64,000 bases of DNA, taken from contig JAJTZB010000005.1 in the NCBI GenBank assembly GCA_032906765.1, positions 62,001 through 126,000 of the forward strand, read 5' to 3'. A program made the translations under genes and the position numbers. Positions 1 through 64,000 of the stretch are shown here, piece by piece. Below the pieces are notes generated by a model that made no database searches, had not been told where the DNA came from, and saw nothing but the letters and a program-made list of their open reading frames with translations. Within the stretch, counting starts at the first letter, position 1; each line of letters opens with the position of its first letter. This DNA is from Nitrososphaerales archaeon (lineage in GTDB: Archaea > Thermoproteota > Nitrososphaeria > Nitrososphaerales > Gagatemarchaeaceae).

Positions 1-402
1 GACATTCTTGACCAGTCTCTTCATCACGTCGTGAACTTCATTTAAGGTTGCTCCTGCAACTCCTGCCTTGTCAGCGACCCGAACAAGCTCTTCGTCTGTT
101 AGGGCGATGGTATAGCCATTCATCTTGAGGAACGCAGCCCCAGCCACCAGGGCGGTCCTCTTGTTGCCCTCGTGGAAGTGCTGCCCGCTGGCAATCCGGT
201 AGACCAACAGGGATGCCTCCTGAATCACCGCCTCCTCGAAATCAACGTCGTTCGCCACGGACGCTACTTCCCTCACCAAATCCCTCAGCCTCTCATCATC
301 GTACTCAGTGTGCTCATGGAGTTCTCCTGTCAGTGAAACAACCTCCTTGTTTATCATGACGAGCGTGGCGAAGTCTGGGTGCCGAATCTTCTTTCTCCGC
401 AA
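1..402 (-). CDS. Doc-like Fic-domain protein (C-terminus cut by window edge)
   Basis: This is a reverse-strand reading frame open to the first base of the window, so the last residues are missing. It contains HFHEGNKRTAL, a variant of the Fic/Doc motif HxFx(D/E)GNKR, followed by the helix VAGAAFLKMNGY typical of death-on-curing proteins. Known Doc proteins are about 125 residues; about 134 codons are visible, so little is lost. Doc-family toxins phosphorylate or AMPylate targets. No antitoxin is visible upstream; a partner could lie beyond the edge. I chose TTG at 402 because an in-frame stop lies six bases before it and the residues after it fit the family N-terminus; ATG at 357 is the alternative. 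Confidence 0.75.
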   Translation of the reverse strand, partial: MRRKKIRHPDFATLVMINKEVVSLTGELHEHTEYDDERLRDLVREVASVANDVDFEEAVIQEASLLVYRIASGQHFHEGNKRTALVAGAAFLKMNGYTIALTDEELVRVADKAGVAGATLNEVHDVMKRLVKNV

Positions 403-439
403 CGCCTACCTGATTCTAGGCTTCTGCTTTAAGCGGTTC

Positions 440-600
440 CCGGTGCTTGTAGGGACTTCTCCAAGAGGTTCAGGGGAACGAGATTCGAACCCTCGGCCAC
501 GTTGGGCTGGAGCAGATTTGAACCCGAAGGTCCCTATTCCTGCCCCCGCGCTTCATTCTAGAGTTGTATTCCCGGCTACCCCACACTTTGAATCCCTACG
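440..600 (-). other. tRNA-like fragments, unresolved
   Basis: On the reverse strand two T-arm-like segments occur 37 bases apart: CGAGG-GTTCGAA-TCTCG (about 477-493) and a weaker GGGTTCAAATC copy (about 514-528). A D-arm-like GGGGTAGCC lies near 574-583. I could not fold a full cloverleaf with a paired acceptor stem, even allowing one intron. It may be a multi-intron tRNA, a decayed tRNA, or tRNA 3' fragments like those at 1851, 3101 and 3961. Confidence 0.25.
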
Positions 601-611
601 TGAAGTCGAGT

Positions 612-1637
612 CTAGGCCAGCGGCAGGTAGTAGGGGAAGAGAACGCCAAGCAGCAGCCCAAAGACGAAGAGCGTCCCGAACCGCCTGTTGTGCGCGAAGA
701 CGAAACCAAGGTACCAGATGGGCCACATGACGTACCCCGCCGGAGGCTCATTGGGCTTCGGCTCGGAGAGATTGCGGAAGAGCTGATTGGCCTTCGGCAG
801 TGCGAGGAGGCTGAGAAGCGACCAGACGGGCAGTAGCCTGATGAGCACCAGTCCGACCACTGCCGCGTAGGCGATGACAATTAGCGCCTTCAGGACGCTT
901 TTCGTGGTCTTCTCGCCAAGGATCACCGGGAGAGTCTTCACTCCGATTTTGGCGTCGTAGTCTATCTTGTCGATGTGCTTTCCGAACAGCACAGTGGTGA
1001 CGGAGACGGCGTATGGTATGGAGGCTATGATGATCCAGGCGGGCAGCGCGCCAGTGAGGACGTAGTAGCTTCCGCCGACCATCAGCGGCCCCCAGACAAG
1101 GAAGACGGCCGGCTCGCCGAGGCCGATGCGCTTGAGCGGCTTCGGGCCTCCCGCATAGAGCGTCAGGGATACCACGCCGAGACCAGCGAAGAGGATGACG
1201 AGTGGGCCCCTGACCACGACAAAGTATGATGCGATGGCAACCATGGCGACAAGGTGGACCAGGCCGAGGGAGAAGAGGCCCTTCTGGCTCATCATGCCGG
1301 AGATGGATGGGTGCGGGAGATAGGCGGGTCTGAAGTAGCCCTCGGTGGTGTCAATGCCGTGCTTTGCGTCCCAGTAGTCGTTGAACAGGTTGCTGGTGGC
1401 GTGCGCAAAGGTCAGGCCGAGCGCAAGAAGTATGAAGTATGGAAGCAGAACGGACGTCACGCCCACGGCGGTGACAGCAAGCAGGGTCCCAATTATCACA
1501 GAGTTGACAGTCATGACGAAGACGACCGACCTGGTGGCGACTAGCCAGCGGCTGAGAGCGTCAAGGCCTTGGACGGGCTGGGTCTTCGGGTTGTAGGTCC
1601 CGTTCAGAATCGAGTACCAGGTCCCGAGGGTGCCCAT
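612..1637 (-). CDS. UbiA/MenA-family polyprenyltransferase
   Basis: A 341-residue integral membrane protein with eight to nine hydrophobic segments. It carries both Asp-rich motifs of the UbiA superfamily: NDYWDAKHGID (residues about 86-96) and DKIDYD (223-228), followed by GVKTLPVILG, which is typical of MenA-like members. The family transfers a prenyl chain from a diphosphate to an aromatic or lipid acceptor in the membrane. The acceptor here cannot be told from sequence; quinone or archaeal lipid synthesis are both possible. It stands alone, with a TATA-like box at 1669-1678 about 30 bases before ATG 1637. Confidence 0.85.
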   Translation of the reverse strand: MGTLGTWYSILNGTYNPKTQPVQGLDALSRWLVATRSVVFVMTVNSVIIGTLLAVTAVGVTSVLLPYFILLALGLTFAHATSNLFNDYWDAKHGIDTTEGYFRPAYLPHPSISGMMSQKGLFSLGLVHLVAMVAIASYFVVVRGPLVILFAGLGVVSLTLYAGGPKPLKRIGLGEPAVFLVWGPLMVGGSYYVLTGALPAWIIIASIPYAVSVTTVLFGKHIDKIDYDAKIGVKTLPVILGEKTTKSVLKALIVIAYAAVVGLVLIRLLPVWSLLSLLALPKANQLFRNLSEPKPNEPPAGYVMWPIWYLGFVFAHNRRFGTLFVFGLLLGVLFPYYLPLA

Positions 1638-1668
1638 CGACTGACGCCCTTCTCTCAGGTCAAGTTCG

Positions 1669-1678
1669 TATTTAAGAA
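1669..1678 (-). promoter_or_regulatory. TATA-like box of the UbiA gene
   Basis: CTTAAATACG on the reverse strand, 32 to 41 bases before ATG 1637, the spacing expected for an archaeal promoter with a very short leader. Confidence 0.5.
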
Positions 1679-2047
1679 GCGAGAGAACGCCAGCGGCTCA
1701 CACGCAGGTCTTCATGCATTCTTGCAAGACCATCTGCTATCGTCTAGGAGCGGAAACTTTGCCCTTTCGGCACAATGAATTGTGTTCTCGTCCCGGTGAC
1801 CACACTGCAATCTGGGCTCAGAAAGGTCTCGCCTTGAACACAGCGTGCATAATCCGGGTCCCACCCCACGCACCAGAATCCGATAATCTACTGGTAAGCC
1901 GAAACAATTTCGGGTCTGATTCCCGCCTAGCCTACCATCTGCCCAATCCGACACGGATCCACGTAGTCACCCAGCGGTCAGCGACTTATTAGGGCGTAGT
2001 CACCAGATTGATAACCTTAAGTGCGTGTAGTCACCTATACGCAGAGG
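1679..2047. other. Intergenic region with a tRNA-3'-end-like repeat
   Basis: I see no convincing gene here. It contains the repeat described at 1851-1894 and an AT-rich TTATTA at 1986-1991 that could serve the Fic gene downstream. Confidence 0.4.
1851..1894 (+). repeat. tRNA-3'-end-like repeat, copy A
   Basis: Contains CCCACCCCACGCACCA, laid out like a T-stem strand, acceptor strand, discriminator A and CCA. It is followed by a stretch (about 1875-1894) that matches the bases after copy B with a few changes. Copies A and B flank the Fic gene as imperfect direct repeats of about 40 bases. Confidence 0.45.
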
Positions 2048-2983
2048 ATGAATGTCGAAGTCCGGTTGTTGAGTGGAAGGAAGAAATACTATCTGGCTCA
2101 TTCGTACAGACGAGCGGGCAGGCCAGAAAAGGTAAGGGTGTTCCTCGGGTACGACCTTTCGAGCGAGGAACTGCGGAACCGGTTGAAGACCGCACGCGTC
2201 CGTCTCAAGAACCAAGCAGATGCGCTCAAGCAGATTCGCGACCCGTACACGGTTAGCCTAGACAGTTACGAAACTGTGGAGCTGCGCGGTCTGGCTTCCG
2301 ATGCCAAGATCAGGATGGTCCATTTGAGCGAGGAGGGCTGGCAAAGGTTCACCGAGGCTTTTGCTTACAATACCAACGCAATCGAAGGTTCCACAGTTAC
2401 TGGCGACGAGGTCAAGGCGGTGCTCGCGGGAGGCATGTGGCCTGACCGGCCGAAACAAGAGATAGCCGAAACCTTAGGCGTCGCGGAAGCGGTGGAATAC
2501 ATTCGGAACACCTCGGAACACGTTTCGATTCTTCTCATCAAAGAGCTACACAAAATCGTGTTCGGGAATTCGAAGGAGTTTGCCGGGAAATTCAGACAGA
2601 AGGGCGTAGAGGTTTCTGTCGTTGACCCACTCGGCAACGTTGTCCACAGGGGAGCTCCTTCGACACAGGTCGTTCCTCTACTCCGGCGACTCGTGAGGTG
2701 GTACGAGGCGAACAAGGGCTCCTATCAACCGCTCGTCTTAGCGGCCGTGGTCCATAACCAGTTCGAGGCCATTCATCCTTTCAAAGACGGTAACGGAAGG
2801 GTCGGCAGACTCCTACTGATCAACGTCTTACTCAAACATGGTCTCCCGCCGGTGAACATCGACCTGCGGAACCGTGGGCAGTACTATCATGCGTTGAAGG
2901 AGTATCAGGTGAGGGGAGACATCAGACCAACAATCGAACTGTTGTTGAAAGAGTACGGAAGGCTCAGGGGCATCGTGGAATGA
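2048..2983 (+). CDS. Fic-domain protein (class II-like, self-inhibitory helix)
   Basis: About 311 residues. The Fic catalytic motif HPFKDGNGRVGR is near residue 243-254, with the invariant His, Asp and Gly-Asn-Gly-Arg. An N-terminal NAIEGS near residue 110 matches the inhibitory (S/T)xxxE(G/N) helix of Fic proteins that restrain themselves. Fic enzymes usually transfer AMP to a hydroxyl side chain of a target protein. The first 30 residues fit an archaeal N-terminal module seen before Fic domains. I chose ATG 2048 because the protein is sensible from there; GTG 2021 is possible. Direct repeats flank the gene at 1851 and 3101, which suggests insertion as a unit. Confidence 0.9.
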   Translation: MNVEVRLLSGRKKYYLAHSYRRAGRPEKVRVFLGYDLSSEELRNRLKTARVRLKNQADALKQIRDPYTVSLDSYETVELRGLASDAKIRMVHLSEEGWQRFTEAFAYNTNAIEGSTVTGDEVKAVLAGGMWPDRPKQEIAETLGVAEAVEYIRNTSEHVSILLIKELHKIVFGNSKEFAGKFRQKGVEVSVVDPLGNVVHRGAPSTQVVPLLRRLVRWYEANKGSYQPLVLAAVVHNQFEAIHPFKDGNGRVGRLLLINVLLKHGLPPVNIDLRNRGQYYHALKEYQVRGDIRPTIELLLKEYGRLRGIVE

Positions 2984-3280
2984 TTCTCCGGTACGGCACA
3001 TGTGAACTTGCTACTGACGCCAGAGTGCTTTTGCTTACAGGCCCAAGCCCCCGGACCCACCCCTTTGTTCCCTCGCGATTCTTGCCAGTAAATTAATGCG
3101 CGAATCCCGCCCCCCGCACCAAGATTCGATGATTTCCTGGTAGTGTTTTCCTGATTGCGATCATCCGACTAACAGACAATCCATTCTCACTCTGTAAGAC
3201 ATTTCACCCGAGGGTAGAATCGCAATCTCCTGCACGTTAGTTTATTTGGTGGACTAAGCGGCGAGCAGTTAGAGTAGACG
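2984..3280. other. Intergenic region with a tRNA-3'-end-like repeat
   Basis: No gene is apparent. It holds repeat copy B at 3101-3143 and, at 3239-3246, a TTTATTT box about 35 bases before the methyltransferase ATG. Confidence 0.45.
3101..3143 (+). repeat. tRNA-3'-end-like repeat, copy B
   Basis: CGAAT then CCCGC then CCCCCGC then A and CCA matches the order T-loop end, T-stem, 7-base acceptor strand, discriminator and CCA of a tRNA beginning GCGGGGG. The following bases match those after copy A. No 5' tRNA half is adjacent, so this is a fragment rather than a gene. Confidence 0.5.
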
Positions 3281-3877
3281 ATGTACCGGCTGGGTCCCGA
3301 AGACTATCAAAGCGACAGATATATTCGGAAAATACTGCGTCTCGCGCGGGCGTCGAAGGGGGATGTATTCTATGACCTCGGATGCGGGCGAGGTCGGCTC
3401 TGCATTGCTGCAGTTACTGAGTTTGGCTTGAAAAAGGCAGTTGGAATCGAGCTACACAAGGGTCGGGCGGCCAAGACGACAGAATCCATTCAAGAACTGG
3501 GATTGGCCGACCGGATAGAAATCCGGAATGAGGACTTCATGGAGTCGGACCTGGATGATGCAACGGTCGTGTATTCAGGTCTTGGGGAGATTGAAGAGGA
3601 CGTCGAATTTTTCGAGAGGAAACTGAGGACCGGCTGCAGGCTTGTCAGCCTTTTCCTCCCTCTCGTCGGAGTCCTGCCGACGGCAGCGGATTATCCTTTC
3701 TATCTCATGGAGATGCCCTTCCGGAAGACGAGGGATGTTTCTCTCTGGATGTCAAGAGTACTCTTCAGGAAGGCCTCGATGGACGAATTTTACCGAGAGC
3801 TGGACACGGATAGAGAATATCGTTATGACAAGCGAACTTTCAAGCGCATGATGAAAGAAAGGTTCCCAAGTCTGTAA
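3281..3877 (+). CDS. Class I SAM-dependent methyltransferase, small
   Basis: 198 residues with motif I VFYDLGCGRGRLCIAA near residue 29-44 and the acidic VGIEL at the end of beta-2 (residue 55-59). Motif IV appears as VVYSGLGE, not a nucleic-acid (N/D)PPY, so a protein or small-molecule substrate is more likely than DNA. Proteins of this shape resemble the DOT1/PrmA-like group. The substrate is unknown. It sits alone between tRNA-like repeats B and C and may belong to the same accessory insertions as the Fic gene. Confidence 0.75.
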   Translation: MYRLGPEDYQSDRYIRKILRLARASKGDVFYDLGCGRGRLCIAAVTEFGLKKAVGIELHKGRAAKTTESIQELGLADRIEIRNEDFMESDLDDATVVYSGLGEIEEDVEFFERKLRTGCRLVSLFLPLVGVLPTAADYPFYLMEMPFRKTRDVSLWMSRVLFRKASMDEFYRELDTDREYRYDKRTFKRMMKERFPSL

Positions 3878-3960
3878 CCAGACGCATGGGTTGGACCTTC
3901 AAATCCGCTACTCGAAATGTGAATCGGCCAAGTTTGGCGCCGGAATTCCGCAACATGCTG

Positions 3961-3985
3961 GGTCAAACTCCCACCCCCCGCACCA
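3961..3985 (+). repeat. tRNA-3'-end-like repeat, copy C
   Basis: TGGG-TCAAACT-CCCA (about 3959-3973) forms a T-arm with a 7-base loop and runs into CCCCCCGCACCA. Unlike copies A and B, the bases after CCA are not conserved. A weaker relative, TTCGACCCCCATACCA, lies at 4049-4064. Confidence 0.45.
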
Positions 3986-4065
3986 ACCTAACTGACGGAA
4001 CAGAACACTACTTGAATGGCGAAGTAACTCATTGATAGAGCACAATCTTCGACCCCCATACCAAG

Positions 4066-4074
4066 CGTAAATAG
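4066..4074 (+). promoter_or_regulatory. TATA-like box of the UPF0182 gene
   Basis: CGTAAATAG lies 26 to 34 bases before ATG 4100, which fits a leaderless or nearly leaderless transcript. Confidence 0.45.
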
Positions 4075-4099
4075 CACTGCCTCTTGCCGTTCCGAATGA

Positions 4100-6853
4100 A
4101 TGGGCTCCGATGAATCCGAAGGTCGATTTAGGCTCGGCAGGAGGCTCGCCTGGGTACTCCTGGGCCTCATCGCCGTAATGGTTGTCCTCTCCGTTGTCTG
4201 GGTGATACTCCAATGGTCGATCGCAGAATCGGTGTACTCGGCCAAGGCCGGGCTCGACTGGTTCGGCATAACGTTCTACCACGGCGACCTCTTTGTCGCG
4301 GCCGCCCTCTTCTCGCTCCTGCTGGTCTATCCGAAGGTGGGAGGGAGCGACCTTCGGCGGTTCATCGGTGCGGTCGGTAGGTACGCCAGGCCCTACAACC
4401 CCGAGCAGGAGACGGAGCCGAAGGGCAAAGGCGGGATGAACGTCTGGCTATGGGCCCTCTGGCAGACGCTCAAGTGGGCAATCGGATTCTACGCGTTCGT
4501 GGCTACGCACGCCTTCGCCTTCCTGGGCGAGACGATGAACTCGATAATGATGCTGACGACGGGCCTCGGGAGCTGGGGAAGCGTGCCGAGGGTCTTCGTC
4601 CTTCCGCTGGTCCCCGCCTCAGGGCAGGAGCTCGTTGGGCTCATGCCGTCGATGTCGATTCAATACAACGTGCTCTCATACGCCGCCTCTGCCTTTCTCG
4701 TGGTCTTTACCGCGAGGATGGCTCTCCGTCTCGCCGCTAACCTGACGACAAGGAGGAGCGACGTGTGGCTGAGGAACATGCTCGCCATAGCCGCTGCGGT
4801 CATCTTCGAGATAATACTCGGAGCCCCATACTGGCTGATGAACATAGCCACTCCCTACGTGTACGGGCTGTTCTGGACTTCGTTCGTCCTCGCTTTGGTG
4901 GGCATCCTCTACGTTTCAAGAAGGAACGTCCAGGTACCGAGGTCGAACCTCTTCAAGGGGGTCGCAGTCGCGCTCGCCTTCATGTTCGTGATACAGGCAG
5001 GGGCAGGCGCGTACCTCTTCTTCAACTGGAACAACAACTATCTGGCGTATCAGTGGTACCCCCAGTCGCAGAAACAGATAACGGTGACGAGGTGGTCCGC
5101 GGGCCTGAACGGCATCAATGTAAGCAACGCCACCAACCTGCCCACGAGCAACCCCTCTACAACCCTCAACCTCGTCAGGCAGTGGGACCAGCAGGCGGCC
5201 GCGGTGACGAATACGAAGGAAATCGGGGCCTACAACTGGATGGGCCTCGCGAGTTCAGAGATTGTCTTCTACCACAACACGGAGTACTGGGTTTCTCCGA
5301 CGACCCCCACCTTCCCGTCGACTGACTGGATAAGCGAGCACCTCATCTACACACATGCAGCCAAAGTCCTCGTGATAAACACCCACAACGGGTCCGTGAT
5401 ACCTACGACCAGTGCCTTCGGGATCCCTTCGGAACCCCTGATCTACTACGGTGAGGGAGCGGGGTTCGGCCAGAACGTGTACGTGCACGTCCCCGGCTAT
5501 GACGAGGTCCAGAAAGTCTCCTATCCTGGAACGTCCGATTACTTGCTGAGCGGGTGGCAGAAGACCATGTGGTTCACCTTCGCCGAGGGACAGCTCGGCT
5601 TCGCCTTTTCAGGCCAATCTATAGACATGCTCTGGAACAGAAACATCTTCTCGAGAGTCGGGGACATACTCATCCCCGGCCTCACCATCGACCCATCGGC
5701 CTACCTGGTATCGGACGGGAAGAACCTCTACTACGCGGCGCAAGTGTACATTGACTACCCGCTCCAGTCGGGTTTCGCCGCCAGCCCGTACCTCAGATTC
5801 TTCGGCGTTGTCCTCGTCAATATCCAGGACGGGACGATGCAGGGCTATACGGTCTCCAACCTGATGGGGGCCACCAACAGCTCTGACTTCCTCACGAAGT
5901 ACTACCAGAGCTACTACAGCAGCTGGACCTCTCCTCCCTCCTGGCTGGTGCCCCAGCTGAGGTATCCCGAGCAGCTTCTCGGAACCCCTACCGTCGCAGG
6001 CCAACTGGACTACAACTTCATCTTCCACGTGAGCGACCCGTTCGTCTTCAGGTCAGGCACACAGTACTACGAGCGCCCGACCAACAATACGGTGCAGTAC
6101 ATACCGTTTGCCGTGGGTAACGAGACGTACTTTGTCGGTTTGCAGCTCGTTCAGTACCAGGGCGTGGTGAGCAAGAACCTTGGCGCGCTTTACATAGCCT
6201 ACGGCGGGGACAAACTCGGACAGATCTTTCTCTACCAGAACCCGTCAGCGTCCGCGCTGATAATCGGCCCCTCGGCCGCAGAAAATGCGCTCACCACTAA
6301 CAGCCAGGTGAGGACGCAGCTGACTCTCCTCCCCAACTACCGGTTTGGTTCCTACCTTCTTTACTCGGTCGGAGGACAGCTCACCTACTTCGTGGCAGTC
6401 TACACCAATCCTGGGACGTCCGGGGTGGTCACCCAGCTCCCCTTCATGACCGCGGTCAACCCGAACACGGGCACGGTGGGAGTCGGCGCCAACGCCGTGG
6501 CGGCGTTTCAGAGCCTGGGCCTGAGCAAGAACCAAACGGAAGTGCTCAGCGTAGACAGGGGAACAATGATCCGCGAGGTGACGAGCCTGATCGCATCGCA
6601 GGGCTACAGCCTGGCGAACGTCACGTCTGTCAACCCGACGGTCTGGGTCAATGTGGGCACTATATCCTTCAGCGGTGCGGGGGCGAACCAAACAGTCGCT
6701 CTGGTTGCCAGTCTGTTTCAGAACTATGGGAAGGGAAGCGTCGGCAACACAGTCTACGCTTGGGCGGACAGCTCGGGGAACCTCAACTACGGCGTGTTCA
6801 GAGTTCCGGCCCAAGGCGTGACCGAGCTGTACTACGTCACCATCAAACCATAG
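4100..6853 (+). CDS. UPF0182 family membrane protein
   Basis: 917 residues. The first 310 or so contain about seven hydrophobic segments; the remaining 600 form a large outside domain with many Asn-X-Ser/Thr sites. Family landmarks of UPF0182 (COG1615) are visible: NWMGLASSEIVFY near 384, EHLIYTHAAKV near 425, LIYYGEG near 457, LVNIQDGTM near 579 and LRYPEQLL near 632. The function of this family is not established. It appears to be a single-gene unit. Length agrees with the family, which is usually 850-1,000 residues. Confidence 0.9.
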   Translation: MGSDESEGRFRLGRRLAWVLLGLIAVMVVLSVVWVILQWSIAESVYSAKAGLDWFGITFYHGDLFVAAALFSLLLVYPKVGGSDLRRFIGAVGRYARPYNPEQETEPKGKGGMNVWLWALWQTLKWAIGFYAFVATHAFAFLGETMNSIMMLTTGLGSWGSVPRVFVLPLVPASGQELVGLMPSMSIQYNVLSYAASAFLVVFTARMALRLAANLTTRRSDVWLRNMLAIAAAVIFEIILGAPYWLMNIATPYVYGLFWTSFVLALVGILYVSRRNVQVPRSNLFKGVAVALAFMFVIQAGAGAYLFFNWNNNYLAYQWYPQSQKQITVTRWSAGLNGINVSNATNLPTSNPSTTLNLVRQWDQQAAAVTNTKEIGAYNWMGLASSEIVFYHNTEYWVSPTTPTFPSTDWISEHLIYTHAAKVLVINTHNGSVIPTTSAFGIPSEPLIYYGEGAGFGQNVYVHVPGYDEVQKVSYPGTSDYLLSGWQKTMWFTFAEGQLGFAFSGQSIDMLWNRNIFSRVGDILIPGLTIDPSAYLVSDGKNLYYAAQVYIDYPLQSGFAASPYLRFFGVVLVNIQDGTMQGYTVSNLMGATNSSDFLTKYYQSYYSSWTSPPSWLVPQLRYPEQLLGTPTVAGQLDYNFIFHVSDPFVFRSGTQYYERPTNNTVQYIPFAVGNETYFVGLQLVQYQGVVSKNLGALYIAYGGDKLGQIFLYQNPSASALIIGPSAAENALTTNSQVRTQLTLLPNYRFGSYLLYSVGGQLTYFVAVYTNPGTSGVVTQLPFMTAVNPNTGTVGVGANAVAAFQSLGLSKNQTEVLSVDRGTMIREVTSLIASQGYSLANVTSVNPTVWVNVGTISFSGAGANQTVALVASLFQNYGKGSVGNTVYAWADSSGNLNYGVFRVPAQGVTELYYVTIKP

Positions 6854-6868
6854 CGGCTAGGAACCTGG

Positions 6869-7582
6869 CTAGCGCCTGGCAAGCAGTATGACGACCGCGA
6901 GGATGAGCGCTATGAGCGCCAAGACGATTACTCGAAGAGTTCCGTTCCGCTCCCAGATCATGACGCTGGCGTTGATCTGCGCGAACGGGTTTCTCGAGTT
7001 CAGCATTTTCACCAGCTGCAACGCCTCCTCGTAGACGAACTTCCCCCTGTCGACCAGGACGATTTCGTCATCCCTCATCACGAACGAGTGCCCCCTGACT
7101 GCGAGAGGCAGGCGCGACCTCTTGTTCACCCATTGACGAAACTGCTCTTCGCTCATCGCGCTGTCGCCACTGTCGGGAGGAGGTTCCTCTTCTTCCTTTC
7201 CTCTCCTTAATGATGGGAGGCTTTGGCATGCTCTCTGAAGCGAGGGAACCAGCCCGACATCGTCAGAAAGAGTGAAATCCACAGTCAGCGACTGAGATGG
7301 ACGCCCATGCTCAATCCAAGTCCATCCGAAATGAGGTCCACGAGGCTGGTAGCCGACGGAATCTTTCGAGCATATGGCAAACCAAAGCTCGCAGTGCATG
7401 GGTCCAAGTCCCTTCGGGCCCGCCTTCCGCCAAAGTTGGGACCCACACCTGGACACCTGTACGTTTCGACTCCAGTCGGGCCCGCAGTCGGAACCCAGGA
7501 ACACGTCCTGCTCATTCATGGTGCAGGACTGAAGGCGAACTTCGAGAGTAGATTCAGTACCGGCTGCTGAATCGTCTTTCAT
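6869..7582 (-). CDS. Tail-anchored hypothetical protein
   Basis: I do not recognise this protein. The convincing part is the C-terminal 95 residues (from ATG 7156): a small mixed alpha/beta stretch and a final hydrophobic helix (VIVLALIALILAVVILLARR) that should anchor the tail in the membrane. The upstream 142 residues look less protein-like and are rich in Cys and Trp. ATG 7582 overlaps the TGA of the coiled-coil gene as ATGA, which supports translation from there; otherwise the gene is only 6869-7156. It probably works with its coiled-coil neighbour at the membrane. Confidence 0.5.
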   Translation of the reverse strand: MKDDSAAGTESTLEVRLQSCTMNEQDVFLGSDCGPDWSRNVQVSRCGSQLWRKAGPKGLGPMHCELWFAICSKDSVGYQPRGPHFGWTWIEHGRPSQSLTVDFTLSDDVGLVPSLQRACQSLPSLRRGKEEEEPPPDSGDSAMSEEQFRQWVNKRSRLPLAVRGHSFVMRDDEIVLVDRGKFVYEEALQLVKMLNSRNPFAQINASVMIWERNGTLRVIVLALIALILAVVILLARR

Positions 7583-8481
7583 TGAGGTGTGGGTTCTTGT
7601 GAGCCCTCTTCCACCGTCGGTGCCTCTCCAGGGACAGGTTCACCCTCGGTCTTTTCAGCCCTCCTCGGCCTCCTCCTGCGAGCTTTTGAAGCACGCTTAG
7701 CACCCGGCCTCACCGCCTTGGAAACTTTTGCCTCAATCTTGGACACGCTCTTCTCAATCCTCGAAATCTTGCGCTCCGTCTTCGCAATCCTGGAGAGGCT
7801 CCCTTCAATCTTGGAGACGCTCCGTTCAATCTTCGAAATCCTTTCCTGAATCTTTGCGACTAGGGCTACCCTTCTCTCTATCTCAGACGAGCTCTTCTCC
7901 AGACCCACCACCTTTCTGTCTATCCCCGAAGTCGTCTCCTCCACCTCAGTGATTTTCTCCTGTAATTCGTTCAGACCCTCCTCTGCCTTCGAAACCCTCA
8001 CTCCCACGCCCTCCAGCTTCCCATGAATCTCCGACTCTGTCGCCTCGATTCTTGAGAGCGCCTCTCCAAGGCCCGTCACTCCGCCCTCGATCTTTGACAC
8101 CCTCTCCTCCACCTCTCCCAGTTTTCTTTCGACCTCTGATTCTATGTCGCTTATCCTGACCAGGGTCTTCTCATTGCCTGCGACTGCTACCTGAATGGTT
8201 GATACCTTCGCCCCGAGTTCCTCGACTCTCCCTCCCATATCCGACATCCCCTTCTCAATCTTCGACATCAGCCTCAGAACATCTTCGTCATTAGCCTCTG
8301 CCTTTGCAGATTCGTACGACACGTAGAGAAACAATCCTATCAGAATGGCGGAGCCGAGCCCGACGCTTGACGTCACTCCCAAGCCCCCGAACACCGGCAG
8401 AGGCAGGAAGAGGCCCAGAGTGTCTAGAGCAAAGAGCGCCAACAGGGCATAGAAGACCCAACTGATGCCGATGGTTCTCAC
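7579..8481 (-). CDS. Membrane-anchored coiled-coil protein
   Basis: 300 residues in three parts. Two hydrophobic segments (about 8-28 and 37-55) make an N-terminal hairpin. Residues about 65-240 are a long coiled coil with recurring S-x-IE-x-x-V units such as SKIERSVSKIEGSLSRI. The end is very basic (ARRRRPRRAEK) followed by an acidic, Pro-rich tail. No enzyme motif is present. The design suggests a membrane-tethered scaffold whose basic end could touch nucleic acid or phospholipid; that is inference. The start is GTG 8481; the frame stays open 27 bases further upstream without another start codon. Confidence 0.7.
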   Translation of the reverse strand: MRTIGISWVFYALLALFALDTLGLFLPLPVFGGLGVTSSVGLGSAILIGLFLYVSYESAKAEANDEDVLRLMSKIEKGMSDMGGRVEELGAKVSTIQVAVAGNEKTLVRISDIESEVERKLGEVEERVSKIEGGVTGLGEALSRIEATESEIHGKLEGVGVRVSKAEEGLNELQEKITEVEETTSGIDRKVVGLEKSSSEIERRVALVAKIQERISKIERSVSKIEGSLSRIAKTERKISRIEKSVSKIEAKVSKAVRPGAKRASKARRRRPRRAEKTEGEPVPGEAPTVEEGSQEPTPQ

Positions 8482-9013
8482 CTCTTTGAGCCGGGCGAAT
8501 ACCGAGTCTGCAACCTAGTTCACGCTCGTCCCATCAGCAATGTACTATAAGTTAATTCACTGATTGTCAATCACAGGTTTTTGTCGAGGCTCTCAAGCCA
8601 ACACATGTTGTATCGTTACCGAAGGCTTGCAAGGGATTGGAAGGAATACCAGTCTTCCGACTCGGTTTACGTCGAAGGAGACTTGAACTAACGAATCTCG
8701 ATACTGCTTCCAGCACCAAGAACGTATCGAATCCCTTCCGGCCCATCTGTCCGGTCAGGCATTGTCAAGCTTGGTTCGAAGTCCACTGTCGCTCGCGCCT
8801 GTACTAAACTGAAAGCTCACCGAGAGCGCGGCGCTAGATAAACCGAAGAGTCTCCGGAAGGCTCTGGTAACTTAGCGTCATCCGAGGCAGATTCAGGTTC
8901 CCATTAACTCTCGTCAGCTCGGGTCGTTCTTGACTCCCTTCTATAAGCTGAAATGAGAGGAATCGGCCTCTCACGGGGGTGCATCCACTCTGGGAATCTT
9001 CGAAGAATGGGGG
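8482..9013. other. Intergenic region before the nuclease cassette
   Basis: I find no gene in these 530 bases. CTATAAG at 8941-8947 is a good TATA-like box for the nuclease gene starting at 9014 and implies a leader of about 40 bases. The rest has no repeat or hairpin that I can support. Confidence 0.45.
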
Positions 9014-9586
9014 TTGACTCTGAGCGAGCTTGAGGAGATAATCAATGAACGACCAAGCCTAAGGGGAATCATCTCAGGGTTCTTGGCCGAATACAAGGTC
9101 AAGAAGATGTGGTTCTCCGACCCGAGAATAACCGAAGTCGGGAGGTTCAGCGATCATGACAGGGAACACAAGAGCGATCTCGTGGTGACCTACGGGGGTC
9201 ATCCCATCACCGTCCAAGTCAAATCGCTCCAGTCCAATAGCGTCAAGTCCGATGGTGAGACATGGACTGGAAAGTTCCAATGCGATGCAAGCGACAAAAG
9301 AAATGTGAGGTTGCCAAACGGTAGCACCCTCGAAACGACCTGCTTAGTGATCGGCGGATTCGACCTCCTCGCCGTTAACTTGTTCGAGTTTGGGCGTGAA
9401 TGGAGATTCGCATTCGCCCGCAACAAGGATTTGCCACGATCTACGTTCAAGAAATACCCGCCCCGACAAAGGAAGTATCTGCTTGCAACCTTGATGGATG
9501 TCTCTTGGCCTCTTGAGGAACCATACGAACCTGAGCCTTATCATCTGCTTGATGAGATAATTGGGGAGAAAAGAGGCAAAACCTGA
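9014..9586 (+). CDS. Putative PD-(D/E)XK restriction endonuclease
   Basis: 190 residues. A nuclease core is suggested by SDLVVTYGGHPITVQVKSLQ (about residues 55-74), in which the Asp and the Val-Gln-Val-Lys match the D...(D/E/Q)xK catalytic pattern of PD-(D/E)XK enzymes, here with Gln in the middle position. A later FDLLAVNLFEFGREWRFAFA is typical of restriction nucleases of this fold. The start is TTG, preceded by GGGGG. It is convergent with a DPPY DNA methyltransferase, which supports a restriction-modification role. Recognition sequence is unknown. Confidence 0.6.
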   Translation: MTLSELEEIINERPSLRGIISGFLAEYKVKKMWFSDPRITEVGRFSDHDREHKSDLVVTYGGHPITVQVKSLQSNSVKSDGETWTGKFQCDASDKRNVRLPNGSTLETTCLVIGGFDLLAVNLFEFGREWRFAFARNKDLPRSTFKKYPPRQRKYLLATLMDVSWPLEEPYEPEPYHLLDEIIGEKRGKT

Positions 9587-9842
9587 CTACGGGAAATTCT
9601 ATCGGGTAGTATCTACTCGTAAAGTCGGAGGCCAAATCCACCAACTCGTTAAGTTCAGGATGCCTAAGGTGGGAAGAGACAAAAGACGAAGAATCATAGA
9701 TAGTGCCTTCGAGAAGAGCGGGGCAGATGCCTTTGTGGAATGCTTCTGGACAAGAGGGAGTATTATCTACAAGAACAAGTGGTCATTCGACGCGATTCTG
9801 ATTTTTGATCGAAGCGACCTTCCTAAAGACAAGAAAGTATGA
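9561..9842 (+). CDS. Hypothetical protein linked to the nuclease
   Basis: 93 residues, basic, no recognised domain. It starts at TTG 9561 inside the end of the nuclease gene, so the two are probably translationally coupled, and its 3' end overlaps the end of the convergent methyltransferase by 60 bases. Tight overlap on both sides suggests a component of the cassette, possibly a specificity or accessory subunit. That role is inference from position only. Confidence 0.5.
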
Positions 9843-10529
9843 GTGGTTCTTTCTCGCATGACGTTGCTTCACTATCCTGCTGACGCTCGGTTTGTTGGTT
9901 CTGACCACGACGAACAAGTCCTCGGTAACAAATCCCATGCTCTCGTATTTGTTGATGATCTGGACATGGGTAAGATGTTGCTTGTTCGCGCTCACCTCAT
10001 CTTGGCATTTTACAATCAAGATGCCATCCTTCCGTAACACCCTGTTGGCTGCAGCGCCAGCCTTGAAGTAGAGGGCGGTCACTGCATCGTGCCACTTGGG
10101 ACCTTCCTCAAGTGTGGCCTTGCCGTTGGAGTAATACTCCCTAAACGCGACGTGGCTTCCAGAGCCAGCCAAGTGTTCTGCTTGTTTTCGGTAGAGTCCT
10201 TCCATGTATGGCGGGTCTAAGACCAGACAATCAATCGCGCCGTCTTCATAGGGCAAGTTACGACAATCAACTCCCGTTTCGATATCTGTCGCCCTGAGCT
10301 TGTAAGCGCCTTTTGGAACCTGCCTCCAGAAGACCCCCTTCCCGTATGTCACATCTGCCACCACCGAACCCTGAGGCACAAACAGCTTCAGAATCTTCGG
10401 GAATACCTCGTCGTTATTCCCCACATAAGCCGAGAAGGTAAGGTCAGAGGTTGTCCTCCCTCCTTGCCTTCGCTTCCCCTTTACAGGATGTGCAGGACTC
10501 ACGATGGTTAGCCCTCGATCATCCATCAT
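9783..10529 (-). CDS. DNA methyltransferase (N4-cytosine/N6-adenine type)
   Basis: About 248 residues. Motif IV is LDPPYMEG near residue 112-119, the catalytic DPPY of amino-methyltransferases acting on [17 protein letters not shown] near 69-82 is a variant of the SAM-binding motif I, in which the usual FxGxG is DVTYGKG. The enzyme should protect DNA from the convergent nuclease at 9014. I chose the ATG pair at 10529; a GTG at 10571 would extend the protein into the transposase remnant. AGGAAGG lies 10-17 bases before that start. Confidence 0.8.
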
Positions 10530-10531
10530 CT

Positions 10532-10822
10532 TTAGCCCTTCCTCGAAGCATTCTGTATCAGCGTTCTCCACTTGTCCTCGCCCTCGACCCTGATTCCAGC
10601 CTTATCTGCGGGGGTCTCCCCCTTCAGCCCTTCATGCCGTCGGATGTAGTTGTGGTATATCTGCACCCCCTTCAGAATGGGTGTATCCATCCGCTTCAGC
10701 CCGTGCATGACCTTCCCTCTGTCGCGGACTTTGTAGGAGAACCCGTCTACCCTGCGAACCCATCTTGACTCGTGGACGATTGATTCGTCCCTCGCCTCTC
10801 GGAAGTCGGATGCGGGATTCAT
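10532..10822 (-). pseudogene. C-terminal remnant of a DDE transposase
   Basis: 96 residues that match only the last part of archaeal DDE-type transposases: RDRGKVMHGLKRMDTP, then [22 protein letters not shown] and KWRTLIQNA. The N-terminal helix-turn-helix and the two catalytic Asp regions are absent, and the usual (V/I)ER that supplies the catalytic Glu reads DGFSYKV. It cannot transpose. Its ATG overlaps the TGA of a 31-codon ORF, and its end adjoins the methyltransferase start, so it is probably co-transcribed within the cassette. It could be debris or a reused DNA-binding fragment. Confidence 0.65.
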
Positions 10823-10914
10823 TTGTCCATTCCTTCACGCCAGCTCTGTAGGGCTCCGAGTCTCTCGAAGTATTCCCTGTCGCCCATTTCTGCGCGGAGT
10901 TCGTCTGGTTGCAT
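10819..10914 (-). CDS. Small ORF (31 residues) at the head of the methyltransferase operon
   Basis: MQPDELRAEMGDREYFERLG is a protein-like, acidic amphipathic start. ATG 10914 lies about 25 bases after a reverse-strand TATA-like TAATATAT (10935-10942) that abuts operator 1. The stop overlaps the next ATG as ATGA. No homology is recognised. It may be a leader peptide or a small regulator. Confidence 0.4.
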   Translation of the reverse strand: MQPDELRAEMGDREYFERLGALQSWREGMDK

Positions 10915-10924
10915 GGCATACCAT

Positions 10925-10997
10925 TATCTACGTAGATATATTAGGATAGCGGTATCTACGGAGATACCGTGGAGGCATAGCGTTATATACGTAGATA
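10925..10997. promoter_or_regulatory. Three palindromic operators in a divergent promoter
   Basis: Three near-identical 14-base palindromes: TATCTACGTAGATA (10925-10938, perfect), TATCTACGGAGATA (10953-10966, within the longer GGTATCTACGGAGATACC) and TATATACGTAGATA (10984-10997). Centres are 28 and 31 bases apart, close to three helical turns, so bound dimers would line one face. Site 1 lies at the promoter of the leftward operon; site 3 overlaps the TATA box of the rightward small gene. A repressor bound here would control both directions. Confidence 0.75.
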
Positions 10998-11011
10998 GCA
11001 CGCGTCCCACC

Positions 11012-11185
11012 ATGCCAAAGTGGCAGAAAGATGCTACGGAGTTCACGGTGGGAGTCAACTACCGCGAGGATAGGGGAGCGCAGTGTTCGATTCCGAAGCC
11101 AGTGTTCGAGACACTCGGCAAGCCTGATCGGATTACCTACGTGCTGAAGAGGAAGCGCGTGGAGGTGAAGCCTTCCCCAGACTGA
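11012..11185 (+). CDS. Small AbrB/MazE-like protein, probable cassette regulator
   Basis: 57 residues. The middle part (VGVNYREDRGAQCSIPKPVFETLG) resembles the swapped-hairpin AbrB/SpoVT fold, in which a short strand, a Pro-containing turn and a dimer interface bind DNA; the match is weak. ATG 11012 lies about 25 bases after the TATA-like TTATATAC at 10983-10990, so the message is probably leaderless. Because operator 3 overlaps that box, this protein is the best candidate for the repressor of the divergent cassette. Confidence 0.55.
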   Translation: MPKWQKDATEFTVGVNYREDRGAQCSIPKPVFETLGKPDRITYVLKRKRVEVKPSPD

Positions 11186-11375
11186 GAGGGCGATAGCACA
11201 ACGCGCAGGCCTATCGCAACTTCCTGAAATTCGAGCTCGACGCGCGCACATAACCTACTGAGCGCGACGCAACGAACCCTGTACATGGCAAATTGAAAGT
11301 TGCGTGCGAAATGATTTACCCGTAGATTGTCACCGAAATCCCATTCACCACTCCACTCTTTTTGCATCTACAACG

Positions 11376-11696
11376 CTATGTTGGTTCCAATTTGAATCGG
11401 AGGGAGTTGCAAACCTCGACAAGAATTTCGATTCCAGCCTCCAATCTTGGGCTGATGAAGTACATCGCGCCATACTTCTCCCCGCGGGTGACGACGAGCG
11501 AGTTCGACGCGAGCACCCCGACGTGGTGCATTATCGTCCTGTAGTCTACCGAGAGCTTCTCTGCCAGCTGGTTCATGTTCATGGGCCTCTTCCTCAGCTC
11601 GTTGATTATCCTCGCCCTGTTCTCCCCTCCCCTCGAGCCGCCCAGGACGTACCAGAGAACTCGCTTGAGCTCAGGGTCGTCTGGCAACGGGGTCAA
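11376..11696 (-). CDS. ArsR-like winged-helix transcriptional regulator
   Basis: 106 residues. The winged helix spans roughly residues 25-80: NRARIINELRKRPMNMNQLAEKLSVDYRTIMHHVGVL contains the recognition helix, followed by the wing LVVTRGEKYGAMYFIS. Thaumarchaea have many such single-domain regulators. No metal-binding Cys pair is seen. The start is TTG 11696 with GAGGG seven bases upstream. It is divergent from a small three-helix membrane protein and may control it. Confidence 0.85.
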   Translation of the reverse strand: MTPLPDDPELKRVLWYVLGGSRGGENRARIINELRKRPMNMNQLAEKLSVDYRTIMHHVGVLASNSLVVTRGEKYGAMYFISPRLEAGIEILVEVCNSLRFKLEPT

Positions 11697-11789
11697 GGGT
11701 GTGCCCTCGGCGATTTAGCCCTTGAAACTGAACAGATTCTGGCGAGATTCTGAAATACGCTTAAACCGCTTCAGCGAGAATGAAGGTCA

Positions 11790-12071
11790 ATGAACCCGCT
11801 CCTCGTCTTCTCAATCCTCCTATACACCGTGAACGCCGTCCTGTTCACTGTTCTCGCCTACGTCTACGGCAGGACCGCGCTCTCGACCAAGGCGAAGTAT
11901 CCTCTTGGCCTCTTCATCTTCGCCGTCCTCCTGCTGATTCACAGCGCCGGCACGGCGGGTGCCTACCTCTTCTTGGCTCCATACTTCGGCGACGAGGCAG
12001 TCCCCTTCATGTCAATCATGGGCGGGGCCGAGCTGGTCGGCGTCGCAGCGCTCCTGAGAATAACACTGTGA
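11790..12071 (+). CDS. Small three-helix membrane protein
   Basis: 93 residues with three hydrophobic helices (about 6-28, 39-60 and 68-90). No catalytic motif. It is divergent from the ArsR-like gene, with CGCTTAAAC (11757-11765) as a likely TATA box. Its TGA overlaps the GTG of the next glycosyltransferase as GTGA, so it heads the surface-glycan operon and is likely co-translated with it. Function unknown. Confidence 0.75.
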   Translation: MNPLLVFSILLYTVNAVLFTVLAYVYGRTALSTKAKYPLGLFIFAVLLLIHSAGTAGAYLFLAPYFGDEAVPFMSIMGGAELVGVAALLRITL

Positions 12072-13000
12072 TCGGAATGCAAGTCTCCAGACCTGCCTTA
12101 GGGTTCAGTATAGGCGTCTGCGCCTCCGACTCCTCGCCGAACCTTCCCTCCTTACTTTCCTTCCTCCTCGCGGAAGACTTTGGTGGCTTCGTGCTTCAGA
12201 GTTTGGTGGTAGTGGCCAGCGGCTGCGACAAGAACGTCGTCTCCGAAGCCCGAAAGATGGCCGACTCTGACTCCAGAATCCTCCTGATAACCGAGCCCGA
12301 GAGAAGGGGAAAGGCCGAGGCGATAAACAGGATAGTCGAGAACACAGTCGGAGAGTTCCTCGTCATGGTCAACTCCGACGCAGTCCCTGAGGCCGGCTCC
12401 GTCCGGAAGCTCCTCTCTGTGGCCTCAGAAGATGAGAGCGTCGGATGCGTATCTGCGATGCCCATCTTCGACTCAAGAGCCAATATGACCTCGTCGCTGA
12501 TTGACCTGGTGTGGACGGCTCACAACGAATCCTCTCTGGCGCTGAATCACATGAACTTGTCCAACCACGCAAGCGACGAGCTCATTGTTATCAGGTCCTC
12601 GATAGTGACGAGGCTCCCTGCGGGCGTTGTGAACGATGGCGCTTTCATCGCTGGAACAGCCCGCCTGCGCGGATACAAGGTCAAGTTCTGTCCCCCGGCC
12701 AGGGTTCACATCGAGACACCCGGCAGGGTGGCAGACGTGATTGGTCAGAGAAGAAGGATCCTATTCGGCCACGCGCAGGTCTGGCGTCGCCTCGGGACGC
12801 CCCCGAGGACCATCGAGTCCTTGATACTCATTGCTCCCCTGACTGCCCTGCGCCTTCTCGCCAGAACGGTCGCGAGAAACCCGAGATCCATCCTTGTTCT
12901 GCCTGTGGCGTTGGTCACTGAAGTCTCGGCAGCAGTGCTCTCCATCTGGGACAGCCTGAGGTCTTCGAAGCGTCACACCGTTTGGAGGCGGTACACCTGA
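12068..13000 (+). CDS. Glycosyltransferase, family 2 (GT-A fold)
   Basis: 310 residues. The GT-A fold shows as an N-terminal FSIGVCASDSSPNL, the central ERRGKAEAINRIVE (residues about 80-93) and the metal-binding MVNSDAVPE (101-109), where NSDA takes the place of DxD. A later VNDGAFIAGTARLRGYKV fits the acceptor region. One or two hydrophobic segments follow near the C-terminus, so it acts at the inner membrane face. Start GTG 12068 overlaps the previous stop; ATG 12077 is possible. Sugar and acceptor are unknown. Confidence 0.8.
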   Translation: MIGMQVSRPALGFSIGVCASDSSPNLPSLLSFLLAEDFGGFVLQSLVVVASGCDKNVVSEARKMADSDSRILLITEPERRGKAEAINRIVENTVGEFLVMVNSDAVPEAGSVRKLLSVASEDESVGCVSAMPIFDSRANMTSSLIDLVWTAHNESSLALNHMNLSNHASDELIVIRSSIVTRLPAGVVNDGAFIAGTARLRGYKVKFCPPARVHIETPGRVADVIGQRRRILFGHAQVWRRLGTPPRTIESLILIAPLTALRLLARTVARNPRSILVLPVALVTEVSAAVLSIWDSLRSSKRHTVWRRYT

Positions 13001-13920
13001 CCATCTCGACACAGAGCGTGGAACGAATTTGCCTCTTGTACGAGGTGGCGAAGAGCAACGGTTCCCTCCTCTCGCTTCACGAGTTGCTTCCACTATTGCC
13101 TGAAAGGACGTCTGAACCCGAACTGGTCGAAGCCATCAACTCGGCCCCTTTCCTCCGGTCGAAGTTCGAGCTCCGGTCCGGATACCTGACCGAGAGAACC
13201 GCCGAATCCGAGAGTCCTGTCCTCTCCACCGAGCTCGGGAGCAGGAGAAGGGCAAAGACAAACCTGTCGTACGCGGAACGTTTCGCTCCTCTTCTAGGGC
13301 GGGAGGTGATGCAGGTGGTGGCGGTGAGCGGCTCCACGTCGTACCGGTCGGCCTCGAGGTCTTCGGACCTCGACCTGTTCTGCATCGCTAGCCGTGGAAC
13401 GATGTGGCTCTCGCTGGCGAAATCGCTCCTGCTGGCCCGGGCCTTTCGACTGGCCAACCCGGAGTCGCCCCAAATCTGCTTCAGCTGCATCATGGACGAG
13501 AGCTTCGCCGTGAGCCTGTTCTCGGAGAAGCGCGACTCGCTCTTCGCCCGCGACGCCCTCGTGACTCTCGTACTGAAGGGGGAGAGAACGTACCATGACC
13601 TGCTCGGGAGGGCGCGTTGGATTTCGCTCTACTACCCCGCCCTCTACTCCTCCAAACTGGAATCAGGTAATGGCCTTCGCGGGACCGCTGCGCAGCCTTC
13701 GTGGGCCACAGCAGTGCTCGACAGGTTCCTGCACATTACGGTAGGCGCTTACATCAAGGTGAAGTCGAACCTCCTAAACAGGAAGCTGGCCAAACAGAGG
13801 CGCCAAGACGATGCCTTCGACCTCCGTATGGGATTGGACCATCTCATAGTCGAGTCGAACAGGTACACCAGGCTCAGGCGGGCGTACGCCACGCTCAAGG
13901 CCAGCCCCGGAGTTCAATGA
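12982..13920 (+). CDS. Nucleotidyltransferase-fold protein in the glycan operon
   Basis: 312 residues. VSGSTSYRSASRSSDLDLF (about residues 115-133) has the G-S-x-D-x-D pattern of the Pol-beta-type nucleotidyltransferase superfamily. The N-terminal 95 residues look like a winged-helix domain. The TTG start lies 19 bases inside the glycosyltransferase gene, so translation is coupled. Whether it adds nucleotides to a sugar, protein or nucleic acid is unknown. Its place among glycosyltransferases suggests a modification step in surface polymer assembly. Confidence 0.65.
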   Translation: MEAVHLTISTQSVERICLLYEVAKSNGSLLSLHELLPLLPERTSEPELVEAINSAPFLRSKFELRSGYLTERTAESESPVLSTELGSRRRAKTNLSYAERFAPLLGREVMQVVAVSGSTSYRSASRSSDLDLFCIASRGTMWLSLAKSLLLARAFRLANPESPQICFSCIMDESFAVSLFSEKRDSLFARDALVTLVLKGERTYHDLLGRARWISLYYPALYSSKLESGNGLRGTAAQPSWATAVLDRFLHITVGAYIKVKSNLLNRKLAKQRRQDDAFDLRMGLDHLIVESNRYTRLRRAYATLKASPGVQ

Positions 13921-14039
13921 CGATGTCTCATGGCAGAGGCAACATCATTCGCTCTGAGACTGGCAAGAACCGGGACGAGATGGCCCAGGTTCCCCTCCGC
14001 TGAACCGAAGCCGGCGTTCCTAGTTCGGAGGGGACAGCG

Positions 14040-15605
14040 GTGCTGATCAGCTTCCCGGTCGGAGGCGTGCTCCTCGCGGTTTCAATCTGCTTGAGCGGGG
14101 CCTTCTTCGTGTACGGATTCAACACCCTGCACCTCACCATAAGGGCGAGGCGCTACAGGCCATCCCGAGCGGGGCCGATGTTGGACCGACCTACGGTCGC
14201 CGTTCACCTTCCCATCTACAACGAGCTCTATGTCGTCGGCAGGCTCTTGGCCGTATGCGTAGTGCTCGCGGAGACCTATGGCAGGGACCTGGTCAAGGTC
14301 TACGTCATCGACGACTCGACCGACGAGACGAGCTCGGTCATCGATGGACTGGTCGCAGAATACCGGGCCAAGGGCCTGGGGTTCGAGGTGATCAGGCGAG
14401 GGAGCAGGTCGGGGTTCAAGGCGGGGGCGCTGCAGGCCGCCCTAAACGCGACGAAGGAGAAGTATGTCGCAGTGCTCGACGCCGACTTCGTCCCTCCGCC
14501 CGACTTCTTGGACAGGTCAATCCCCCTTCTGGAGCAGGACCAAACCGTGGGGTTCGTCCAGAGCAGGTGGGGCCATCTGGACAGGCACTACAACACCGTC
14601 ACAGAGTCCCTCGCCATAGGAGTGGACGCCCACTTCCTCCTCGAGCAGCGTGGAAGAAACGGGAGCGGGTATCTCATGAACTTCAACGGGAGCGCAGGGG
14701 TTCTGAGGGCGGAGGCCATCAGGGAGGCCGGGGGTTGGGCCGCGGATACGCTGGCGGAGGACTTGGACCTGAGCTACAGACTGCAGTTGACCAGCTACAG
14801 GGGGGTCTACCTCAACGACCTGGAGGTTCCGGGAGAGCTCCCCCCTACCATCGCCAGTCTCAAGCGCCAACAGGGGAGGTGGGCTAGGGGCTCGCTCCAG
14901 ACTGCCAAGAAGCTCTTCAGTCAAATCGCAAGTTCGAAGAGGCTTTCGTTGGGCCAGAAGACTCAGGCCGCGGTCCACCTGACCTACTACCTCGTCCACC
15001 CCCTGATGATCGCCTCCTTTCTGATTGCTGTGGCCGCTGACTTCCTTTCCATTGACGTCATCAAGTACAGCGTGAACATCACCATACCCTCGGTCGTGCA
15101 GGGTAGCTCGTCCATCGGGCTCGTGATGGTCGGCCTCCAGGTTGCGCCCTGGGTTGTATTCTCCATACTCATCGCCATGTCGACATTCGCAGTTCTCTTC
15201 TACTGCGTTGAGGCGGTGAGGGTGCAGAAACTGGGGATTCTCGAGAACGCCAAGAAGATAATACTGCTCGTGATCCTCGGGTACGGGATCAGCATCAGCA
15301 ACTCAGTCCAAGCTCTCAGCGGCCTCTTCTCGAGCGAGACGGGCACGTTCTCGCGGACTCCGAAGTACGCCATCAGCCGTTCCGGAGAGACCTGGCAAGA
15401 CAAGAAGTACCAACTTTCCCTGAACACCACCACCGCTCTCGAAGCGGGAGCAGTGGTCCTCGCCTCCACCGCCTCAGTGTGGGCGCTCATTACCAAGAAC
15501 CTGGGAATCCTTCCAATCCTTCTGGTCTACCTCACCGGTTACTCATTCGTGCTATATCTGACGCTGAGGGAGAAGATTGGCTCCGGGGGTCGGCTAGATG
15601 CTTAA
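14040..15605 (+). CDS. Processive-type family 2 glycosyltransferase, membrane bound
   Basis: 521 residues with the cellulose/hyaluronan-synthase-like layout: one N-terminal helix, a GT2 domain and four to five C-terminal helices. Key motifs in order: YVIDDSTDET (about 90-99), VLDADFVP (142-149), TLAEDLDLSYR (239-249) and the QQGRWARG form of Q-x-x-R-W (280-287). Such enzymes add sugars to a growing polymer or lipid at the cytoplasmic face and may export it. A strong GGAGGGG lies seven bases before the GTG start. Confidence 0.9.
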   Translation: MLISFPVGGVLLAVSICLSGAFFVYGFNTLHLTIRARRYRPSRAGPMLDRPTVAVHLPIYNELYVVGRLLAVCVVLAETYGRDLVKVYVIDDSTDETSSVIDGLVAEYRAKGLGFEVIRRGSRSGFKAGALQAALNATKEKYVAVLDADFVPPPDFLDRSIPLLEQDQTVGFVQSRWGHLDRHYNTVTESLAIGVDAHFLLEQRGRNGSGYLMNFNGSAGVLRAEAIREAGGWAADTLAEDLDLSYRLQLTSYRGVYLNDLEVPGELPPTIASLKRQQGRWARGSLQTAKKLFSQIASSKRLSLGQKTQAAVHLTYYLVHPLMIASFLIAVAADFLSIDVIKYSVNITIPSVVQGSSSIGLVMVGLQVAPWVVFSILIAMSTFAVLFYCVEAVRVQKLGILENAKKIILLVILGYGISISNSVQALSGLFSSETGTFSRTPKYAISRSGETWQDKKYQLSLNTTTALEAGAVVLASTASVWALITKNLGILPILLVYLTGYSFVLYLTLREKIGSGGRLDA

Positions 15606-15616
15606 GTTGTCGGACA

Positions 15617-15709
15617 TTGTGGACGGTTCAGGGCGAGGACCGCTGCGTCTACGAGTCCGTCAGGCACGCCAAGATGAGGACAATGTACGACTACCTGAAA
15701 GTGAAGTAG
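15617..15709 (+). CDS. Small ORF (30 residues) supported by codon use
   Basis: TTG 15617 to TAG 15709 reads WTVQGEDRCVYESVRHAKM and onward. Of the 29 codons after the start, 26 end in G or C, as in the neighbouring genes, whereas the overlapping frame that would extend the next gene upstream has mostly A or T at third positions. That argues this frame is the coding one. No homology is recognised. It fits exactly between two genes of the glycan operon. Confidence 0.4.
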   Translation: MWTVQGEDRCVYESVRHAKMRTMYDYLKVK

Positions 15710-15711
15710 GC

Positions 15712-16941
15712 ATGCTCGAAGAGATTCCTGCGTTCGAATCGCCACCGACCATCAAAGTGGTGACCACCGGTAGGACGAGCAAACTGCCTCACGTGGTCGA
15801 GGTGAGGTTCATGGGTTCGAGCCGAGGATTCTACGTTTTCGGTGCAGCTCCGCGGAGCGACTGGGTGCTCAACGCCCTCTCGTCAGGCCAGGCCAGGGTC
15901 AGGGTGGGCGAACTCTCCTTCCCATGCAGTGTCCGGAGAGCCAGCCCCCAGGAGGCCGAGTCCACATACGACCTCTTCAAGAAGAAGTATGGCGACCGAA
16001 TCGTGAACCGCTGGTACGGTGACGCAACGGCATGTCTCCTCCTCGAGTTTGCCGGCCGACCCGAGCGCAAAGGCGCAGGTTCAGGAGAATCGGACACCAA
16101 GGTGGACTACCGCAGTTGGAAATCTCTAGGGCGGGACTACTACACCGACGTCGCAGCAGCCTTCGACTCGGCCTCTGAAGAGTACGACTTCACGATATCG
16201 CGCAACTTCATCAACACCTGGATCAGGAGGCGCTCCCTCGAGGTCCTCGACAGATACCTCAGGAAAGAAGACGCCGCCCTGGAGATAGGTTGCGGCACCG
16301 GCGCCGAGACTCTTCAGATAGCCAAGTCGGTCCGCACCGTAGTGGCCACCGACATCTCCGAGAGGATGGTCTCCCTCCTCGGGACCAAAGTGCGGGCGAG
16401 GAAGGCCACCAACGTCATCCCTCTCAGGCTCGGGGCTGCCGAGATAGCTCTCGCGGCATCCTATCTCGAAGGTGGAAGGGCTTCCGTGGCTTATTCGCTA
16501 AACGGCGCTCTGAATTGCGAACCAAAGCTGGACTCCTTCGTGGCGGGCCTCGCAGAACTGCTCCCTCCTGGGGGTCACTTCATCTGCTCTGTGCGGAACA
16601 TTCTGTGCCTCTCAGAGGTCGCCATCCACGCCTTCCTCCTCCAGTTCGACAGGGCGATGCTGAGGGTGCGGCAGCCCACGATGGTCTCTGTCGGCGGCAT
16701 GGACATACCCTCGACGTACTACTCACCGTCGGATTTTGCGAGCCATTTCGAGCCCTTCTTCAGGGTCAGGGAGATGATGGCCCTGCCCGCCCTCCTTCCT
16801 CCCGCTTACCTGAGCAACTACTACGTCAGGCTCAGGGCCGTGCTCTCCCCCTTGGAGGCTCTCGAAAAGGTCCTCGCCGGGAGGCCACCCTTCAACAGGC
16901 TCGGAGATCAAACGCTTTTCGTCTTCCAGAAGCTAGCCTGA
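15712..16941 (+). CDS. Split-barrel (DUF385-like) domain fused to a SAM methyltransferase
   Basis: 409 residues from ATG 15712. Residues about 10-120 resemble the deazaflavin (F420)-dependent nitroreductase/DUF385 split barrel: TGRTSKLPHVVEVRF, then YVFGAAPRSDWVLNAL and a closing WYGDATACLLLEF. Residues about 150-400 form a class I methyltransferase with ALEIGCGTGAETL as motif I and VVATDIS as motif II. The fusion is unusual. In this operon it may modify a lipid carrier or a sugar; the substrate is unknown. The frame extends to 15598, but codon use there is unlike coding DNA. Confidence 0.7.
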   Translation: MLEEIPAFESPPTIKVVTTGRTSKLPHVVEVRFMGSSRGFYVFGAAPRSDWVLNALSSGQARVRVGELSFPCSVRRASPQEAESTYDLFKKKYGDRIVNRWYGDATACLLLEFAGRPERKGAGSGESDTKVDYRSWKSLGRDYYTDVAAAFDSASEEYDFTISRNFINTWIRRRSLEVLDRYLRKEDAALEIGCGTGAETLQIAKSVRTVVATDISERMVSLLGTKVRARKATNVIPLRLGAAEIALAASYLEGGRASVAYSLNGALNCEPKLDSFVAGLAELLPPGGHFICSVRNILCLSEVAIHAFLLQFDRAMLRVRQPTMVSVGGMDIPSTYYSPSDFASHFEPFFRVREMMALPALLPPAYLSNYYVRLRAVLSPLEALEKVLAGRPPFNRLGDQTLFVFQKLA

Positions 16942-18251
16942 GGCGAGCTGACAGCCCCCTGTTCAGAATCTCGTTCCGCGCAGCCCTCGCTCTGGGCGTC
17001 GCCATCAGGGAAGCCTTCTCGTTCTGGACCGCCCACCCGTACGACTTCGAAATCTGGGTGAGGCTGGGCTACTACGTCTCAATGGGGAAGGACCCCTACG
17101 CCCTCGCCACGCAGCCCATCAACGGCCTGAGTATACCCGGCACGGGCATCCTGCCTTCGATAGGATACCCTCCCCTCTGGGCTTTGATCCAAGCTGCAGT
17201 CTACAGGCTCTACCTCCTCATCGGGGTCGACAACAGGTTCCTCTACTACTTCCTGATCAAGCAGGAGACGATCATAGGAGACCTCGTCGCAGCCTTCCTC
17301 CTCTACAAGATCATCCGACTACGATCCTCGGAGGGGGACGCCACCGCGGCCTTCGCTTTCTGGATGCTCTGTCCGATCACCATCGTCCTCTCCTCCATCT
17401 GGGGCATCTTCGACCAGCTCACCCTCGCCCTGGTGCTCTTCTCCCTCCTCGCGTTGTCCAGCACGACGAGAAGCTCGCTGTCCGAGGGGATGGGCGTCCT
17501 TCTGAAGGGAATACCGTTGATATTCCTCCCAGGGCTCGCCGCGGGCCAGAAGTCCACTTCGAGGCGGTTGGCATACCTCTCGATTGCCGTCATTGTGGCT
17601 GTCACGCTTTCGCTGGCCCCATACCTGGTCTTCCAGAACTGGAGCCTCGCGAGACTCTTCGCCACGGGGTTCAGCACGGTAAACAAGATATCCAACAGCG
17701 CCAACTTCTGGGTGATAGCCTACGTCTGGTCCCAATTCCTGCCGATCTCGCCCTCGGTCGCCCTTGCGATGACTTGGTTTGGATACGCCTGGATAGTCGG
17801 GATACTCGCAGGTTACGCATTCTGCTTGCTAGGGGTCGGCCGTGACAGGATAAACCAGCAATACCTGGTTATCGTCCTCCTCTTCTCGACGCTCATCTTC
17901 TATCTGACCAGAATAAGCATAAACGAGCAGTACGTCGTCTACTTCCTCGGTCTCGGGCTCATAGACAGGTACTGGAACGGGCCCAAGCGGTGGAGGCTCT
18001 TCAACGGTCTGTGGCTGACCGTGTTCGTCTTCTTCGTGTTCAACAACATCTACTTCACTAGGTTCCTGTCGCCACTCTCAGTCTACTACACCTACCTCAA
18101 CAACACTCTCACATCGGGGCTCTCCGGGGATGTCAGGTACGGAGCCATGATAGCCTGCGGCCTTGCCTTCACCTCCTTCTGCCTGCTCTACCTCAGGTCG
18201 CTCTACTCCGAGATACGGGCGTACAAGGGCCAACGGGCGCTAAAGGCTTGA
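16938..18251 (+). CDS. Multi-pass membrane glycosyltransferase-like protein (GT87/PMT-like)
   Basis: About 437 residues with ten or more hydrophobic helices. The first outer loop has HPYDFEIWVRLG, the D-x-E/D-type motif expected in GT-C enzymes that use polyprenyl-phosphate sugars, and a second loop has ISINEQYVVYFLGL. The frame has no ATG, GTG or TTG between the upstream gene and the first helix. CTG at 16938 overlaps the previous TGA as CTGA, so I place the start there with low certainty. It probably transfers sugar to a lipid-linked glycan on the outer face. Confidence 0.65.
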   Translation: MRRADSPLFRISFRAALALGVAIREAFSFWTAHPYDFEIWVRLGYYVSMGKDPYALATQPINGLSIPGTGILPSIGYPPLWALIQAAVYRLYLLIGVDNRFLYYFLIKQETIIGDLVAAFLLYKIIRLRSSEGDATAAFAFWMLCPITIVLSSIWGIFDQLTLALVLFSLLALSSTTRSSLSEGMGVLLKGIPLIFLPGLAAGQKSTSRRLAYLSIAVIVAVTLSLAPYLVFQNWSLARLFATGFSTVNKISNSANFWVIAYVWSQFLPISPSVALAMTWFGYAWIVGILAGYAFCLLGVGRDRINQQYLVIVLLFSTLIFYLTRISINEQYVVYFLGLGLIDRYWNGPKRWRLFNGLWLTVFVFFVFNNIYFTRFLSPLSVYYTYLNNTLTSGLSGDVRYGAMIACGLAFTSFCLLYLRSLYSEIRAYKGQRALKA

Positions 18252-18339
18252 AGGTTGCACGGGCAACGGCACGCCAACGTCCCGTGACAGGCCGGCGGTC
18301 TTCGTATTCCAGAAGCATGAACTGGTCGGTGTCTGCACG

Positions 18340-19707
18340 GTGAGAAGAGCTGGGCTATGTCTCGCGTTGGTCCTACTCCTCGCCCCCCAGCTGGGCGTCT
18401 TCGACATGAACCCGTCAACTGGTACGGCCACGCCCATCAAGCACGTGATAGTCATCATGCAGGAGAACCATTCCTTCGACAACTACTTCGGGACCTATCC
18501 CACTGCGAACGGCACTCTTGTCAACAACGTCACGTCGAAACTCGAACCCGTAAATGGAATACCTGACCACGTCTGCGTCCAATACGGGAGAGGTTGTCTC
18601 TCGCCCCGTCTGACGAACACCACGTCTCCAGCAAACCCAGTCGAGGGTCAGCTGGCGTACGAGAACGACTACGCAAGCGGTTCTGGTTTCCCGAACACTT
18701 CGGGACCTCAGTCGATGGTCTACTTCGACTATCACTCAATCCCAGCCTACTGGGATTACGCTGAAGAGTACGGCCTCGCAGACAACTACTACGCCGCTGT
18801 ACTCAGCGAGACCACGCCAAACCGCCTAATCACGTTCTCAGGAGACACCGCAGTTTCCGAAAACTACGGCCCCCCTCCGTACCTGGCGTACAACAGCACC
18901 ATCATGAACCAGCTGACCACCGCCGGCCTGACGTGGGGCTACTATGACTTGTTGAACGTTCCAGCGGGGTCTCCTTCGGTGTACCCCATGAACTACATAT
19001 CCGGTCTACCTGTCCCGGAACCGGGAATACGCAACATCTCCTCCCTGCTAAGCGAACTTGACGCAGGTTCGGGCCTGCCTTCGGTCAGCTTCGTCAACTC
19101 GCTCGGCAATTCAAACCTGACCGAGCATCCTCCCTTCAACCCAACCACTGGCGAAACGTGGGTCGTCTCCATCGTGAACAGGGTCATGCAGAGCCCGTAC
19201 TGGGACACCACTGCCGTCTTCATCGCCTGGGACGAAGGGGGCGGGTTTTACGACCACGTGACCCCACCCGTGGAGTTCACGATAGACCACAACTTCTCCA
19301 GGGAGCTCGTCGGGCTTGGACAGAGGGTGCTTCTCCTCGCAATCTCCCCATACAGCAAGACCAACTACGTCTCGCACCTCCTGCTCAGCCACCTTTCTCT
19401 CCTGCATTTCATCGATTACAACTGGAACTTGGCCCCTCTCAACGACAGAGTGGCCAGCTCGAACCTGCCCCTTGATTTCTTCGACTTTGGCCAGCAGCCA
19501 AGGCTGGGAGTGCAGCTCACTGCGAGCGGACCGTTTTCAGAGTCTTCGTATCCCGTCCCGCTCCGGACCGCCGGCGGGAAACACACCGCGGAACCGAACG
19601 GAGCCCAACTCGTCCTCATCGTTGTAGCCTCTGCCGCTGTCGCCGCGCTATTGGGTTCGTTACTTCTTCTGCTGGTCGAGAGAAGGCGAGCTCGCAACTC
19701 TCCTTGA
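18340..19707 (+). CDS. Secreted phospholipase C/acid phosphatase-type phosphoesterase
   Basis: 455 residues: an N-terminal signal-like helix (about 4-20), a phosphoesterase domain (PF04185 type) and a C-terminal membrane helix (about 425-447). Family motifs are clear: VIMQENHSFDNYFGTYP near residue 39-55, and DEGGGFYDHVTPPVE near 297-311, both carrying metal-binding residues. It should hydrolyse phosphate esters outside the cell while anchored by its tail. Many Asn-X-Ser/Thr sites fit a glycosylated surface protein. The start is GTG 18340. It is the last gene of the rightward glycan run. Confidence 0.88.
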   Translation: MRRAGLCLALVLLLAPQLGVFDMNPSTGTATPIKHVIVIMQENHSFDNYFGTYPTANGTLVNNVTSKLEPVNGIPDHVCVQYGRGCLSPRLTNTTSPANPVEGQLAYENDYASGSGFPNTSGPQSMVYFDYHSIPAYWDYAEEYGLADNYYAAVLSETTPNRLITFSGDTAVSENYGPPPYLAYNSTIMNQLTTAGLTWGYYDLLNVPAGSPSVYPMNYISGLPVPEPGIRNISSLLSELDAGSGLPSVSFVNSLGNSNLTEHPPFNPTTGETWVVSIVNRVMQSPYWDTTAVFIAWDEGGGFYDHVTPPVEFTIDHNFSRELVGLGQRVLLLAISPYSKTNYVSHLLLSHLSLLHFIDYNWNLAPLNDRVASSNLPLDFFDFGQQPRLGVQLTASGPFSESSYPVPLRTAGGKHTAEPNGAQLVLIVVASAAVAALLGSLLLLLVERRRARNSP

Positions 19708-20685
19708 CAATCGGTAGTACATCCAGACGACGCTCGCTGCCACGACCGCACCTGCGAAGACGTACAGGAGTCCCGGAGCCCCGGCTTGACCGCCCTGCGA
19801 CGGTGCCATGACGCCCAACCACCAGAGCGTCGAATCCCACCTCACGTTGTAACCCTCGACGTTCAGATAGACGTAGGATATGACAGGCGGCTCTGACCCT
19901 TGCGTCGTCAGGCCCAAGCTCTGTAGAGTGTCCCTGAGGTAAGCAGACATGTCCAAGGTGACCGTCAGGTTGCCACTCTGAGAGAGCTGTAGAGGATGAT
20001 ACGTGACCAGGTTAGGGGGCGACACAGCCCTGGAAACTCCATCTGGGTAGGGTTTCACCACCGAGGAGCTGTTGGGGTCCATCCAGAAGTTCACTTCAGT
20101 GTAGGCCAGTTTCCCCGGGAGGCTCGGCACATATTGTGTTGCAACGATACCGACCGCGGCCCACTCGTTGCCTCTGTTCAGGAGGATGGGCTCCGTCCAG
20201 TTGAGGGCAAGACTGACTGTCCAGTTCCAGTCGGTCCTCAGGCCTACGTACGCAGGAACCCCGAAGTTTGTCGTGTAGTTCTGGACGTTGACGCCGGGAG
20301 GACCGAAGCCCGCCCTGACGTAGTAGTAGTCTCCCCATGCCGGCAGCCTGAATTGCTGGGTGTGGGGCACCTCGAAGAAATTGCAGCACTGCGGCCCCAC
20401 GGCGAGATGAGGAATGGTGGATTCTGAGCGTGCCCAGGGCCCGACGGAATACCCTATCTTTGCGTATCCGTTTCCTGTCCTCCAGCCTATCGAGACGTTC
20501 TGCAGCCCCATCTCGAAACCTGGGATGAAGTTCGGGTCGTAGATTTGGTTGTTGAGGGGGGAGTTGATGTTTGGGTCGAGGTTCGAAGCCTGAAACCCGG
20601 AAGGAGGGGTCAGAGTAGCTCCGGGGGTTGCGTAAGCATAGACCGCCCCAGAAAGCAGCAGGTACCCAAGCAACACGCCTATCAT
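19660..20685 (-). CDS. Secreted, membrane-anchored hypothetical protein
   Basis: 341 residues with an N-terminal signal helix (1-18), a beta-rich outside domain with several Asn-X-Ser/Thr sites and a C-terminal membrane helix (about 303-322) with a basic tail. No family is recognised. Its 3' end overlaps the convergent phosphoesterase by 48 bases. It follows the similar secreted gene at 20692 by six bases, so the two are an operon and probably act together at the cell surface. Confidence 0.75.
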   Translation of the reverse strand: MIGVLLGYLLLSGAVYAYATPGATLTPPSGFQASNLDPNINSPLNNQIYDPNFIPGFEMGLQNVSIGWRTGNGYAKIGYSVGPWARSESTIPHLAVGPQCCNFFEVPHTQQFRLPAWGDYYYVRAGFGPPGVNVQNYTTNFGVPAYVGLRTDWNWTVSLALNWTEPILLNRGNEWAAVGIVATQYVPSLPGKLAYTEVNFWMDPNSSSVVKPYPDGVSRAVSPPNLVTYHPLQLSQSGNLTVTLDMSAYLRDTLQSLGLTTQGSEPPVISYVYLNVEGYNVRWDSTLWWLGVMAPSQGGQAGAPGLLYVFAGAVVAASVVWMYYRLSRRVASSPSLDQQKK

Positions 20686-20691
20686 GCGGGT

Positions 20692-21363
20692 TCAGCTCCT
20701 AGTTAGGCTCTGAACCGTCAGCGTCAGGTTTCCACCCAGGTACGATGACCCTGGGAGGCCGTAGAGGTAGAAGTCTGCGAGCGAGGCCCACGCGATTGGA
20801 TAGTCAGAAACGACGGTCGTCCCTCCGACCGTTATCGTCAGGTTCCCGTTGGGCCGCGGTGCAATGGACGGGTTTATCGCCGAGGGCTGACCGAAGCTCA
20901 CGAACCGAAGCGTTACGTTGGTTCCTCCACTCCAACTCTGAGACGTCGAATTGTAGAGGACCAACCCAAACGAGTTCGGCCAGCTCTGAGCGTAATACTC
21001 GACGCGGAGCAGGCCATCAGCTCGTTCTTGGACTATGATCGTCGGAATGGAAAGGTTCTCCGAAGGATAGGGTGGTGCGAAGGCAATTTGAGCCTCCATC
21101 GAGCGGCTCGGAGAAGAAGCAAGGAGCGTATTCTGCACCGTAACGAGCCACGAGCCGTTGAGACTTGACTTCAGTTCTTGCTCCGTGTCGTTCGAGATCG
21201 GCTGGTTGAACAGCCCGAACTGGAACGAGTGGGTTTCGGGGCTCCCCGCCTTGTACTGGACAGGCCTGCTGCCGAGGGACTGGACTAACGGAAATGAGAT
21301 GAACGCCGACTCGATAACGACGACGACAGCCAGCGCAACCACCAAGAGCCGAAGTCTGTCCAA
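20692..21363 (-). CDS. Secreted hypothetical protein
   Basis: 223 residues: one N-terminal hydrophobic helix (about 5-25) followed by a beta-rich, Ser/Thr/Asn-rich outside domain with several N-glycosylation-type sites. There is no C-terminal helix. No family is recognised. It is the first gene of a two-gene unit with the anchored protein at 19660. Confidence 0.72.
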   Translation of the reverse strand: MDRLRLLVVALAVVVVIESAFISFPLVQSLGSRPVQYKAGSPETHSFQFGLFNQPISNDTEQELKSSLNGSWLVTVQNTLLASSPSRSMEAQIAFAPPYPSENLSIPTIIVQERADGLLRVEYYAQSWPNSFGLVLYNSTSQSWSGGTNVTLRFVSFGQPSAINPSIAPRPNGNLTITVGGTTVVSDYPIAWASLADFYLYGLPGSSYLGGNLTLTVQSLTRS

Positions 21364-21472
21364 TATCTCGGAAACGCCAGTCGAGCCATTAATGTGCTTT
21401 CTTCATGAAGTCTTCAGAATCAGCTGTTGAACCTCTTCACCGCCCGTTTGTGGCAGAGATGATCTAGTCCGG

Positions 21473-21988
21473 CTATCCGGTTTTCGAAGTTCTGACCACA
21501 CTCTCTCCGAGGTGAGAAGCAAACTCGCGCAGGGACACCTCCTGGCGCCTCTCCACAGCTCCCGGCCTGATTCGCCTGAGAAAAGTAATCGCGTCGTCCG
21601 CGTTCATTCCCTTGCTTCTGATCAGGTAGGCCGCGACCGCACACATCGTTCTTCCGTTTCCAGCGAGGCAGTGCACAAGTATCCTCTTTCCTGCCCGGAC
21701 GCTCTCGTCGATGTACGCTGACGCTTCGAGCAATGAAGCGTCGCTCGGAGGCTTGTGGTCTTTCATGGGCACGTGCTTCACTTCGAAGTCGGCGACCCAC
21801 TCGCTCGGGAGAGGAAACTCGGTAAGTGTCAAGATTCTTTGGATTCCCTGTCCGCCAACCCAGGCGACCTGCCTCTTGGAGGCAAGGTATCCCGAAGCTG
21901 CCAATGCGTCTTGGACCCACACGAAGCCAGTCGGTCTGTCCGCTACTCCTGCCCGAATTCTGCGCAGTATGTACCCTGTAGTACCCAT
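21473..21988 (-). CDS. Dual-specificity-type protein tyrosine phosphatase
   Basis: 171 residues. The active-site loop HCLAGNGRT (HCx5R) is near residue 109-117, giving the nucleophilic Cys and the phosphate-binding Arg. The general-acid Asp is probably in HVPMKDHKPP near 84. The C-terminal helices DDAITFLRRIRPGAVE match archaeal cysteine-dependent phosphatases. I start at ATG 21988 because the frame further upstream (to 22162) runs through the end of the OB-fold gene and looks non-coding. Substrate unknown. Confidence 0.85.
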   Translation of the reverse strand: MGTTGYILRRIRAGVADRPTGFVWVQDALAASGYLASKRQVAWVGGQGIQRILTLTEFPLPSEWVADFEVKHVPMKDHKPPSDASLLEASAYIDESVRAGKRILVHCLAGNGRTMCAVAAYLIRSKGMNADDAITFLRRIRPGAVERRQEVSLREFASHLGESVVRTSKTG

Positions 21989-22035
21989 GTGCTCACGACC
22001 AGCAGAAAACGAGAATGCGGCTTTGCCTTTTAGCC

Positions 22036-22323
22036 TTACAGCACTTCTAGCTTTCCGTAGCGTCCGACGTTCAGGCGCAGGTCTCCCCTGAAGCTGTTGG
22101 TGTAGCCGTTCGTTATCCTCACCTTCGCGCCCACCCTGACCTGGTCGATCTGGTCGTCCCACAGCGAGAGCTTAATCTGCCCGCTTTCGTCCTTCAGCGT
22201 GCAGTCTGCAACCCTCGCCTGGTCCCCGCTCTTCAGGTTCACTGAACGCGGCTCGGCCATCTCGGCTATCTCGCCCTCTGCGTCTACCCTTCTCATGCCG
22301 TCGCGTAGGTCCTTGATGTTCAT
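22036..22323 (-). CDS. OB-fold nucleic-acid-binding protein (RPA/SSB-like)
   Basis: 95 residues forming a single OB fold: ARVADCTLKDESGQIKLSLWDDQIDQVRVGAKVRITNGYTNSFRGDLRLNVG is the classic RPA-like five-strand pattern. Small proteins of this type are common in archaea and bind single-stranded DNA or RNA. A TTAAATATG box lies 33-41 bases upstream, and GAGGAG is well placed before ATG 22323. Confidence 0.88.
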   Translation of the reverse strand: MNIKDLRDGMRRVDAEGEIAEMAEPRSVNLKSGDQARVADCTLKDESGQIKLSLWDDQIDQVRVGAKVRITNGYTNSFRGDLRLNVGRYGKLEVL

Positions 22324-22592
22324 CTGTCTCTCCTCGGTCGGCCCGGTGGCATATTTAACGTTGAGCGACTTGAAGACGCGAGGTCATGTCAAGTCTCTGG
22401 GCGGTGGCCCGGATTGTGCTCCCAAATGATTGAACGAAATCTCAAATCATTGCCGACCGTGGCCAAAGACGGATGAGATTCCCGGCCTAAGCGCAGTGAA
22501 CCCTATACACAGCTACCACTATCTTGCAACGCGGTAGATTCTGACACACCCACGTCGAAAGGTCAAATAGCTTCGCATGTGTCAACTCGGAG

Positions 22593-23549
22593 ATGAAGTC
22601 GTCCAAGGGGGCCGCGGCCGTACTGTTCGCTGCGTCCCTCTTACTGGGGGCCGTGCTGGGCTTTCTCGGGCAGTATGAGATTGTTCAACACCTCGCCTAT
22701 TCCACCCATTTGGCCATTGACTGGGCTATGCTGGCTGTGACCTATCCTCTGACTCTTCTTGTATTCTATTCATTGGGAAGGCGGCATCTCTTGCCGTTCG
22801 GGGTCGGCTTGAGCGTACTCGCGATATACGGCGGTGCGCTCCTCGGCAATGCCTTGGGTCGGACACTTTCCTTCGCCTTTCCACCGAACCACAGCTTCAC
22901 CATCCCTTTCTCATTCGTCTACGTCCTGTCTGTGTTAAGCAGCTTCAGCTTCCTCTTCGTCGCATTCAGCGGGCTCGCACTCCCGAGCCTTTCACGGGCC
23001 GTTGCCCGTCCTCCGAAAACCCAAAGCAGAGGAAGCATCGCTGTCACGCTCGTGGCGCTTGGCTTCAGTCTGGTGGGGGGCTTCTCCTTCGGCGCCTTCC
23101 CGCTTTATTTTTTCTCGTTCCCCGGACTTCAGGTACCGACTCTCTTCTTCCTCCTGGAGGTGTCTGCGTCCCCCCCGGTCCAACTCGCCGTCTTCTATTA
23201 TCTTGGTCGCAGGATTCCGGTCGACGGTCGGCCCTTCCGGTATCTCGGCTTGCTTTTTGTGGGCGCCTATGTCGGGTCGATAGCAGGGGTGGTCATGTCG
23301 GTAGCGCTCTTCGGCCAGTCTTTCTGGACCCTTCCTGCGGGGCAGACGGGAGTCACCATTTCCAATGGCGTCGTCTACCAGAACACGCCGTATTCGCTGC
23401 TCTTCATACTGGAGTCCATGAACCCAATCCAATCACTGGCCTTCCTGTTCTCTTCTTTCTTTGCGATGTCAATTTCCCGCGTGCACGCGCATGCCGGCGA
23501 AGTGCCGGATGAAACCAAGATCACCGACGGCCAGAAGCCGTGGACCTGA
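22593..23549 (+). CDS. Multi-pass membrane protein, unknown function
   Basis: 318 residues with about eight hydrophobic helices in two halves that look alike: each has an LGRR motif after a helix (YSLGRRHLLPFG, YYLGRRIPVDGRP), which suggests an internal duplication. No transporter family is recognised. It stands alone upstream of the GPT gene, with TCAAATAGC (22562-22570) as a possible TATA box. Confidence 0.7.
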   Translation: MKSSKGAAAVLFAASLLLGAVLGFLGQYEIVQHLAYSTHLAIDWAMLAVTYPLTLLVFYSLGRRHLLPFGVGLSVLAIYGGALLGNALGRTLSFAFPPNHSFTIPFSFVYVLSVLSSFSFLFVAFSGLALPSLSRAVARPPKTQSRGSIAVTLVALGFSLVGGFSFGAFPLYFFSFPGLQVPTLFFLLEVSASPPVQLAVFYYLGRRIPVDGRPFRYLGLLFVGAYVGSIAGVVMSVALFGQSFWTLPAGQTGVTISNGVVYQNTPYSLLFILESMNPIQSLAFLFSSFFAMSISRVHAHAGEVPDETKITDGQKPWT

Positions 23550-23610
23550 CTGAACCGAGGCGCAAACGCTCGAAACGACTTAAGTAGAAAACACTGGCGG
23601 GTGGTCAAGT

Positions 23611-24645
23611 TTGCCCTTCAGCGGCGCTGACCTCGGCCTCCTCGCCCTGTCCTTCCTGGCACCCTTCGTCCTGATGCTGCTCGTCATGCCTTCCTACATT
23701 CGTTACCTCATCCGCAGGGGGAAGGTTGTCGACGACGTCCACAAGCAGCCTGCGACCAAGGTCCCGTCCCCAGTCGGACCGGTAGTCTTTGCAGCGGCCA
23801 TCATCGGAGAGGCGGTCGTCTACCTGGCATACGGGTCGGTAGTCCCGCTCGCGATAATGGGTGTCGCGGCTGTCGCGTTCGCAGTGGGTATCTGGGACGA
23901 CCTCTCTGAACTCGGCGGCATGGCGAAGCCGCTTCTCCTCCTGTTCGCCGCGGCCCCGCTGGTTGTATCCGTCATACTCAAACCCGACCTGTACGAGGCG
24001 AGGCTCACCCTCCCCATCCTCGGCCCGACCGGCGAGCACTTCACCATCTACACACTGCTCGTCATAGCTGCGTTCCCGATTGTAGCAAACGCGTTCAACA
24101 TGATGGATGCGTTCAACGGAGAGGTGTCCGGGTTCGCCTTCCTGTCCACGCTCGCACTGACCTTCGGAGTCGTCCTCCACGCTTACTTCACGTCTGGCTT
24201 CTCTCTGGCCCGAGTAGCAGCGACCCTGCCTCTCCTAGCCATCGCAGCGGGGTTCTATGTCTTCAACAGGTATCCCTCGCGCGCCTTCGACGGGAACAGT
24301 GGAAGCCTTGTCTTTGGCGCGATGTTTGCAGCCCTCGCCATCACGGGCGGCGTCGAGGTGGCTGCCGTCGTAGCCATGATTCCGGCGATACTGAACTCGT
24401 TCTACATCCTCTCCAGCGTCCGCGGCTTCGTCGAGAGGAGGAAGATGGCAGCCAGGCCGACGTTCATGGGGAAAGACGGAAGACTCTACGCCACGCCCGA
24501 TTCCTCGGCTCCGATCACGCTCGCGCGCATGATGCTCCTCGCAGGTCCCTTGTCAGAGAAGAAGCTCGTCGGCGAAGTATTGCAGCTCACAGCTGCGGCC
24601 TGCGTCCTGTCGGTGATGACCTCGATACTGACGTGGGTGTTCTGA
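23611..24645 (+). CDS. UDP-GlcNAc:polyprenyl-phosphate sugar-1-phosphate transferase (GPT/MraY family)
   Basis: 344 residues, about ten helices. Family motifs are in order: KVVDDVHKQPATKVPSPVGP (residues about 38-57), GIWDDLSEL (93-101), NAFNMMDAFNG (152-162) and the sugar-phosphate loop PSRAFDGNSGS (223-233). The family transfers GlcNAc-1-phosphate or a similar sugar to a polyprenyl (dolichyl) phosphate, the first step of N-glycan or surface-polymer assembly. Start TTG 23611. A small membrane protein follows one base later, as a likely operon. Confidence 0.88.
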   Translation: MPFSGADLGLLALSFLAPFVLMLLVMPSYIRYLIRRGKVVDDVHKQPATKVPSPVGPVVFAAAIIGEAVVYLAYGSVVPLAIMGVAAVAFAVGIWDDLSELGGMAKPLLLLFAAAPLVVSVILKPDLYEARLTLPILGPTGEHFTIYTLLVIAAFPIVANAFNMMDAFNGEVSGFAFLSTLALTFGVVLHAYFTSGFSLARVAATLPLLAIAAGFYVFNRYPSRAFDGNSGSLVFGAMFAALAITGGVEVAAVVAMIPAILNSFYILSSVRGFVERRKMAARPTFMGKDGRLYATPDSSAPITLARMMLLAGPLSEKKLVGEVLQLTAAACVLSVMTSILTWVF

Positions 24646-24646
24646 A

Positions 24647-24898
24647 TTGAGACTAGCGCTTGTAGGGATCGCCGTCGTGGCCTGGCTGCTCATCATCGCC
24701 GAGACGTACGTGTTCTTCGGTGTGATACTGCCGCTAGGGCCTCCCATCCACAGTCTCGGCGTCTTCACTGCAATCGCACTACTGAAGCTGGGTCTCACAT
24801 TCGGCCTCGGCGTGCTCTGGTTCGTAGTGATAATCTCCCTGACAGAGCTCTACGTCAGGGCTATGACGAAGCGCCTTTCTCCCACTTCTTCATCTTAG
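24647..24898 (+). CDS. Small membrane protein in the GPT operon
   Basis: 83 residues with two hydrophobic helices (about 4-27 and 38-68). The TTG start follows the GPT stop by one base, so coupling is likely. Its end overlaps the convergent acetyltransferase by 38 bases. No homology is recognised; it may assist GPT or be a subunit. Confidence 0.6.
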   Translation: MRLALVGIAVVAWLLIIAETYVFFGVILPLGPPIHSLGVFTAIALLKLGLTFGLGVLWFVVIISLTELYVRAMTKRLSPTSSS

Positions 24899-25355
24899 CG
24901 TCGAACTCGCGCCGGGTGTACACCACCCTGGCCGGGACGCCCACGACGACCATTCCCGGGGGGACGTCCTTGGTGACCACGGCTCCCATGGCCACGACGC
25001 TCCCCTTGCCCACAGTCACTCCTGCCTTGATCACAGCTCGGGCCCCGATTACCGCGTTGTCCTCTATGGTTACTCCGATCATCCGCTTGCTCGGAGGGTA
25101 CGGGTCGTTGGTTAGCACGGCTGCAGGCCCTATGAACACGTTCCGGCCGATTCTAGAGAGAGGCGGGATGTAAACGCTCCCCTCTATCTTCGACCCGCTC
25201 CCGACCCTGACGTCGTAGTCGATGTGCGCGAGCGACCCTATCTTCACGTTGTCGCCGATTACCGTCTTTGGGCCAACGTAAGTCAGATTCCAAATGATTA
25301 CGTTCTTCCCTATCCTAGCCTTCTTTGAGACGACAGACCCCTCTCCTCCCCTCAT
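24861..25355 (-). CDS. Left-handed beta-helix (hexapeptide) acetyltransferase
   Basis: 164 residues made almost entirely of hexapeptide repeats such as ARIGKN, TVIGDN, VKIGSL, SRIGRN, AVIGAR and VTVGKG, ending in DVPPGMVVVGVPARVV, which is the standard cap of WbbJ/LpxA-type sugar O- or N-acetyltransferases. It acts on nucleotide-linked sugars in surface polymer synthesis. ATG 25355 overlaps the stop of the upstream LAGLIDADG ORF as ATGA. Confidence 0.9.
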   Translation of the reverse strand: MRGGEGSVVSKKARIGKNVIIWNLTYVGPKTVIGDNVKIGSLAHIDYDVRVGSGSKIEGSVYIPPLSRIGRNVFIGPAAVLTNDPYPPSKRMIGVTIEDNAVIGARAVIKAGVTVGKGSVVAMGAVVTKDVPPGMVVVGVPARVVYTRREFDAKMKKWEKGASS

Positions 25356-25873
25356 TTCATTCCACCAAAAGCCACGAATTTCTTGGGCTCGGAAGAGACA
25401 AATGATTTCCTATATCTGTATTTCTTGAGAAGATACAATGCCTTTTCCCTTTTCTCTCCTGCTAGGTAAGGTAACACCAGTTTTAGAAGGTCATAAGCCT
25501 TCGTGCCGTGGACGCATACCTTCCACACATCGTTTCCCACAGAACTCTTCTGACAGAAATTCACTCGAGCGCCCCACATCCGGGCTAGCCGGTCCAATGA
25601 TGCCTTGTCTTCCATCGATACTTGGACCTGGGGCATCGTGTAGTATCTATTTGGTCGAACTCCTCCCCCTTCAAGCTTGCTTCTGACACTCCCGGCGGAA
25701 ATCCAACTCTCAATGACACTTCCATCTGCTATGATCATTCCAGCTGAGAATCCCACATCACCTGTGCGGAAAAGCGAGCTTGAAATGGGTTCTTTTTCGG
25801 GTCTTCTTAGACCCAACTGTCTTGCTCTGCCTTCAATTGACCACCAAGTCCTGCCCGGAAACAATTTCATCAT
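25352..25873 (-). CDS. LAGLIDADG-type endonuclease with Myb-like N-terminus
   Basis: 173 residues from ATG 25873. VGFSAGMIIADGSV (about residues 40-53) is a LAGLIDADG-type motif with the acidic Asp, and LVLPYLAGEKREKALYLLKKY near the end matches the closing helix of archaeal homing endonucleases. LFPGRTWWSIEGRARQLGL at the front is the second half of a Myb/SANT-like DNA-binding domain. Its first half (RWTEREITKLGKTFP) lies in frame upstream, back to about 25985, where there is no ATG, GTG or TTG. The start may be lost. Codon use is more AT-rich than in neighbours, which suggests transfer. Confidence 0.65.
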   Translation of the reverse strand: MMKLFPGRTWWSIEGRARQLGLRRPEKEPISSSLFRTGDVGFSAGMIIADGSVIESWISAGSVRSKLEGGGVRPNRYYTMPQVQVSMEDKASLDRLARMWGARVNFCQKSSVGNDVWKVCVHGTKAYDLLKLVLPYLAGEKREKALYLLKKYRYRKSFVSSEPKKFVAFGGMK

Positions 25874-26119
25874 TTCACGTCGAGACTCCCGCGGAAAGGT
25901 CTTTCCTAACTTCGTAATCTCTCGCTCAGTCCACCTGACGTTAGGAGCACCCCCTAGTTTGCTGCGAAGTCTTCCTGACTGATAGTAGTACCTTCTCGTC
26001 GGCTAGTCACTGGACGCAAAACACGACCATTACTTTTAGCTACCAATCTAATGTCTCAAATCCCGACGTTCTTTCCCAGCTTCGCATCAGGTGCGACGTA
26101 GTTTGTTGGTTTCAAACTC

Positions 26120-27052
26120 TCATCTTAGGTAGATTGGCGTCCCAGAAGTGCTGGACGCGAGTACCGCCTCAGCTATCCGCGTAGCCTTCAGCCCGTCCTC
26201 CCCTGTGACCAGCGGTTTCCTCTTCTCGCTCACTGCGGACGTGAACTCTTTGAGCTCAAGCGTCAGCGGCTCCTGGAACGCTCTCGTGGGCACGCGCGTC
26301 CCGCCCTCCTCGTGGATGCTGGTCTGCTGGCTCACGAAGTCGACATCGACCACCCCTCCGGAGAAGACTGCCGAGAGCGTCCTCACCCTGTTCGGGGTGA
26401 CCCAGTTGGTCGCGATGAACGCCGTCTTCTGGCCGGAGAACCCGAGCACTATCGTGGCGAAGTCCTCGTTCTTCGACTTCACGGTCCCCACGCGCGCGAA
26501 GACCAGCTTGGGCTCTTCGTCGAAGAGCCACATCGCAGTGTCGATGTCGTGGACGGAGGCGTCCTTCACTATCCCCACGTCGAAGATGTTCTCGCCCCTC
26601 CTGTTCTCCCTGTGGAACTCAAGGAGTATCAGCTCCCCTAGCTCCCGCTTCGTAATCATCTTCTTCAGGTCGGCGATCGGCGGGTTGAACCTCTCGATGT
26701 AGCCGACGGTCAGCGTCCTGTTCGCCTTCTTCGCGACCTCGATCAGCTTTCCGGCCTCCTCCGAGTTGGTAGTCATCGGCTTCTCCACGAACGTGTGCAG
26801 GCCCGCCCCCAAAGTCTTGGAAGCCAAGGCGAAGTGAGTCGAAGCCGGCGTGCAGATTGTCGCCGCGTCCAACTTCTCCTTGCCTATCATCTCGTCCAGC
26901 GAGCTGTAGCCGGGGACCCTGTACTTTCTCGAGTACGTCTCCATCTTGGCCTTGTCCGTATCACATACGGCAGCGAGGCAGTCCAGCTCGTTCAGTACCC
27001 TGACGTGGTTCTTACCCCAACCACCCGTGCCGACGACGCCTACCCTGGGCAA
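26120..27052 (-). CDS. Gfo/Idh/MocA-family oxidoreductase
   Basis: 310 residues. The Rossmann motif VGVVGTGGWGKNHVR is at residues 4-18, and HTFVEKPMT near 86-94 carries the conserved Glu-Lys-Pro of the family; the catalytic region KDASVHDIDTAMW gives the His and Asp near 163-175. Members oxidise or reduce sugars or nucleotide sugars using NAD(P). Here, next to a nucleotide-sugar-dehydrogenase-like gene and an acetyltransferase, it probably makes a modified UDP-sugar such as a 3-keto or 3-amino precursor; that is inference. Confidence 0.88.
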   Translation of the reverse strand: MPRVGVVGTGGWGKNHVRVLNELDCLAAVCDTDKAKMETYSRKYRVPGYSSLDEMIGKEKLDAATICTPASTHFALASKTLGAGLHTFVEKPMTTNSEEAGKLIEVAKKANRTLTVGYIERFNPPIADLKKMITKRELGELILLEFHRENRRGENIFDVGIVKDASVHDIDTAMWLFDEEPKLVFARVGTVKSKNEDFATIVLGFSGQKTAFIATNWVTPNRVRTLSAVFSGGVVDVDFVSQQTSIHEEGGTRVPTRAFQEPLTLELKEFTSAVSEKRKPLVTGEDGLKATRIAEAVLASSTSGTPIYLR

Positions 27053-27096
27053 CTTCTATCGTTCGTCTCCCTCGGACTGGTTATAGGGATATTCAA

Positions 27097-28239
27097 TCAC
27101 TCCCTCTTCAGGCTCGGCGTCGCAAGCAGTGACGTCATCTCCACGTTCCTGCGCCCCTTCTTCACCTGCTTCAGGAACTCCCTGTCACCCGCGGAGCACA
27201 CTACGACCAGGTTGTACTTCATCGGGTCGAGCACCTCCGAGCTCCCCACCAACTTGGAGCCCGGAACCAGCTCCACATCCGTCACGTAGTCCCTGAGCCT
27301 TTGCTGGATGCTCTCAGCCATCTGGAGCCTGTCGGACCTCATCTCGTACTTGTCGAGAGTCCAGAGCAAGTTGATCTTCGTCCTGCTCGCCTTCAGCTCC
27401 TTCTCCTTCAGGAACTCCCTCGCCTCGTCCACCACGTACCTCCCGAAGTTCTCCAGGCTCTTCACAGTCGCGCCCGCGAGGTACGATATCGACTCGCCCG
27501 TCTCCTCCCTCGCCTGGATTGCCTTGAGGTCGTAGAGGTATCTGGCGAAGTCGTCGATGTACACGTCCCTCCCCCTCTGCATGGCCACCCTCCCCTCCCT
27601 CGCCTTCTTCGCAAGCTCAATGTCGGTCACAGACTGGAGCCCTAGCTCGAGCACTGAGGCGACGTACTCCAGCTCCGCAGAGAAGATGTTCTGCGAACTC
27701 TGGGCGAACCCGAGGGCGCCCAAGGGCGACTTCTCCCCTCCCCCTGCTATCGAGACGGCGGCGGGCTTCGGGTCCGCCGGCCTCAGCGGCATGTACGCGT
27801 AAACGAACGAATCGCCTACCTTCAGCCCGGTCTGCTTCTCGAGCATGACGATGTTCTCAGAATTCCCACCCGGGCCCGTCGGCAGGGTGTTGACAAAGGT
27901 CACGCCCTTGGAGAGGTACTTCGAGAGGTCCCGAAGCTTCGAGGCGGCCTCAACGATTGATTCATCCGAGGGCCTTCGCAGCCGGGGCGTGAAGAAGATG
28001 AGCTGAGCGTCGCCCAGGACGCGTTCCAACGGCCTTACGTCGAGGAGGGGCTCCTCGCTCATCAACTGCTCCAAGTTCGGGTTCTTCTTGAGGAAGGCAG
28101 CGTCCATGTTCGTGGCCGTTTGGAGCGTCTCGTCTACTATCGTGACTTGAGACCTGTCTACAAGGTCGGAAGCGAGCTTGTAGGCCTCGCTCGTCAGGCC
28201 GTACATCGCGACCTTGGGTTTGGGCAAGAGAATCGGCAA
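27097..28239 (-). CDS. Nucleotide-sugar-dehydrogenase-like protein, divergent
   Basis: 380 residues. The N-terminus KVAMYGLTSEAYKLASDLVDRSQVTIVDE resembles the Rossmann start of UDP-glucose/GDP-mannose dehydrogenases, and the middle AGGGEKSPLGALGFAQSSQNIFSAELEYVASVLELGLQSVTDIELAKKARE follows the helical linker of that family. The catalytic Cys motif could not be found in its usual place, so it may be a non-catalytic or altered member. The start is TTG 28239. It precedes the MocA-type gene on the same strand by 44 bases. Confidence 0.5.
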   Translation of the reverse strand: MPILLPKPKVAMYGLTSEAYKLASDLVDRSQVTIVDETLQTATNMDAAFLKKNPNLEQLMSEEPLLDVRPLERVLGDAQLIFFTPRLRRPSDESIVEAASKLRDLSKYLSKGVTFVNTLPTGPGGNSENIVMLEKQTGLKVGDSFVYAYMPLRPADPKPAAVSIAGGGEKSPLGALGFAQSSQNIFSAELEYVASVLELGLQSVTDIELAKKAREGRVAMQRGRDVYIDDFARYLYDLKAIQAREETGESISYLAGATVKSLENFGRYVVDEAREFLKEKELKASRTKINLLWTLDKYEMRSDRLQMAESIQQRLRDYVTDVELVPGSKLVGSSEVLDPMKYNLVVVCSAGDREFLKQVKKGRRNVEMTSLLATPSLKRE

Positions 28240-28566
28240 TGGTGACTGTTCGGCTCTTCGTAATTATACTTTGGTTCTGTTACCTCGGCTGGACACGATG
28301 GTAGTTCGTAGTTGTGGATGTCCAGTCAACTTAACTGGGCCGTCTCGAACGACAGCAGTTCGCCGCGAACTAACGGCGGATTCTAAGATACGTTTGAGAT
28401 GGGAAGGTTGGCCCTCGCAGCCACGCAGGCGACGACCACCGCGACCGCGATGGTGGCCACCGTCAAAGCGAGCACTTTCCTGACCGTGACTACCAGCGTG
28501 TCACGAAGATGTTAGAAAACGCATAGAGGCTTAAGCTTAAACACTTCGCTATTGTACCAATCCGCT
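28240..28566. other. Intergenic region with hairpins and a possible TM peptide
   Basis: CTGGACA and TGTCCAG (about 28287-28326) and AGTTCG-CCG-CGAACT (28351-28365) are inverted repeats. On the reverse strand an ORF of about 40 codons (28388-28515) could encode a single hydrophobic helix (LALTVATIAVAVVVACVAA) but lacks a good start. I do not call it a gene. Confidence 0.35.
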
Positions 28567-28686
28567 ATGACCCTAGACGAAAAGATCCGATACGGCATGT
28601 TGGCCCTGACCGGAGCCAGCATTGTATTCGCCGCTCTTGGCATCCACTTGGGGCCGCTCGACGTGAAGGGTGGAGCTGGACAGTAG
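28567..28686 (+). CDS. Small single-helix membrane protein (39 residues)
   Basis: MTLDEKIRYGMLALTGASIV begins a charged N-terminus followed by one hydrophobic helix (residues about 10-30), ending in a short polar tail. AT-rich GCTTAAGCTTAAAC (28528-28541) is well placed as a promoter. The peptide has the look of a real small thaumarchaeal membrane protein; function unknown. It is convergent with the regulator that ends at 28707. Confidence 0.6.
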   Translation: MTLDEKIRYGMLALTGASIVFAALGIHLGPLDVKGGAGQ

Positions 28687-28706
28687 AACGCAAGGGGGTC
28701 TGCCGT

Positions 28707-29885
28707 TCAGTCCCCCTTCTCCTTTATTTTCAAGATTAACTCGTCGAATCTTGTCAGAAGAGTTGGTCTGTCGAATGTCCATCTCTTCGATTCCTGATCG
28801 TACAGCTTGTACGAAATGGTGAACGACAGCGCATTAGTTTGGTCCATGAAGTACAATTCGGCCCTTTCCCTCACCGGGCCTAACATCCCCTCGAGGCGCT
28901 GCATGGCCTCAGTGAAGAAATCGACTGGGAAGGCCAGCTGGGCAAAGTAATCCTTTCCACCTGCTTCACACCACACGAACGGCAACCCGTCAATCTTCGA
29001 CATCAACTCCATCCTTTCCACCATACTCAAGTCTCTGACGATTACGTCCGCCCAGAAATATCTGTGCTGCCTGTGCAACGCCCTGTCAATCGTGTAGTCG
29101 TACTTGGTTCCCGGCCAGCGCACGGTGTAACCCTTGATTAGACCAGAGTCGATGACGTGTGTGTTATGGTGCCAGGCCAGTTTCTTGTAATTCACCCTGA
29201 GTTTCTTAGAGATTTCCACCAGCGGTCTGGAAGCGTCGATGTCGAGTTCCTTCAGAATGAGCAAATCGATGAGGTCGAAATTCGCCCTCTGGGACGGGGA
29301 GTATGCTGCCATGCTGGTTGCCCTGCTGCTCCGCGTTGACCAATCGAAGTTCCACCTTCCGGTGTTGAAGTCGTAGAACTCCGCTCGCATAGGGAACCTC
29401 CTGAACCAATCGAACACACGAATCTCGATATTGGAGAATAGACCCTTGCGTTGGAGTTCATTCATGAAGCGGGCTAATTCCTCGACGAATTCATTCGGAA
29501 CTGCAGCGCCAACTAGATAGTTCCCCTTCGGGAAGAGCTTCTCGAAGCTGGTAACGTAGCAGAGCTCACTCATCGCAGTAAGTATTGGCTGGGCATATTC
29601 CCTGGAATCCCCTGGGAAGTCAATAATCATTTCCAGTTGCCGCAGTCCAAGTTTCTCGTTATCGACTAGCGCTTGGACTGCGAATCCCCTTTCGACAATC
29701 TTCTCCTTGTACCTGTACCTCACCGACTCCTTGTACTGCCCGAGCCTCCTCGCTATCTCTGGTATGTCGGGCCCAATCTCTGAGATGAGCTGGACCAGTT
29801 GAACGGTCCTCGCGTTCACGTCTTTCTTGGCGCTCTCTAGGCGTGACAATGTGGGTGTTGCTTGGGTTAGCAGGGTCGTGGTCAT
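28707..29885 (-). CDS. Lrp/AsnC-like regulator with two winged-helix units
   Basis: 392 residues. The N-terminal winged helix (IPEIARRLGQYKESVRYRYKEKIVERGFAVQALV, about 46-79) and a second one near 206-250 (LIDLLILKELDIDASRPLVEISKKLRVNYKKLAWHHNTHVIDSGLI) are each followed by an alpha/beta sensor-like region. This duplicated layout is known in thaumarchaeal regulators of unknown target. No ligand can be deduced. It is preceded by ATTTAAG a few bases from ATG 29885, too close for a normal TATA box. Confidence 0.78.
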   Translation of the reverse strand: MTTTLLTQATPTLSRLESAKKDVNARTVQLVQLISEIGPDIPEIARRLGQYKESVRYRYKEKIVERGFAVQALVDNEKLGLRQLEMIIDFPGDSREYAQPILTAMSELCYVTSFEKLFPKGNYLVGAAVPNEFVEELARFMNELQRKGLFSNIEIRVFDWFRRFPMRAEFYDFNTGRWNFDWSTRSSRATSMAAYSPSQRANFDLIDLLILKELDIDASRPLVEISKKLRVNYKKLAWHHNTHVIDSGLIKGYTVRWPGTKYDYTIDRALHRQHRYFWADVIVRDLSMVERMELMSKIDGLPFVWCEAGGKDYFAQLAFPVDFFTEAMQRLEGMLGPVRERAELYFMDQTNALSFTISYKLYDQESKRWTFDRPTLLTRFDELILKIKEKGD

Positions 29886-29954
29886 TCTTTCTTAAATCTA
29901 TGGGATTTCCGAAAACGGGTGCGATTCTCCCCAGTGGCCGAAACGCATACCTAC

Positions 29955-30158
29955 ATGTATGAAATACCGTCTCTCGCGACAGGTGGGTGGCGCGATTTGT
30001 GTAATCGCTGTCAGAACTTCAAGCGCGATTCACGCAGGCTCGGCGAGATGGTGCTGAAGAAGGGATTCGTAAACTGTCCTTGTAGGAAGGGCTGCTCGCG
30101 ATTGATGGAGGGCGTCTGCGTCGACTGCGGACATCATGTTGGAGGGTCTGGACTTTAG
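29955..30158 (+). CDS. Small Cys-rich protein, possible zinc ribbon
   Basis: 67 residues with CNRC near 16-19 and CPCRKGC...CVDCGHH near 40-60, enough Cys/His to bind one or two zinc ions. It is divergent from the regulator at 28707-29885. No named family is recognised, and the start could be GTG 29919. The clustering of Cys pairs makes chance less likely, but the ORF is short. Confidence 0.4.
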   Translation: MYEIPSLATGGWRDLCNRCQNFKRDSRRLGEMVLKKGFVNCPCRKGCSRLMEGVCVDCGHHVGGSGL

Positions 30159-30268
30159 GGCAAGGGCTTCGCTACGCTCAAGAGAGGAGGGAGAGAGGAG
30201 AGCCGAACAGCTCACTGCGGCGACGCGGCGCCAGGTTGAGGTCAGAGTCGTAGCCCCAGCGACCGCAA

Positions 30269-31621
30269 TCATGGCATTCTGTCGGGGGAGAGTATACCCT
30301 CGGGGTCTGTGGCCCGCTTAATCTTCTCCAACAGCTTCGTCTGGACCTCGTCCTTTGCGTAGACCCTCTTCAGGATCCCGACACCGTGATGGTGCGAGAG
30401 AGTCGCGTCGTGTGTCCCCGCGACCTTGGCCAGCGCCCCCCAGACCTTCCAGTACACCTCCTTGCTGGGTTCGAAGATGACTGTGAAGTAGATGCAGGCT
30501 CCTTGGTCGTAGAGGTGGGAGACGTGGGCCCCGACGCCCGAGACCCCCTTGAGCTTCTCCAGTGATTCTACGGCATCGACGTAGAGCCCGTAGAGCCTTG
30601 TCCACTTCGCACCCATCTCGATGGTGTCGAGGGTGTAGCCCATCTTCCGCACCGTCTCAATCTCCTCTCTGAAGTTGAACCTCCTCTCGAGCCATCTGTC
30701 TACAAGCTCTGAGTTCGCGACTGTGGAGACCTGCTCCAACATCGCTGAGACCTCCTCTCTCACCGTCCCGAAGACCGCCTCGGAGTTGAAGTGGTAGACC
30801 AGGAGCATTATGCACGACTGCTCGCCGAACTGGAAGACGGCCTCGACCTCGTTGTAGGTCCTGCAGACGGCGGGCCTGACGTCCATGTCCATCAGCGCCT
30901 TCGACGCGTTGATTGCGGCTTCGAAGCTCGAGAAGCTGTATGCTGCCTTCCACACATGCTTGGGAAGCTTGCGGATCTTCAGCTCAGCCGCCGAGATTAT
31001 GCCGAACGAGCCCTCGGCTCCGAGGAAGAGCTTCGCGAGGTCGGGGCCCATGGACGAACGCGGCGCCCCCCTCTTCCTGGTCCAGACGACCTCACCAGTT
31101 GGAAGGACCACCTCCAGCCGCAGCACGGAATCTTCAATCCCACCGTACTTGGTGCTGTACTGCCCCGTCCCCATCGTGGACACGTATCCTCCGACGGTCG
31201 CGAGTTCGAGCGACTGCGGGATTTGCGAGAGGGTGAAACCTGTCGCGTTGAGCTTGGCTTCCACGTCCTTGAGCCTGACTCCGGCTTGGACGGTCGCCGT
31301 CCTGTTCGCTTCGTCGAGGTCAAGTATCTGGTTCATGCCACTCATGTCCACGACCACTCCGCCCGAGGGGATGGAAGCACCAGTTACCGAGCTCCCTCCT
31401 CCACGGATGTACAGGGCCACTCGGTTGGAGGATGCGAAGTTGACGAGCGCGACCAGCTCGTCGATGCTGACCGGCCTCACCGCTGCGACAGCCTTACCCT
31501 GCGCCTCGCTGTCTAGCCAGAGGAGGGGCCACCAGTCCTTCAGGTACGCTGATACGTTCTTGGTCACTCGGTTAGGAAGAACCCCTTCGAGCTCCTCAAC
31601 AAGCCTATCAGTCTCAGCCAT
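30269..31621 (-). CDS. FAD-linked oxidase, alkyl-DHAP-synthase/GlcD-like
   Basis: 450 residues. The FAD-binding PCMH-type domain has YIRGGGSSVTGASIP (about 72-86) and ATVGGYVSTMGTGQYSTKYG (about 146-165). The C-terminal cap ends with DATLSHHHGVGILKR (about 408-422), which matches the SHHHGVG signature of alkyldihydroxyacetonephosphate synthases more than glycolate oxidase. Clustered with a sugar/glycerol kinase and a glycerol-phosphate-type dehydrogenase, it may act on a triose-phosphate or glyceryl ether. Its start overlaps the kinase by 58 bases; a later start is possible. Confidence 0.8.
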   Translation of the reverse strand: MAETDRLVEELEGVLPNRVTKNVSAYLKDWWPLLWLDSEAQGKAVAAVRPVSIDELVALVNFASSNRVALYIRGGGSSVTGASIPSGGVVVDMSGMNQILDLDEANRTATVQAGVRLKDVEAKLNATGFTLSQIPQSLELATVGGYVSTMGTGQYSTKYGGIEDSVLRLEVVLPTGEVVWTRKRGAPRSSMGPDLAKLFLGAEGSFGIISAAELKIRKLPKHVWKAAYSFSSFEAAINASKALMDMDVRPAVCRTYNEVEAVFQFGEQSCIMLLVYHFNSEAVFGTVREEVSAMLEQVSTVANSELVDRWLERRFNFREEIETVRKMGYTLDTIEMGAKWTRLYGLYVDAVESLEKLKGVSGVGAHVSHLYDQGACIYFTVIFEPSKEVYWKVWGALAKVAGTHDATLSHHHGVGILKRVYAKDEVQTKLLEKIKRATDPEGILSPDRMP

Positions 31622-32952
31622 CTCTCGTATTCTTCCTGCTGGCCTGGTGTGGCCTTTCTGCTAAAAACGTCTGCCTCGCCTCTGACCTTCGTCAGCTCTT
31701 CCAGCGAGCCCTTGCCCTCCGCGGCCATCTGCAAGATCGCCAATCCCCTGGAAGTGGCCTCCACGTCCCTGTTCCTCTCGACCGCCATCCCGGTGGCAGC
31801 CGAGATTCTCCTCAGGAGTTCGTCAGACTTCGACAGTGCGCCGTCGGCCCTGAGGGTTCTCACCTCCTCCTCGGCCTGCTCCAGCACGAGCTTCACGTGG
31901 AAGGCTATCGACTTCAGCAGCCCGGAGACCAGGGCCCGTTTGTCGGATCGGAGGTCGAGGCCTGCGATCAGCCCCTTAGCGGAAGGGACGCGCGGAACCT
32001 GCAGGCCGGAGAGAGCGGGGAGAAAGAGGACGCCCCCATCCGTCTCCACCTCCAAGTCGCCGTAGTCCTTCAGGATTCCCATCCCCTTCATCATATCCAC
32101 GGCCACGCCGGTCGTCGGGAGGTAGCCCTCGACCCCGAAGAAGACCTTGCCCCTGTGCTTGAGGAGGACGAGCGGAATGAGGTCGCCCTTCCTGCGGAAG
32201 CCGTCGGTGGGCACGTCGACGAACGTCCCCGTCCCGTTGGTGACCTTCGCGATTCCCCCCTCTGTCGCGCCTTCGGCCACGCTCGCGGCCTGCTGGTCAG
32301 CTATCAGGCAGTCGAGGTCGAGGCCGTCGAACGACCCGATTCTCTGGGTGTTCTCGACGAGTTCTGGCACCTCGGTCTTGAATCCGAAGAGGGACGTCAC
32401 TGTGCCTATGGGCTTCATAGTCCTCGGGTCGATTATTCCAGTGAGGCAGGCGTTGGTGGCGTCCGAGACGAACCTACCTGTGAGCCTGTAGGCGAGGTAG
32501 GCGTCCAGCGTCCACTCCATGTGACCCTCCCCCATCGAAGGGTTCAGCTCCCTGAGCCTCAGGAACTTCATCACAGGGGAGTAGGCTGAGATGACAAGGT
32601 CGAACGGGGGCACCCTTCCCAGAAGCTTCAGGTGCGCAGGCAGCTTCCTGAACGTCGAGAACACAGACCTGTCTGTCCAGGTCACGATAGGTGTGAGTGG
32701 CTTCCCTTCCTTGTCCCAGGCCACGGTGGACGCTCTGTACGTGGCCAGGCCTGCGGACTTGGCTCCCAATTCCTTACTCTTGAGGAGGAGGTGCTTCACT
32801 GCTGAGAAGAGTTGCTCTGCGTCTTGGAGCCCCTCGGTGACCGGCACTGCCACACTCTCCGAGTGGACCCTTCTGAGTTCAGAGTCGTACACGTTCAGCT
32901 TGATCCTAGTCGTTCCAACGTCGACGCAGGCGTACAGGTCTTTGCCGCTCAA
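31564..32952 (-). CDS. FGGY-family carbohydrate (glycerol/xylulose-type) kinase
   Basis: 462 residues. The N-terminal phosphate-binding DVGTTRIKLNVYD (residues 11-23) and the second-domain NGTGTFVDVPTDG and GLIAGLDL...RALVSGLLKSIAFHVKLVLEQ follow FGGY kinases. Members phosphorylate glycerol, xylulose and related polyols with ATP. Glycerol is the most economical guess given the FAD dehydrogenase that overlaps its start. The ATG of this gene and the stop of the dehydrogenase overlap as ATGA (32949-32952). Confidence 0.82.
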   Translation of the reverse strand: MSGKDLYACVDVGTTRIKLNVYDSELRRVHSESVAVPVTEGLQDAEQLFSAVKHLLLKSKELGAKSAGLATYRASTVAWDKEGKPLTPIVTWTDRSVFSTFRKLPAHLKLLGRVPPFDLVISAYSPVMKFLRLRELNPSMGEGHMEWTLDAYLAYRLTGRFVSDATNACLTGIIDPRTMKPIGTVTSLFGFKTEVPELVENTQRIGSFDGLDLDCLIADQQAASVAEGATEGGIAKVTNGTGTFVDVPTDGFRRKGDLIPLVLLKHRGKVFFGVEGYLPTTGVAVDMMKGMGILKDYGDLEVETDGGVLFLPALSGLQVPRVPSAKGLIAGLDLRSDKRALVSGLLKSIAFHVKLVLEQAEEEVRTLRADGALSKSDELLRRISAATGMAVERNRDVEATSRGLAILQMAAEGKGSLEELTKVRGEADVFSRKATPGQQEEYERWLRLIGLLRSSKGFFLTE

Positions 32953-34052
32953 CTGGTCGCTCCTGAGACCGCGTCTTCTACAAGCTCGGCGAGCGCAGGG
33001 GCGGCTGTCAGCCCGGGGGACTCGATTCCGACAAGGTTCACGACCCGCCTCCTCCTGTCGATGTCGATGACGAAGTCCTTCGTGGGCGAGAGCGGCCTGA
33101 CGCCCGTGTAGACTCGAACAAGCTTCCCTGCGTCGGCGAGGAGGGGACCGAACTTCTGCGTCAGCAGTTTCACGTCCTCATCCGTAAACGTGTTGTCGTC
33201 CTTGGACCGGGTGACTCTCAGGGTAGGGCCGAAGATTGTGGTGCCGTCCACAGCGGGGATTATCGCGCCCCCCTTGGTCCTGGAGCCGACGCTGACAGGC
33301 AGGGGAGCGATTATGGTCTTCAGGCTCAGGCCGGAGTAGACGGCCATCACGCCGAGGCCCGGCTCCAGCCTGCCCAGGTCCCTGCCCAGCAGCTTCGCGA
33401 TGTCGTCCGAATGCAGTCCTGCGGCGTTCACCACGTACCTCGCCATGAAGTCCCCCTTGCTCGTTCTGAGCAACGTCGAGCTCTCGCCGACCTCCGCTCC
33501 AGTCACTTCGCAACCAAACTCGAGTACCACTCCCCTGCCCTCGAGAGCCTGCTTCAGCCTGGCCACCAAGGACGCCGCGTCCACTGTGCCGTAGCCGTGG
33601 ACGACGACTCCCGCGGTCACGGACTCCGCAAGCGAGGGCTCGAGCTTCCTGAGGCTGGAACCGCGCATCAGCTGGGTTCTGAATTGCCCGCGGAGGTTTG
33701 CGAGGAGGTAGACGTACGCGAAGAACAGGACGGGAAGCCTCAGCCATCCCCTCACGACGAGCAGGGCCGGCATCCTGAGGAGCTTGACGTCCAGCTCACT
33801 GCAGAGGCTGTCGTACATCGCGTTTCCCTTTCTGGCCAGCTTGCTCTTTACCGAACCGAAGGGTAGCTGCACCACGTGAATCACGTTCGCCTGGCCCGAC
33901 GTGACTCCCATTCCGGCGTCGCCATTCTTCTCGAGCAAGCACACGCGCATCTGCCTTCCGGAGAGCCTGTACGTCACCATGAGGCCGACAATCCCCGCCC
34001 CTATGACTGCGACGTCGAAGACGCTCCCACTCTTATCCAAGGGGACGTTCAA
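32949..34052 (-). CDS. FAD-dependent glycerol-3-phosphate/2-hydroxyacid-type dehydrogenase
   Basis: About 367 residues, DAO superfamily. VFDVAVIGAGIVGLMVTYRLS is the ADP-binding Rossmann motif; LLEKNGDAGMGVTSGQANVIH and the C-terminal GIESPGLTAAPALAELV are typical of GlpA/LhgO-like enzymes. It should pass electrons from glycerol phosphate or a similar substrate to the quinone pool. I chose TTG 34052 because it overlaps the upstream TGA as TTGA; ATG 34064 and 34094 are alternatives. It forms one operon with the kinase and FAD oxidase downstream. Confidence 0.8.
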   Translation of the reverse strand: MNVPLDKSGSVFDVAVIGAGIVGLMVTYRLSGRQMRVCLLEKNGDAGMGVTSGQANVIHVVQLPFGSVKSKLARKGNAMYDSLCSELDVKLLRMPALLVVRGWLRLPVLFFAYVYLLANLRGQFRTQLMRGSSLRKLEPSLAESVTAGVVVHGYGTVDAASLVARLKQALEGRGVVLEFGCEVTGAEVGESSTLLRTSKGDFMARYVVNAAGLHSDDIAKLLGRDLGRLEPGLGVMAVYSGLSLKTIIAPLPVSVGSRTKGGAIIPAVDGTTIFGPTLRVTRSKDDNTFTDEDVKLLTQKFGPLLADAGKLVRVYTGVRPLSPTKDFVIDIDRRRRVVNLVGIESPGLTAAPALAELVEDAVSGATS

Positions 34053-35230
34053 CCACCCAAGCATCCACAGGATGGCCCAAGCTCGATTGCCCACACCGGG
34101 TGAATCTCTGCCCCGTAGCCGTGGTCTGTGTCAAGCACGAGGGCGCCCGTGATCGTGATTCTGTCTCCAGGCTTCATCAGGTTGAGCTGGGAGGCGAGCG
34201 ACGGCTGCTGAGACGGGACCACCTCAGCGTGCATGAGACCGGCTTCGAGCACCAAGTTCCCGATCGAGAGCGTCTGGGCATATGGCTGGTCGAGCCTGAT
34301 GTCAATCCCGAAGTCGTTGTCGTTGGACGGGCCGTACTGGGGCGTGATGCCCTCGACCACCCCGCTGACCGTCACGCAGGTGCTCAGGACCCGGAGCCTC
34401 TGTGGTCCCCACACGCCGCTCTGGACAGTGCCGGCTCCGGCGATGTTCCCCTGCATGCAGGAGGACGAGGAGTTCGTCTGCATCCACTGGGACGCAATGA
34501 GCGAGTCGGGATAGAGGGGGTAGAATGCATTGCGCGTGTTGTAGGAGAGTGCGAGGGTGTTGCTCGCCAGCGAAACAGGCAAGAGGACGACGGCAGCGAC
34601 CAAGGTGAGCGCGAGGATTCGCCTTGAAGCCTCCGCCTTCAGGCCGGCCCAAGTGGAAGCCAGAAGGACTGCGAGGCCGACGACCGTGGCCACCGGAATC
34701 CAGAACGGGCTAGCGGACAAGAAGACGCCGAAGGTGGATGTCAGCGCAGCCCCAGCCAGGAGCAACCCCCCCGGCTTGCCCCCGCTGACTCCTCTGGCGA
34801 TGATGTAAGCTGGAAGTATGAACGCGCCGTCGAAGAAAGTCATGGGCGTGCTCGCCGCGTCGCCGCCGTAAAAGACCAAGCCGAGGACTGTAGCCAGGGC
34901 TGTGCCGAGGAGGACCACGCCCATAGATGCACCGAGGGGACCGATGCGCCGCTTCAACTTCGCAAGGGCGAAGACCTGCAGGGGCCTCACTAGGGCCGCA
35001 CCAACGACGAGCAGGGTGAATGCGGAGTGAGTGTACGCGACCAAGCCCAGGGCCGCGGTGTTGGCTACTAGGAAGACAGCAGTCGCGGGGACGGGGTCCA
35101 TCAAGAGGCCTGCGGTCAGCATTCCCAGGGCGCTAGCGCCGTAGCCGAAGAACAGGTACGCGACATTGCCAACGGTCAGCGACGTGACGAAGGTGAGGAT
35201 GGCGGTGAACGCGTACGTCTTGTCCTTCAT
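34049..35230 (-). CDS. Membrane protein with C-terminal OB-like outside domain
   Basis: 393 residues. About eight helices span residues 8-220; the remaining 170 residues are predicted outside and contain a CVTVSGVVEG...GDRITITGALVLDTDHGYGAEIHPV pattern that resembles an OB-fold. The N-terminal part recalls ECF/BioY-type substrate-binding membrane proteins but no firm match is seen. It leads the operon with the GlpA-like gene. A TATA-like GGTTATATGAC at 35262-35272 is about 35 bases before ATG 35230. Confidence 0.7.
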   Translation of the reverse strand: MKDKTYAFTAILTFVTSLTVGNVAYLFFGYGASALGMLTAGLLMDPVPATAVFLVANTAALGLVAYTHSAFTLLVVGAALVRPLQVFALAKLKRRIGPLGASMGVVLLGTALATVLGLVFYGGDAASTPMTFFDGAFILPAYIIARGVSGGKPGGLLLAGAALTSTFGVFLSASPFWIPVATVVGLAVLLASTWAGLKAEASRRILALTLVAAVVLLPVSLASNTLALSYNTRNAFYPLYPDSLIASQWMQTNSSSSCMQGNIAGAGTVQSGVWGPQRLRVLSTCVTVSGVVEGITPQYGPSNDNDFGIDIRLDQPYAQTLSIGNLVLEAGLMHAEVVPSQQPSLASQLNLMKPGDRITITGALVLDTDHGYGAEIHPVWAIELGPSCGCLGG

Positions 35231-35261
35231 CCGATCACTGATTCGCCCTCACGGCCTCTCA

Positions 35262-35272
35262 GTCATATAACC
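35262..35272 (-). promoter_or_regulatory. TATA-like box of the glycerol-type operon
   Basis: GGTTATATGAC on the reverse strand, 32-42 bases before ATG 35230; the leader would be only a few bases. Confidence 0.5.
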
Positions 35273-35450
35273 TCTCTATGGTAGACAATCGTGGGTCGGC
35301 GAGCGCCTTTTTCCTTCTATTGAAGGACGGAAGCTGCCATCGTCTCACGCCGCACGAGTCACATTCGGGCAGTGGCAAATCCATAGATAACCTGGGGAGG
35401 GGTCAGATTGCCGCGAGTGTGATAGAGGCTTGTCACCCAGAGGAACAAGA

Positions 35451-36503
35451 TTGAGGGTCTGGCTTGATGTACTCACGCCAAAACAAGTCCTCTTCTTCGC
35501 CCCTGTCGTAGAGGCGCTCCGGAAGAGAGGATGCGAGGTCCTGGCTACGTCGAGGAAGTACAGAGAGGTCGAACCCGTCGCCAGGATGCAGGGCTTGGAC
35601 CTGAAGTATGTGGGCGAGAGGGGCGGAAAGGATCCGGTCGATCAACTGCTGGCTGCCACGAAGCGCCAGGCGGAAATCATTCCCATCGTCAAGAGGTTCA
35701 GGCCGGACGTGGCCTTGTCCGTGGCCTCCGCAGTCTGTGCGCGTGTCTCGTTCGGATTGCGCGTGAAGCACATCGCAGTCAACGACTCGCCTCATTCACA
35801 AGTTGCTGGGCGCCTCTCCCTGCCACTGACTCACCACCTCCTCTGCCCCTGGGTCGTCCCCTACGAGGCGTGGTCCCAATACGGCCTCACCCGCTCGATG
35901 ATAACCCGCTACCGGGCGCTCGACCCCGCGGCTTGGCTGAAGCGCAGGGCGAAGGAGGGCCCGTTCCCCGATCTTGACCCCGCCAGGAGGACAATCACAG
36001 TCAGGCTCGAGGAGAGCTACGCGCCCTACATGGCCGGCACAGACAAGACCATCTCCGACGCAGTGCTCCTAGGCATCGCCGAAGCTTTCCCAAACCAGAA
36101 CCTTGTCGCGCTCTGCCGCTATGGCGACCAGCTCGGTCGTGTGAAGGCGAGGTTCGGCACAAGATACGTGGTGCCCGAAGAGGTCGTCGACGGGAGGGCG
36201 CTGCTGGCGAGGACGGACGTCTTCGTCGGGATGGGCGGGACCATGACGGCCGAATCAGCCCTGATGGGCGTGCCGACCGTGTCCATGTTCCAGGGTTCGC
36301 TCTACACTGAGAAGTACCTAGAGTCCGTCGGGCTCCTTGCGAAGGCGTCCAAACCAGAACAGCTGGTCCGCCAGGTGAAGCGGCTCTTGGACGAGAGGCA
36401 AAGGCGCGAAATCTCGACGAAGGCCGCGAAGGTGCTAGACTCCATGGATGACCCTGTGCCGATAGTCGCCCGCCAGATAATCAAGGCGGCCAAGCAAGGC
36501 TAA
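35451..36503 (+). CDS. DUF354 family protein (MurG-like glycosyltransferase fold)
   Basis: 350 residues. The start MRVWLDVLTPKQVLFFAPVVEALRKRGCEVLATSR is the DUF354 N-terminus, and VDGRALLARTDVFVGMGGTMTAESALMGVPTVSMFQG near 250-286 is the GT-B-type donor-binding region. The family is archaeal and presumed to transfer sugars; substrate unknown. TTG 35451 is preceded by AGAGG at good spacing and gives the canonical N-terminus, so I prefer it to TTG 35430. Confidence 0.87.
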   Translation: MRVWLDVLTPKQVLFFAPVVEALRKRGCEVLATSRKYREVEPVARMQGLDLKYVGERGGKDPVDQLLAATKRQAEIIPIVKRFRPDVALSVASAVCARVSFGLRVKHIAVNDSPHSQVAGRLSLPLTHHLLCPWVVPYEAWSQYGLTRSMITRYRALDPAAWLKRRAKEGPFPDLDPARRTITVRLEESYAPYMAGTDKTISDAVLLGIAEAFPNQNLVALCRYGDQLGRVKARFGTRYVVPEEVVDGRALLARTDVFVGMGGTMTAESALMGVPTVSMFQGSLYTEKYLESVGLLAKASKPEQLVRQVKRLLDERQRREISTKAAKVLDSMDDPVPIVARQIIKAAKQG

Positions 36504-36541
36504 ATCACCTGCCTGACCCAGCGTGAATCGGTAGCCCGAGC

Positions 36542-36632
36542 AGCCCGGTGGAGGAGCAATCCGCTGAGTGTAGTCGGTCAAGCATAGGGGCCTTTGGAGC
36601 CCTTGACAGAGGTTCGAATCCTCTCCGGGCTA
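36542..36632 (+). tRNA. tRNA-Gln (TTG) with a 16-17 base insertion before the D arm
   Basis: Acceptor AGCCCGG (36542-36548) pairs fully with CCGGGCT (36625-36631), followed by A and an encoded CCA (36633-36635). The anticodon stem GGGGC/GCCCT encloses CTTTGGA, giving anticodon TTG. The T arm is AGAGG-TTCGAAT-CCTCT. D arm: GTGT ... GCAT. Between the acceptor and D stem there are about 16-17 extra bases (near 36551-36567), read best as an intron; GTGG and CCGC within it can pair. A second AGCCCG copy sits just upstream at 36533. Confidence 0.85.
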
Positions 36633-36706
36633 CCACTATTCAGGGGCTAGAACAAACCAGGTTAATACGACCACCCGTAGACTAAACAGAACCATCAAGT
36701 GTCGGA

Positions 36707-36713
36707 TTTATTA
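36707..36713 (+). promoter_or_regulatory. TATA-like box of adenine deaminase
   Basis: TTTATTA lies 24-30 bases before ATG 36737, so the transcript should be leaderless. Confidence 0.5.
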
Positions 36714-36736
36714 GAAAGCTACGAAAAAACGTCATA

Positions 36737-38509
36737 ATGTCCGTTCCCTCAAGCGAATACGTTTCAGCCGCATTGGGCACGAGGGGCCTGACGCTCCTGA
36801 TTCGGAACGCCACATTGCTGAACGTCTTCACAGGGGAAACATACGAGACTTCGATAGGCGTGTATCAAGACAGAATAGTCTACGTCGGCACAGCCTCGGA
36901 GGGTCTTACGGCAACCGAGACGATAGATGCAAAAGGCATGATAGCCATACCGGGCTTGATAGACTCTCATCTGCATGTCGAGAGCAGCATGGTCACTCCG
37001 TCGAAGTTTGCGGAAGCAACGCTCCCCCACGGATTGACAACAGCATTCGCCGATCCACACGAGATTGCAAACGTCATGGGGAAACAAGGTGTGAGAGCAA
37101 TGATAGAGGACAGCAGAGGTCTACCGTTGAAGTTATACTTCTATGTTCCAACATGCGTTCCTGAGTCGAAAGCAGTCACAGCCGGAGCAGAACTGACATC
37201 CAGTGACATCGAAGAAATGCTTGGCTGGCCGGGGATATGGGGATTGGGCGAAGTCATGGACTATCCGGCCGTTCTGAGAGGAGAACAAAAGATGGTGAAC
37301 ATTCTCAAATCGGGGATTGAACACGACGCTGTGGTAGACGGTCACGCTCCTCTTCTGTCCGGCCGCGAACTTAACGCGTACATTGCGTCTGGGGTCGAGG
37401 CTGATCACGAGATTTTCACAGTTCAGACCATGCTAGAGAAGTTCAGGCTTGGCATGTACGTGAAGCTAAGGGGTCCATACGTTCTTGACACGAAGAAGTT
37501 CGTAAAAGGACTAAAGCGCATTCTCCATCCGTACAACTTGATTCTTTGTACTGATGACGTCATGCCGGACAATCTCGCAAATTTGGGACATCTCGACTAC
37601 GTCTGCAGGACATTCATTGAAGAAGGTATGGACCCTGTGGAAGTAGTAAGGAGCGCCACTTTGAGGCCGGCCCTGCACATGAGAATGCATCGACTGGGCG
37701 CCATCTCGCCCGGTCGAGTAGCTGACATAGTGCTGCTCAAGAGCCTCAAGAAATTCGCTGTCGAGCTCGTCGTAGCCAACGGAGTGCCGGTGGCCAAGCA
37801 GGGGAAGATGCTGGTCGATTTAGAAAAGAGGACCTTTGACAGCTCGGCAAGGAATACGATGAAGCTCAAGCCTCTCAAATTGGAGGATTTCGATGTGCAT
37901 CCTCCTCTCGTGAACGGTTCTGTCTACGTCAACGCCATAGACTTCCGCAATTCCAAGAAGCACAAGGATGAAGGAGAAAGATTCTTCGAGATGGTTCTCA
38001 CAAAGCTGAACAAAGTGAGGGTGGACATCAAGAATGGCCAGCTCTCTCTCGGGAATGTCGCGCTTGTGTTCGTCTTCGAAAGACATGGGAAGAACGGAGG
38101 AAAGGCCTTCGGCTTTGTGAGAAACCTCATAGGCAGTGGGGCTGTGGCAACTACCGTGGCGCACGACGCCCATAACCTTCTGGTCGTGGGAACAGATGCT
38201 AGAGATATGCAAGCGGCTGCCAATCTTGTTATAGAAAGCAAAGGTGGCATTGCCGCAGTGAAGGGGCTGAAGACCCTGGCCCGGATAAAACTGCCAATTG
38301 CTGGTCTGATGTCAGATCAGCCTCTTGAGCAAGTCTCCAAGGAAATGCAAGCGCTGCGCAACGCATTCAAGAAGATAGGTGTCCTCGATCATCCCTACAT
38401 GCCACTACCGTGTCTTCTCGCACTCTCTGTGATTCCTCACGCCAGGATAACTGACAAAGGCATTTTTGATGTGGATAAGCAGAGATTTGTAGTGCCTTTT
38501 GTCGCTTGA
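36737..38509 (+). CDS. ade: Adenine deaminase
   Basis: 590 residues, the usual length of this amidohydrolase. Metal-binding GLIDSHLHVESSM (about 74-86) holds the His-x-His and Glu; GHAPLL near 201-206 and LCTDDVMPDN near 275-284 add the remaining His and Asp. The C-terminal domain with GGIAAVKG and LPLPIAGLMSD-like sequence is the adenine-deaminase-specific half. It converts adenine to hypoxanthine and ammonia. It opens the nitrogen-compound island and would feed the xanthine dehydrogenase-type enzymes next to it. Confidence 0.93.
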   Translation: MSVPSSEYVSAALGTRGLTLLIRNATLLNVFTGETYETSIGVYQDRIVYVGTASEGLTATETIDAKGMIAIPGLIDSHLHVESSMVTPSKFAEATLPHGLTTAFADPHEIANVMGKQGVRAMIEDSRGLPLKLYFYVPTCVPESKAVTAGAELTSSDIEEMLGWPGIWGLGEVMDYPAVLRGEQKMVNILKSGIEHDAVVDGHAPLLSGRELNAYIASGVEADHEIFTVQTMLEKFRLGMYVKLRGPYVLDTKKFVKGLKRILHPYNLILCTDDVMPDNLANLGHLDYVCRTFIEEGMDPVEVVRSATLRPALHMRMHRLGAISPGRVADIVLLKSLKKFAVELVVANGVPVAKQGKMLVDLEKRTFDSSARNTMKLKPLKLEDFDVHPPLVNGSVYVNAIDFRNSKKHKDEGERFFEMVLTKLNKVRVDIKNGQLSLGNVALVFVFERHGKNGGKAFGFVRNLIGSGAVATTVAHDAHNLLVVGTDARDMQAAANLVIESKGGIAAVKGLKTLARIKLPIAGLMSDQPLEQVSKEMQALRNAFKKIGVLDHPYMPLPCLLALSVIPHARITDKGIFDVDKQRFVVPFVA

Positions 38510-38685
38510 GCAGTTGGTAGTGCGAGGATTTTTCAAACGAGTGAAGAGCAAAAACGAGTTCAGTCTAGGGCTGATCCTCTCGAGTCCAAGAGTGCAAAGA
38601 AGCCAGGTCAGTGTATGAAAAGTTGCAGCTCCTCTCGCTCAGAAACTCTGAGAATTCATTGGCGCGAACACGCTCAGGCTGAGGA

Positions 38686-41034
38686 TCAGAGAGATGGCTG
38701 GGTCTGTTTCTGCTTCGCTCCCATCAGGACTTTCTCAGAAGTTACTGGGAGGTCGTCCACAGAGACTCCCGTCGCGTTGAGGACTGCGTTCCGTATTGCG
38801 GGTGCGGGGAGGACTATGGGGGGCTCCGCGATGATCTTCGCGCCGAAGGGGCCTAGCGGCCCGGGAACCTCCACGATGTACGCCTTGAATTCAGGGGGGA
38901 TGTCCATCGACGTGGGAATGTAGTAATCGCCCAAGTTGGGGTTGATCACGAACCCTTCCTTCTGCACGAGCTCCTCCATGGTGGCATAGCCTATACCCTG
39001 GACCGTGCCGCCGTAGATCTGGCCCAGAACCCCGCCGGGATTGACCGCCCTGCCCACGTCGTAGGCGGTGTGGACCCCTAGAACCCTATACCATCCCGTT
39101 TCGGTGTCCACCTCCACCTCGGCCACCAGCGCTCCCCAAGTGTACTGCAGGTAGGGCGTTCCCTGTCCAGTCTCCGGGTCCCAAGGAGCGGGCGGAGCCA
39201 TGTAGAACCCATCTTCATCCATCTTGATGCCCCTCCTGTAGGACTCGGCCACAAGGGCTTCCCAGGAGACCGAAGTAGATGGGTTGCGGCGGTCGAAGGC
39301 TATTCCGTCGACTATGGCCAAGCTCGCGCCGCTCACCTTCAGCATTTCCGCTGCCACCGCGTCAAGCCGACTTCTCAGCTTCCCTGCGGCCAACAGGGCC
39401 GCGTTTCCGCCAATCACCACCACCCTAGACGCGACCGTGGGACCGCTCTCTCGATGTTTGGACGTGTCGGGCCGTTCCATCTTGAAACGACTCAGCGGCA
39501 CGCCCAGGACGCTGGAGGCCACCTGCATCATGCCGGACACGGCGCCAGTGCCGTACTCCGTCAGGCCGGTGCCAAATGATATCGTGCCGTCCTTCTCGAT
39601 TTCAATGTGGACGGCGCCGTAGTCGTTCCCCTCCGGACCTAGGGAGTTCCCGTGCATCAAGAGGGAGATGCCCAGCCCCCTCCTGACGGTCCCCGTCTGA
39701 GCCTTGTACCGGGAGTTCTTCTCCCAGTAGTTGCTGGAGGCAACCACCTTTTCGAGGCACTGAGGAAGCCCGCAGCTGTCGTCCATAAGAGCCCCCGTGG
39801 CGTTTCTTTTCCCAGGGACCAGCATGTTCTTCAGCCGAAACTCCAGAGGGTCGATGCCCAGCTTGTGGGCCAGCTCCTCGATTTGGCTCTCGATTGCGAA
39901 GATGGCCTGGGGGCCGCCGAAACCCCTCAAGCTCCCGGCATAGGTGTTGTCTGTGTACACTAGATAGGAGTCGGCCTTCACACTGGGCACTTCGTAGGCA
40001 CCGGTGCAGTGAAAGGTTGCCCGCATTATCACAAGGACGCCCAGAGATGCGTAGGCTCCCGTGTCGCTCACGAGCCTCGCCTCGTCGGCGAGGAGCAAGC
40101 CATCGGAGGTCACTCCAGTCTTGTGTCTGATGATGAAAGGATGCCTCTTGGTATGCATGATCATGGAATCTTCTCTGTCGAGGCTGCAAAAGACGGGCTT
40201 GCCGTACTTGACTGCTGCCAGTGAAGCGGTGGAGCAAACGTCGAAGGGTGTTTCGTCGGACTTGGGGCCGAAGGCGCCGCCCGTGACCGCCTGGATGACG
40301 CGGACCTTTCCTAGGGGCAGGTTGAGAACCTTCGCGACAGCGGCCTGAGTGTGATGAGGGCTCTGCATGGAGCCAATTACGGTAACACCACCATCTCCGG
40401 ATGGGATTGCCATGCCCATTTCTGGCTCCAGGGGCGCGGCGTCTTGGAACTGGGTTCTGTACGTCTTCTCCAGAACTAGATCGGACTGGGAGAAGCCCTT
40501 CTCCACGTCGCCCTTCCTGATTCTCATCTGCTTGGCGACGTTGCCGTTGGGATGTAACTTGATTGCGTCAGGCTTCAGTGCTTCGAGGGGATCGAAGACA
40601 GCAGGCAGAGATTCGTATTCGACTTTGATGCTCGCAGCGGCGTCAGCAGCAGCCGGCCAAGTCTCGGCCACGACTGCGCCTATGATGTCGCCAGTGGAGC
40701 GCACTTCGGATTTCGCGAACAGCTGCCTATCCGGCAGGATGCAGCTGGACTCGTTGACGCCGGGGATGTCCCTCCACGTCAAGACGCCCAGGACCCCAGG
40801 GTGCGCCTTCGCTGCTGCCAGCTCCATCCCTCTGATTACTCCGTGGGGGATAGATGAGTGAAAGAGTTTGGCGTATGCTGTGCCTCGGGGTACGAGGTCA
40901 GCCGTGTAGACAGGCTTGCCGAGAACCTTCTCCAGGGAATCTACTCTGGCAACGTTCTCCCCAATGTAGAGTAGGCGCCCCTTCTCTGCCTTCTCCTCAA
41001 TTGACTCGAGGAACTCGGAGACCTGTTCAGTCAT
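38686..41034 (-). CDS. Molybdenum hydroxylase large subunit, set 1 (xanthine dehydrogenase family)
   Basis: 782 residues. Domain order is that of the XdhA/CoxL family: an N-terminal fold (GKPVYTADL) and molybdopterin-binding segments GGAFGPKSDE (usual form GGGFGGK), GSLRGFGGPQAIFAIES, and near the end FGAKIIAEPPIVLPAPAI with the active-site Glu. It oxidises a purine or other N-heterocycle at the Mo site. ATG 41034 overlaps the 2Fe-2S gene stop as ATGA. Motif changes against set 2 suggest another substrate. Confidence 0.9.
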   Translation of the reverse strand: MTEQVSEFLESIEEKAEKGRLLYIGENVARVDSLEKVLGKPVYTADLVPRGTAYAKLFHSSIPHGVIRGMELAAAKAHPGVLGVLTWRDIPGVNESSCILPDRQLFAKSEVRSTGDIIGAVVAETWPAAADAAASIKVEYESLPAVFDPLEALKPDAIKLHPNGNVAKQMRIRKGDVEKGFSQSDLVLEKTYRTQFQDAAPLEPEMGMAIPSGDGGVTVIGSMQSPHHTQAAVAKVLNLPLGKVRVIQAVTGGAFGPKSDETPFDVCSTASLAAVKYGKPVFCSLDREDSMIMHTKRHPFIIRHKTGVTSDGLLLADEARLVSDTGAYASLGVLVIMRATFHCTGAYEVPSVKADSYLVYTDNTYAGSLRGFGGPQAIFAIESQIEELAHKLGIDPLEFRLKNMLVPGKRNATGALMDDSCGLPQCLEKVVASSNYWEKNSRYKAQTGTVRRGLGISLLMHGNSLGPEGNDYGAVHIEIEKDGTISFGTGLTEYGTGAVSGMMQVASSVLGVPLSRFKMERPDTSKHRESGPTVASRVVVIGGNAALLAAGKLRSRLDAVAAEMLKVSGASLAIVDGIAFDRRNPSTSVSWEALVAESYRRGIKMDEDGFYMAPPAPWDPETGQGTPYLQYTWGALVAEVEVDTETGWYRVLGVHTAYDVGRAVNPGGVLGQIYGGTVQGIGYATMEELVQKEGFVINPNLGDYYIPTSMDIPPEFKAYIVEVPGPLGPFGAKIIAEPPIVLPAPAIRNAVLNATGVSVDDLPVTSEKVLMGAKQKQTQPSL

Positions 41035-41486
41035 GGCCTCGCCTCCTTCCTGCACCCCTCCCGGATCGAATCTAGGATTGGGTAGTAGCCCGTGCACCGA
41101 CATAGTATCCCGCTGATTGCCGTCTTGATTTCACCAGTCGAAGGATTGGACGAGTGCTTTGCTAGGTCCCAGGCGGCCAAGAGCATGGCGGGGGTGCAGA
41201 AGCCACACTGAGCGGCGTTGTTGGCAACAAAACTGCCTTGAAACCTCTTCATGACGGGGTCGTCGAGCAACCCCTCCAAGGTCACGACTCTTCTTCCATC
41301 GCACTGCGCAGCCAACATGAGACAGCTGTTCACCAGCTTCCCCTCCACTAGAACAGCGCAGATGCCGCAGTCCCCAGTCCCGCATCCTTCTTTGACCGAC
41401 TTGAGCCCCATCCGCTCTCTGAGGACGTCTATGAGCCTGTCGGTGGAATCTACGTGGAAAGAGTGTTCGGCCCCGTTGACGTTCAA
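41031..41486 (-). CDS. 2Fe-2S subunit of molybdenum hydroxylase, set 1
   Basis: 151 residues. The plant-type cluster motif EGCGTGDCGICAVLVEGKLVNSC (about 33-55) and the second-cluster motif QCGFCTPAM...CRCTGYYPI (about 93-134) provide all eight Cys. It carries electrons from the Mo site to FAD. It lies between the FAD and large subunits in one leftward operon. The TTG start at 41486 leaves a slightly short N-terminus; the frame is open upstream but lacks a standard start. Confidence 0.93.
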   Translation of the reverse strand: MNVNGAEHSFHVDSTDRLIDVLRERMGLKSVKEGCGTGDCGICAVLVEGKLVNSCLMLAAQCDGRRVVTLEGLLDDPVMKRFQGSFVANNAAQCGFCTPAMLLAAWDLAKHSSNPSTGEIKTAISGILCRCTGYYPILDSIREGCRKEARP

Positions 41487-41508
41487 CGTAACGGGATGCT
41501 TCGTCGTC

Positions 41509-42387
41509 TCAGGCCAACCCCCTGATCTTTTCGGAGCAGCGTCGAATCAACCTCTTCAGATAGACCTGCGCCACCTCGGCGCGGTAAGCAGCTGATCCCC
41601 TGAAGTCGCTGGTCAGATCTAGTTCCGAAGCCAACATCCTCTGAGCTTCCGCGATGGTCTCCTCGGAGAGCCTGCGCCCAGCGAGGAACGTCCCAGTCTT
41701 TGCTGCCAGTGCGGGGACGCGACCAGCCACCCTGTTGAGGGCTATTCTCGCCGAGTGGACTGTAAGCAGGTCATCTTCCAAGCTCAGAGAAAGGGCCTCG
41801 TTCACCATGGAGAGGATGAGCATGTTTCGACGGCCCAGCTTCTCGAACGCAGACCAGCTGCGCCCATTGGGAGATTCGAAATAGATCTCGGAGAGGATTT
41901 CCGAAGGCTTCATGGCTGTTGCCCTTTTTCCGACGACGAAGTCCTTCAAGGGGATAGAACGCTCCCCTTTGGCGCTGATTAGCTTCAGCTGGGCATCCAG
42001 CGCCATGAAGACCGGAATCAGGTCTTCGGAGGATGCGGCCGAGCAGATGTTCCCGCCAACGGTGGCAACATTGCGAACCTGCGGGGCCCCGAATAGCTCG
42101 GCGGCCTCATGCACAATCGAAAGCTTCTCGCCAAAAAGGGGGGACTCCAACAGGTCAGTAACAGTGGTGAGAGCCCCCAGCCGGACCACTCCGTCTGACT
42201 GACGGATGTATCTAAAGTCACTCTGAAAGGAGGAGATGTCAAGCAAGACTGCAGGGGCAATCCGCCTCTTTCTGATACGGGGGAGTAGGTCCGTCCCGCT
42301 TGCAAGCACGGCTACATTCCTATCTTCAGGTTCTAGGAACTTCAGCGCGTCGTGCAAGTTCGGTGGTGAGTAAAGCTCGGGGTGCAA
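41509..42387 (-). CDS. FAD subunit of molybdenum hydroxylase, set 1
   Basis: 292 residues. FAD-binding signatures: VLASGTDLLPRIRK (about 27-40) and NVATVGGNICSAASSEDLIP (about 105-124), as in CoxM/XdhB. The C-terminal CO-dehydrogenase flavoprotein domain follows. It passes electrons from the iron-sulfur subunit to the final acceptor. It is the first gene of the three-gene operon, with TTG 42387 preceded by GAGGTG. Confidence 0.92.
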   Translation of the reverse strand: MHPELYSPPNLHDALKFLEPEDRNVAVLASGTDLLPRIRKRRIAPAVLLDISSFQSDFRYIRQSDGVVRLGALTTVTDLLESPLFGEKLSIVHEAAELFGAPQVRNVATVGGNICSAASSEDLIPVFMALDAQLKLISAKGERSIPLKDFVVGKRATAMKPSEILSEIYFESPNGRSWSAFEKLGRRNMLILSMVNEALSLSLEDDLLTVHSARIALNRVAGRVPALAAKTGTFLAGRRLSEETIAEAQRMLASELDLTSDFRGSAAYRAEVAQVYLKRLIRRCSEKIRGLA

Positions 42388-42722
42388 CCCTACCCACCTC
42401 TAATCTGGGGCGGCTTCAGAAGAGTGTCTCCGAGCCTCTTCGAGGTCCCCTGGAGTGATGCTTCGAGACTGGCATCTTCAGCTTCCACTTCCACCTCGCC
42501 TCCCATCACCACATGTCCGGGGCGATCCTGCCAAATCTCTGATGAGAGCAGTCCTTCGAGTTAAAAGCCCTTCGTGTCGGGCGGGAATGAAGTGGCTCTC
42601 TCCCAGGTCGGACGTGCGTCTATGACGGGAGGTTGTGGGAGATTCTACTGCGCGGAAAGTTCTGTCCAGGCCTACTGCGAATGGAACTCTGTATAAATCA
42701 GGAAATCGAGGGTTTTCCCGTC
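42388..42722. other. Divergent intergenic region between the hydroxylase and carbamoyltransferase operons
   Basis: No gene. The leftward operon has GAGGTG just before its TTG and a possible TATA (CTTTTAACTC, reverse strand, about 42558-42567), which would give a leader of about 150 bases. The rightward gene has its own TATA at 42691. Confidence 0.4.
42691..42699 (+). promoter_or_regulatory. TATA box of carbamoyltransferase 1
   Basis: GTATAAATC is centred about 27 bases before ATG 42723. It supports that ATG as the start of a leaderless message and rules out the longer frame beginning at 42633. Confidence 0.6.
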
Positions 42723-43787
42723 ATGAAGGCTCCATCATACGTAGGCTCAATGGCCGGAAAGGATTTCCTGAATACTAACGACCATACGCAAGAAGGGATC
42801 GCAGCGATTCTCAGAGCAGCGGAAGACCTGAAGGTCAAGTTCAGAAAAAGAGCGCTCACCCATTATCTGCCCGGCAGAACTTTGTTCATGCTCTTCTACA
42901 ATCGCTCCTTGAGGACTAGGAACTCCTTCGAGGGAGGCATCTATCAACTGGGCGGGCACGCCCATTTCATGAGTTCCAGCGATGTCTACACCCCGACACT
43001 ACCCGAGGACATGGTCCCCTACCAGACAGAGGCAATTGCCGACGTGGGAAGGGTGCTTTCTAGGTATGGGGACGCGATAGCCATTAGGATTTACGGGGAT
43101 GCCGCAAAGTGGGTGATAGGAAGAGGCCACAAAGTCATTCAGGAATTCGCACGCTGGAGCGATATTCCCGTGCTGAACATGGAGGACGACATGTACCACC
43201 CGTTCCAAGCCCTAGCAGACGTGAAGGCAATCGTTGACGTAAAGCCCAAGCCGAAGAAAAAGAAGTTTGTCGTATCATATGCCTACTCAGGAGGTCTGAA
43301 GCCTCTCGCTGTCCCTCAGAGCTGTGTGCTGATAGGAACCCAGTTCGGCATGGATGTCGTGTTGGCTCATCCAAAGGGGTTTGAGCTGGAGGACAGCGTA
43401 ATCAAGGCATGCGAGGATAACGCCGATAGATACGGCGGAAGCTTCGAGGTGGTGAATGACATGAAACAGGCCTTCGAGGGCGCTGACTTCGTCTACCCCA
43501 AGGCCTGGTCGCCGAAGACCTTCGTTCCACCATACAGTCAAACTGTGAACAAAGACGGCGCCTCGGAGTATCAGAACAAGTTCAAAGATTGGATATGCAC
43601 GCAGGAAATGATGGACCTAACGAACAAAGGAAAATACATGCACTGTGGGCCTGCAGACAGGGGGCAGGAAGCAACCGACGAGGTCATCGACAGCAAGACC
43701 TACTCCCTCTACTTTGAACAGGCAGAAAATCGGTTGCACGTCCAAAAGGCAGTCATGGCCATGGTTATGGGCCCAAAGAAAAGATGA
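42723..43787 (+). CDS. OTC-like carbamoyltransferase 1 (YgeW-like)
   Basis: 354 residues, aspartate/ornithine carbamoyltransferase superfamily. The carbamoyl-phosphate loop is SLRTR (residues 62-66; canonical STRTR). MEDDMYHPFQALADV supplies the HPxQ motif, with HPFQ-LAD as in acylornithine carbamoyltransferases. MHCGPADRGQEATDEV replaces the HCLPA of ornithine enzymes, so the second substrate is probably not ornithine. Followed 20 bases later by a PLP enzyme. In the bacterial purine island the YgeW position is held by such a protein, which could release carbamoyl phosphate in the catabolic direction; inference. Confidence 0.88.
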   Translation: MKAPSYVGSMAGKDFLNTNDHTQEGIAAILRAAEDLKVKFRKRALTHYLPGRTLFMLFYNRSLRTRNSFEGGIYQLGGHAHFMSSSDVYTPTLPEDMVPYQTEAIADVGRVLSRYGDAIAIRIYGDAAKWVIGRGHKVIQEFARWSDIPVLNMEDDMYHPFQALADVKAIVDVKPKPKKKKFVVSYAYSGGLKPLAVPQSCVLIGTQFGMDVVLAHPKGFELEDSVIKACEDNADRYGGSFEVVNDMKQAFEGADFVYPKAWSPKTFVPPYSQTVNKDGASEYQNKFKDWICTQEMMDLTNKGKYMHCGPADRGQEATDEVIDSKTYSLYFEQAENRLHVQKAVMAMVMGPKKR

Positions 43788-43806
43788 TTCCCAGGGGGCC
43801 ACACAA

Positions 43807-44841
43807 TTGACAAGTGGTAGCGGTGCCATCCTTGACGCCATCGGGAACACACCGATTGTAAAGCTCGCGAAGATACCTTCCGCAGAGGGAATAAGATCGG
43901 AAATCTATGCAAAGCTGGAGTTCTTCAACCCCACCGAAAGCCTGAAGGACAGAATCTACAAGGAAATGATCCAAGGAGCCATAAACAGAGGGGAACTCAG
44001 GCCCGGAATGGAGATTCTGGAGGCTTCGACTGGAAACGCCGGGATCGCGTGCACCTTTGTCGGCACTCTGCTCGGATACAAGGTGACCATCGTCATGCCC
44101 GAGGGGATGAGTGACGAACGGAAGAAACTCATCAAAGCCTTTGGTGGAGACCTGATTCTTACACCGGGCGGTGAAAGCGATGTGGACCTGTGCCTCAAGA
44201 AGGTAGAGGCGCTCATGAAAAGAAACAGTGGCAGGTACTGGTTTCCCGATCAGTTTTCCAATCCCGACAATCCTTCAGCCCACTACAAGACGACAGGGGC
44301 GGAAATCTGGAGCCAACTGGGCGGAAAGGTTGATTGTTTCATCGCGTCGCAGGGAACAGGTGGAGCACTGACAGGAGTCGGAAGGTTCCTCAGGGAGAGG
44401 AACCCGCAGGTCAGGCTCTACGCGGTCGAACCATCGGAGGCACCCATCCTTTCTCAACGCAAATGGGGAACCCACAAGATCGAGGGGATAGGCGATGGAT
44501 TCGTTCCGAAGAATCTCGACCTAGGTCTGTTGAACGGCGTGATAACGGTGTCGTCCAGCGAGGCCATCGGGATGACCCGTCGGCTTACGAGAGAAGAGGG
44601 AATATTCTGCGGCATATCTTCGGGATGCAACGTGGCCGCGGCCATCAAGGTTCTCAAGAAGCATCCGGAGATACGGAGACTCGTAACCATGATAAACGAC
44701 TCGGGTAGCAGGTATCTCTCCACAGAAGTATTCGGAGTAAAGAAGGAGAAACTTAGAGTAACTCGCAGAAAGCACGAGCTCGACCAATACAGCCTGGAAC
44801 AGCTTGAGAGACACCAGTCAAGGTTTGAAATCGTAACCTAG
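43807..44841 (+). CDS. Cysteine-synthase-like PLP enzyme (fold type II)
   Basis: 344 residues. The PLP-binding Lys is in PTESLKDR (Lys47), with the substrate loop ASTGNAGIA and the phosphate-binding SQGTGGALTGVGRFL, as in cysteine synthase and cystathionine beta-synthase. EGIGDGFVP and GIFCGISSGCN complete the family pattern. The reaction may be beta-elimination or beta-replacement of an amino acid such as diaminopropionate or serine; the locus rather than the sequence suggests catabolism. TTG 43807 has AGGGGG eight bases upstream. Confidence 0.85.
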   Translation: MTSGSGAILDAIGNTPIVKLAKIPSAEGIRSEIYAKLEFFNPTESLKDRIYKEMIQGAINRGELRPGMEILEASTGNAGIACTFVGTLLGYKVTIVMPEGMSDERKKLIKAFGGDLILTPGGESDVDLCLKKVEALMKRNSGRYWFPDQFSNPDNPSAHYKTTGAEIWSQLGGKVDCFIASQGTGGALTGVGRFLRERNPQVRLYAVEPSEAPILSQRKWGTHKIEGIGDGFVPKNLDLGLLNGVITVSSSEAIGMTRRLTREEGIFCGISSGCNVAAAIKVLKKHPEIRRLVTMINDSGSRYLSTEVFGVKKEKLRVTRRKHELDQYSLEQLERHQSRFEIVT

Positions 44842-44901
44842 ATTGACAGTACCACTCGCGTCCCTGCCGAACCGTCGTTCTGTTCTGGACCGTGGAGATC
44901 T

Positions 44902-46113
44902 GTGTACGTAAAGAAGCTAGTCTGCTCGAGATGCGGCAAAGAGTACCGGCCAGAAGACAACCCTCTCCTGTGCGAAAGAAGAGATCTTGGGCGGCTGGAC
45001 ATAATCTACGACTACCGCGCCATCTCAGGCAAGGTGACTCGCGCCACGCTGGAATCAAGAAAGTTGAGAGATGTATGGCGTTATGAGGAGCTACTGCCTG
45101 TATCCTCAAAATTCGCCGTCAAGCTGGGAGAGGGCGGAACACCTCTCATCCACGCAAGGAGGCTTGGCGAGAAGCTTGCAATGGGAAACTTGTTCCTAAA
45201 AGACGAGACAAGAAACCCCACAGCCTCTTTCAAGGACAGGGCCATGGCCGTCGGCTTGGCAAAAGCGATCGAACTCCGGAAAGAGGACGTGGTGATAGCC
45301 TCAAGCGGCAACGCTGCGGCATCATTGGCCGCCTATTCTGCAGCCGCCGGCATAAGATGCCATGCCTTCGTCCCCCACGACGCATCCAAAGGCAAAGTGG
45401 CCCAGCTTCTCATGTATGGAGCGGCCATCGTTCGCTGCAAACAAGTGAAGGAGGGAGAGGATTCCACAGTGCAGTCGATGATCGAAGCCGCGGATAGATT
45501 CGGGTACTACCCATGCCCAAGCTTCGGGCCCTTCAATCCATATCAAGTAGAGGGGCCAAAGACGATAGTCTACGAACTCTACGAGCAGCGAGGGTGGGCG
45601 AATATCGACATAATCCTCGTCCCCACAGGGTCTGGCTGCCTTCTGACAGGCATATGGAAAGGCCTCGAAGATTTCAAGAGACTAGGCTTGATCGAATCCC
45701 TTCCGCGCCTCGTCGCGGTCCAGCCCGAAGGAAACAGCGCCCTTGTCAAGGCTATCGAGGGAGGCCTGGGATTCGGTCAAATAGTTCTGGAGGCCTATCC
45801 GAAGTCCATCGCGTCCGGCCTTCTAGACCCCTATCCATGGGATGGAGATGCGGCTATGGCGGCGGTCAAGAGCACGAACGGCGCGGGTGTCTTCGTGAGC
45901 GACGAAGAGATTATGCAGGCTATGAAGGACTTGGCAGCCTATGAGGGGGTATTCGCGGAGGCTTCGGGGGCCGCTGGTCTTGCAGGACTGAAAAAGATGA
46001 TGACAGACAGGGTTGTCGAAAAGAATGGCAACGTAGTTGTCCTAGTCACAGGCTCGGGTCTGAAGGAACCAGACAGAATAATCGAGATGCACCCTGAGCC
46101 CCTCCTCGTCTAA
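44902..46113 (+). CDS. Threonine-synthase-like PLP enzyme
   Basis: 403 residues. An N-terminal Cys motif (C8, C11, C24) resembles the zinc ribbon seen in archaeal ThrC. The PLP Lys is in PTASFKDR (Lys111), then ASSGNAAASLAAY, and VPTGSGCLLTGIWKGL for the phosphate site. Threonine synthase uses O-phosphohomoserine, but its paralogues include ammonia-lyases and diaminopropionate lyase (YgeX). Its place between a carbamoyltransferase/PLP pair and a hydroxylase operon suggests an amino-acid product of ring cleavage as substrate. Both roles remain open. Confidence 0.82.
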   Translation: MYVKKLVCSRCGKEYRPEDNPLLCERRDLGRLDIIYDYRAISGKVTRATLESRKLRDVWRYEELLPVSSKFAVKLGEGGTPLIHARRLGEKLAMGNLFLKDETRNPTASFKDRAMAVGLAKAIELRKEDVVIASSGNAAASLAAYSAAAGIRCHAFVPHDASKGKVAQLLMYGAAIVRCKQVKEGEDSTVQSMIEAADRFGYYPCPSFGPFNPYQVEGPKTIVYELYEQRGWANIDIILVPTGSGCLLTGIWKGLEDFKRLGLIESLPRLVAVQPEGNSALVKAIEGGLGFGQIVLEAYPKSIASGLLDPYPWDGDAAMAAVKSTNGAGVFVSDEEIMQAMKDLAAYEGVFAEASGAAGLAGLKKMMTDRVVEKNGNVVVLVTGSGLKEPDRIIEMHPEPLLV

Positions 46114-46131
46114 CCTGGCCGGAAAGTGACG

Positions 46132-46172
46132 TAGCCTAACGAATGAACTCCGATGACCGTTCCGTTGGGCTA
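46132..46172. promoter_or_regulatory. Inverted repeat before hydroxylase operon 2
   Basis: TAGCCTAACG (46132-46141) and CGTTGGGCTA (46163-46172) are complementary with one G-T pair across a 21-base loop. The right arm ends four bases before the TATA box at 46176, so this is either an operator or a terminator of the PLP operon. Confidence 0.35.
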
Positions 46173-46175
46173 TGG

Positions 46176-46185
46176 CTTAAAATAC
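46176..46185 (+). promoter_or_regulatory. TATA-like box of hydroxylase operon 2
   Basis: CTTAAAATAC lies 29-38 bases before TTG 46214. Confidence 0.5.
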
Positions 46186-46213
46186 TTCGAGGCGTCTTGC
46201 AGGTCTAACCGTC

Positions 46214-46681
46214 TTGGAATTGAAAGAATATTCTTTCAAACTCAACGACAAACCTGTTGTGGTAGAGGCGCCGCCCGCATACACGCTGCTTGAAGTCCTG
46301 AGGGGCATCCTCAATCTCACTGGAACCAAGAATGGTTGCAGCAAGGGAGAGTGTGGCGCTTGCACCGTGATGATAAACGGCAAGGCGGTTCATTCATGCC
46401 TCACAATAATGGAGCAGGTGCAGGGCGCCGAGGTAATCACAATCGAGGGCTTGGCCAAAGACCCACTGTCGGAAGCGATTCTGAGGAGGTTTGTGGAGGA
46501 GGGAGCTGTCCAGTGTGGCTATTGCACCCCTGGAATAGTAATGGCATCGAAGGCCCTGCTGGCCAAAAATCCACGACCAAGTGTTGACGAAACCAAGGAA
46601 GCTCTGAGGGGAAACCTATGCAGATGCACTGGGTATACCAAGGTCGTAAAGGCAGTCGCGAGAGGAGTTGAATTCGGTTGA
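46214..46681 (+). CDS. 2Fe-2S subunit of molybdenum hydroxylase, set 2
   Basis: 155 residues. KNGCSKGECGACTVMINGKAVHSC (about 40-63) and QCGYCTPGIV...CRCTGYTKV (about 101-145) hold the eight cluster Cys. It is first in a rightward 2Fe-2S/FAD/Mo operon, the reverse of set 1, which runs FAD, 2Fe-2S, Mo. The TTG start is supported by a TATA box about 33 bases upstream; its stop overlaps the FAD gene as TTGA. Confidence 0.93.
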   Translation: MELKEYSFKLNDKPVVVEAPPAYTLLEVLRGILNLTGTKNGCSKGECGACTVMINGKAVHSCLTIMEQVQGAEVITIEGLAKDPLSEAILRRFVEEGAVQCGYCTPGIVMASKALLAKNPRPSVDETKEALRGNLCRCTGYTKVVKAVARGVEFG

Positions 46682-47556
46682 TTACCCTCTACGACATTGA
46701 CGTGGAGAGCCCCAGAACGCTCGAAGAAGCGTTACAGAGGATAAACCAGACAAGACGCAGAGTCATCGCCGGAGGTACCGACGTTGTGATTCAGATGAAG
46801 GAGGGGGTCCTGGCGGAGAGGAAGCTGCTGAACATCTATCAGCTCGACGAGCTCAGATACATTCGACAGGATGGGGAGAGTCTTCGCATAGGCGCCCTTA
46901 CCAGCCTCACAGACATAGCCGAGTCGCGGGAAGTAAGGAGATTCGCGCCGCCCCTCGCCCAAGCCGCGGGCACGATAGGATCGATACAGGTCACCAACAA
47001 GGGCACCATCGGAGGCAACCTGGGGAATGCCTCGCCCTCAGGCGACTGCATACCACCACTTTACGCGCTAGAAGGAAGGGTAGTCGTGGCCAGCCTGACG
47101 GGGAGACGGGAGGTACCGGTCAGGGATTTCTTCAGGGGTTACAAGCAGCTGAACCTGCGACAGAACGAACTGATCACCGAAATAAACTTCAAGAAAATGG
47201 GGGACGAAGAAGACGGTCTCTTTCTGAAACACACCCTCAGGCTCGGTGAGGCTTGCTCCGTAGTCAGCGTGTGTATGTGGCTCAGACGGGGTGGAAGGAG
47301 AGCAGAGTTCGTCGACGCCCGAATTGCCTTGGGGGCCGTGGCGCCGACTGTGGTAAGGGCGGACAGATCTGAGGAAATATTGAAGCATGGCATCCTCGAC
47401 GAGCGTAGGATAGAGGATGCCTCACAGGCGGTGACCGGGTCCATTTCTCCGATAACGGATGTCAGGGGATCGGCCGAGTACAGGCGAGAGATGGCGGTCA
47501 ACCTGACTTACCGAGGACTCCACGAAATCTTGGCCAGGAGCATCGACAGGAAATGA
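46678..47556 (+). CDS. FAD subunit of molybdenum hydroxylase, set 2
   Basis: 292 residues. FAD contacts are seen at VIAGGTDVVIQMKEG (about 30-44) and NKGTIGGNLGNASPSGDCIPPL (about 106-127). It belongs to the XdhB/CoxM family and links the iron-sulfur subunit to the electron acceptor. Overlaps on both sides (TTGA before, ATGA after) show tight coupling with its partners. Confidence 0.92.
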   Translation: MITLYDIDVESPRTLEEALQRINQTRRRVIAGGTDVVIQMKEGVLAERKLLNIYQLDELRYIRQDGESLRIGALTSLTDIAESREVRRFAPPLAQAAGTIGSIQVTNKGTIGGNLGNASPSGDCIPPLYALEGRVVVASLTGRREVPVRDFFRGYKQLNLRQNELITEINFKKMGDEEDGLFLKHTLRLGEACSVVSVCMWLRRGGRRAEFVDARIALGAVAPTVVRADRSEEILKHGILDERRIEDASQAVTGSISPITDVRGSAEYRREMAVNLTYRGLHEILARSIDRK

Positions 47557-49916
47557 GCAAAGAAGAATTCAAGTGGGTAGGCAAGCCCGTTCCGAGAAGG
47601 GATGCCCACGAGAAGGCCAGTGGTGCGACTAAGTACGCGTCAGACATGTCGTTGCCGGGGATGCTCTGGGCAGGGGTGCTCAGAAGCAAGCATCCTCATG
47701 CGCTGATTAAGAGAATAGACACTTCAAAGGCCAAGGCCCTCGCCGGCGTCGCGGCCGTTCTGACTCACGAGGACGTTCCGGGAAGCAACAGGTATGGAGT
47801 GTTCCTCCGCGACAGGCCGGTCCTATGTGACGGCGAAGTTCGCTATGAAGGAGACGCGGTGGCACTAGTCGTAGCGGAGAGCGTGGAGAAGATGGATGAG
47901 GCGCTAGCCCTGATAGAGGTTGAATACGAACCTCTTCCGGCTGTTACAGACCCCCTCCAAGCTCTCAGACCCGACTCGGCAAAAGTCCATGAAAACGGTA
48001 ACGTGTGCAGAAAGACGAGAATATCGATTGGGGACGTGGAAGCAGGCTCCAAGAGAGCTGCTGTGGTGGTCGAGAATACATACCGCGCAGGCTCGGCGAT
48101 ACATGCTTACCTAGAGCCTGAGGCAGGAGTGGCCTATCTCGATAAGGAAGGAAGGGTGAACCTGGTGGTAGGAGGGCAGGGGCCCTACAAGGACAGGTCT
48201 GAGATATGTGAAACCCTGGGCCTCCCCGAAGAACGTGTCAGAGTGGTGACACCGCCAGTGGGAGGCGGCTTCGGCGGAAAGGATGACGTCCTGGTACAGC
48301 TTCATCTTGCTCTGGCGGTCCTCAAGACGGGAAGACCCGTGAAGATGACCTGGACCCGCGAGGAATCTTGCATAGCAGGCCTGAAGAGGCATCCTGGTAT
48401 AATCAAAATGAAGACCGCGGCAGAATCTGACGGCTCACTAATCGCAAACAAGGTAGAGATAGTCTATGATACCGGAGCCTACGCAGGACTCGGCCCGGCC
48501 GTTCTGGACGTGGCCATAGAAAATTGTTCGGGTCCGTACAGAATCCCGAATATCGACGTTGAAGCAACGCTGGTCTACACCAATAATCACGTCGCGAGTG
48601 CCTTCAGGGGGTTCGGTGCCCCGCAGGTCATGTTTGCCATAGAGAGCCAGATGGACATTCTAGCGGAAAGGCTGGGTTTGGACCCCATAGAACTCAGACT
48701 CAGAAATGCCCTAAGAAAAGGAGACATTGGCCCATTCAAGAACAAGCTCGAAGGAGGGGTCGGAATCTACGAAGCATTGGAGAAAGCTAGGAAGCACGAG
48801 CTGTGGTCAAACAAAACGAGGTATGGGTCTGGCGACCGACCTTGGGTAAGACGAGGCGTAGGCGTCGGGGCCGCAATCAAGGGATTCACCTTGGGTGCCG
48901 TTCCTGACAAAGGGTCTGCGAAGATAGAAGTTACAGGAGACGGTAGGTTCTTGGTCAAGGTCAGCACCGCGGAGATCGGCCAAGGCATGACGACAGTCTT
49001 TGCCCAAATAGCCGCGGAAGCCCTAGAGTGCAATCTCGACGATGTATCCGTCCTCTGCGCAGATACGCTCCAAACGCCAGACACCAGCGTGACCTCCGCA
49101 TCTAGGTCGACGTACCTCGGCGGCAACGCAATCATCTTGGCAGCAAGAAAGATGCTGGACACTTTCGTCGAATTAGTCGGGGAAGAATTCAACGAGCCAA
49201 CGGGAGACCTGCAAGCCGGGTCGTCCGAGGTGGTCTCGATGAAGACGGGCAGGAAGATTTCCTACACCAAGATAGCCGAGAAGATAAGGTCCAGAGCGCT
49301 CACCGCGGAGTTCGTTGGGACATTTGACGTCCCGCGTGTCGAGCCAATCCCTGGTTCGTTGGAGATACCCCACCTATTCTACATGTTCTCCTGCGCCCTG
49401 GCCCTTGTTGAAGTTGACACGCTGACAGGCGCGGTCAAAGTAATCAAGCTCGTCTGTCTTCCCGATGCAGGGAGAGTCATCAATCCGCAGACGTTCGAGG
49501 GGCAAATAGAAGGAGCTGCTGTTCAAGGGGTTGGGTACGCAATCATGGAGGAAGCCAAGATAGAGGGAGGGTTGCTCAAGACATCCAACTTCTCGACATA
49601 CCTCATACCTACCGTAAAGGATGCTCCGGAAATCGAGGTGATTGCCGTGGAATCCGTGGAGAACACAGGACCATACGGGGCGAAGGGAGTGGGTGAAATC
49701 GGGCTTGTACCAATCGCACCAGCGATAATAAACGCCATCTACAACGCCACGGGAACAAGGCTGTACGAGATTCCAGCTACCCCGGAAAGAGTCTACTGGG
49801 CTCTGAAAAGAAAGGTAGTTCCCAGTGTCTTGACGCAAGGGTCGTCCGACACCCCAGTTGATTCCACGTACAACTCGTGCGTGGGGTCCGCGCCGCAGAG
49901 TCAGGGTCAAGCGTGA
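47553..49916 (+). CDS. Molybdenum hydroxylase large subunit, set 2 (xanthine dehydrogenase-like)
   Basis: 787 residues. Mo-cofactor contacts have the canonical form: PPVGGGFGGKDDV, then ASAFRGFGAPQVMFAIES and the active-site Glu in YGAKGVGEIGLVPIAPAI. The Arg in AFRGFG occupies the place that in xanthine dehydrogenases orients the purine. This copy is closer to consensus XdhA/XdhD than set 1. It probably oxidises hypoxanthine/xanthine or a related N-heterocycle. Confidence 0.92.
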   Translation: MSKEEFKWVGKPVPRRDAHEKASGATKYASDMSLPGMLWAGVLRSKHPHALIKRIDTSKAKALAGVAAVLTHEDVPGSNRYGVFLRDRPVLCDGEVRYEGDAVALVVAESVEKMDEALALIEVEYEPLPAVTDPLQALRPDSAKVHENGNVCRKTRISIGDVEAGSKRAAVVVENTYRAGSAIHAYLEPEAGVAYLDKEGRVNLVVGGQGPYKDRSEICETLGLPEERVRVVTPPVGGGFGGKDDVLVQLHLALAVLKTGRPVKMTWTREESCIAGLKRHPGIIKMKTAAESDGSLIANKVEIVYDTGAYAGLGPAVLDVAIENCSGPYRIPNIDVEATLVYTNNHVASAFRGFGAPQVMFAIESQMDILAERLGLDPIELRLRNALRKGDIGPFKNKLEGGVGIYEALEKARKHELWSNKTRYGSGDRPWVRRGVGVGAAIKGFTLGAVPDKGSAKIEVTGDGRFLVKVSTAEIGQGMTTVFAQIAAEALECNLDDVSVLCADTLQTPDTSVTSASRSTYLGGNAIILAARKMLDTFVELVGEEFNEPTGDLQAGSSEVVSMKTGRKISYTKIAEKIRSRALTAEFVGTFDVPRVEPIPGSLEIPHLFYMFSCALALVEVDTLTGAVKVIKLVCLPDAGRVINPQTFEGQIEGAAVQGVGYAIMEEAKIEGGLLKTSNFSTYLIPTVKDAPEIEVIAVESVENTGPYGAKGVGEIGLVPIAPAIINAIYNATGTRLYEIPATPERVYWALKRKVVPSVLTQGSSDTPVDSTYNSCVGSAPQSQGQA

Positions 49917-50006
49917 CGAAAACCAGGTGGTTCTTCGTAAGACTCGAAATGGGACTCGGGTTCAACTGCAGATCGTGGCAGAGACGCTCGTGGGTAATCA
50001 TCTCAA

Positions 50007-50027
50007 GTCTTTGGTATTACCAAAGAC
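50007..50027. promoter_or_regulatory. Perfect 21-base palindrome upstream of carbamoyltransferase 2
   Basis: Arms GTCTTTGGTA and TACCAAAGAC meet across a single T, a perfect inverted repeat. A one-base loop is too tight for a useful RNA hairpin and no T-run follows, so a dimeric regulator site is the better reading. It lies about 107 bases before the TATA box at 50134. I did not find the half-site elsewhere in the island. Confidence 0.6.
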
Positions 50028-50133
50028 AACACGGCAGGATGTCCTGAACAGCGCGAATCAATGTCGGTCCGCTGGCTTCTGGACATTCACGAGAACAGAT
50101 TCGTTGTAATGTCCGATTCTCCCCTTGCTACCT

Positions 50134-50141
50134 CTTATAAG
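50134..50141 (+). promoter_or_regulatory. TATA box of carbamoyltransferase 2
   Basis: CTTATAAG is centred about 26 bases before GTG 50164, indicating a leaderless message and excluding starts further upstream. Confidence 0.6.
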
Positions 50142-50163
50142 TGGTGGCGCTCACATTGTCGAT

Positions 50164-51234
50164 GTGCAATCCCCGGACCTGCATGGGAGGGATCTGATAT
50201 CTACACAAGACTGGAGGAGAGAAGAGATCGATTACCTGATGGAATTTGCCAGAGACATAAAACAGAAGTATCGTTCTGGCAGCGTCCCGGAACTCTTCAA
50301 GAACAAGACCTTCTTCATGCTCTTCTACAACACCTCGACAAGGACTAGGTCGAGCTTCGAGGCCGCAGCGACTGTCCTTGGAGGTCACTCACAGTTCATC
50401 GACTTCGCCACTACAAGAGGCGCCGAAGGTGAATCGATCAAGGACATGGCGAAGATGTACGAGAGATTGGGACACGCGCTCGGAGTAAGAATCCTGGAGT
50501 CTGCCGTGGACTACGTGTATGGAAGGGGAAATGCGGTAATCAGGGAATACGCGAAGCACGCAGACATACCAGTGGTAAACATGGCCGACGATGTCTATCA
50601 TCCCACCCAGGCAATAACCGACGTCTTCACCCTCAAAGAAAAGTTCGATGGGAAGCTGGCGAGGAAGAAGTACGTCATCATGTGGAGCTATAGTGACCAC
50701 GTCAGAAGCTGGGGAAGCGTACAAGACGAGATGCTCATCGCTACGAAGTATGGCATGAACACGGTACTCGCCTACCCCGAGGGCTTTGACCTTGACGAGA
50801 ACCTGGTTCGAGAGGCCAAGAATAATGCTAGACAGTCTGGCGGGGGGTTGGACATTAACCACAACCTCGAGGAGGCCATGAAAGGAGCCGACGTGGTCTT
50901 CCCCCGCAGTTGGGCGAGCCATGAATGCGTCACGACCGGCATAAACCGGTTCGGGAAGGAGAAGGAGGTCGAGCTTCACAACAGGTACAAGGACTGGCGC
51001 CTGACGACAAAGTTGACTGACGCCATGGACAAGAATGGAATTGTTACCCATGTGCTCCCTGTCTTCAGAGGTCAGGAAGCCGATGACGAGGTCATGGACG
51101 GTCCAAGAAGCGTCATCTACGACCAGGCAGAGAACCTCCTCTACGTAAGAGCGGCTGTGCTGGCCTTGTTGGCAGGCTTGGAAAAGCAGGAACTTCTCTC
51201 TCGGTCAACGACCGAATCGAATCCCACTTGTTGA
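50164..51234 (+). CDS. OTC-like carbamoyltransferase 2 (YgeW-like)
   Basis: 356 residues from GTG 50164. The carbamoyl-phosphate loop STRTR (about 58-62) is canonical, followed by FEAAATVLGGHSQFID. NMADDVYHPTQAITDVFTL gives HPTQ, and HVLPVFRGQEADDEVMDGPRSVIYDQAENLLYVRAA gives the C-terminal motif with HVLPV in place of HCLPA. It is a clear paralogue of the protein at 42723, but with other substrate-site residues, so the two probably act on different carbamoyl compounds. It is controlled separately, under its own palindrome and promoter. Confidence 0.88.
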   Translation: MQSPDLHGRDLISTQDWRREEIDYLMEFARDIKQKYRSGSVPELFKNKTFFMLFYNTSTRTRSSFEAAATVLGGHSQFIDFATTRGAEGESIKDMAKMYERLGHALGVRILESAVDYVYGRGNAVIREYAKHADIPVVNMADDVYHPTQAITDVFTLKEKFDGKLARKKYVIMWSYSDHVRSWGSVQDEMLIATKYGMNTVLAYPEGFDLDENLVREAKNNARQSGGGLDINHNLEEAMKGADVVFPRSWASHECVTTGINRFGKEKEVELHNRYKDWRLTTKLTDAMDKNGIVTHVLPVFRGQEADDEVMDGPRSVIYDQAENLLYVRAAVLALLAGLEKQELLSRSTTESNPTC

Positions 51235-51370
51235 CGCCAGGTTAAGGCCAGAAGGGTCAGTTTTAGGTAGAAGAACCTCAAACCCACCCTGTCGTGGAGC
51301 CTGACTGGACAGTCTTCGTCCGGGGTGCCTCAGGCCCCGCAAAAACGTCTAACTTCTTAATATCTGCGCT

Positions 51371-52966
51371 CTATTCTGGCGGGATTTCCTTGTAAGCCAA
51401 GGAAATGTCCACGCCTCTGCGCTTATGATATGCCTTGGAAGCGAAGTAGATTACTGCCCCAGAAATGGTCGTGAGTATGACGAAGGTGTAGGTCAGGGAA
51501 TTCAGGGACCACACTCCCGGATTGGCGAGGAATTGGTACGACAGGAAGCCGAAGACGAAGAAGTTGATGATTCCTGCGGCCACCAGAATCGCCTTGCTCA
51601 TGCCGCTCTCCTTTCTTAGACCCCAGACCGCCGCCGCCAGCCCTACAAACATGAAGTAGATCATCGAGGCGATAATCGCTCCGAACAGACTTGACATGCC
51701 CGAGTAGTAGAATGATGCCAGCCCCACGAGCACGATCGTCAGGACCAGAGAGATAACTAAGGCAGTTACCGGTGAACCGAACCTCGGATGCACGTTCGAT
51801 ATCCGAGATGGAAGGAATCTATCGAATGATTGAGCCAGCAGATACCTCGAAATTACTATTACACCGTAGGCAAGCACACTCACGTTAGCGAGAATCCATC
51901 CGATGCCGATTAGACCTGCCACGATGTTGTTCCCGGAGACACCCATGGCCAAGGTCCAGAAGTTGAACGAGTAGTTGTAGACTAGGTTGGGATTGGCGTA
52001 GGCCCCGTTGGTGAACGCCTGACCGGCCACGAGGTACATAACGCCAAGCGACCCCGTGACAAAGACGAACACCAGAATCGCGGAAATGGGGACGTTCCAC
52101 CTCAATGCGGACTTGCCCTTGATCTCACTGGCGACGGCCGGCGCTGCGTTGAGCCACGGGTATACGAAGGCGGCCATCAATGGAAGCAGAAAGAGCGTGT
52201 TTCCGAAATTGAAGAAACCACCGGGATAACCACTCGAAATAACATGGTAGGTGTTCGTCCCGTTTACGGCCATGTAGCCGTTGTTAATGAAGTTCTGGAC
52301 CCCGCTAGACCCAGCACTGAGCAGGACTGCCATTGCGAGGATGAGAGCGAAGAATCCGAAGATCGTGAGAACAGAGACGAGCCTGTAGCCCGCTTTCGGC
52401 CTGATTATGTTGACTCCTATGAGGGCGGCGAAGATTACGGCGCCCACCAGAAACTGAGCCCAGGGAATCGCCCCCGTTACATTGCTGGGGACGGCGAGGC
52501 CGAAGAGAGCCGAGTTGAAGGTGAAGAACAACCCTACTGACCCTACCGCAAAGACGGTAGACAGCACTATCAGGGCGAGATACGCGGTTGTCTCTGTCGT
52601 GTAGCCCATGAAGGAAAGGATGCTCCCTGCTGGGCCCCCAAAAACTCTAGACACCCAGACATAGTCACCACCAGTCCTAGGCATTCTCCGAGACATTATG
52701 GTGTAGACCGCTATCTGAGGGAAGGATACAACAAACGCGATTACCGAAAGAAGAACAAGGTTTACGCCAGACATGTCCGCCCCAGAGAAGAACATTGGAA
52801 CCAGGCCGGAGATTCCTATGACACCGAGCAATGCACCTACCGACATATTGCTCATGTTCATGGCGATGCTATCGAAGAAAGAGACGTTCTTGACCAGACC
52901 AGTCGCTTCACGTACGAACACAGATGGCGTCTGAGGACCCGCAGCTTGCCTCTTCTGCTCGCTCAA
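51371..52966 (-). CDS. APC-superfamily permease
   Basis: 531 residues, about 12 helices. The start VSFFDSIAMNMSNMSVGALLGVIG and the SFPQIAVYTIMSRRMPRTGGDYVWVSR segment (about 90-112) are typical of archaeal amino-acid/polyamine/organocation permeases. It moves a small amine, amino acid or nucleobase-like solute across the membrane. Set between nitrogen-catabolic genes, it is the likely uptake or product-export route of the island. The substrate cannot be deduced. Confidence 0.88.
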   Translation of the reverse strand: MSEQKRQAAGPQTPSVFVREATGLVKNVSFFDSIAMNMSNMSVGALLGVIGISGLVPMFFSGADMSGVNLVLLSVIAFVVSFPQIAVYTIMSRRMPRTGGDYVWVSRVFGGPAGSILSFMGYTTETTAYLALIVLSTVFAVGSVGLFFTFNSALFGLAVPSNVTGAIPWAQFLVGAVIFAALIGVNIIRPKAGYRLVSVLTIFGFFALILAMAVLLSAGSSGVQNFINNGYMAVNGTNTYHVISSGYPGGFFNFGNTLFLLPLMAAFVYPWLNAAPAVASEIKGKSALRWNVPISAILVFVFVTGSLGVMYLVAGQAFTNGAYANPNLVYNYSFNFWTLAMGVSGNNIVAGLIGIGWILANVSVLAYGVIVISRYLLAQSFDRFLPSRISNVHPRFGSPVTALVISLVLTIVLVGLASFYYSGMSSLFGAIIASMIYFMFVGLAAAVWGLRKESGMSKAILVAAGIINFFVFGFLSYQFLANPGVWSLNSLTYTFVILTTISGAVIYFASKAYHKRRGVDISLAYKEIPPE

Positions 52967-53000
52967 GGCTAGCTTCGCTCGTAATCGTTGGTCTTAGGCG

Positions 53001-53010
53001 CTTATTTAAG
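53001..53010 (-). promoter_or_regulatory. TATA-like box of the permease
   Basis: CTTAAATAAG on the reverse strand, 35-44 bases before TTG 52966. Confidence 0.5.
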
Positions 53011-53224
53011 CTCCACTCGTCGCTTTGAGTGTTGGCCTCTAATCTAAGATGATTGAGCTTGAACAGGAATGTGAGCCGTGACGAACTCGCTATCGAAGGA
53101 CGCTTCCAAATGATCTGAGACCCATGTCGGCTGTGACAGTCCGCCTGACAACAAATAGGCGTTCTCCCAATCGGAGGTTCTCGTAAGATGAAAAGCTTCT
53201 TAGAGATAGGAGTCCTAGCTCGTC

Positions 53225-54037
53225 ATGTCGGATTGTGAGATTTCACTGAGCAGCCCATTCACCCCATTCGAGTCTCTCGGGGACGAAGCGGAGCGAATCC
53301 TTCGGTTTGCGGAGACCAAGAGCGTCACCTTGCGTCTGCTTGGAGGAGTCGCAGTGGGTCTACGGTGCCCTTCAGCTTCCAAGGCTCCGCTGTCCAGGCG
53401 TTATGTGGACATCGATGTCATCGGTCACAGTAAGGATACTGGCAAGATAACGCAGCTCTTCAAGGAGCTCGGATACAAACCGAGGGAGAGATTCAACGCT
53501 CTTCAAGTGTCCAGGCTCATATTCAACGATATCAAGAACTCCAGACGTGTCGACGTCTTCCTCGATGTCTTCCAGATGTGCCACAAATTCGACCTGAAAA
53601 ACCGGATTGAGCTTGAGCCAAAGACCATCCCGATTTCTGATCTTCTGTCAACGAAGCTGCAGATAGTCGAAATCAACGAAAAGGACATCAAAGACATCCT
53701 CGCGATGTTGCTAGATCACGACATCTCGGCAGTAGAGGTTCTAGACAAGATCAACGCTACTTACATCGCAAGATTGTGCGCCGAAGATTGGGGAGTGTAC
53801 AAGACGTTCACAATAAACTTGGGAAGGTTAGCCGAGGACGCGATTAGGCTGGGTCTCGAGGAGGAACAGAGAAAGCGTTCCAGTGAGCGTGCGGAGGCGT
53901 TAAGGAAGGCCATCGAAGAGGAGCCGAAGACTGTGAGGTGGAAGATGAGAGCCGTCATCGGAGAAAAGAAAAGGTGGTACGAGCTGCCCTGGGCGGACCA
54001 GGAGGTAGTGGAGTCGGGGGTCCGAGCCGAGATATGA
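53225..54037 (+). CDS. Nucleotidyltransferase-fold hypothetical protein
   Basis: 270 residues. LRLLGGVAVGLR followed by RRYVDIDVIGHS (about 38-67) is the G-G...D-x-D pattern of DUF1814/AbiEii-like nucleotidyltransferases. The rest (residues 80-200) is helical with DVFLDVF and TKLQIVEIN as in that group, then a basic tail. Some members are toxins, others are uncharacterised; no antitoxin is visible beside it. It may be unrelated to the nitrogen genes that surround it. Confidence 0.6.
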   Translation: MSDCEISLSSPFTPFESLGDEAERILRFAETKSVTLRLLGGVAVGLRCPSASKAPLSRRYVDIDVIGHSKDTGKITQLFKELGYKPRERFNALQVSRLIFNDIKNSRRVDVFLDVFQMCHKFDLKNRIELEPKTIPISDLLSTKLQIVEINEKDIKDILAMLLDHDISAVEVLDKINATYIARLCAEDWGVYKTFTINLGRLAEDAIRLGLEEEQRKRSSERAEALRKAIEEEPKTVRWKMRAVIGEKKRWYELPWADQEVVESGVRAEI

Positions 54038-54067
54038 GCCTCCGGCCGTTCGATAGTTCGCTAGAGA

Positions 54068-54077
54068 CTTTATATCC
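54068..54077 (+). promoter_or_regulatory. TATA box of the LLM-SsnA operon
   Basis: CTTTATATCC lies 33-42 bases before TTG 54110. Confidence 0.5.
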
Positions 54078-54109
54078 AGTTTCAGTTCAAACAAATAGGG
54101 CAAAGTAGT

Positions 54110-55126
54110 TTGTCCACGAGGGGAGCCGCTTCTATAGACCGGCTGGGTCTCTATCTCCAAGACATGCATGTTAGGGAAATGGTTAGGTATTCTCAGATCG
54201 CAGAGCAACACGGATTCGAATCAGTGTGGATTGCGGAGTCCAGACTAGCAAGAGATGCTGTGGTGCCTGTGACGGCCATCGCTACTGACACGAGCAGGAT
54301 CAAGGTGGGGGCGGGCGTCATCAATACTTGGACGAGGAACGCGGCACTGATTGCACAGACGTTCGCCACACTCGACGAGTTATCCGATGGTAGAGTCTTG
54401 CTTGGGCTAGGAGCGTGGTGGGATCCCCTGGCGCGGAAGGTTGGGATAGAGCGAACAAAGCCCCTTCAATGCATGATGGAGTACGTGCAGGTGATTAGGC
54501 GTCTGTTCAAGGCGGAAGAGGTGAACTTCGCAGGAGAATTCGTCAAGATGCAGGGAGTAAGACTTGATGTTCTTCATGGAACCGGAGAGAGAGCGAGAGC
54601 AATCCCGATATACGTGGGAGGAACAGGTTTCAAGATGCTAGAACTCGCAGGAGAAATCGCTGACGGGGTGCTACTAAACTACTTGGTGTCTCCAAAATAC
54701 AACGAAAAGGCTCTTGAGAGCATTAGGCGCGGAGCTCAAAAGGCTGGCAGGAAGATAAGCGAAATAGACACCCCCCAGCTCGTAGCATGCTCCATGGATG
54801 AGGACCCCGACAAGGCGATAAGGCTCGCCAAGAAGCACGTCACCATGACCCTTGGGCAGCAGCCTCATATCGCGAAAGCAAGCGGAGTTAGTGAAGACCT
54901 CATCGAAGCAGTCCAGGAAAGGATGGGAGGCTGGCCAGCTAAACCTGGGGGCATCGAACGTGCCGCGGAAATAGTGCCTGATGATGTTGTTCGCATGCTT
55001 ACCGCCTCCGGCGCGCCTGAAGATTGTAGGCGGAAGATCAAGGAGTATATGGATACGGGATGCAAGTCTCCCCTCCTTCTCCCACTGAGTGCCAACGTTG
55101 AGTATATTGTCAAGTCGCTTGCGTAG
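54110..55126 (+). CDS. LLM-class (F420/flavin-dependent) oxidoreductase
   Basis: 338 residues, a luciferase-like TIM barrel. HGFESVWIAES (about 34-44), a TDTSRIKVGAGVINTWTRNAALIAQTFATLDELSDGRVLLGLG segment (about 61-103) and IPIYVGGTGFKMLELAGEIADGVLL (about 164-188) are typical of methylenetetrahydromethanopterin-reductase-like F420 enzymes. It should carry out a hydride transfer or a monooxygenation. It sits 30 bases before the SsnA-like gene in the same operon, so it may reduce or oxidise a ring compound in this pathway. Confidence 0.87.
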   Translation: MSTRGAASIDRLGLYLQDMHVREMVRYSQIAEQHGFESVWIAESRLARDAVVPVTAIATDTSRIKVGAGVINTWTRNAALIAQTFATLDELSDGRVLLGLGAWWDPLARKVGIERTKPLQCMMEYVQVIRRLFKAEEVNFAGEFVKMQGVRLDVLHGTGERARAIPIYVGGTGFKMLELAGEIADGVLLNYLVSPKYNEKALESIRRGAQKAGRKISEIDTPQLVACSMDEDPDKAIRLAKKHVTMTLGQQPHIAKASGVSEDLIEAVQERMGGWPAKPGGIERAAEIVPDDVVRMLTASGAPEDCRRKIKEYMDTGCKSPLLLPLSANVEYIVKSLA

Positions 55127-55156
55127 GGGAGGTTACGACTGGGAGAGGAATGCTCG

Positions 55157-56560
55157 TTGCCCAAGAAACTCCTAGTCAAAGGCGGTACAGTCCTAACGAT
55201 GGACGAGAAGAGGAGGGTCATGCACGACGCTGCGGTCGCCATCGAAGACGGGAACATAGTCGAGGTCGGCCCCACGGACAAAGTGTCCGAGGGCTTTGGC
55301 GCTGACGAAGTGATAGACGCCAAAGGAAGCGTGGTGATGCCTGGGCTAATCTGTGCTCACACTCATTTGTACGGGATAGCTCTCAGAGGGTCTGCACTTG
55401 ATGTAAAGTCGCCCTCAGACTTCTTGCAGATTCTCCAAAGGATTTGGTGGCCCGTAGATGAAAAGCTGACCAACGCAGATGCCTATGCAACGACGCTGGC
55501 TGCGAGCATTGAATCCCTGATGAATGGCACGACGTGCTATGCGGATACCTACTCCGCCCCCAACGAGATCGCTGGTTCCCTTGACCACATCGCAAGGGCC
55601 GTGAACGAGGTGGGTATCCGCGGGATTATCTCCTTTGAGGCAACCGAAAGAAGAAGCGCGGACGAGGGGAAAAGGGGCCTGCAGGAAAACCTTCGCTTCA
55701 TCGGCAAGAAGAACAAAGGAAGAGCGTCGGGGATGATAAGCCTCCACGCATCGTTTACCGTTTCAGATGAGCTCATCATGCAGGGAGCTGAGGCAAGCGC
55801 AAAATACCACGTACCCCTAACGATACACGTCTCGGAAGGACCCAACGATGCCTACCATAACATGGAGCGATACGGAAAGAGGACCGTGGAAAGATTGCAT
55901 GATACGGGTCTGCTTTCTTCAAGGGCGGTGCTGGCGCATTGCGTTCACCTCAACGAGCGAGAAATTGAGCTGATTAGCAAGGCCTCGACGAGCGTAGCCC
56001 ATAACCCAATGAGCAACATGCTCAACGCCGTGGGGGTTATGCCTCTCCTAGAGATGATCGATCACGGAATCAACGTGGGCTTGGGAAATGATGGATATGT
56101 CTTCGACATGTTTGAGAACATGCGTGCGGCTTTCCTCCTGCAAAGAGTTGCAAGGAGGAATCCTAACAGGCCGTCTCCTCAAGAGGTTGTGGAGATGTGC
56201 ACCGTCAACGCTGCAAAAGCGTACGGGCTTACCTCAATCGGATCGATCGCGCGAGGCAAGCGGGCTGACATCATCGTCATACGCCCGTCTTTCACGGCCA
56301 CGCCATATACAGGCTCTATGTACGGTTACGTGGTGAACGGACTAGGAGGCTCGGACGTCAGAGACGTCGTCGTCGATGGTGAAATAGTCATGAGGGAAAG
56401 AAGGATGGTGAAGATTGACGTCGAGAAGGCAGAAAAACAAGTTCTAAGGACGATGGAGGGGATGTGGCGCAGGCTCGGAGCCTCGCCGCACGAAGCCGTT
56501 GAGCCTTTGCGACCGGGAGGACGGCGGACGGCTGAAGAAGGGGCAAAGCAACAGGAATGA
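55157..56560 (+). CDS. ssnA: SsnA-like amidohydrolase
   Basis: 467 residues. Metal-binding residues are all present: CAHTHLYG (His-x-His), LTIHVSEGPND, LAHCVHLNE and GLGNDGYVFDM (Asp). GIALRG after the first motif and HNPMSNMLNAVGVMPLL resemble SsnA, the aminohydrolase of the bacterial purine/diaminopropionate island, rather than adenosine or guanine deaminases. It probably opens or deaminates a ring intermediate. TTG 55157 is preceded by GAGAGG and follows the LLM gene by 30 bases. Confidence 0.83.
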   Translation: MPKKLLVKGGTVLTMDEKRRVMHDAAVAIEDGNIVEVGPTDKVSEGFGADEVIDAKGSVVMPGLICAHTHLYGIALRGSALDVKSPSDFLQILQRIWWPVDEKLTNADAYATTLAASIESLMNGTTCYADTYSAPNEIAGSLDHIARAVNEVGIRGIISFEATERRSADEGKRGLQENLRFIGKKNKGRASGMISLHASFTVSDELIMQGAEASAKYHVPLTIHVSEGPNDAYHNMERYGKRTVERLHDTGLLSSRAVLAHCVHLNEREIELISKASTSVAHNPMSNMLNAVGVMPLLEMIDHGINVGLGNDGYVFDMFENMRAAFLLQRVARRNPNRPSPQEVVEMCTVNAAKAYGLTSIGSIARGKRADIIVIRPSFTATPYTGSMYGYVVNGLGGSDVRDVVVDGEIVMRERRMVKIDVEKAEKQVLRTMEGMWRRLGASPHEAVEPLRPGGRRTAEEGAKQQE

Positions 56561-56610
56561 TCTTGCCATCGTCGGAATGAACTGTCTCATCGACCTAGGT
56601 GGCAATGACT

Positions 56611-57987
56611 TTACTGGCCGGCAGCCTTTCTCGGAATGAACTTACCGAGCCCTCTCTTCCCGACAAAATCACCGTTCTCCATGATTGTCTCTCCTCTGCT
56701 TACGGTTAGGATTGGGTAGCCCTCGGTGGTCATGTGGTCGTAGATGCTGTAGTCAATCTTCGAGTGAAGAACATCGGCGGTTAGCCTGGCCTTCTTGTTA
56801 GGATCGATTATGACAAAATCCGCGTCTGATCCAACCATAATCGAGCCCTTTGAGGGGTACAGACCAAAACGTCTGGCTGGGGCCTGCGAACTAACCCTTA
56901 CCATATCAAAGATTGAAATCCGTCCTTTCCTTACTCCCTCTGAGTAGAGTATCGGTATTATCGTTTCAGTACCGGGGACGCCGCTCGGGATCTTCGTGAA
57001 ATCCCCTATTCCCAGGTCCTTCTGAGCGCTTGTGAACGGACAGTGGTCACTGCCGACTGTTTCTACTCCGCCTCCGGCCCTCAAGCCCTGCCACAGACTA
57101 GCACAGTCTTCTGCAGTTTTCAAAGCAGGAGACATCACGAAGTTTCGACCGTCGGCTCGCTCGTAGACTTGATCTGTCAGGACGAGGTAGTGTGGGCAGG
57201 TTTCGGCAAAGACGTTGGCTCCGTTCGTTCGTGCCAGTTCTACGGCCTCCATTCCCGCCCTGCTAGAGAGATGGACCACGCACAGTGGTGCTCCTGCAGT
57301 TTGGGCCAAACGTGCGGCTCTCGAAACTGCCTCGGCCTCGGCGATTGCGGGTCTGCTCAGGGCGTGATACTTTGCTTCGGTCTTGCCAGCTGACAAGTTG
57401 GCTTCCACGAGGTTTTCTATTATCCCGTTACTTTCGGCATGAACAGCGACAAGTCCTCCGGCACCCGCCACCTTCTTCATGACCTTGTAACAATCAACGT
57501 CATCAAGCATCAGACCCCTCGTCCTGTAGGTCATGAAGAGCTTGAAACTTGGGACGCCTCGTTCCACGACCTTCGGTATCTGGTCGATATCGGCAAGGTT
57601 CTGTCCCTTGAACACCATGTGAAGGCCATAGTCTGTCGCAACCTTTTGGTCTGCCTTTCGCCTGTATTCAGCGAGAGCGTCGAGGATCGATTGGCCTGAC
57701 TTCGGATCCACGTAATCGATTATGCTGGTGATGCCTCCGCATGCTGCTGCCACTGTGCCCGTGTAGAAGTCGTCTGCCGACGCGGTTTCCATGACGGGCA
57801 ACTCCATGTGAGTGTGCGCATCTATCCCGCCGGGAACTACGATCTTTCCCCTCGCATCAAAGGTCTTAGCCCCGCCTGCTTCCAAGTGCGTCGAGAGCGC
57901 GGCGATCTTCCCGTTCTCAATTCCTATGTTCGATTCAAACGTGTCTGAAGATGTTACGATTCTAGCGTTCTTGACCACGAAATCCAT
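56611..57987 (-). CDS. hyuA: Dihydropyrimidinase/hydantoinase
   Basis: 458 residues, the family length. The two-metal site is complete: GGIDAHTHMELP (His-x-His), SFKLFMTYRTRG with the Lys that is carboxylated, VAVHAES, CVVHLSS and GSDHCPF (Asp). It cleaves the amide of a cyclic imide such as dihydropyrimidine, hydantoin or an allantoin-like ring. It is 13 bases after the guanine-deaminase-like gene and part of the same leftward operon. The product, a carbamoyl amino acid, would suit the carbamoyltransferases in the island. Confidence 0.92.
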   Translation of the reverse strand: MDFVVKNARIVTSSDTFESNIGIENGKIAALSTHLEAGGAKTFDARGKIVVPGGIDAHTHMELPVMETASADDFYTGTVAAACGGITSIIDYVDPKSGQSILDALAEYRRKADQKVATDYGLHMVFKGQNLADIDQIPKVVERGVPSFKLFMTYRTRGLMLDDVDCYKVMKKVAGAGGLVAVHAESNGIIENLVEANLSAGKTEAKYHALSRPAIAEAEAVSRAARLAQTAGAPLCVVHLSSRAGMEAVELARTNGANVFAETCPHYLVLTDQVYERADGRNFVMSPALKTAEDCASLWQGLRAGGGVETVGSDHCPFTSAQKDLGIGDFTKIPSGVPGTETIIPILYSEGVRKGRISIFDMVRVSSQAPARRFGLYPSKGSIMVGSDADFVIIDPNKKARLTADVLHSKIDYSIYDHMTTEGYPILTVSRGETIMENGDFVGKRGLGKFIPRKAAGQ

Positions 57988-58000
57988 GAATCGAGACGAC

Positions 58001-59383
58001 CTATACTTTGATGCCCGACCTCGCGATGAGCCCTTCTTGGTGCCGCTCAGCCTCTTTCATGATCTTCTCTTCATCGAGCGTCAGTGCCTTTCCCTCGCTG
58101 AGCACAACCCTCCCGTCGATCAGCACCGTGTCCACGTCGCTCCCCATGGCAGAGTAGACTATGTTCGACACTATATCCCTGTAGGGAACGAGGTGTGGTT
58201 TCTGCAAATCTATGATGACTAGGTCGGCCCTCTTTCCGACCTCAATCGAACCGACCTCTTTTTGCATCCCAATCGCCCGCGCCCCGTTCATCGTGGCCAT
58301 CTCCAGGACCTTTGTCGCAGGCATTATCCGTGGGTCGAGCAGCCTAACCTTCTGGATGATGGCTGCCAGTTTCATCTCTCGTATCATGTCGTACGAGTTG
58401 TTACAGGGAGCACCATCGCATCCGAGCCCAACGTTGACCCCTGTCTCGATCATTTCGGACACCTTCGGTATCCCCGAGGCAAGCTTGAGATTGGAGGAAG
58501 GGCAGTGCGCAACATTCGATTTGGTTCTTGCCACCAGTCTGATGTCCGAGTCGTCGAGCCAGACCATATGGGCGAACAACGAACGGGGACCAGCCAAGCC
58601 CACGCTATCGATGAACTCGAATGGCGTCATCCCGAAGTTCTCCTTCGCGTACACCACATCCTCCCTTACCTCGGCGAGGTGCATCGTTACACTTGTGTCG
58701 TAGTCTCGGGCCAGCCCAGCCACCTGGATGTATAGCTCCTTGCTGCATCCTCCCAGCGACCTAGGCGCGACCCAGACCTTGACCAAACCGTCTCTGATCC
58801 CATTCCACTTCTGGATCATTGACTTCGCTTCCCTGATGCACGCATCCTTTTCCTCTACAAGCCCCGGCGGCATTATGCTGCGCTTCGTGCCATATCCCGG
58901 GCTGTCCATTACGGTCTTGGCAAGTGCCCCTCTCATGCCTGCCCGGGCGACCGACCTTGCAATGCCGTCGAAACCGTACCTCGACACGACATCGACCCCC
59001 ACGAAGGACGTCGTCCCACTCTTCAGCATCTCGAGCATCGAAAGCTCCGCGCTTACCTTCCCGTCTGCTTCAGTGAAGTTTCCTTGGAGAGGCCAAACCC
59101 TCTTCCTGAGCCAGTCAATCAGTGAAAGGTCGTCGGCGCAGCCTCTCAGCAGTCCCTGAGCTAGGTGAACATGCGTGTCGATTAGTCCTGGTATTACGAC
59201 CATCCCCCTCGCCGAGATTCGCAGATCTGTCTTGTGCCTCCTGCGGATGGAGCCAGATTCGCCCACCTCGACGATTCTTCCATCCTCTACCAAGACTGAA
59301 CCTCCCTGGATGACCCTCAACCGAGAGTCCATGGTGACAATGATTCCGTCTTCGATCAGGATAGAATCCGAATTCGTCGGCAT
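58001..59383 (-). CDS. Amidohydrolase, guanine-deaminase/TRZ-ATZ-like
   Basis: 460 residues. Metal-site residues: LIDTHVHLAQG, VTMHLAEVRED, FAHMVWLDD and GLGCDGAPCNN. The loop GLLRGCADDLSLIDWLRKRVWPLQG is like that of guanine deaminases and ATZ/TRZ deaminases. It deaminates a purine or similar heterocycle; guanine to xanthine is the most useful reaction here. It heads the operon with the hydantoinase. A weak CTTAAG about 75 bases upstream may be the promoter. Confidence 0.85.
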   Translation of the reverse strand: MPTNSDSILIEDGIIVTMDSRLRVIQGGSVLVEDGRIVEVGESGSIRRRHKTDLRISARGMVVIPGLIDTHVHLAQGLLRGCADDLSLIDWLRKRVWPLQGNFTEADGKVSAELSMLEMLKSGTTSFVGVDVVSRYGFDGIARSVARAGMRGALAKTVMDSPGYGTKRSIMPPGLVEEKDACIREAKSMIQKWNGIRDGLVKVWVAPRSLGGCSKELYIQVAGLARDYDTSVTMHLAEVREDVVYAKENFGMTPFEFIDSVGLAGPRSLFAHMVWLDDSDIRLVARTKSNVAHCPSSNLKLASGIPKVSEMIETGVNVGLGCDGAPCNNSYDMIREMKLAAIIQKVRLLDPRIMPATKVLEMATMNGARAIGMQKEVGSIEVGKRADLVIIDLQKPHLVPYRDIVSNIVYSAMGSDVDTVLIDGRVVLSEGKALTLDEEKIMKEAERHQEGLIARSGIKV

Positions 59384-59750
59384 CTCACTAACCTCCCACC
59401 GCCACCGAGGTGCTCGTGATTACGAGCTCACCATATCGTATTCGGCTTTCATAACAGTCTTAAGGATTTGCGTCGAGCCAGAGCCAGAAATCTCGGGACT
59501 GGCGAAAGGGATCCTCAGTTTCTAACCATCGAAACACAACGTCATCTGTCGGCAATTGTGCGCAGCCTGGCTCCTTTGACATCCATTCCAATCAACAGGA
59601 CTGGATCCACGCAGATGCGACAGAGCCAGATGTGTTCACAAATAAGATAGGAACAGAGTGCGCGTCTAGTGCCTCCTCAATCCTCCGAGTGCCTCTTGGA
59701 ACGCGGCCAAAGAGAGAAGATACGGTAGGAATCAAACGCCGGGGAACAAA
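59384..59750. other. Intergenic region between carbamate kinase and amidohydrolase genes
   Basis: I see no gene here. It probably includes the promoter of the leftward amidohydrolase operon (CTTAAG near 59458-59463) and the 3' end of the carbamate kinase transcript. Confidence 0.4.
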
Positions 59751-60704
59751 TCAAGCCCTTGGACCGACTACGTGCGTTCCCGCCTTGCCCTCTAGGGCCT
59801 CAACTAGCTTGCCAAGGTCGGCTATTATCGCACGCTCTCCGCCGCTTTCAACGAACCTTATGGCCGCTTGCACCTTCGGCGCCATGCTTCCCTCCTTGAA
59901 CTGGCCTTCATCCAAGTAGTTTTGCAGCCTCCCCGAGGTCACCTCCTTGACCAATTCTTGTTTCGACGTCCCAAAGTTTGTGTAGGCACCTTCGACGTCC
60001 GTTAGCATTACGAAGATGTTCGCGCCGATTAGCGTCGCTAGGCGTTGGCCCGCTAGGTCCTTGTCGATAACGGCTTCAACCCCACTCGCGCGAGTGCCCT
60101 CTTCGATGATGGGAATTCCCCCACCGCCGGTCGAGACGACCACAAAACCGGCATCGACGAGCGTGCGTATGGCAGACCTTTCAGCGATAATCTTTGGATC
60201 TGGCGAGGGAACGACCCTCCTGTATCCGCGTCCGGCATCTTCTTTGATTGTCAAGCCTGGCATACGTTGACTCAGCTGGTCCGCTTCTAGCTTGGTATAG
60301 AACGGGCCAATGGGCTTGGTTGGGTGTTTGAACGCCGGGTCGTGCTCGTCAACTGTGACCCTTGTTATTACGGTTACAACATATTTTTCTAGCCCGCGGG
60401 ACTTCAGCTCGTTCCTTAGGGCTTGTTAAATCATGTAGCCGATGAAGCCCTGTGTTTCAGCCCCACAAGCGTCAAGGGGAAGAGGCGGAACGATGCCCTT
60501 CGCGGCCTCATGCCTCAGAAGCGTGGCCCCAACCTGGGGGCCATTGCCGTGCGTGAGCACAATGTCGTACCCGCGCTCGATAAGATCAGCAATCTTCGCA
60601 GCAGTTGTCACCACGTTACCATATTGGTCATCGAATGTCCCCTTCTGCCCTCTCTGAAGGAGCGCGTTCCCTCCAAGGGCAATGACAATTAGCTTTTCCG
60701 GCAA
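59751..60704 (-). pseudogene. arcC: Carbamate kinase interrupted by one in-frame TAA
   Basis: The frame encodes a complete 317-residue carbamate kinase except that codon 93 is TAA (60428-60426). Before it: IALGGNALLQRGQKGTF, THGNGPQVG and AETQGFIGYMI. After it, in the same frame: QALRNEL, KPIGPFYTK, EDAGRGYRRVVPSPDP, STGGGGIPI, DKDLAGQRLATLI and a C-terminal KEGSMAPKVQAAI. The stop takes the place of the first Gln in the usual GYM(I)QQAL, so one C-to-T change of CAA explains it. TTG 60704 has GGAGG six bases upstream. The enzyme makes ATP from carbamoyl phosphate. It may be a recent pseudogene, a read-through gene or a sequence error. Confidence 0.85.
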
Positions 60705-61255
60705 AGAATTGCCTCCAAATCCAAGGAGTTCCACAGCTCTTCCATCATCAATTCGAAAACCTTGGTTCTCAGACTCGGCAAGCGGAAATTGCGATTTAAG
60801 CATTCGCTATTGCCTCTGTGATTATGGGTCAGGCTTGCATCGGAGACAAGGAGATACCGGTGGTTCCGGGCTGCCGGTCAACCAATCCTTGCTCTTACTC
60901 CGCTGCCTTGGCTAGGAAGTAGGGGTCCTTCCCACCAGTCTCGAGGTAATGCAGGCATAGCGCAAACCTTCAACTGGGTACCCAATTCAGCAGGTGCCAG
61001 ATACACCCCGATCGACATGATGACGTCAGGGCGCACTTGGTCCGGGGGCCCCGATTTCGAGGGGGCTTCGCAACAAAGGCACGAAGTACTTCGCTCTTCA
61101 AATGACAAGATTGTGGAATTACACGTGCAGCACGGAATCGCGCCTCCCTGCCTATACAGAGACGAGCCCCACGGGCCTGCTACCTTCGAGGTGCCGGGCG
61201 TGCGCTCCCATCGATTACGAAACACAGATATCGCATCAAGTCACTGCGCGATGGG
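60705..61255. other. Intergenic region between carbamate kinase and phosphodiesterase genes
   Basis: GCTTAAATCG on the reverse strand (60792-60801) is the likely TATA of carbamate kinase and gives a leader of about 60 bases that includes GGAGG. It also shows that the longer frame to 60803 is not the coding start. I find no gene in the rest. Confidence 0.45.
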
Positions 61256-62518
61256 TTGCCCGCCCTCAAGCTCCCTCCTGGCTCAGTGACGCCGAGGTAC
61301 GGTTCTGGCTGCATCTCGGAGATTCCAGCCACAATGATGGATTTGCTAGGAGTCAAACCCTCGGGTCCCAAGCTGTCTTCAAACCTTCTCGGAGGCATCG
61401 ACCTCTCTAGAGTCGACAACGTCGTCCTGCTCGTTGCTGACGGGTTCGGAATGAACGAGTGGCAAAGGCAGAAGTGCGTTGGCCTCGTCAAGAGCATCTC
61501 CTCGAAAGGCAGCGTCAGACCCATCACCACAGTCTTCCCCTCTACCACCGCCGCTGCGCTCACCACACTCGCCACCGGCCTGACGCCGCAGGAGCACGCA
61601 CTTCCCGAGTGGTTCGTCTACCTGAGGGAGGTCGACTCGGTCGTCGCGACGCTGCCGTTCAGCTTCATTCGAGACTATGGTAGAGAGACTCTCAGGGGCC
61701 ACATGAGGCCCCGCGCACTCTTCGACGGCACTACCGTCTTCAAGAAGCTGAGGGACGCGGGCGTGGCGACATACTCGTTCACAAACGGGTCGCTCGTGGA
61801 CACCACTTACACGAAACTGGTTCACGGGGCGAGCAGGATGGTCCCCTACTTCGGCTCGTCCGACATGACTGCCAGCCTCCGCAGAACGGTCGAGTCAGCA
61901 AGAGGCCCATCATTCTTCTACGTCTACTGGAGCCGCGTCGACACCGTCGAGCACCATTACGGGCCGAACACCGACGAGTCCGAGCTGGAAGCTTCGTCAA
62001 TCTCTTTCGTGCTCCAGAGAGGGTTTGTCGAGAAGCTGAGTCGGAGCGCTGCAAGGAGGACGCTCCTAATCGTCACAGCAGACCATGGCCAGATCAACGT
62101 CAACCCTGACAAAACGCTCTACCTCAACATGTACAGGAGCCTCGTGAGGAGCTTCCGCAAGACTGAGTTGGGAGGACCGATTACGCCTGCAGGCAACGCG
62201 CGGGACATCTTCCTGTACGTCGAGGAAGACAGGAAAGAGGAGATGCTTGAGCTCTTGAGAAGAAGGCTCGCTGGGAAAGCGACCGTCCTGAGAACGGAAG
62301 ACGCAATTCGAGCAGGGTTGTTCGGCCTGAACAGGCCTTCGAGGAAGTTCAGAGACCGGGTCGGGAACATCCTCGTCCTCCCGCACGGGAGGCGAACAAT
62401 CTGGTACAGAGGCGAGCGCGGCTACGAACTCGAGCTGCTCGGCCATCATGGCGGACTCTCAAAGGACGAGATGACGGTGCCGCTGGCAGTCGGCCGACTG
62501 TCCGACCTCCAGGGCTGA
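61256..62518 (+). CDS. Type I phosphodiesterase/nucleotide pyrophosphatase-like protein
   Basis: 420 residues, alkaline phosphatase superfamily. VVLLVADGFGMNEW (about 57-70) gives the first metal Asp, PSTTAAALTTLATGLTPQEHALPEW (about 95-119) the nucleophilic Thr region, YWSRVDTVEHHYGP (223-236) and VTADHGQINV (about 275-284) the remaining Asp and His ligands. It should hydrolyse phosphodiester or diphosphate bonds in nucleotides or lipids. The N-terminal 40 residues lack a clear signal peptide, so it may be cytoplasmic. The start is TTG 61256; a later start is possible. Confidence 0.85.
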   Translation: MPALKLPPGSVTPRYGSGCISEIPATMMDLLGVKPSGPKLSSNLLGGIDLSRVDNVVLLVADGFGMNEWQRQKCVGLVKSISSKGSVRPITTVFPSTTAAALTTLATGLTPQEHALPEWFVYLREVDSVVATLPFSFIRDYGRETLRGHMRPRALFDGTTVFKKLRDAGVATYSFTNGSLVDTTYTKLVHGASRMVPYFGSSDMTASLRRTVESARGPSFFYVYWSRVDTVEHHYGPNTDESELEASSISFVLQRGFVEKLSRSAARRTLLIVTADHGQINVNPDKTLYLNMYRSLVRSFRKTELGGPITPAGNARDIFLYVEEDRKEEMLELLRRRLAGKATVLRTEDAIRAGLFGLNRPSRKFRDRVGNILVLPHGRRTIWYRGERGYELELLGHHGGLSKDEMTVPLAVGRLSDLQG

Positions 62519-62523
62519 CCGGG

Positions 62524-63315
62524 CTAGGCTCCGCCGAGGCTGACAATCAGGTCGGTGAGGAACCCTGCGCAGAGGCCGATGAAGACCCCGGCCATCATGA
62601 GGTCGTTGCCGCTTCTCCGCCTGCCGGTGCTGAACATCGTCATCGTCACGTAGACGAGAGCGCCTCCAGCCAGCGACAGGAAGAGTATGTACGCCACGGG
62701 CGAGTAGAACAGGCTGCCAAGGATCGTCCCAAAGAAGGTCGGGCTCCCTCCTATCAGCAGCACCTTGACGAGGAACGAAAACTTCGGCCTCGGGTTCAGA
62801 CCCGCCAGGGGCGCGGTTATGCCGAACCCCTCCGTCGCGTTGTGCGCGCCGAATCCGACAACCAGGACTATGGCAAGTGCGATAGCTCCTGATGCGTACG
62901 ACTGACCTATCGCGAGACCCTCGCTGAGGTTGTGCGCCCCTATCCCGAGCGCGATCATAGTCGCGAGCTTGCTCCCTTCTACTCCAGCCGCGGGCGCAGC
63001 GTGACCGAGGTACCTTCTCTCGTAGATCACCAAGCTACCAAGGCCCACGGTCAGGCCCCCGAACATCGCGAGGAGGTCCACCGCAGCGGTTGCTGGCGAG
63101 CCCTGCCCGAGGAACGCCGAGACCACGACAGCAGTCGTCGAATTCCACGCGTGCGCGAGTACGTCGACTATCAGAAAGACGAGAATCCCGACCGCCAGCG
63201 CGTTCAGGAATCCCTTCAGCCTATCGCTCGCGCCCAGCAGTGCAACTGGAAGGCCGAAGAAGATGGTGAAGCCAGCCACTGCGCCAAGGAGAATAAGCTC
63301 CACTAGGTTGAACAA
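62524..63315 (-). CDS. ZIP-family metal transporter
   Basis: 263 residues with eight helices. The metal-binding helices are GIGAHNLSEGLAIG (about 130-143) and GFGAHNATEGFGI (about 162-174), which provide the His, Asn and Glu ligands of the ZIP pore. It takes up zinc or another divalent metal. The TTG start lies 30-odd bases after a palindromic TATA region (63340-63357), which suggests control by a metal-responsive repressor. It is convergent with the phosphodiesterase gene, with five bases between. Confidence 0.92.
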   Translation of the reverse strand: MFNLVELILLGAVAGFTIFFGLPVALLGASDRLKGFLNALAVGILVFLIVDVLAHAWNSTTAVVVSAFLGQGSPATAAVDLLAMFGGLTVGLGSLVIYERRYLGHAAPAAGVEGSKLATMIALGIGAHNLSEGLAIGQSYASGAIALAIVLVVGFGAHNATEGFGITAPLAGLNPRPKFSFLVKVLLIGGSPTFFGTILGSLFYSPVAYILFLSLAGGALVYVTMTMFSTGRRRSGNDLMMAGVFIGLCAGFLTDLIVSLGGA

Positions 63316-63339
63316 ACTTTACTCTTTTTCCGCCCGCTA

Positions 63340-63357
63340 ATAACATATGTTATATAC
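63340..63357 (-). promoter_or_regulatory. Palindrome overlapping the ZIP promoter
   Basis: ATAACATATGTTAT (63340-63353) is a perfect 14-base palindrome. The reverse-strand TATA-like GTATATAAC (63349-63357) overlaps its right side, and TTG 63315 follows about 34 bases later. A dimer bound here would block the basal factors. The gene it controls is a metal transporter, so a DtxR-type or other metal-sensing repressor is plausible but not shown. Confidence 0.55.
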
Positions 63358-63493
63358 GTTTGGCCTGACAGATGCGCTCGCCTACCCTCCACCACCCAGA
63401 GGTATTTCATCTACGAGCTTGGGGAGACGAAACGACGCCTGAGCCAACTGCTGAGTGCCGGCCGACTCGCTCATTGACTCGGTATCCGACAAA

Positions 63494-63503
63494 CGCTTAA
63501 GGG
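63494..63503 (+). promoter_or_regulatory. TATA-like box of the AmrS gene
   Basis: CGCTTAAGGG lies 25-34 bases before ATG 63528. Confidence 0.45.
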
Positions 63504-63527
63504 AGACAGCGGCTCTTTTTCCAAACA

Positions 63528-64000
63528 ATGTCTCTTCCACAGAGACTGACCGAGCCGTCGGGAAGACTGGCTGAGCTCTACAGGGCTCTGCCGAACGGCA
63601 GGGTCCAGTGCACGGCCTGCGCCAGGCTCTGCCAGATAGGCGAGGGGCAGGTCGGGCTCTGCGGAGTCAGGGGTGTGGTGAGCGGGAAGCTGTACCTCCT
63701 GGTTTACGGCAAGATCATCGCGGGCCACATCGACCCAATCGAGAAGAAGCCCGTCGTCCACTACAGACCGGGCTCGAAGGTCTTCTCAATCGCGACCACG
63801 GGCTGTAGTTGGCTGTGTCGTTACTGTCAGAACGCTGACATCAGCCAGCGCAGGAGGGTTGAGGGCACAGATGCTTCTCCCCAGGAGGTAGTCTCCATGG
63901 CCTTGTCATACGGCTGCGAAGGTCTGGCGTACACCTACAACCAGCCGACGATTTTCATGGAGTACGCCAGGGACGTGGGCGAGATAGCAAGGTCGAAGGG
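63528..64000 (+). CDS. amrS: AmmeMemoRadiSam-type radical SAM enzyme (3' end outside the window)
   Basis: 157 codons are visible; the gene runs past the window end. [24 protein letters not shown] near residues 26-49 is the Cys-rich N-terminal motif, and [17 protein letters not shown] near 88-104 carries the CxxxCxxC of radical SAM proteins. [19 protein letters not shown] follows as in the AmrS/PflA-like branch. It normally occurs with an AMMECR1 and a MEMO protein; neither is in the window. The function of this system is not established. Confidence 0.88.

Follow-up and report, generated by a model that had tools for sequence, protein, structure and literature searches.

A predicted AbrB-like repressor and a putative palindromic operator array in the probable control region of a decayed archaeal insertion sequence

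Organization of the locus

The window analysed here is the whole 64,000-nucleotide stretch of DNA from a Nitrososphaerales archaeon (GenBank assembly GCA_032906765.1, contig JAJTZB010000005.1, positions 62,001 to 126,000), and the region of interest is an intergenic segment flanked by two divergent gene starts. The features that bear on its interpretation are listed below in window coordinates.

9014-9586, plus strand: 190-residue nuclease-like ORF, convergent with the methyltransferase gene; read as a nuclease by eye
9561-9842, plus strand: 93-residue ORF between the nuclease-like gene and the methyltransferase gene; no match in Pfam or NCBIfam
9783-10526, minus strand: DPPY DNA methyltransferase gene (N6_N4_Mtase-like), starting a few bases after the transposase remnant; PF01555 match at 6e-5, below the cut-off
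10532-10822, minus strand: transposase remnant, a 96-residue ORF in which profile positions 1-26 are fused in frame to positions 302-363 of 363; weak match to Pfam rve_2
10819-10914, minus strand: 31-residue leader ORF (MQPDELRAEMGDREYFERLGALQSWREGMDK, followed by a stop), overlapping the next start (ATGA); leader conserved in relatives
10925-10938, no strand: candidate operator 1, TATCTACGTAGATA, no mismatches, beside the divergent minus-strand start; homologous sites in relatives
10936-10943, minus strand: putative TATA box of the minus-strand operon, TAATATAT, placed by how far it lies from the start codon at 10914
10953-10966, no strand: candidate operator 2, TATCTACGGAGATA, one mismatch, the middle site
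10984-10997, no strand: candidate operator 3, TATATACGTAGATA, one mismatch, overlapping the putative TATA box of the repressor gene
11012-11185, plus strand: gene for a 57-residue AbrB/MazE-like swapped-hairpin protein, a candidate autorepressor (family search, AlphaFold2 model and fold matches)

Three 14-bp palindromes lie between the two divergent starts at start-to-start spacings of 28 and 31 bp, as the preliminary description of this DNA had reported. When up to three mismatches to the palindrome pattern are allowed, the window contains four matches, compared with 0.73 expected from shuffling. Across the 1.77-Mb genome no copies other than these three have one mismatch or none; a threshold of two mismatches adds a single two-mismatch site on another contig, and a reversed-pattern control at the same threshold gave no match. 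The three palindromes are real candidates for the binding sites of the small repressor, with binding itself putative. They had also been described as phased, a term that did not survive: spacings of 28 and 31 bp correspond to approximately 2.7 and 3.0 helical turns and the spacing in relatives is 17 or 27-28, so helical phasing was rejected as not conserved.

The motif TATATA falls within site 3, 28 bases ahead of the ATG of the 57-residue ORF, and site 1 touches the TAATATAT box; the divergent ORF has its ATG about 25 bases away from that box, at 10914. Either distance would fit archaeal TATA boxes of leaderless genes. Provided that the genes are indeed leaderless, the sites would cover both core promoters, since the two putative TATA boxes overlap or touch sites 3 and 1. 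This agrees with the earlier proposals that the sites occupy both promoters and that one of them overlaps the TATA box of the small gene.

The same description had called the divergent cassette restriction-type, whereas its first minus-strand ORF is the 31-residue leader, and what follows the leader is the transposase remnant and not a restriction gene. The remnant lacks profile positions 27-301 (about 275 internal codons), a deletion that removes the SWIM zinc finger, the zinc ribbon and the DDE core and leaves a decayed, non-autonomous remnant in place of an intact transposase. A conserved leader with a coupled stop and start precedes the transposase gene in six related loci (L036, L039, L041, L187, L188 and L220).

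Predicted fold and relatives of the 57-residue protein

The 57-residue protein (P0001) gave no family match in Pfam, NCBIfam or PADLOC and no meaningful sequence match in a profile search of the PDB; the PF04014 profile matched neither P0001 nor the three relatives that were checked. Because the sequence profiles gave nothing, the family assignment was settled by fold comparison. The AlphaFold2 monomer model (35 aligned sequences; pLDDT 85.7) has the order strand-strand-helix-strand-strand, with strands at residues 16-18, 22-24, 41-46 and 49-54 and a helix at residues 29-34. In the PDB, MazE (TM 0.63), VapB, the N-terminal domain of AbrB and SpoVT are its top matches by fold; the short chain accounts for their weak E-values. 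The model thus supports a place in the swapped-hairpin superfamily, and the earlier label 'AbrB-like' is appropriate for the predicted AbrB/MazE-type topology, although not for the sequence.

Swapped-hairpin regulators contact DNA through a region that precedes an 'IP' motif, and antitoxins typically autoregulate from a short intergenic region. P0001 resembles MazE, VapB and AbrB in its predicted topology and in this pre-'IP' region, but its family differs from them in that no toxin-gene partner was seen, there is no Pfam match, the commonest partner is a transposase and the DNA target has diversified.

Of 300 genomes from the order (Thaumarchaeota in NCBI names), 45 have a homologue of P0001; they represent 21 of 64 genera, and the named records include Nitrosopumilus, Nitrosarchaeum, Nitrososphaera, Nitrosocosmicus, Cenarchaeum and Nitrosopelagicus. 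Homologues accompanied by the transposase were also observed in records labelled Thermoplasmata and Gammaproteobacteria (L079, L089 and L094), which reflect either misbinned contigs or transfer across phyla. A viral origin of the repressor was considered and rejected: a search of viral contigs with P0001 alone found no relative, and the family alignment as query found one.

The 120 bp upstream of the repressor gene were scanned for palindromes in 83 distinct loci, with dinucleotide shuffles as the control. At least two related palindromes were found in 32 of the 83 loci, compared with 0.0 expected from shuffles of all 83. The preliminary description had named a lack of operators in homologues as grounds for refutation, and its proposal withstood this check, since arrays are retained in homologues; some homologues have no recognisable operators. 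About half of the 83 loci have a full or partial transposase gene that diverges from the repressor gene, and 27 of these 45 loci have at least two related palindromes.

The transposase partner

In relatives the divergent gene encodes a protein of approximately 365 residues that joins an IS240/IS6-type DDE domain to a SWIM zinc finger and a zinc ribbon. It matches PF13610 (DDE_Tnp_IS240) at 1.1e-13, above the cut-off, and NCBIfam NF033587 (transpos_IS6) at 4e-29, below the cut-off of that family. The intergenic region in the window most likely served an insertion sequence of Nitrososphaeria-type archaea, now decayed, as its control region, and the 57-residue protein would repress both promoters there.

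Evidence of mobility comes from two genomes. G234 contains two copies of a 1.6-kb unit (transposase and repressor gene) bounded by the inverted repeats GGTTCTTnCCCAAATTCGGAGCTT, and in G209 a 1.38-kb unit consisting of transposase, operators and repressor (L057 and L058) occupies two unrelated sites, the two copies being 87% identical in the transposase and 85% in the repressor. Inverted-repeat ends are clear in L071, L182 and L163, which belong to subfamilies with no obvious operator array; operator arrays and clean ends occur mostly in different subfamilies, with the L057/L058 pair as the exception. For the window copy and most other single copies, the search for inverted-repeat ends gave chance-level matches only. 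Duplicate copies in G274 were considered for mapping the ends and set aside as a nested mosaic. G234 also carries about 26 matches to the repressor family (L071 and L174-L185), including several copies of approximately 220 bp of the repressor region alone that share the inverted-repeat ends of the transposon; these are MITE-like and consist almost entirely of the repressor gene.

It would be possible to regard the transposase and repressor as a domesticated module, of a toxin-antitoxin or defence-like kind, instead of a mobile element. The antitoxin-type folds of the partners (MazE, CcdA/CopG and ribbon-helix-helix) fit such a module, as does the finding that most copies are single and have no recognisable ends. 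Yet the copies in G234 are bounded by inverted repeats and have given rise to derivatives, the unit in G209 is found at two unrelated sites, and decayed copies are common, that in the window included; we consider domestication very improbable.

In a wider sample of the transposase, 61 genomes yielded 28 copies with a readable 5' side. About 25 of the 28 adjoin a small regulator (24 divergent and one co-directional, as judged by reading). The regulators comprise P0001-type AbrB-like proteins, other MazE/AbrB proteins (PF04014 matches down to 1e-8) and ribbon-helix-helix proteins, the last with matches to RHH_1, RHH_6 and CcdA/CopG that all fall below the Pfam cut-offs; regulators with no Pfam match were assigned by similarity to matched ones or by eye. 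Repeats are visible in the intergenic region of many of these pairs. In ammonia-oxidising archaea and related lineages, this transposase recurs beside differing small repressors, each associated with DNA sites of its own. The genome of the window itself has further copies of the same transposase (L187-L190, on C1, C2 and C3) whose divergent regulators are of ribbon-helix-helix type, not AbrB-like, and which have repeats of their own.

Co-variation of operator and repressor

Operator half-sites and repressor sequences were compared across the 38 loci whose arrays could be read. Residue 26 of the repressor, which lies just ahead of an 'IPKP' motif, sorts the half-sites: all 11 repressors with Ser26 are associated with T at position 5 of the half-site (TATCTAC type), 13 of the 14 with Tyr, Phe or Asn26 with CAC (TATCCAC type, CCAC) and all five with Arg26 with CGT (NCGT). 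On the transposase tree the residue class and the operator switch jointly in six of six and five of five independent pairs. Resolution of the repressor tree is poor, and members of the Ser class form almost a single clade; the rule therefore in part reflects linkage within a cassette and not repeated point changes, and a reading as independently repeated substitutions was dropped as not demonstrable on that tree. The comparison is strong evidence that each repressor moves together with its matching operators, and it is no more than suggestive of residue 26 as a specificity determinant. Were the rule to hold, a change to Tyr26 would shift the preference towards TATCCACGTGGATA and a change to Arg26 towards TATCCGTACGGATA.

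Transposases that are 80-86% identical can be accompanied by repressors that are only 36-58% identical and have different operators, which implies that the silencer cassette changes faster than the transposases or is exchanged between them. In one pair of loci (L046 and L064) the flanks are similar on both sides while the transposases are 72% and the repressors 45% identical and the operators differ, the result of either replacement of the repressor or repeated insertion at one site.

Intergenic arrays linked to a transposase might instead be structural or replication elements, such as cruciforms or transposase-binding ends, and not operators of the small protein at all. This is hard to reconcile with the positions of the sites, which keep to the promoter region and away from the mapped element ends, or with their sequence, which follows the type of repressor and differs between near-identical transposases (80-86%); the chance that it is correct appears slight.

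The methyltransferase and the link to restriction

The DPPY methyltransferase behind the remnant occurs in this genome only among 250 genomes of the order and is a one-off neighbour of the small protein. The enzyme was acquired horizontally; the identity of its relatives reaches 69% for viral contigs and 62% for mycobacteriophages. A viral contig (L197, 3001-4302) has a tail-to-tail arrangement of a methyltransferase and a homologue of the nuclease-like protein (46% identity, E 6e-56) with no repressor. The pair is probably a mobile unit in its own right that landed behind the transposon promoter, because the methyltransferase is absent from the other genomes of the order and has viral relatives, and the pair stands in L197 unaccompanied by the repressor. 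We note separately that the convergent arrangement of a DPPY methyltransferase and a nuclease-like protein of approximately 190-215 residues, at 9014-10526 in the window and in L197, may constitute an undescribed restriction-modification pair; the 190-residue ORF has no family match in Pfam, NCBIfam or PADLOC.

The preliminary description had compared the small protein with the C proteins of restriction-modification systems, as an autoregulator of another fold. C proteins are helix-turn-helix proteins, and the predicted structure of P0001 is a beta-rich swapped hairpin. The likeness lies in a small putative autoregulator with repeated palindromic operators, and some relatives of P0001 have genes that overlap a methyltransferase gene. 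Unrelated methyltransferase genes lie directly 3' of the repressor gene in six other loci, with a 4-bp overlap in L070, L105, L107 and L178, a 1-bp overlap in L074 and a 78-bp gap in L156; five of the six were checked against Pfam and fall into three classes (C5, D12 and N6/N4). In L050 a methyltransferase gene is 3' of the transposase gene, as in the window. By a crude motif screen, ORFs with methyltransferase motifs are denser close to the repressor (18 in 352 kb) than further out (three in 273 kb).

These associations, together with the position of the window methyltransferase gene, which starts immediately behind the remnant in the operon presumably governed by the operators, could mean that P0001 is a dedicated restriction-modification controller and that the transposase remnant is incidental. 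Against this, the commonest partner of the repressor is the transposase, and no controller is conserved with the methyltransferase/nuclease pair, the methyltransferase being confined to one of the 250 genomes and the pair in L197 having no repressor beside it. A dedicated controller is therefore unlikely. Of the comparison with C proteins, autoregulation stands as the natural reading and the proximity to methyltransferases is real in six loci, but the conserved divergent partner is a transposase. Restriction control was rejected as the general role on these grounds and is retained as a secondary use: a C-protein-like use probably exists in a minority of the repressor family, and in the window such control would be a by-product of transposon decay.

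Discussion

For the control region of the decayed insertion sequence we propose the following mechanism. The 57-residue protein would bind the three palindromes as a dimer. As the sites appear to cover both its own promoter and that of the leader and transposase genes, both would be repressed, giving negative autoregulation and silencing of transposition. With the catalytic core of the transposase deleted in this copy, transcription from its promoter would now extend into the acquired methyltransferase gene, which would thereby come under the same switch.

Transposon-encoded repressors are known. The relatives' transposase shares the catalytic domain of the IS6/IS26 family and 'archaeal IS6', and where inverted-repeat ends are clear (L071, L182 and L163) the element tips begin with GG, but it differs from them in its added N-terminal SWIM zinc finger and zinc ribbon and in the neighbouring repressor gene. 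Reviews of the IS6 family record one member only with a passenger gene (ISDsp3) and mention neither SWIM nor AbrB partners (PMC6807381; PMC7986276). Thaumarchaeal 'IS-like transposons' of one or two genes have been described in the same organisms, and the portions of that account considered here contain no description of an adjacent repressor, an array of operators or a partner of AbrB type (Krupovic et al., 2019; PMC6563490). In Tn3-family transposons, toxin-antitoxin genes are reported inside the element and have been suggested to belong to the transposition module (PMC7157771); the present elements differ in having a lone repressor with no toxin, in being short insertion sequences and in the swapping of repressor and operator. 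Searches of the open-licence literature for AbrB with a thaumarchaeal transposase and for transposons regulated by AbrB-like proteins found nothing, nor was an insertion-sequence lineage found there whose transposase regularly has one of several interchangeable antitoxin-fold repressors as its partner, each with operators of its own.

The approximately 38 matched repressor-operator pairs form a natural data set from which a DNA-recognition rule for the AbrB/MazE fold might be derived, and the lineage suggests a way, open to test, in which DNA methyltransferases pass under the control of transposon modules. More tentatively, and at present as a possibility that we would hesitate to favour, exchangeable silencer cassettes (an AbrB-like or ribbon-helix-helix repressor with its operators) may outpace the transposase and so create phage-like immunity groups, besides being recruited to control DNA methyltransferases. 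If so, a resident repressor would silence any arriving element that shares its specificity and elements with a new one would escape, as in temperate phages, which would provide a candidate immunity mechanism for archaeal transposons.
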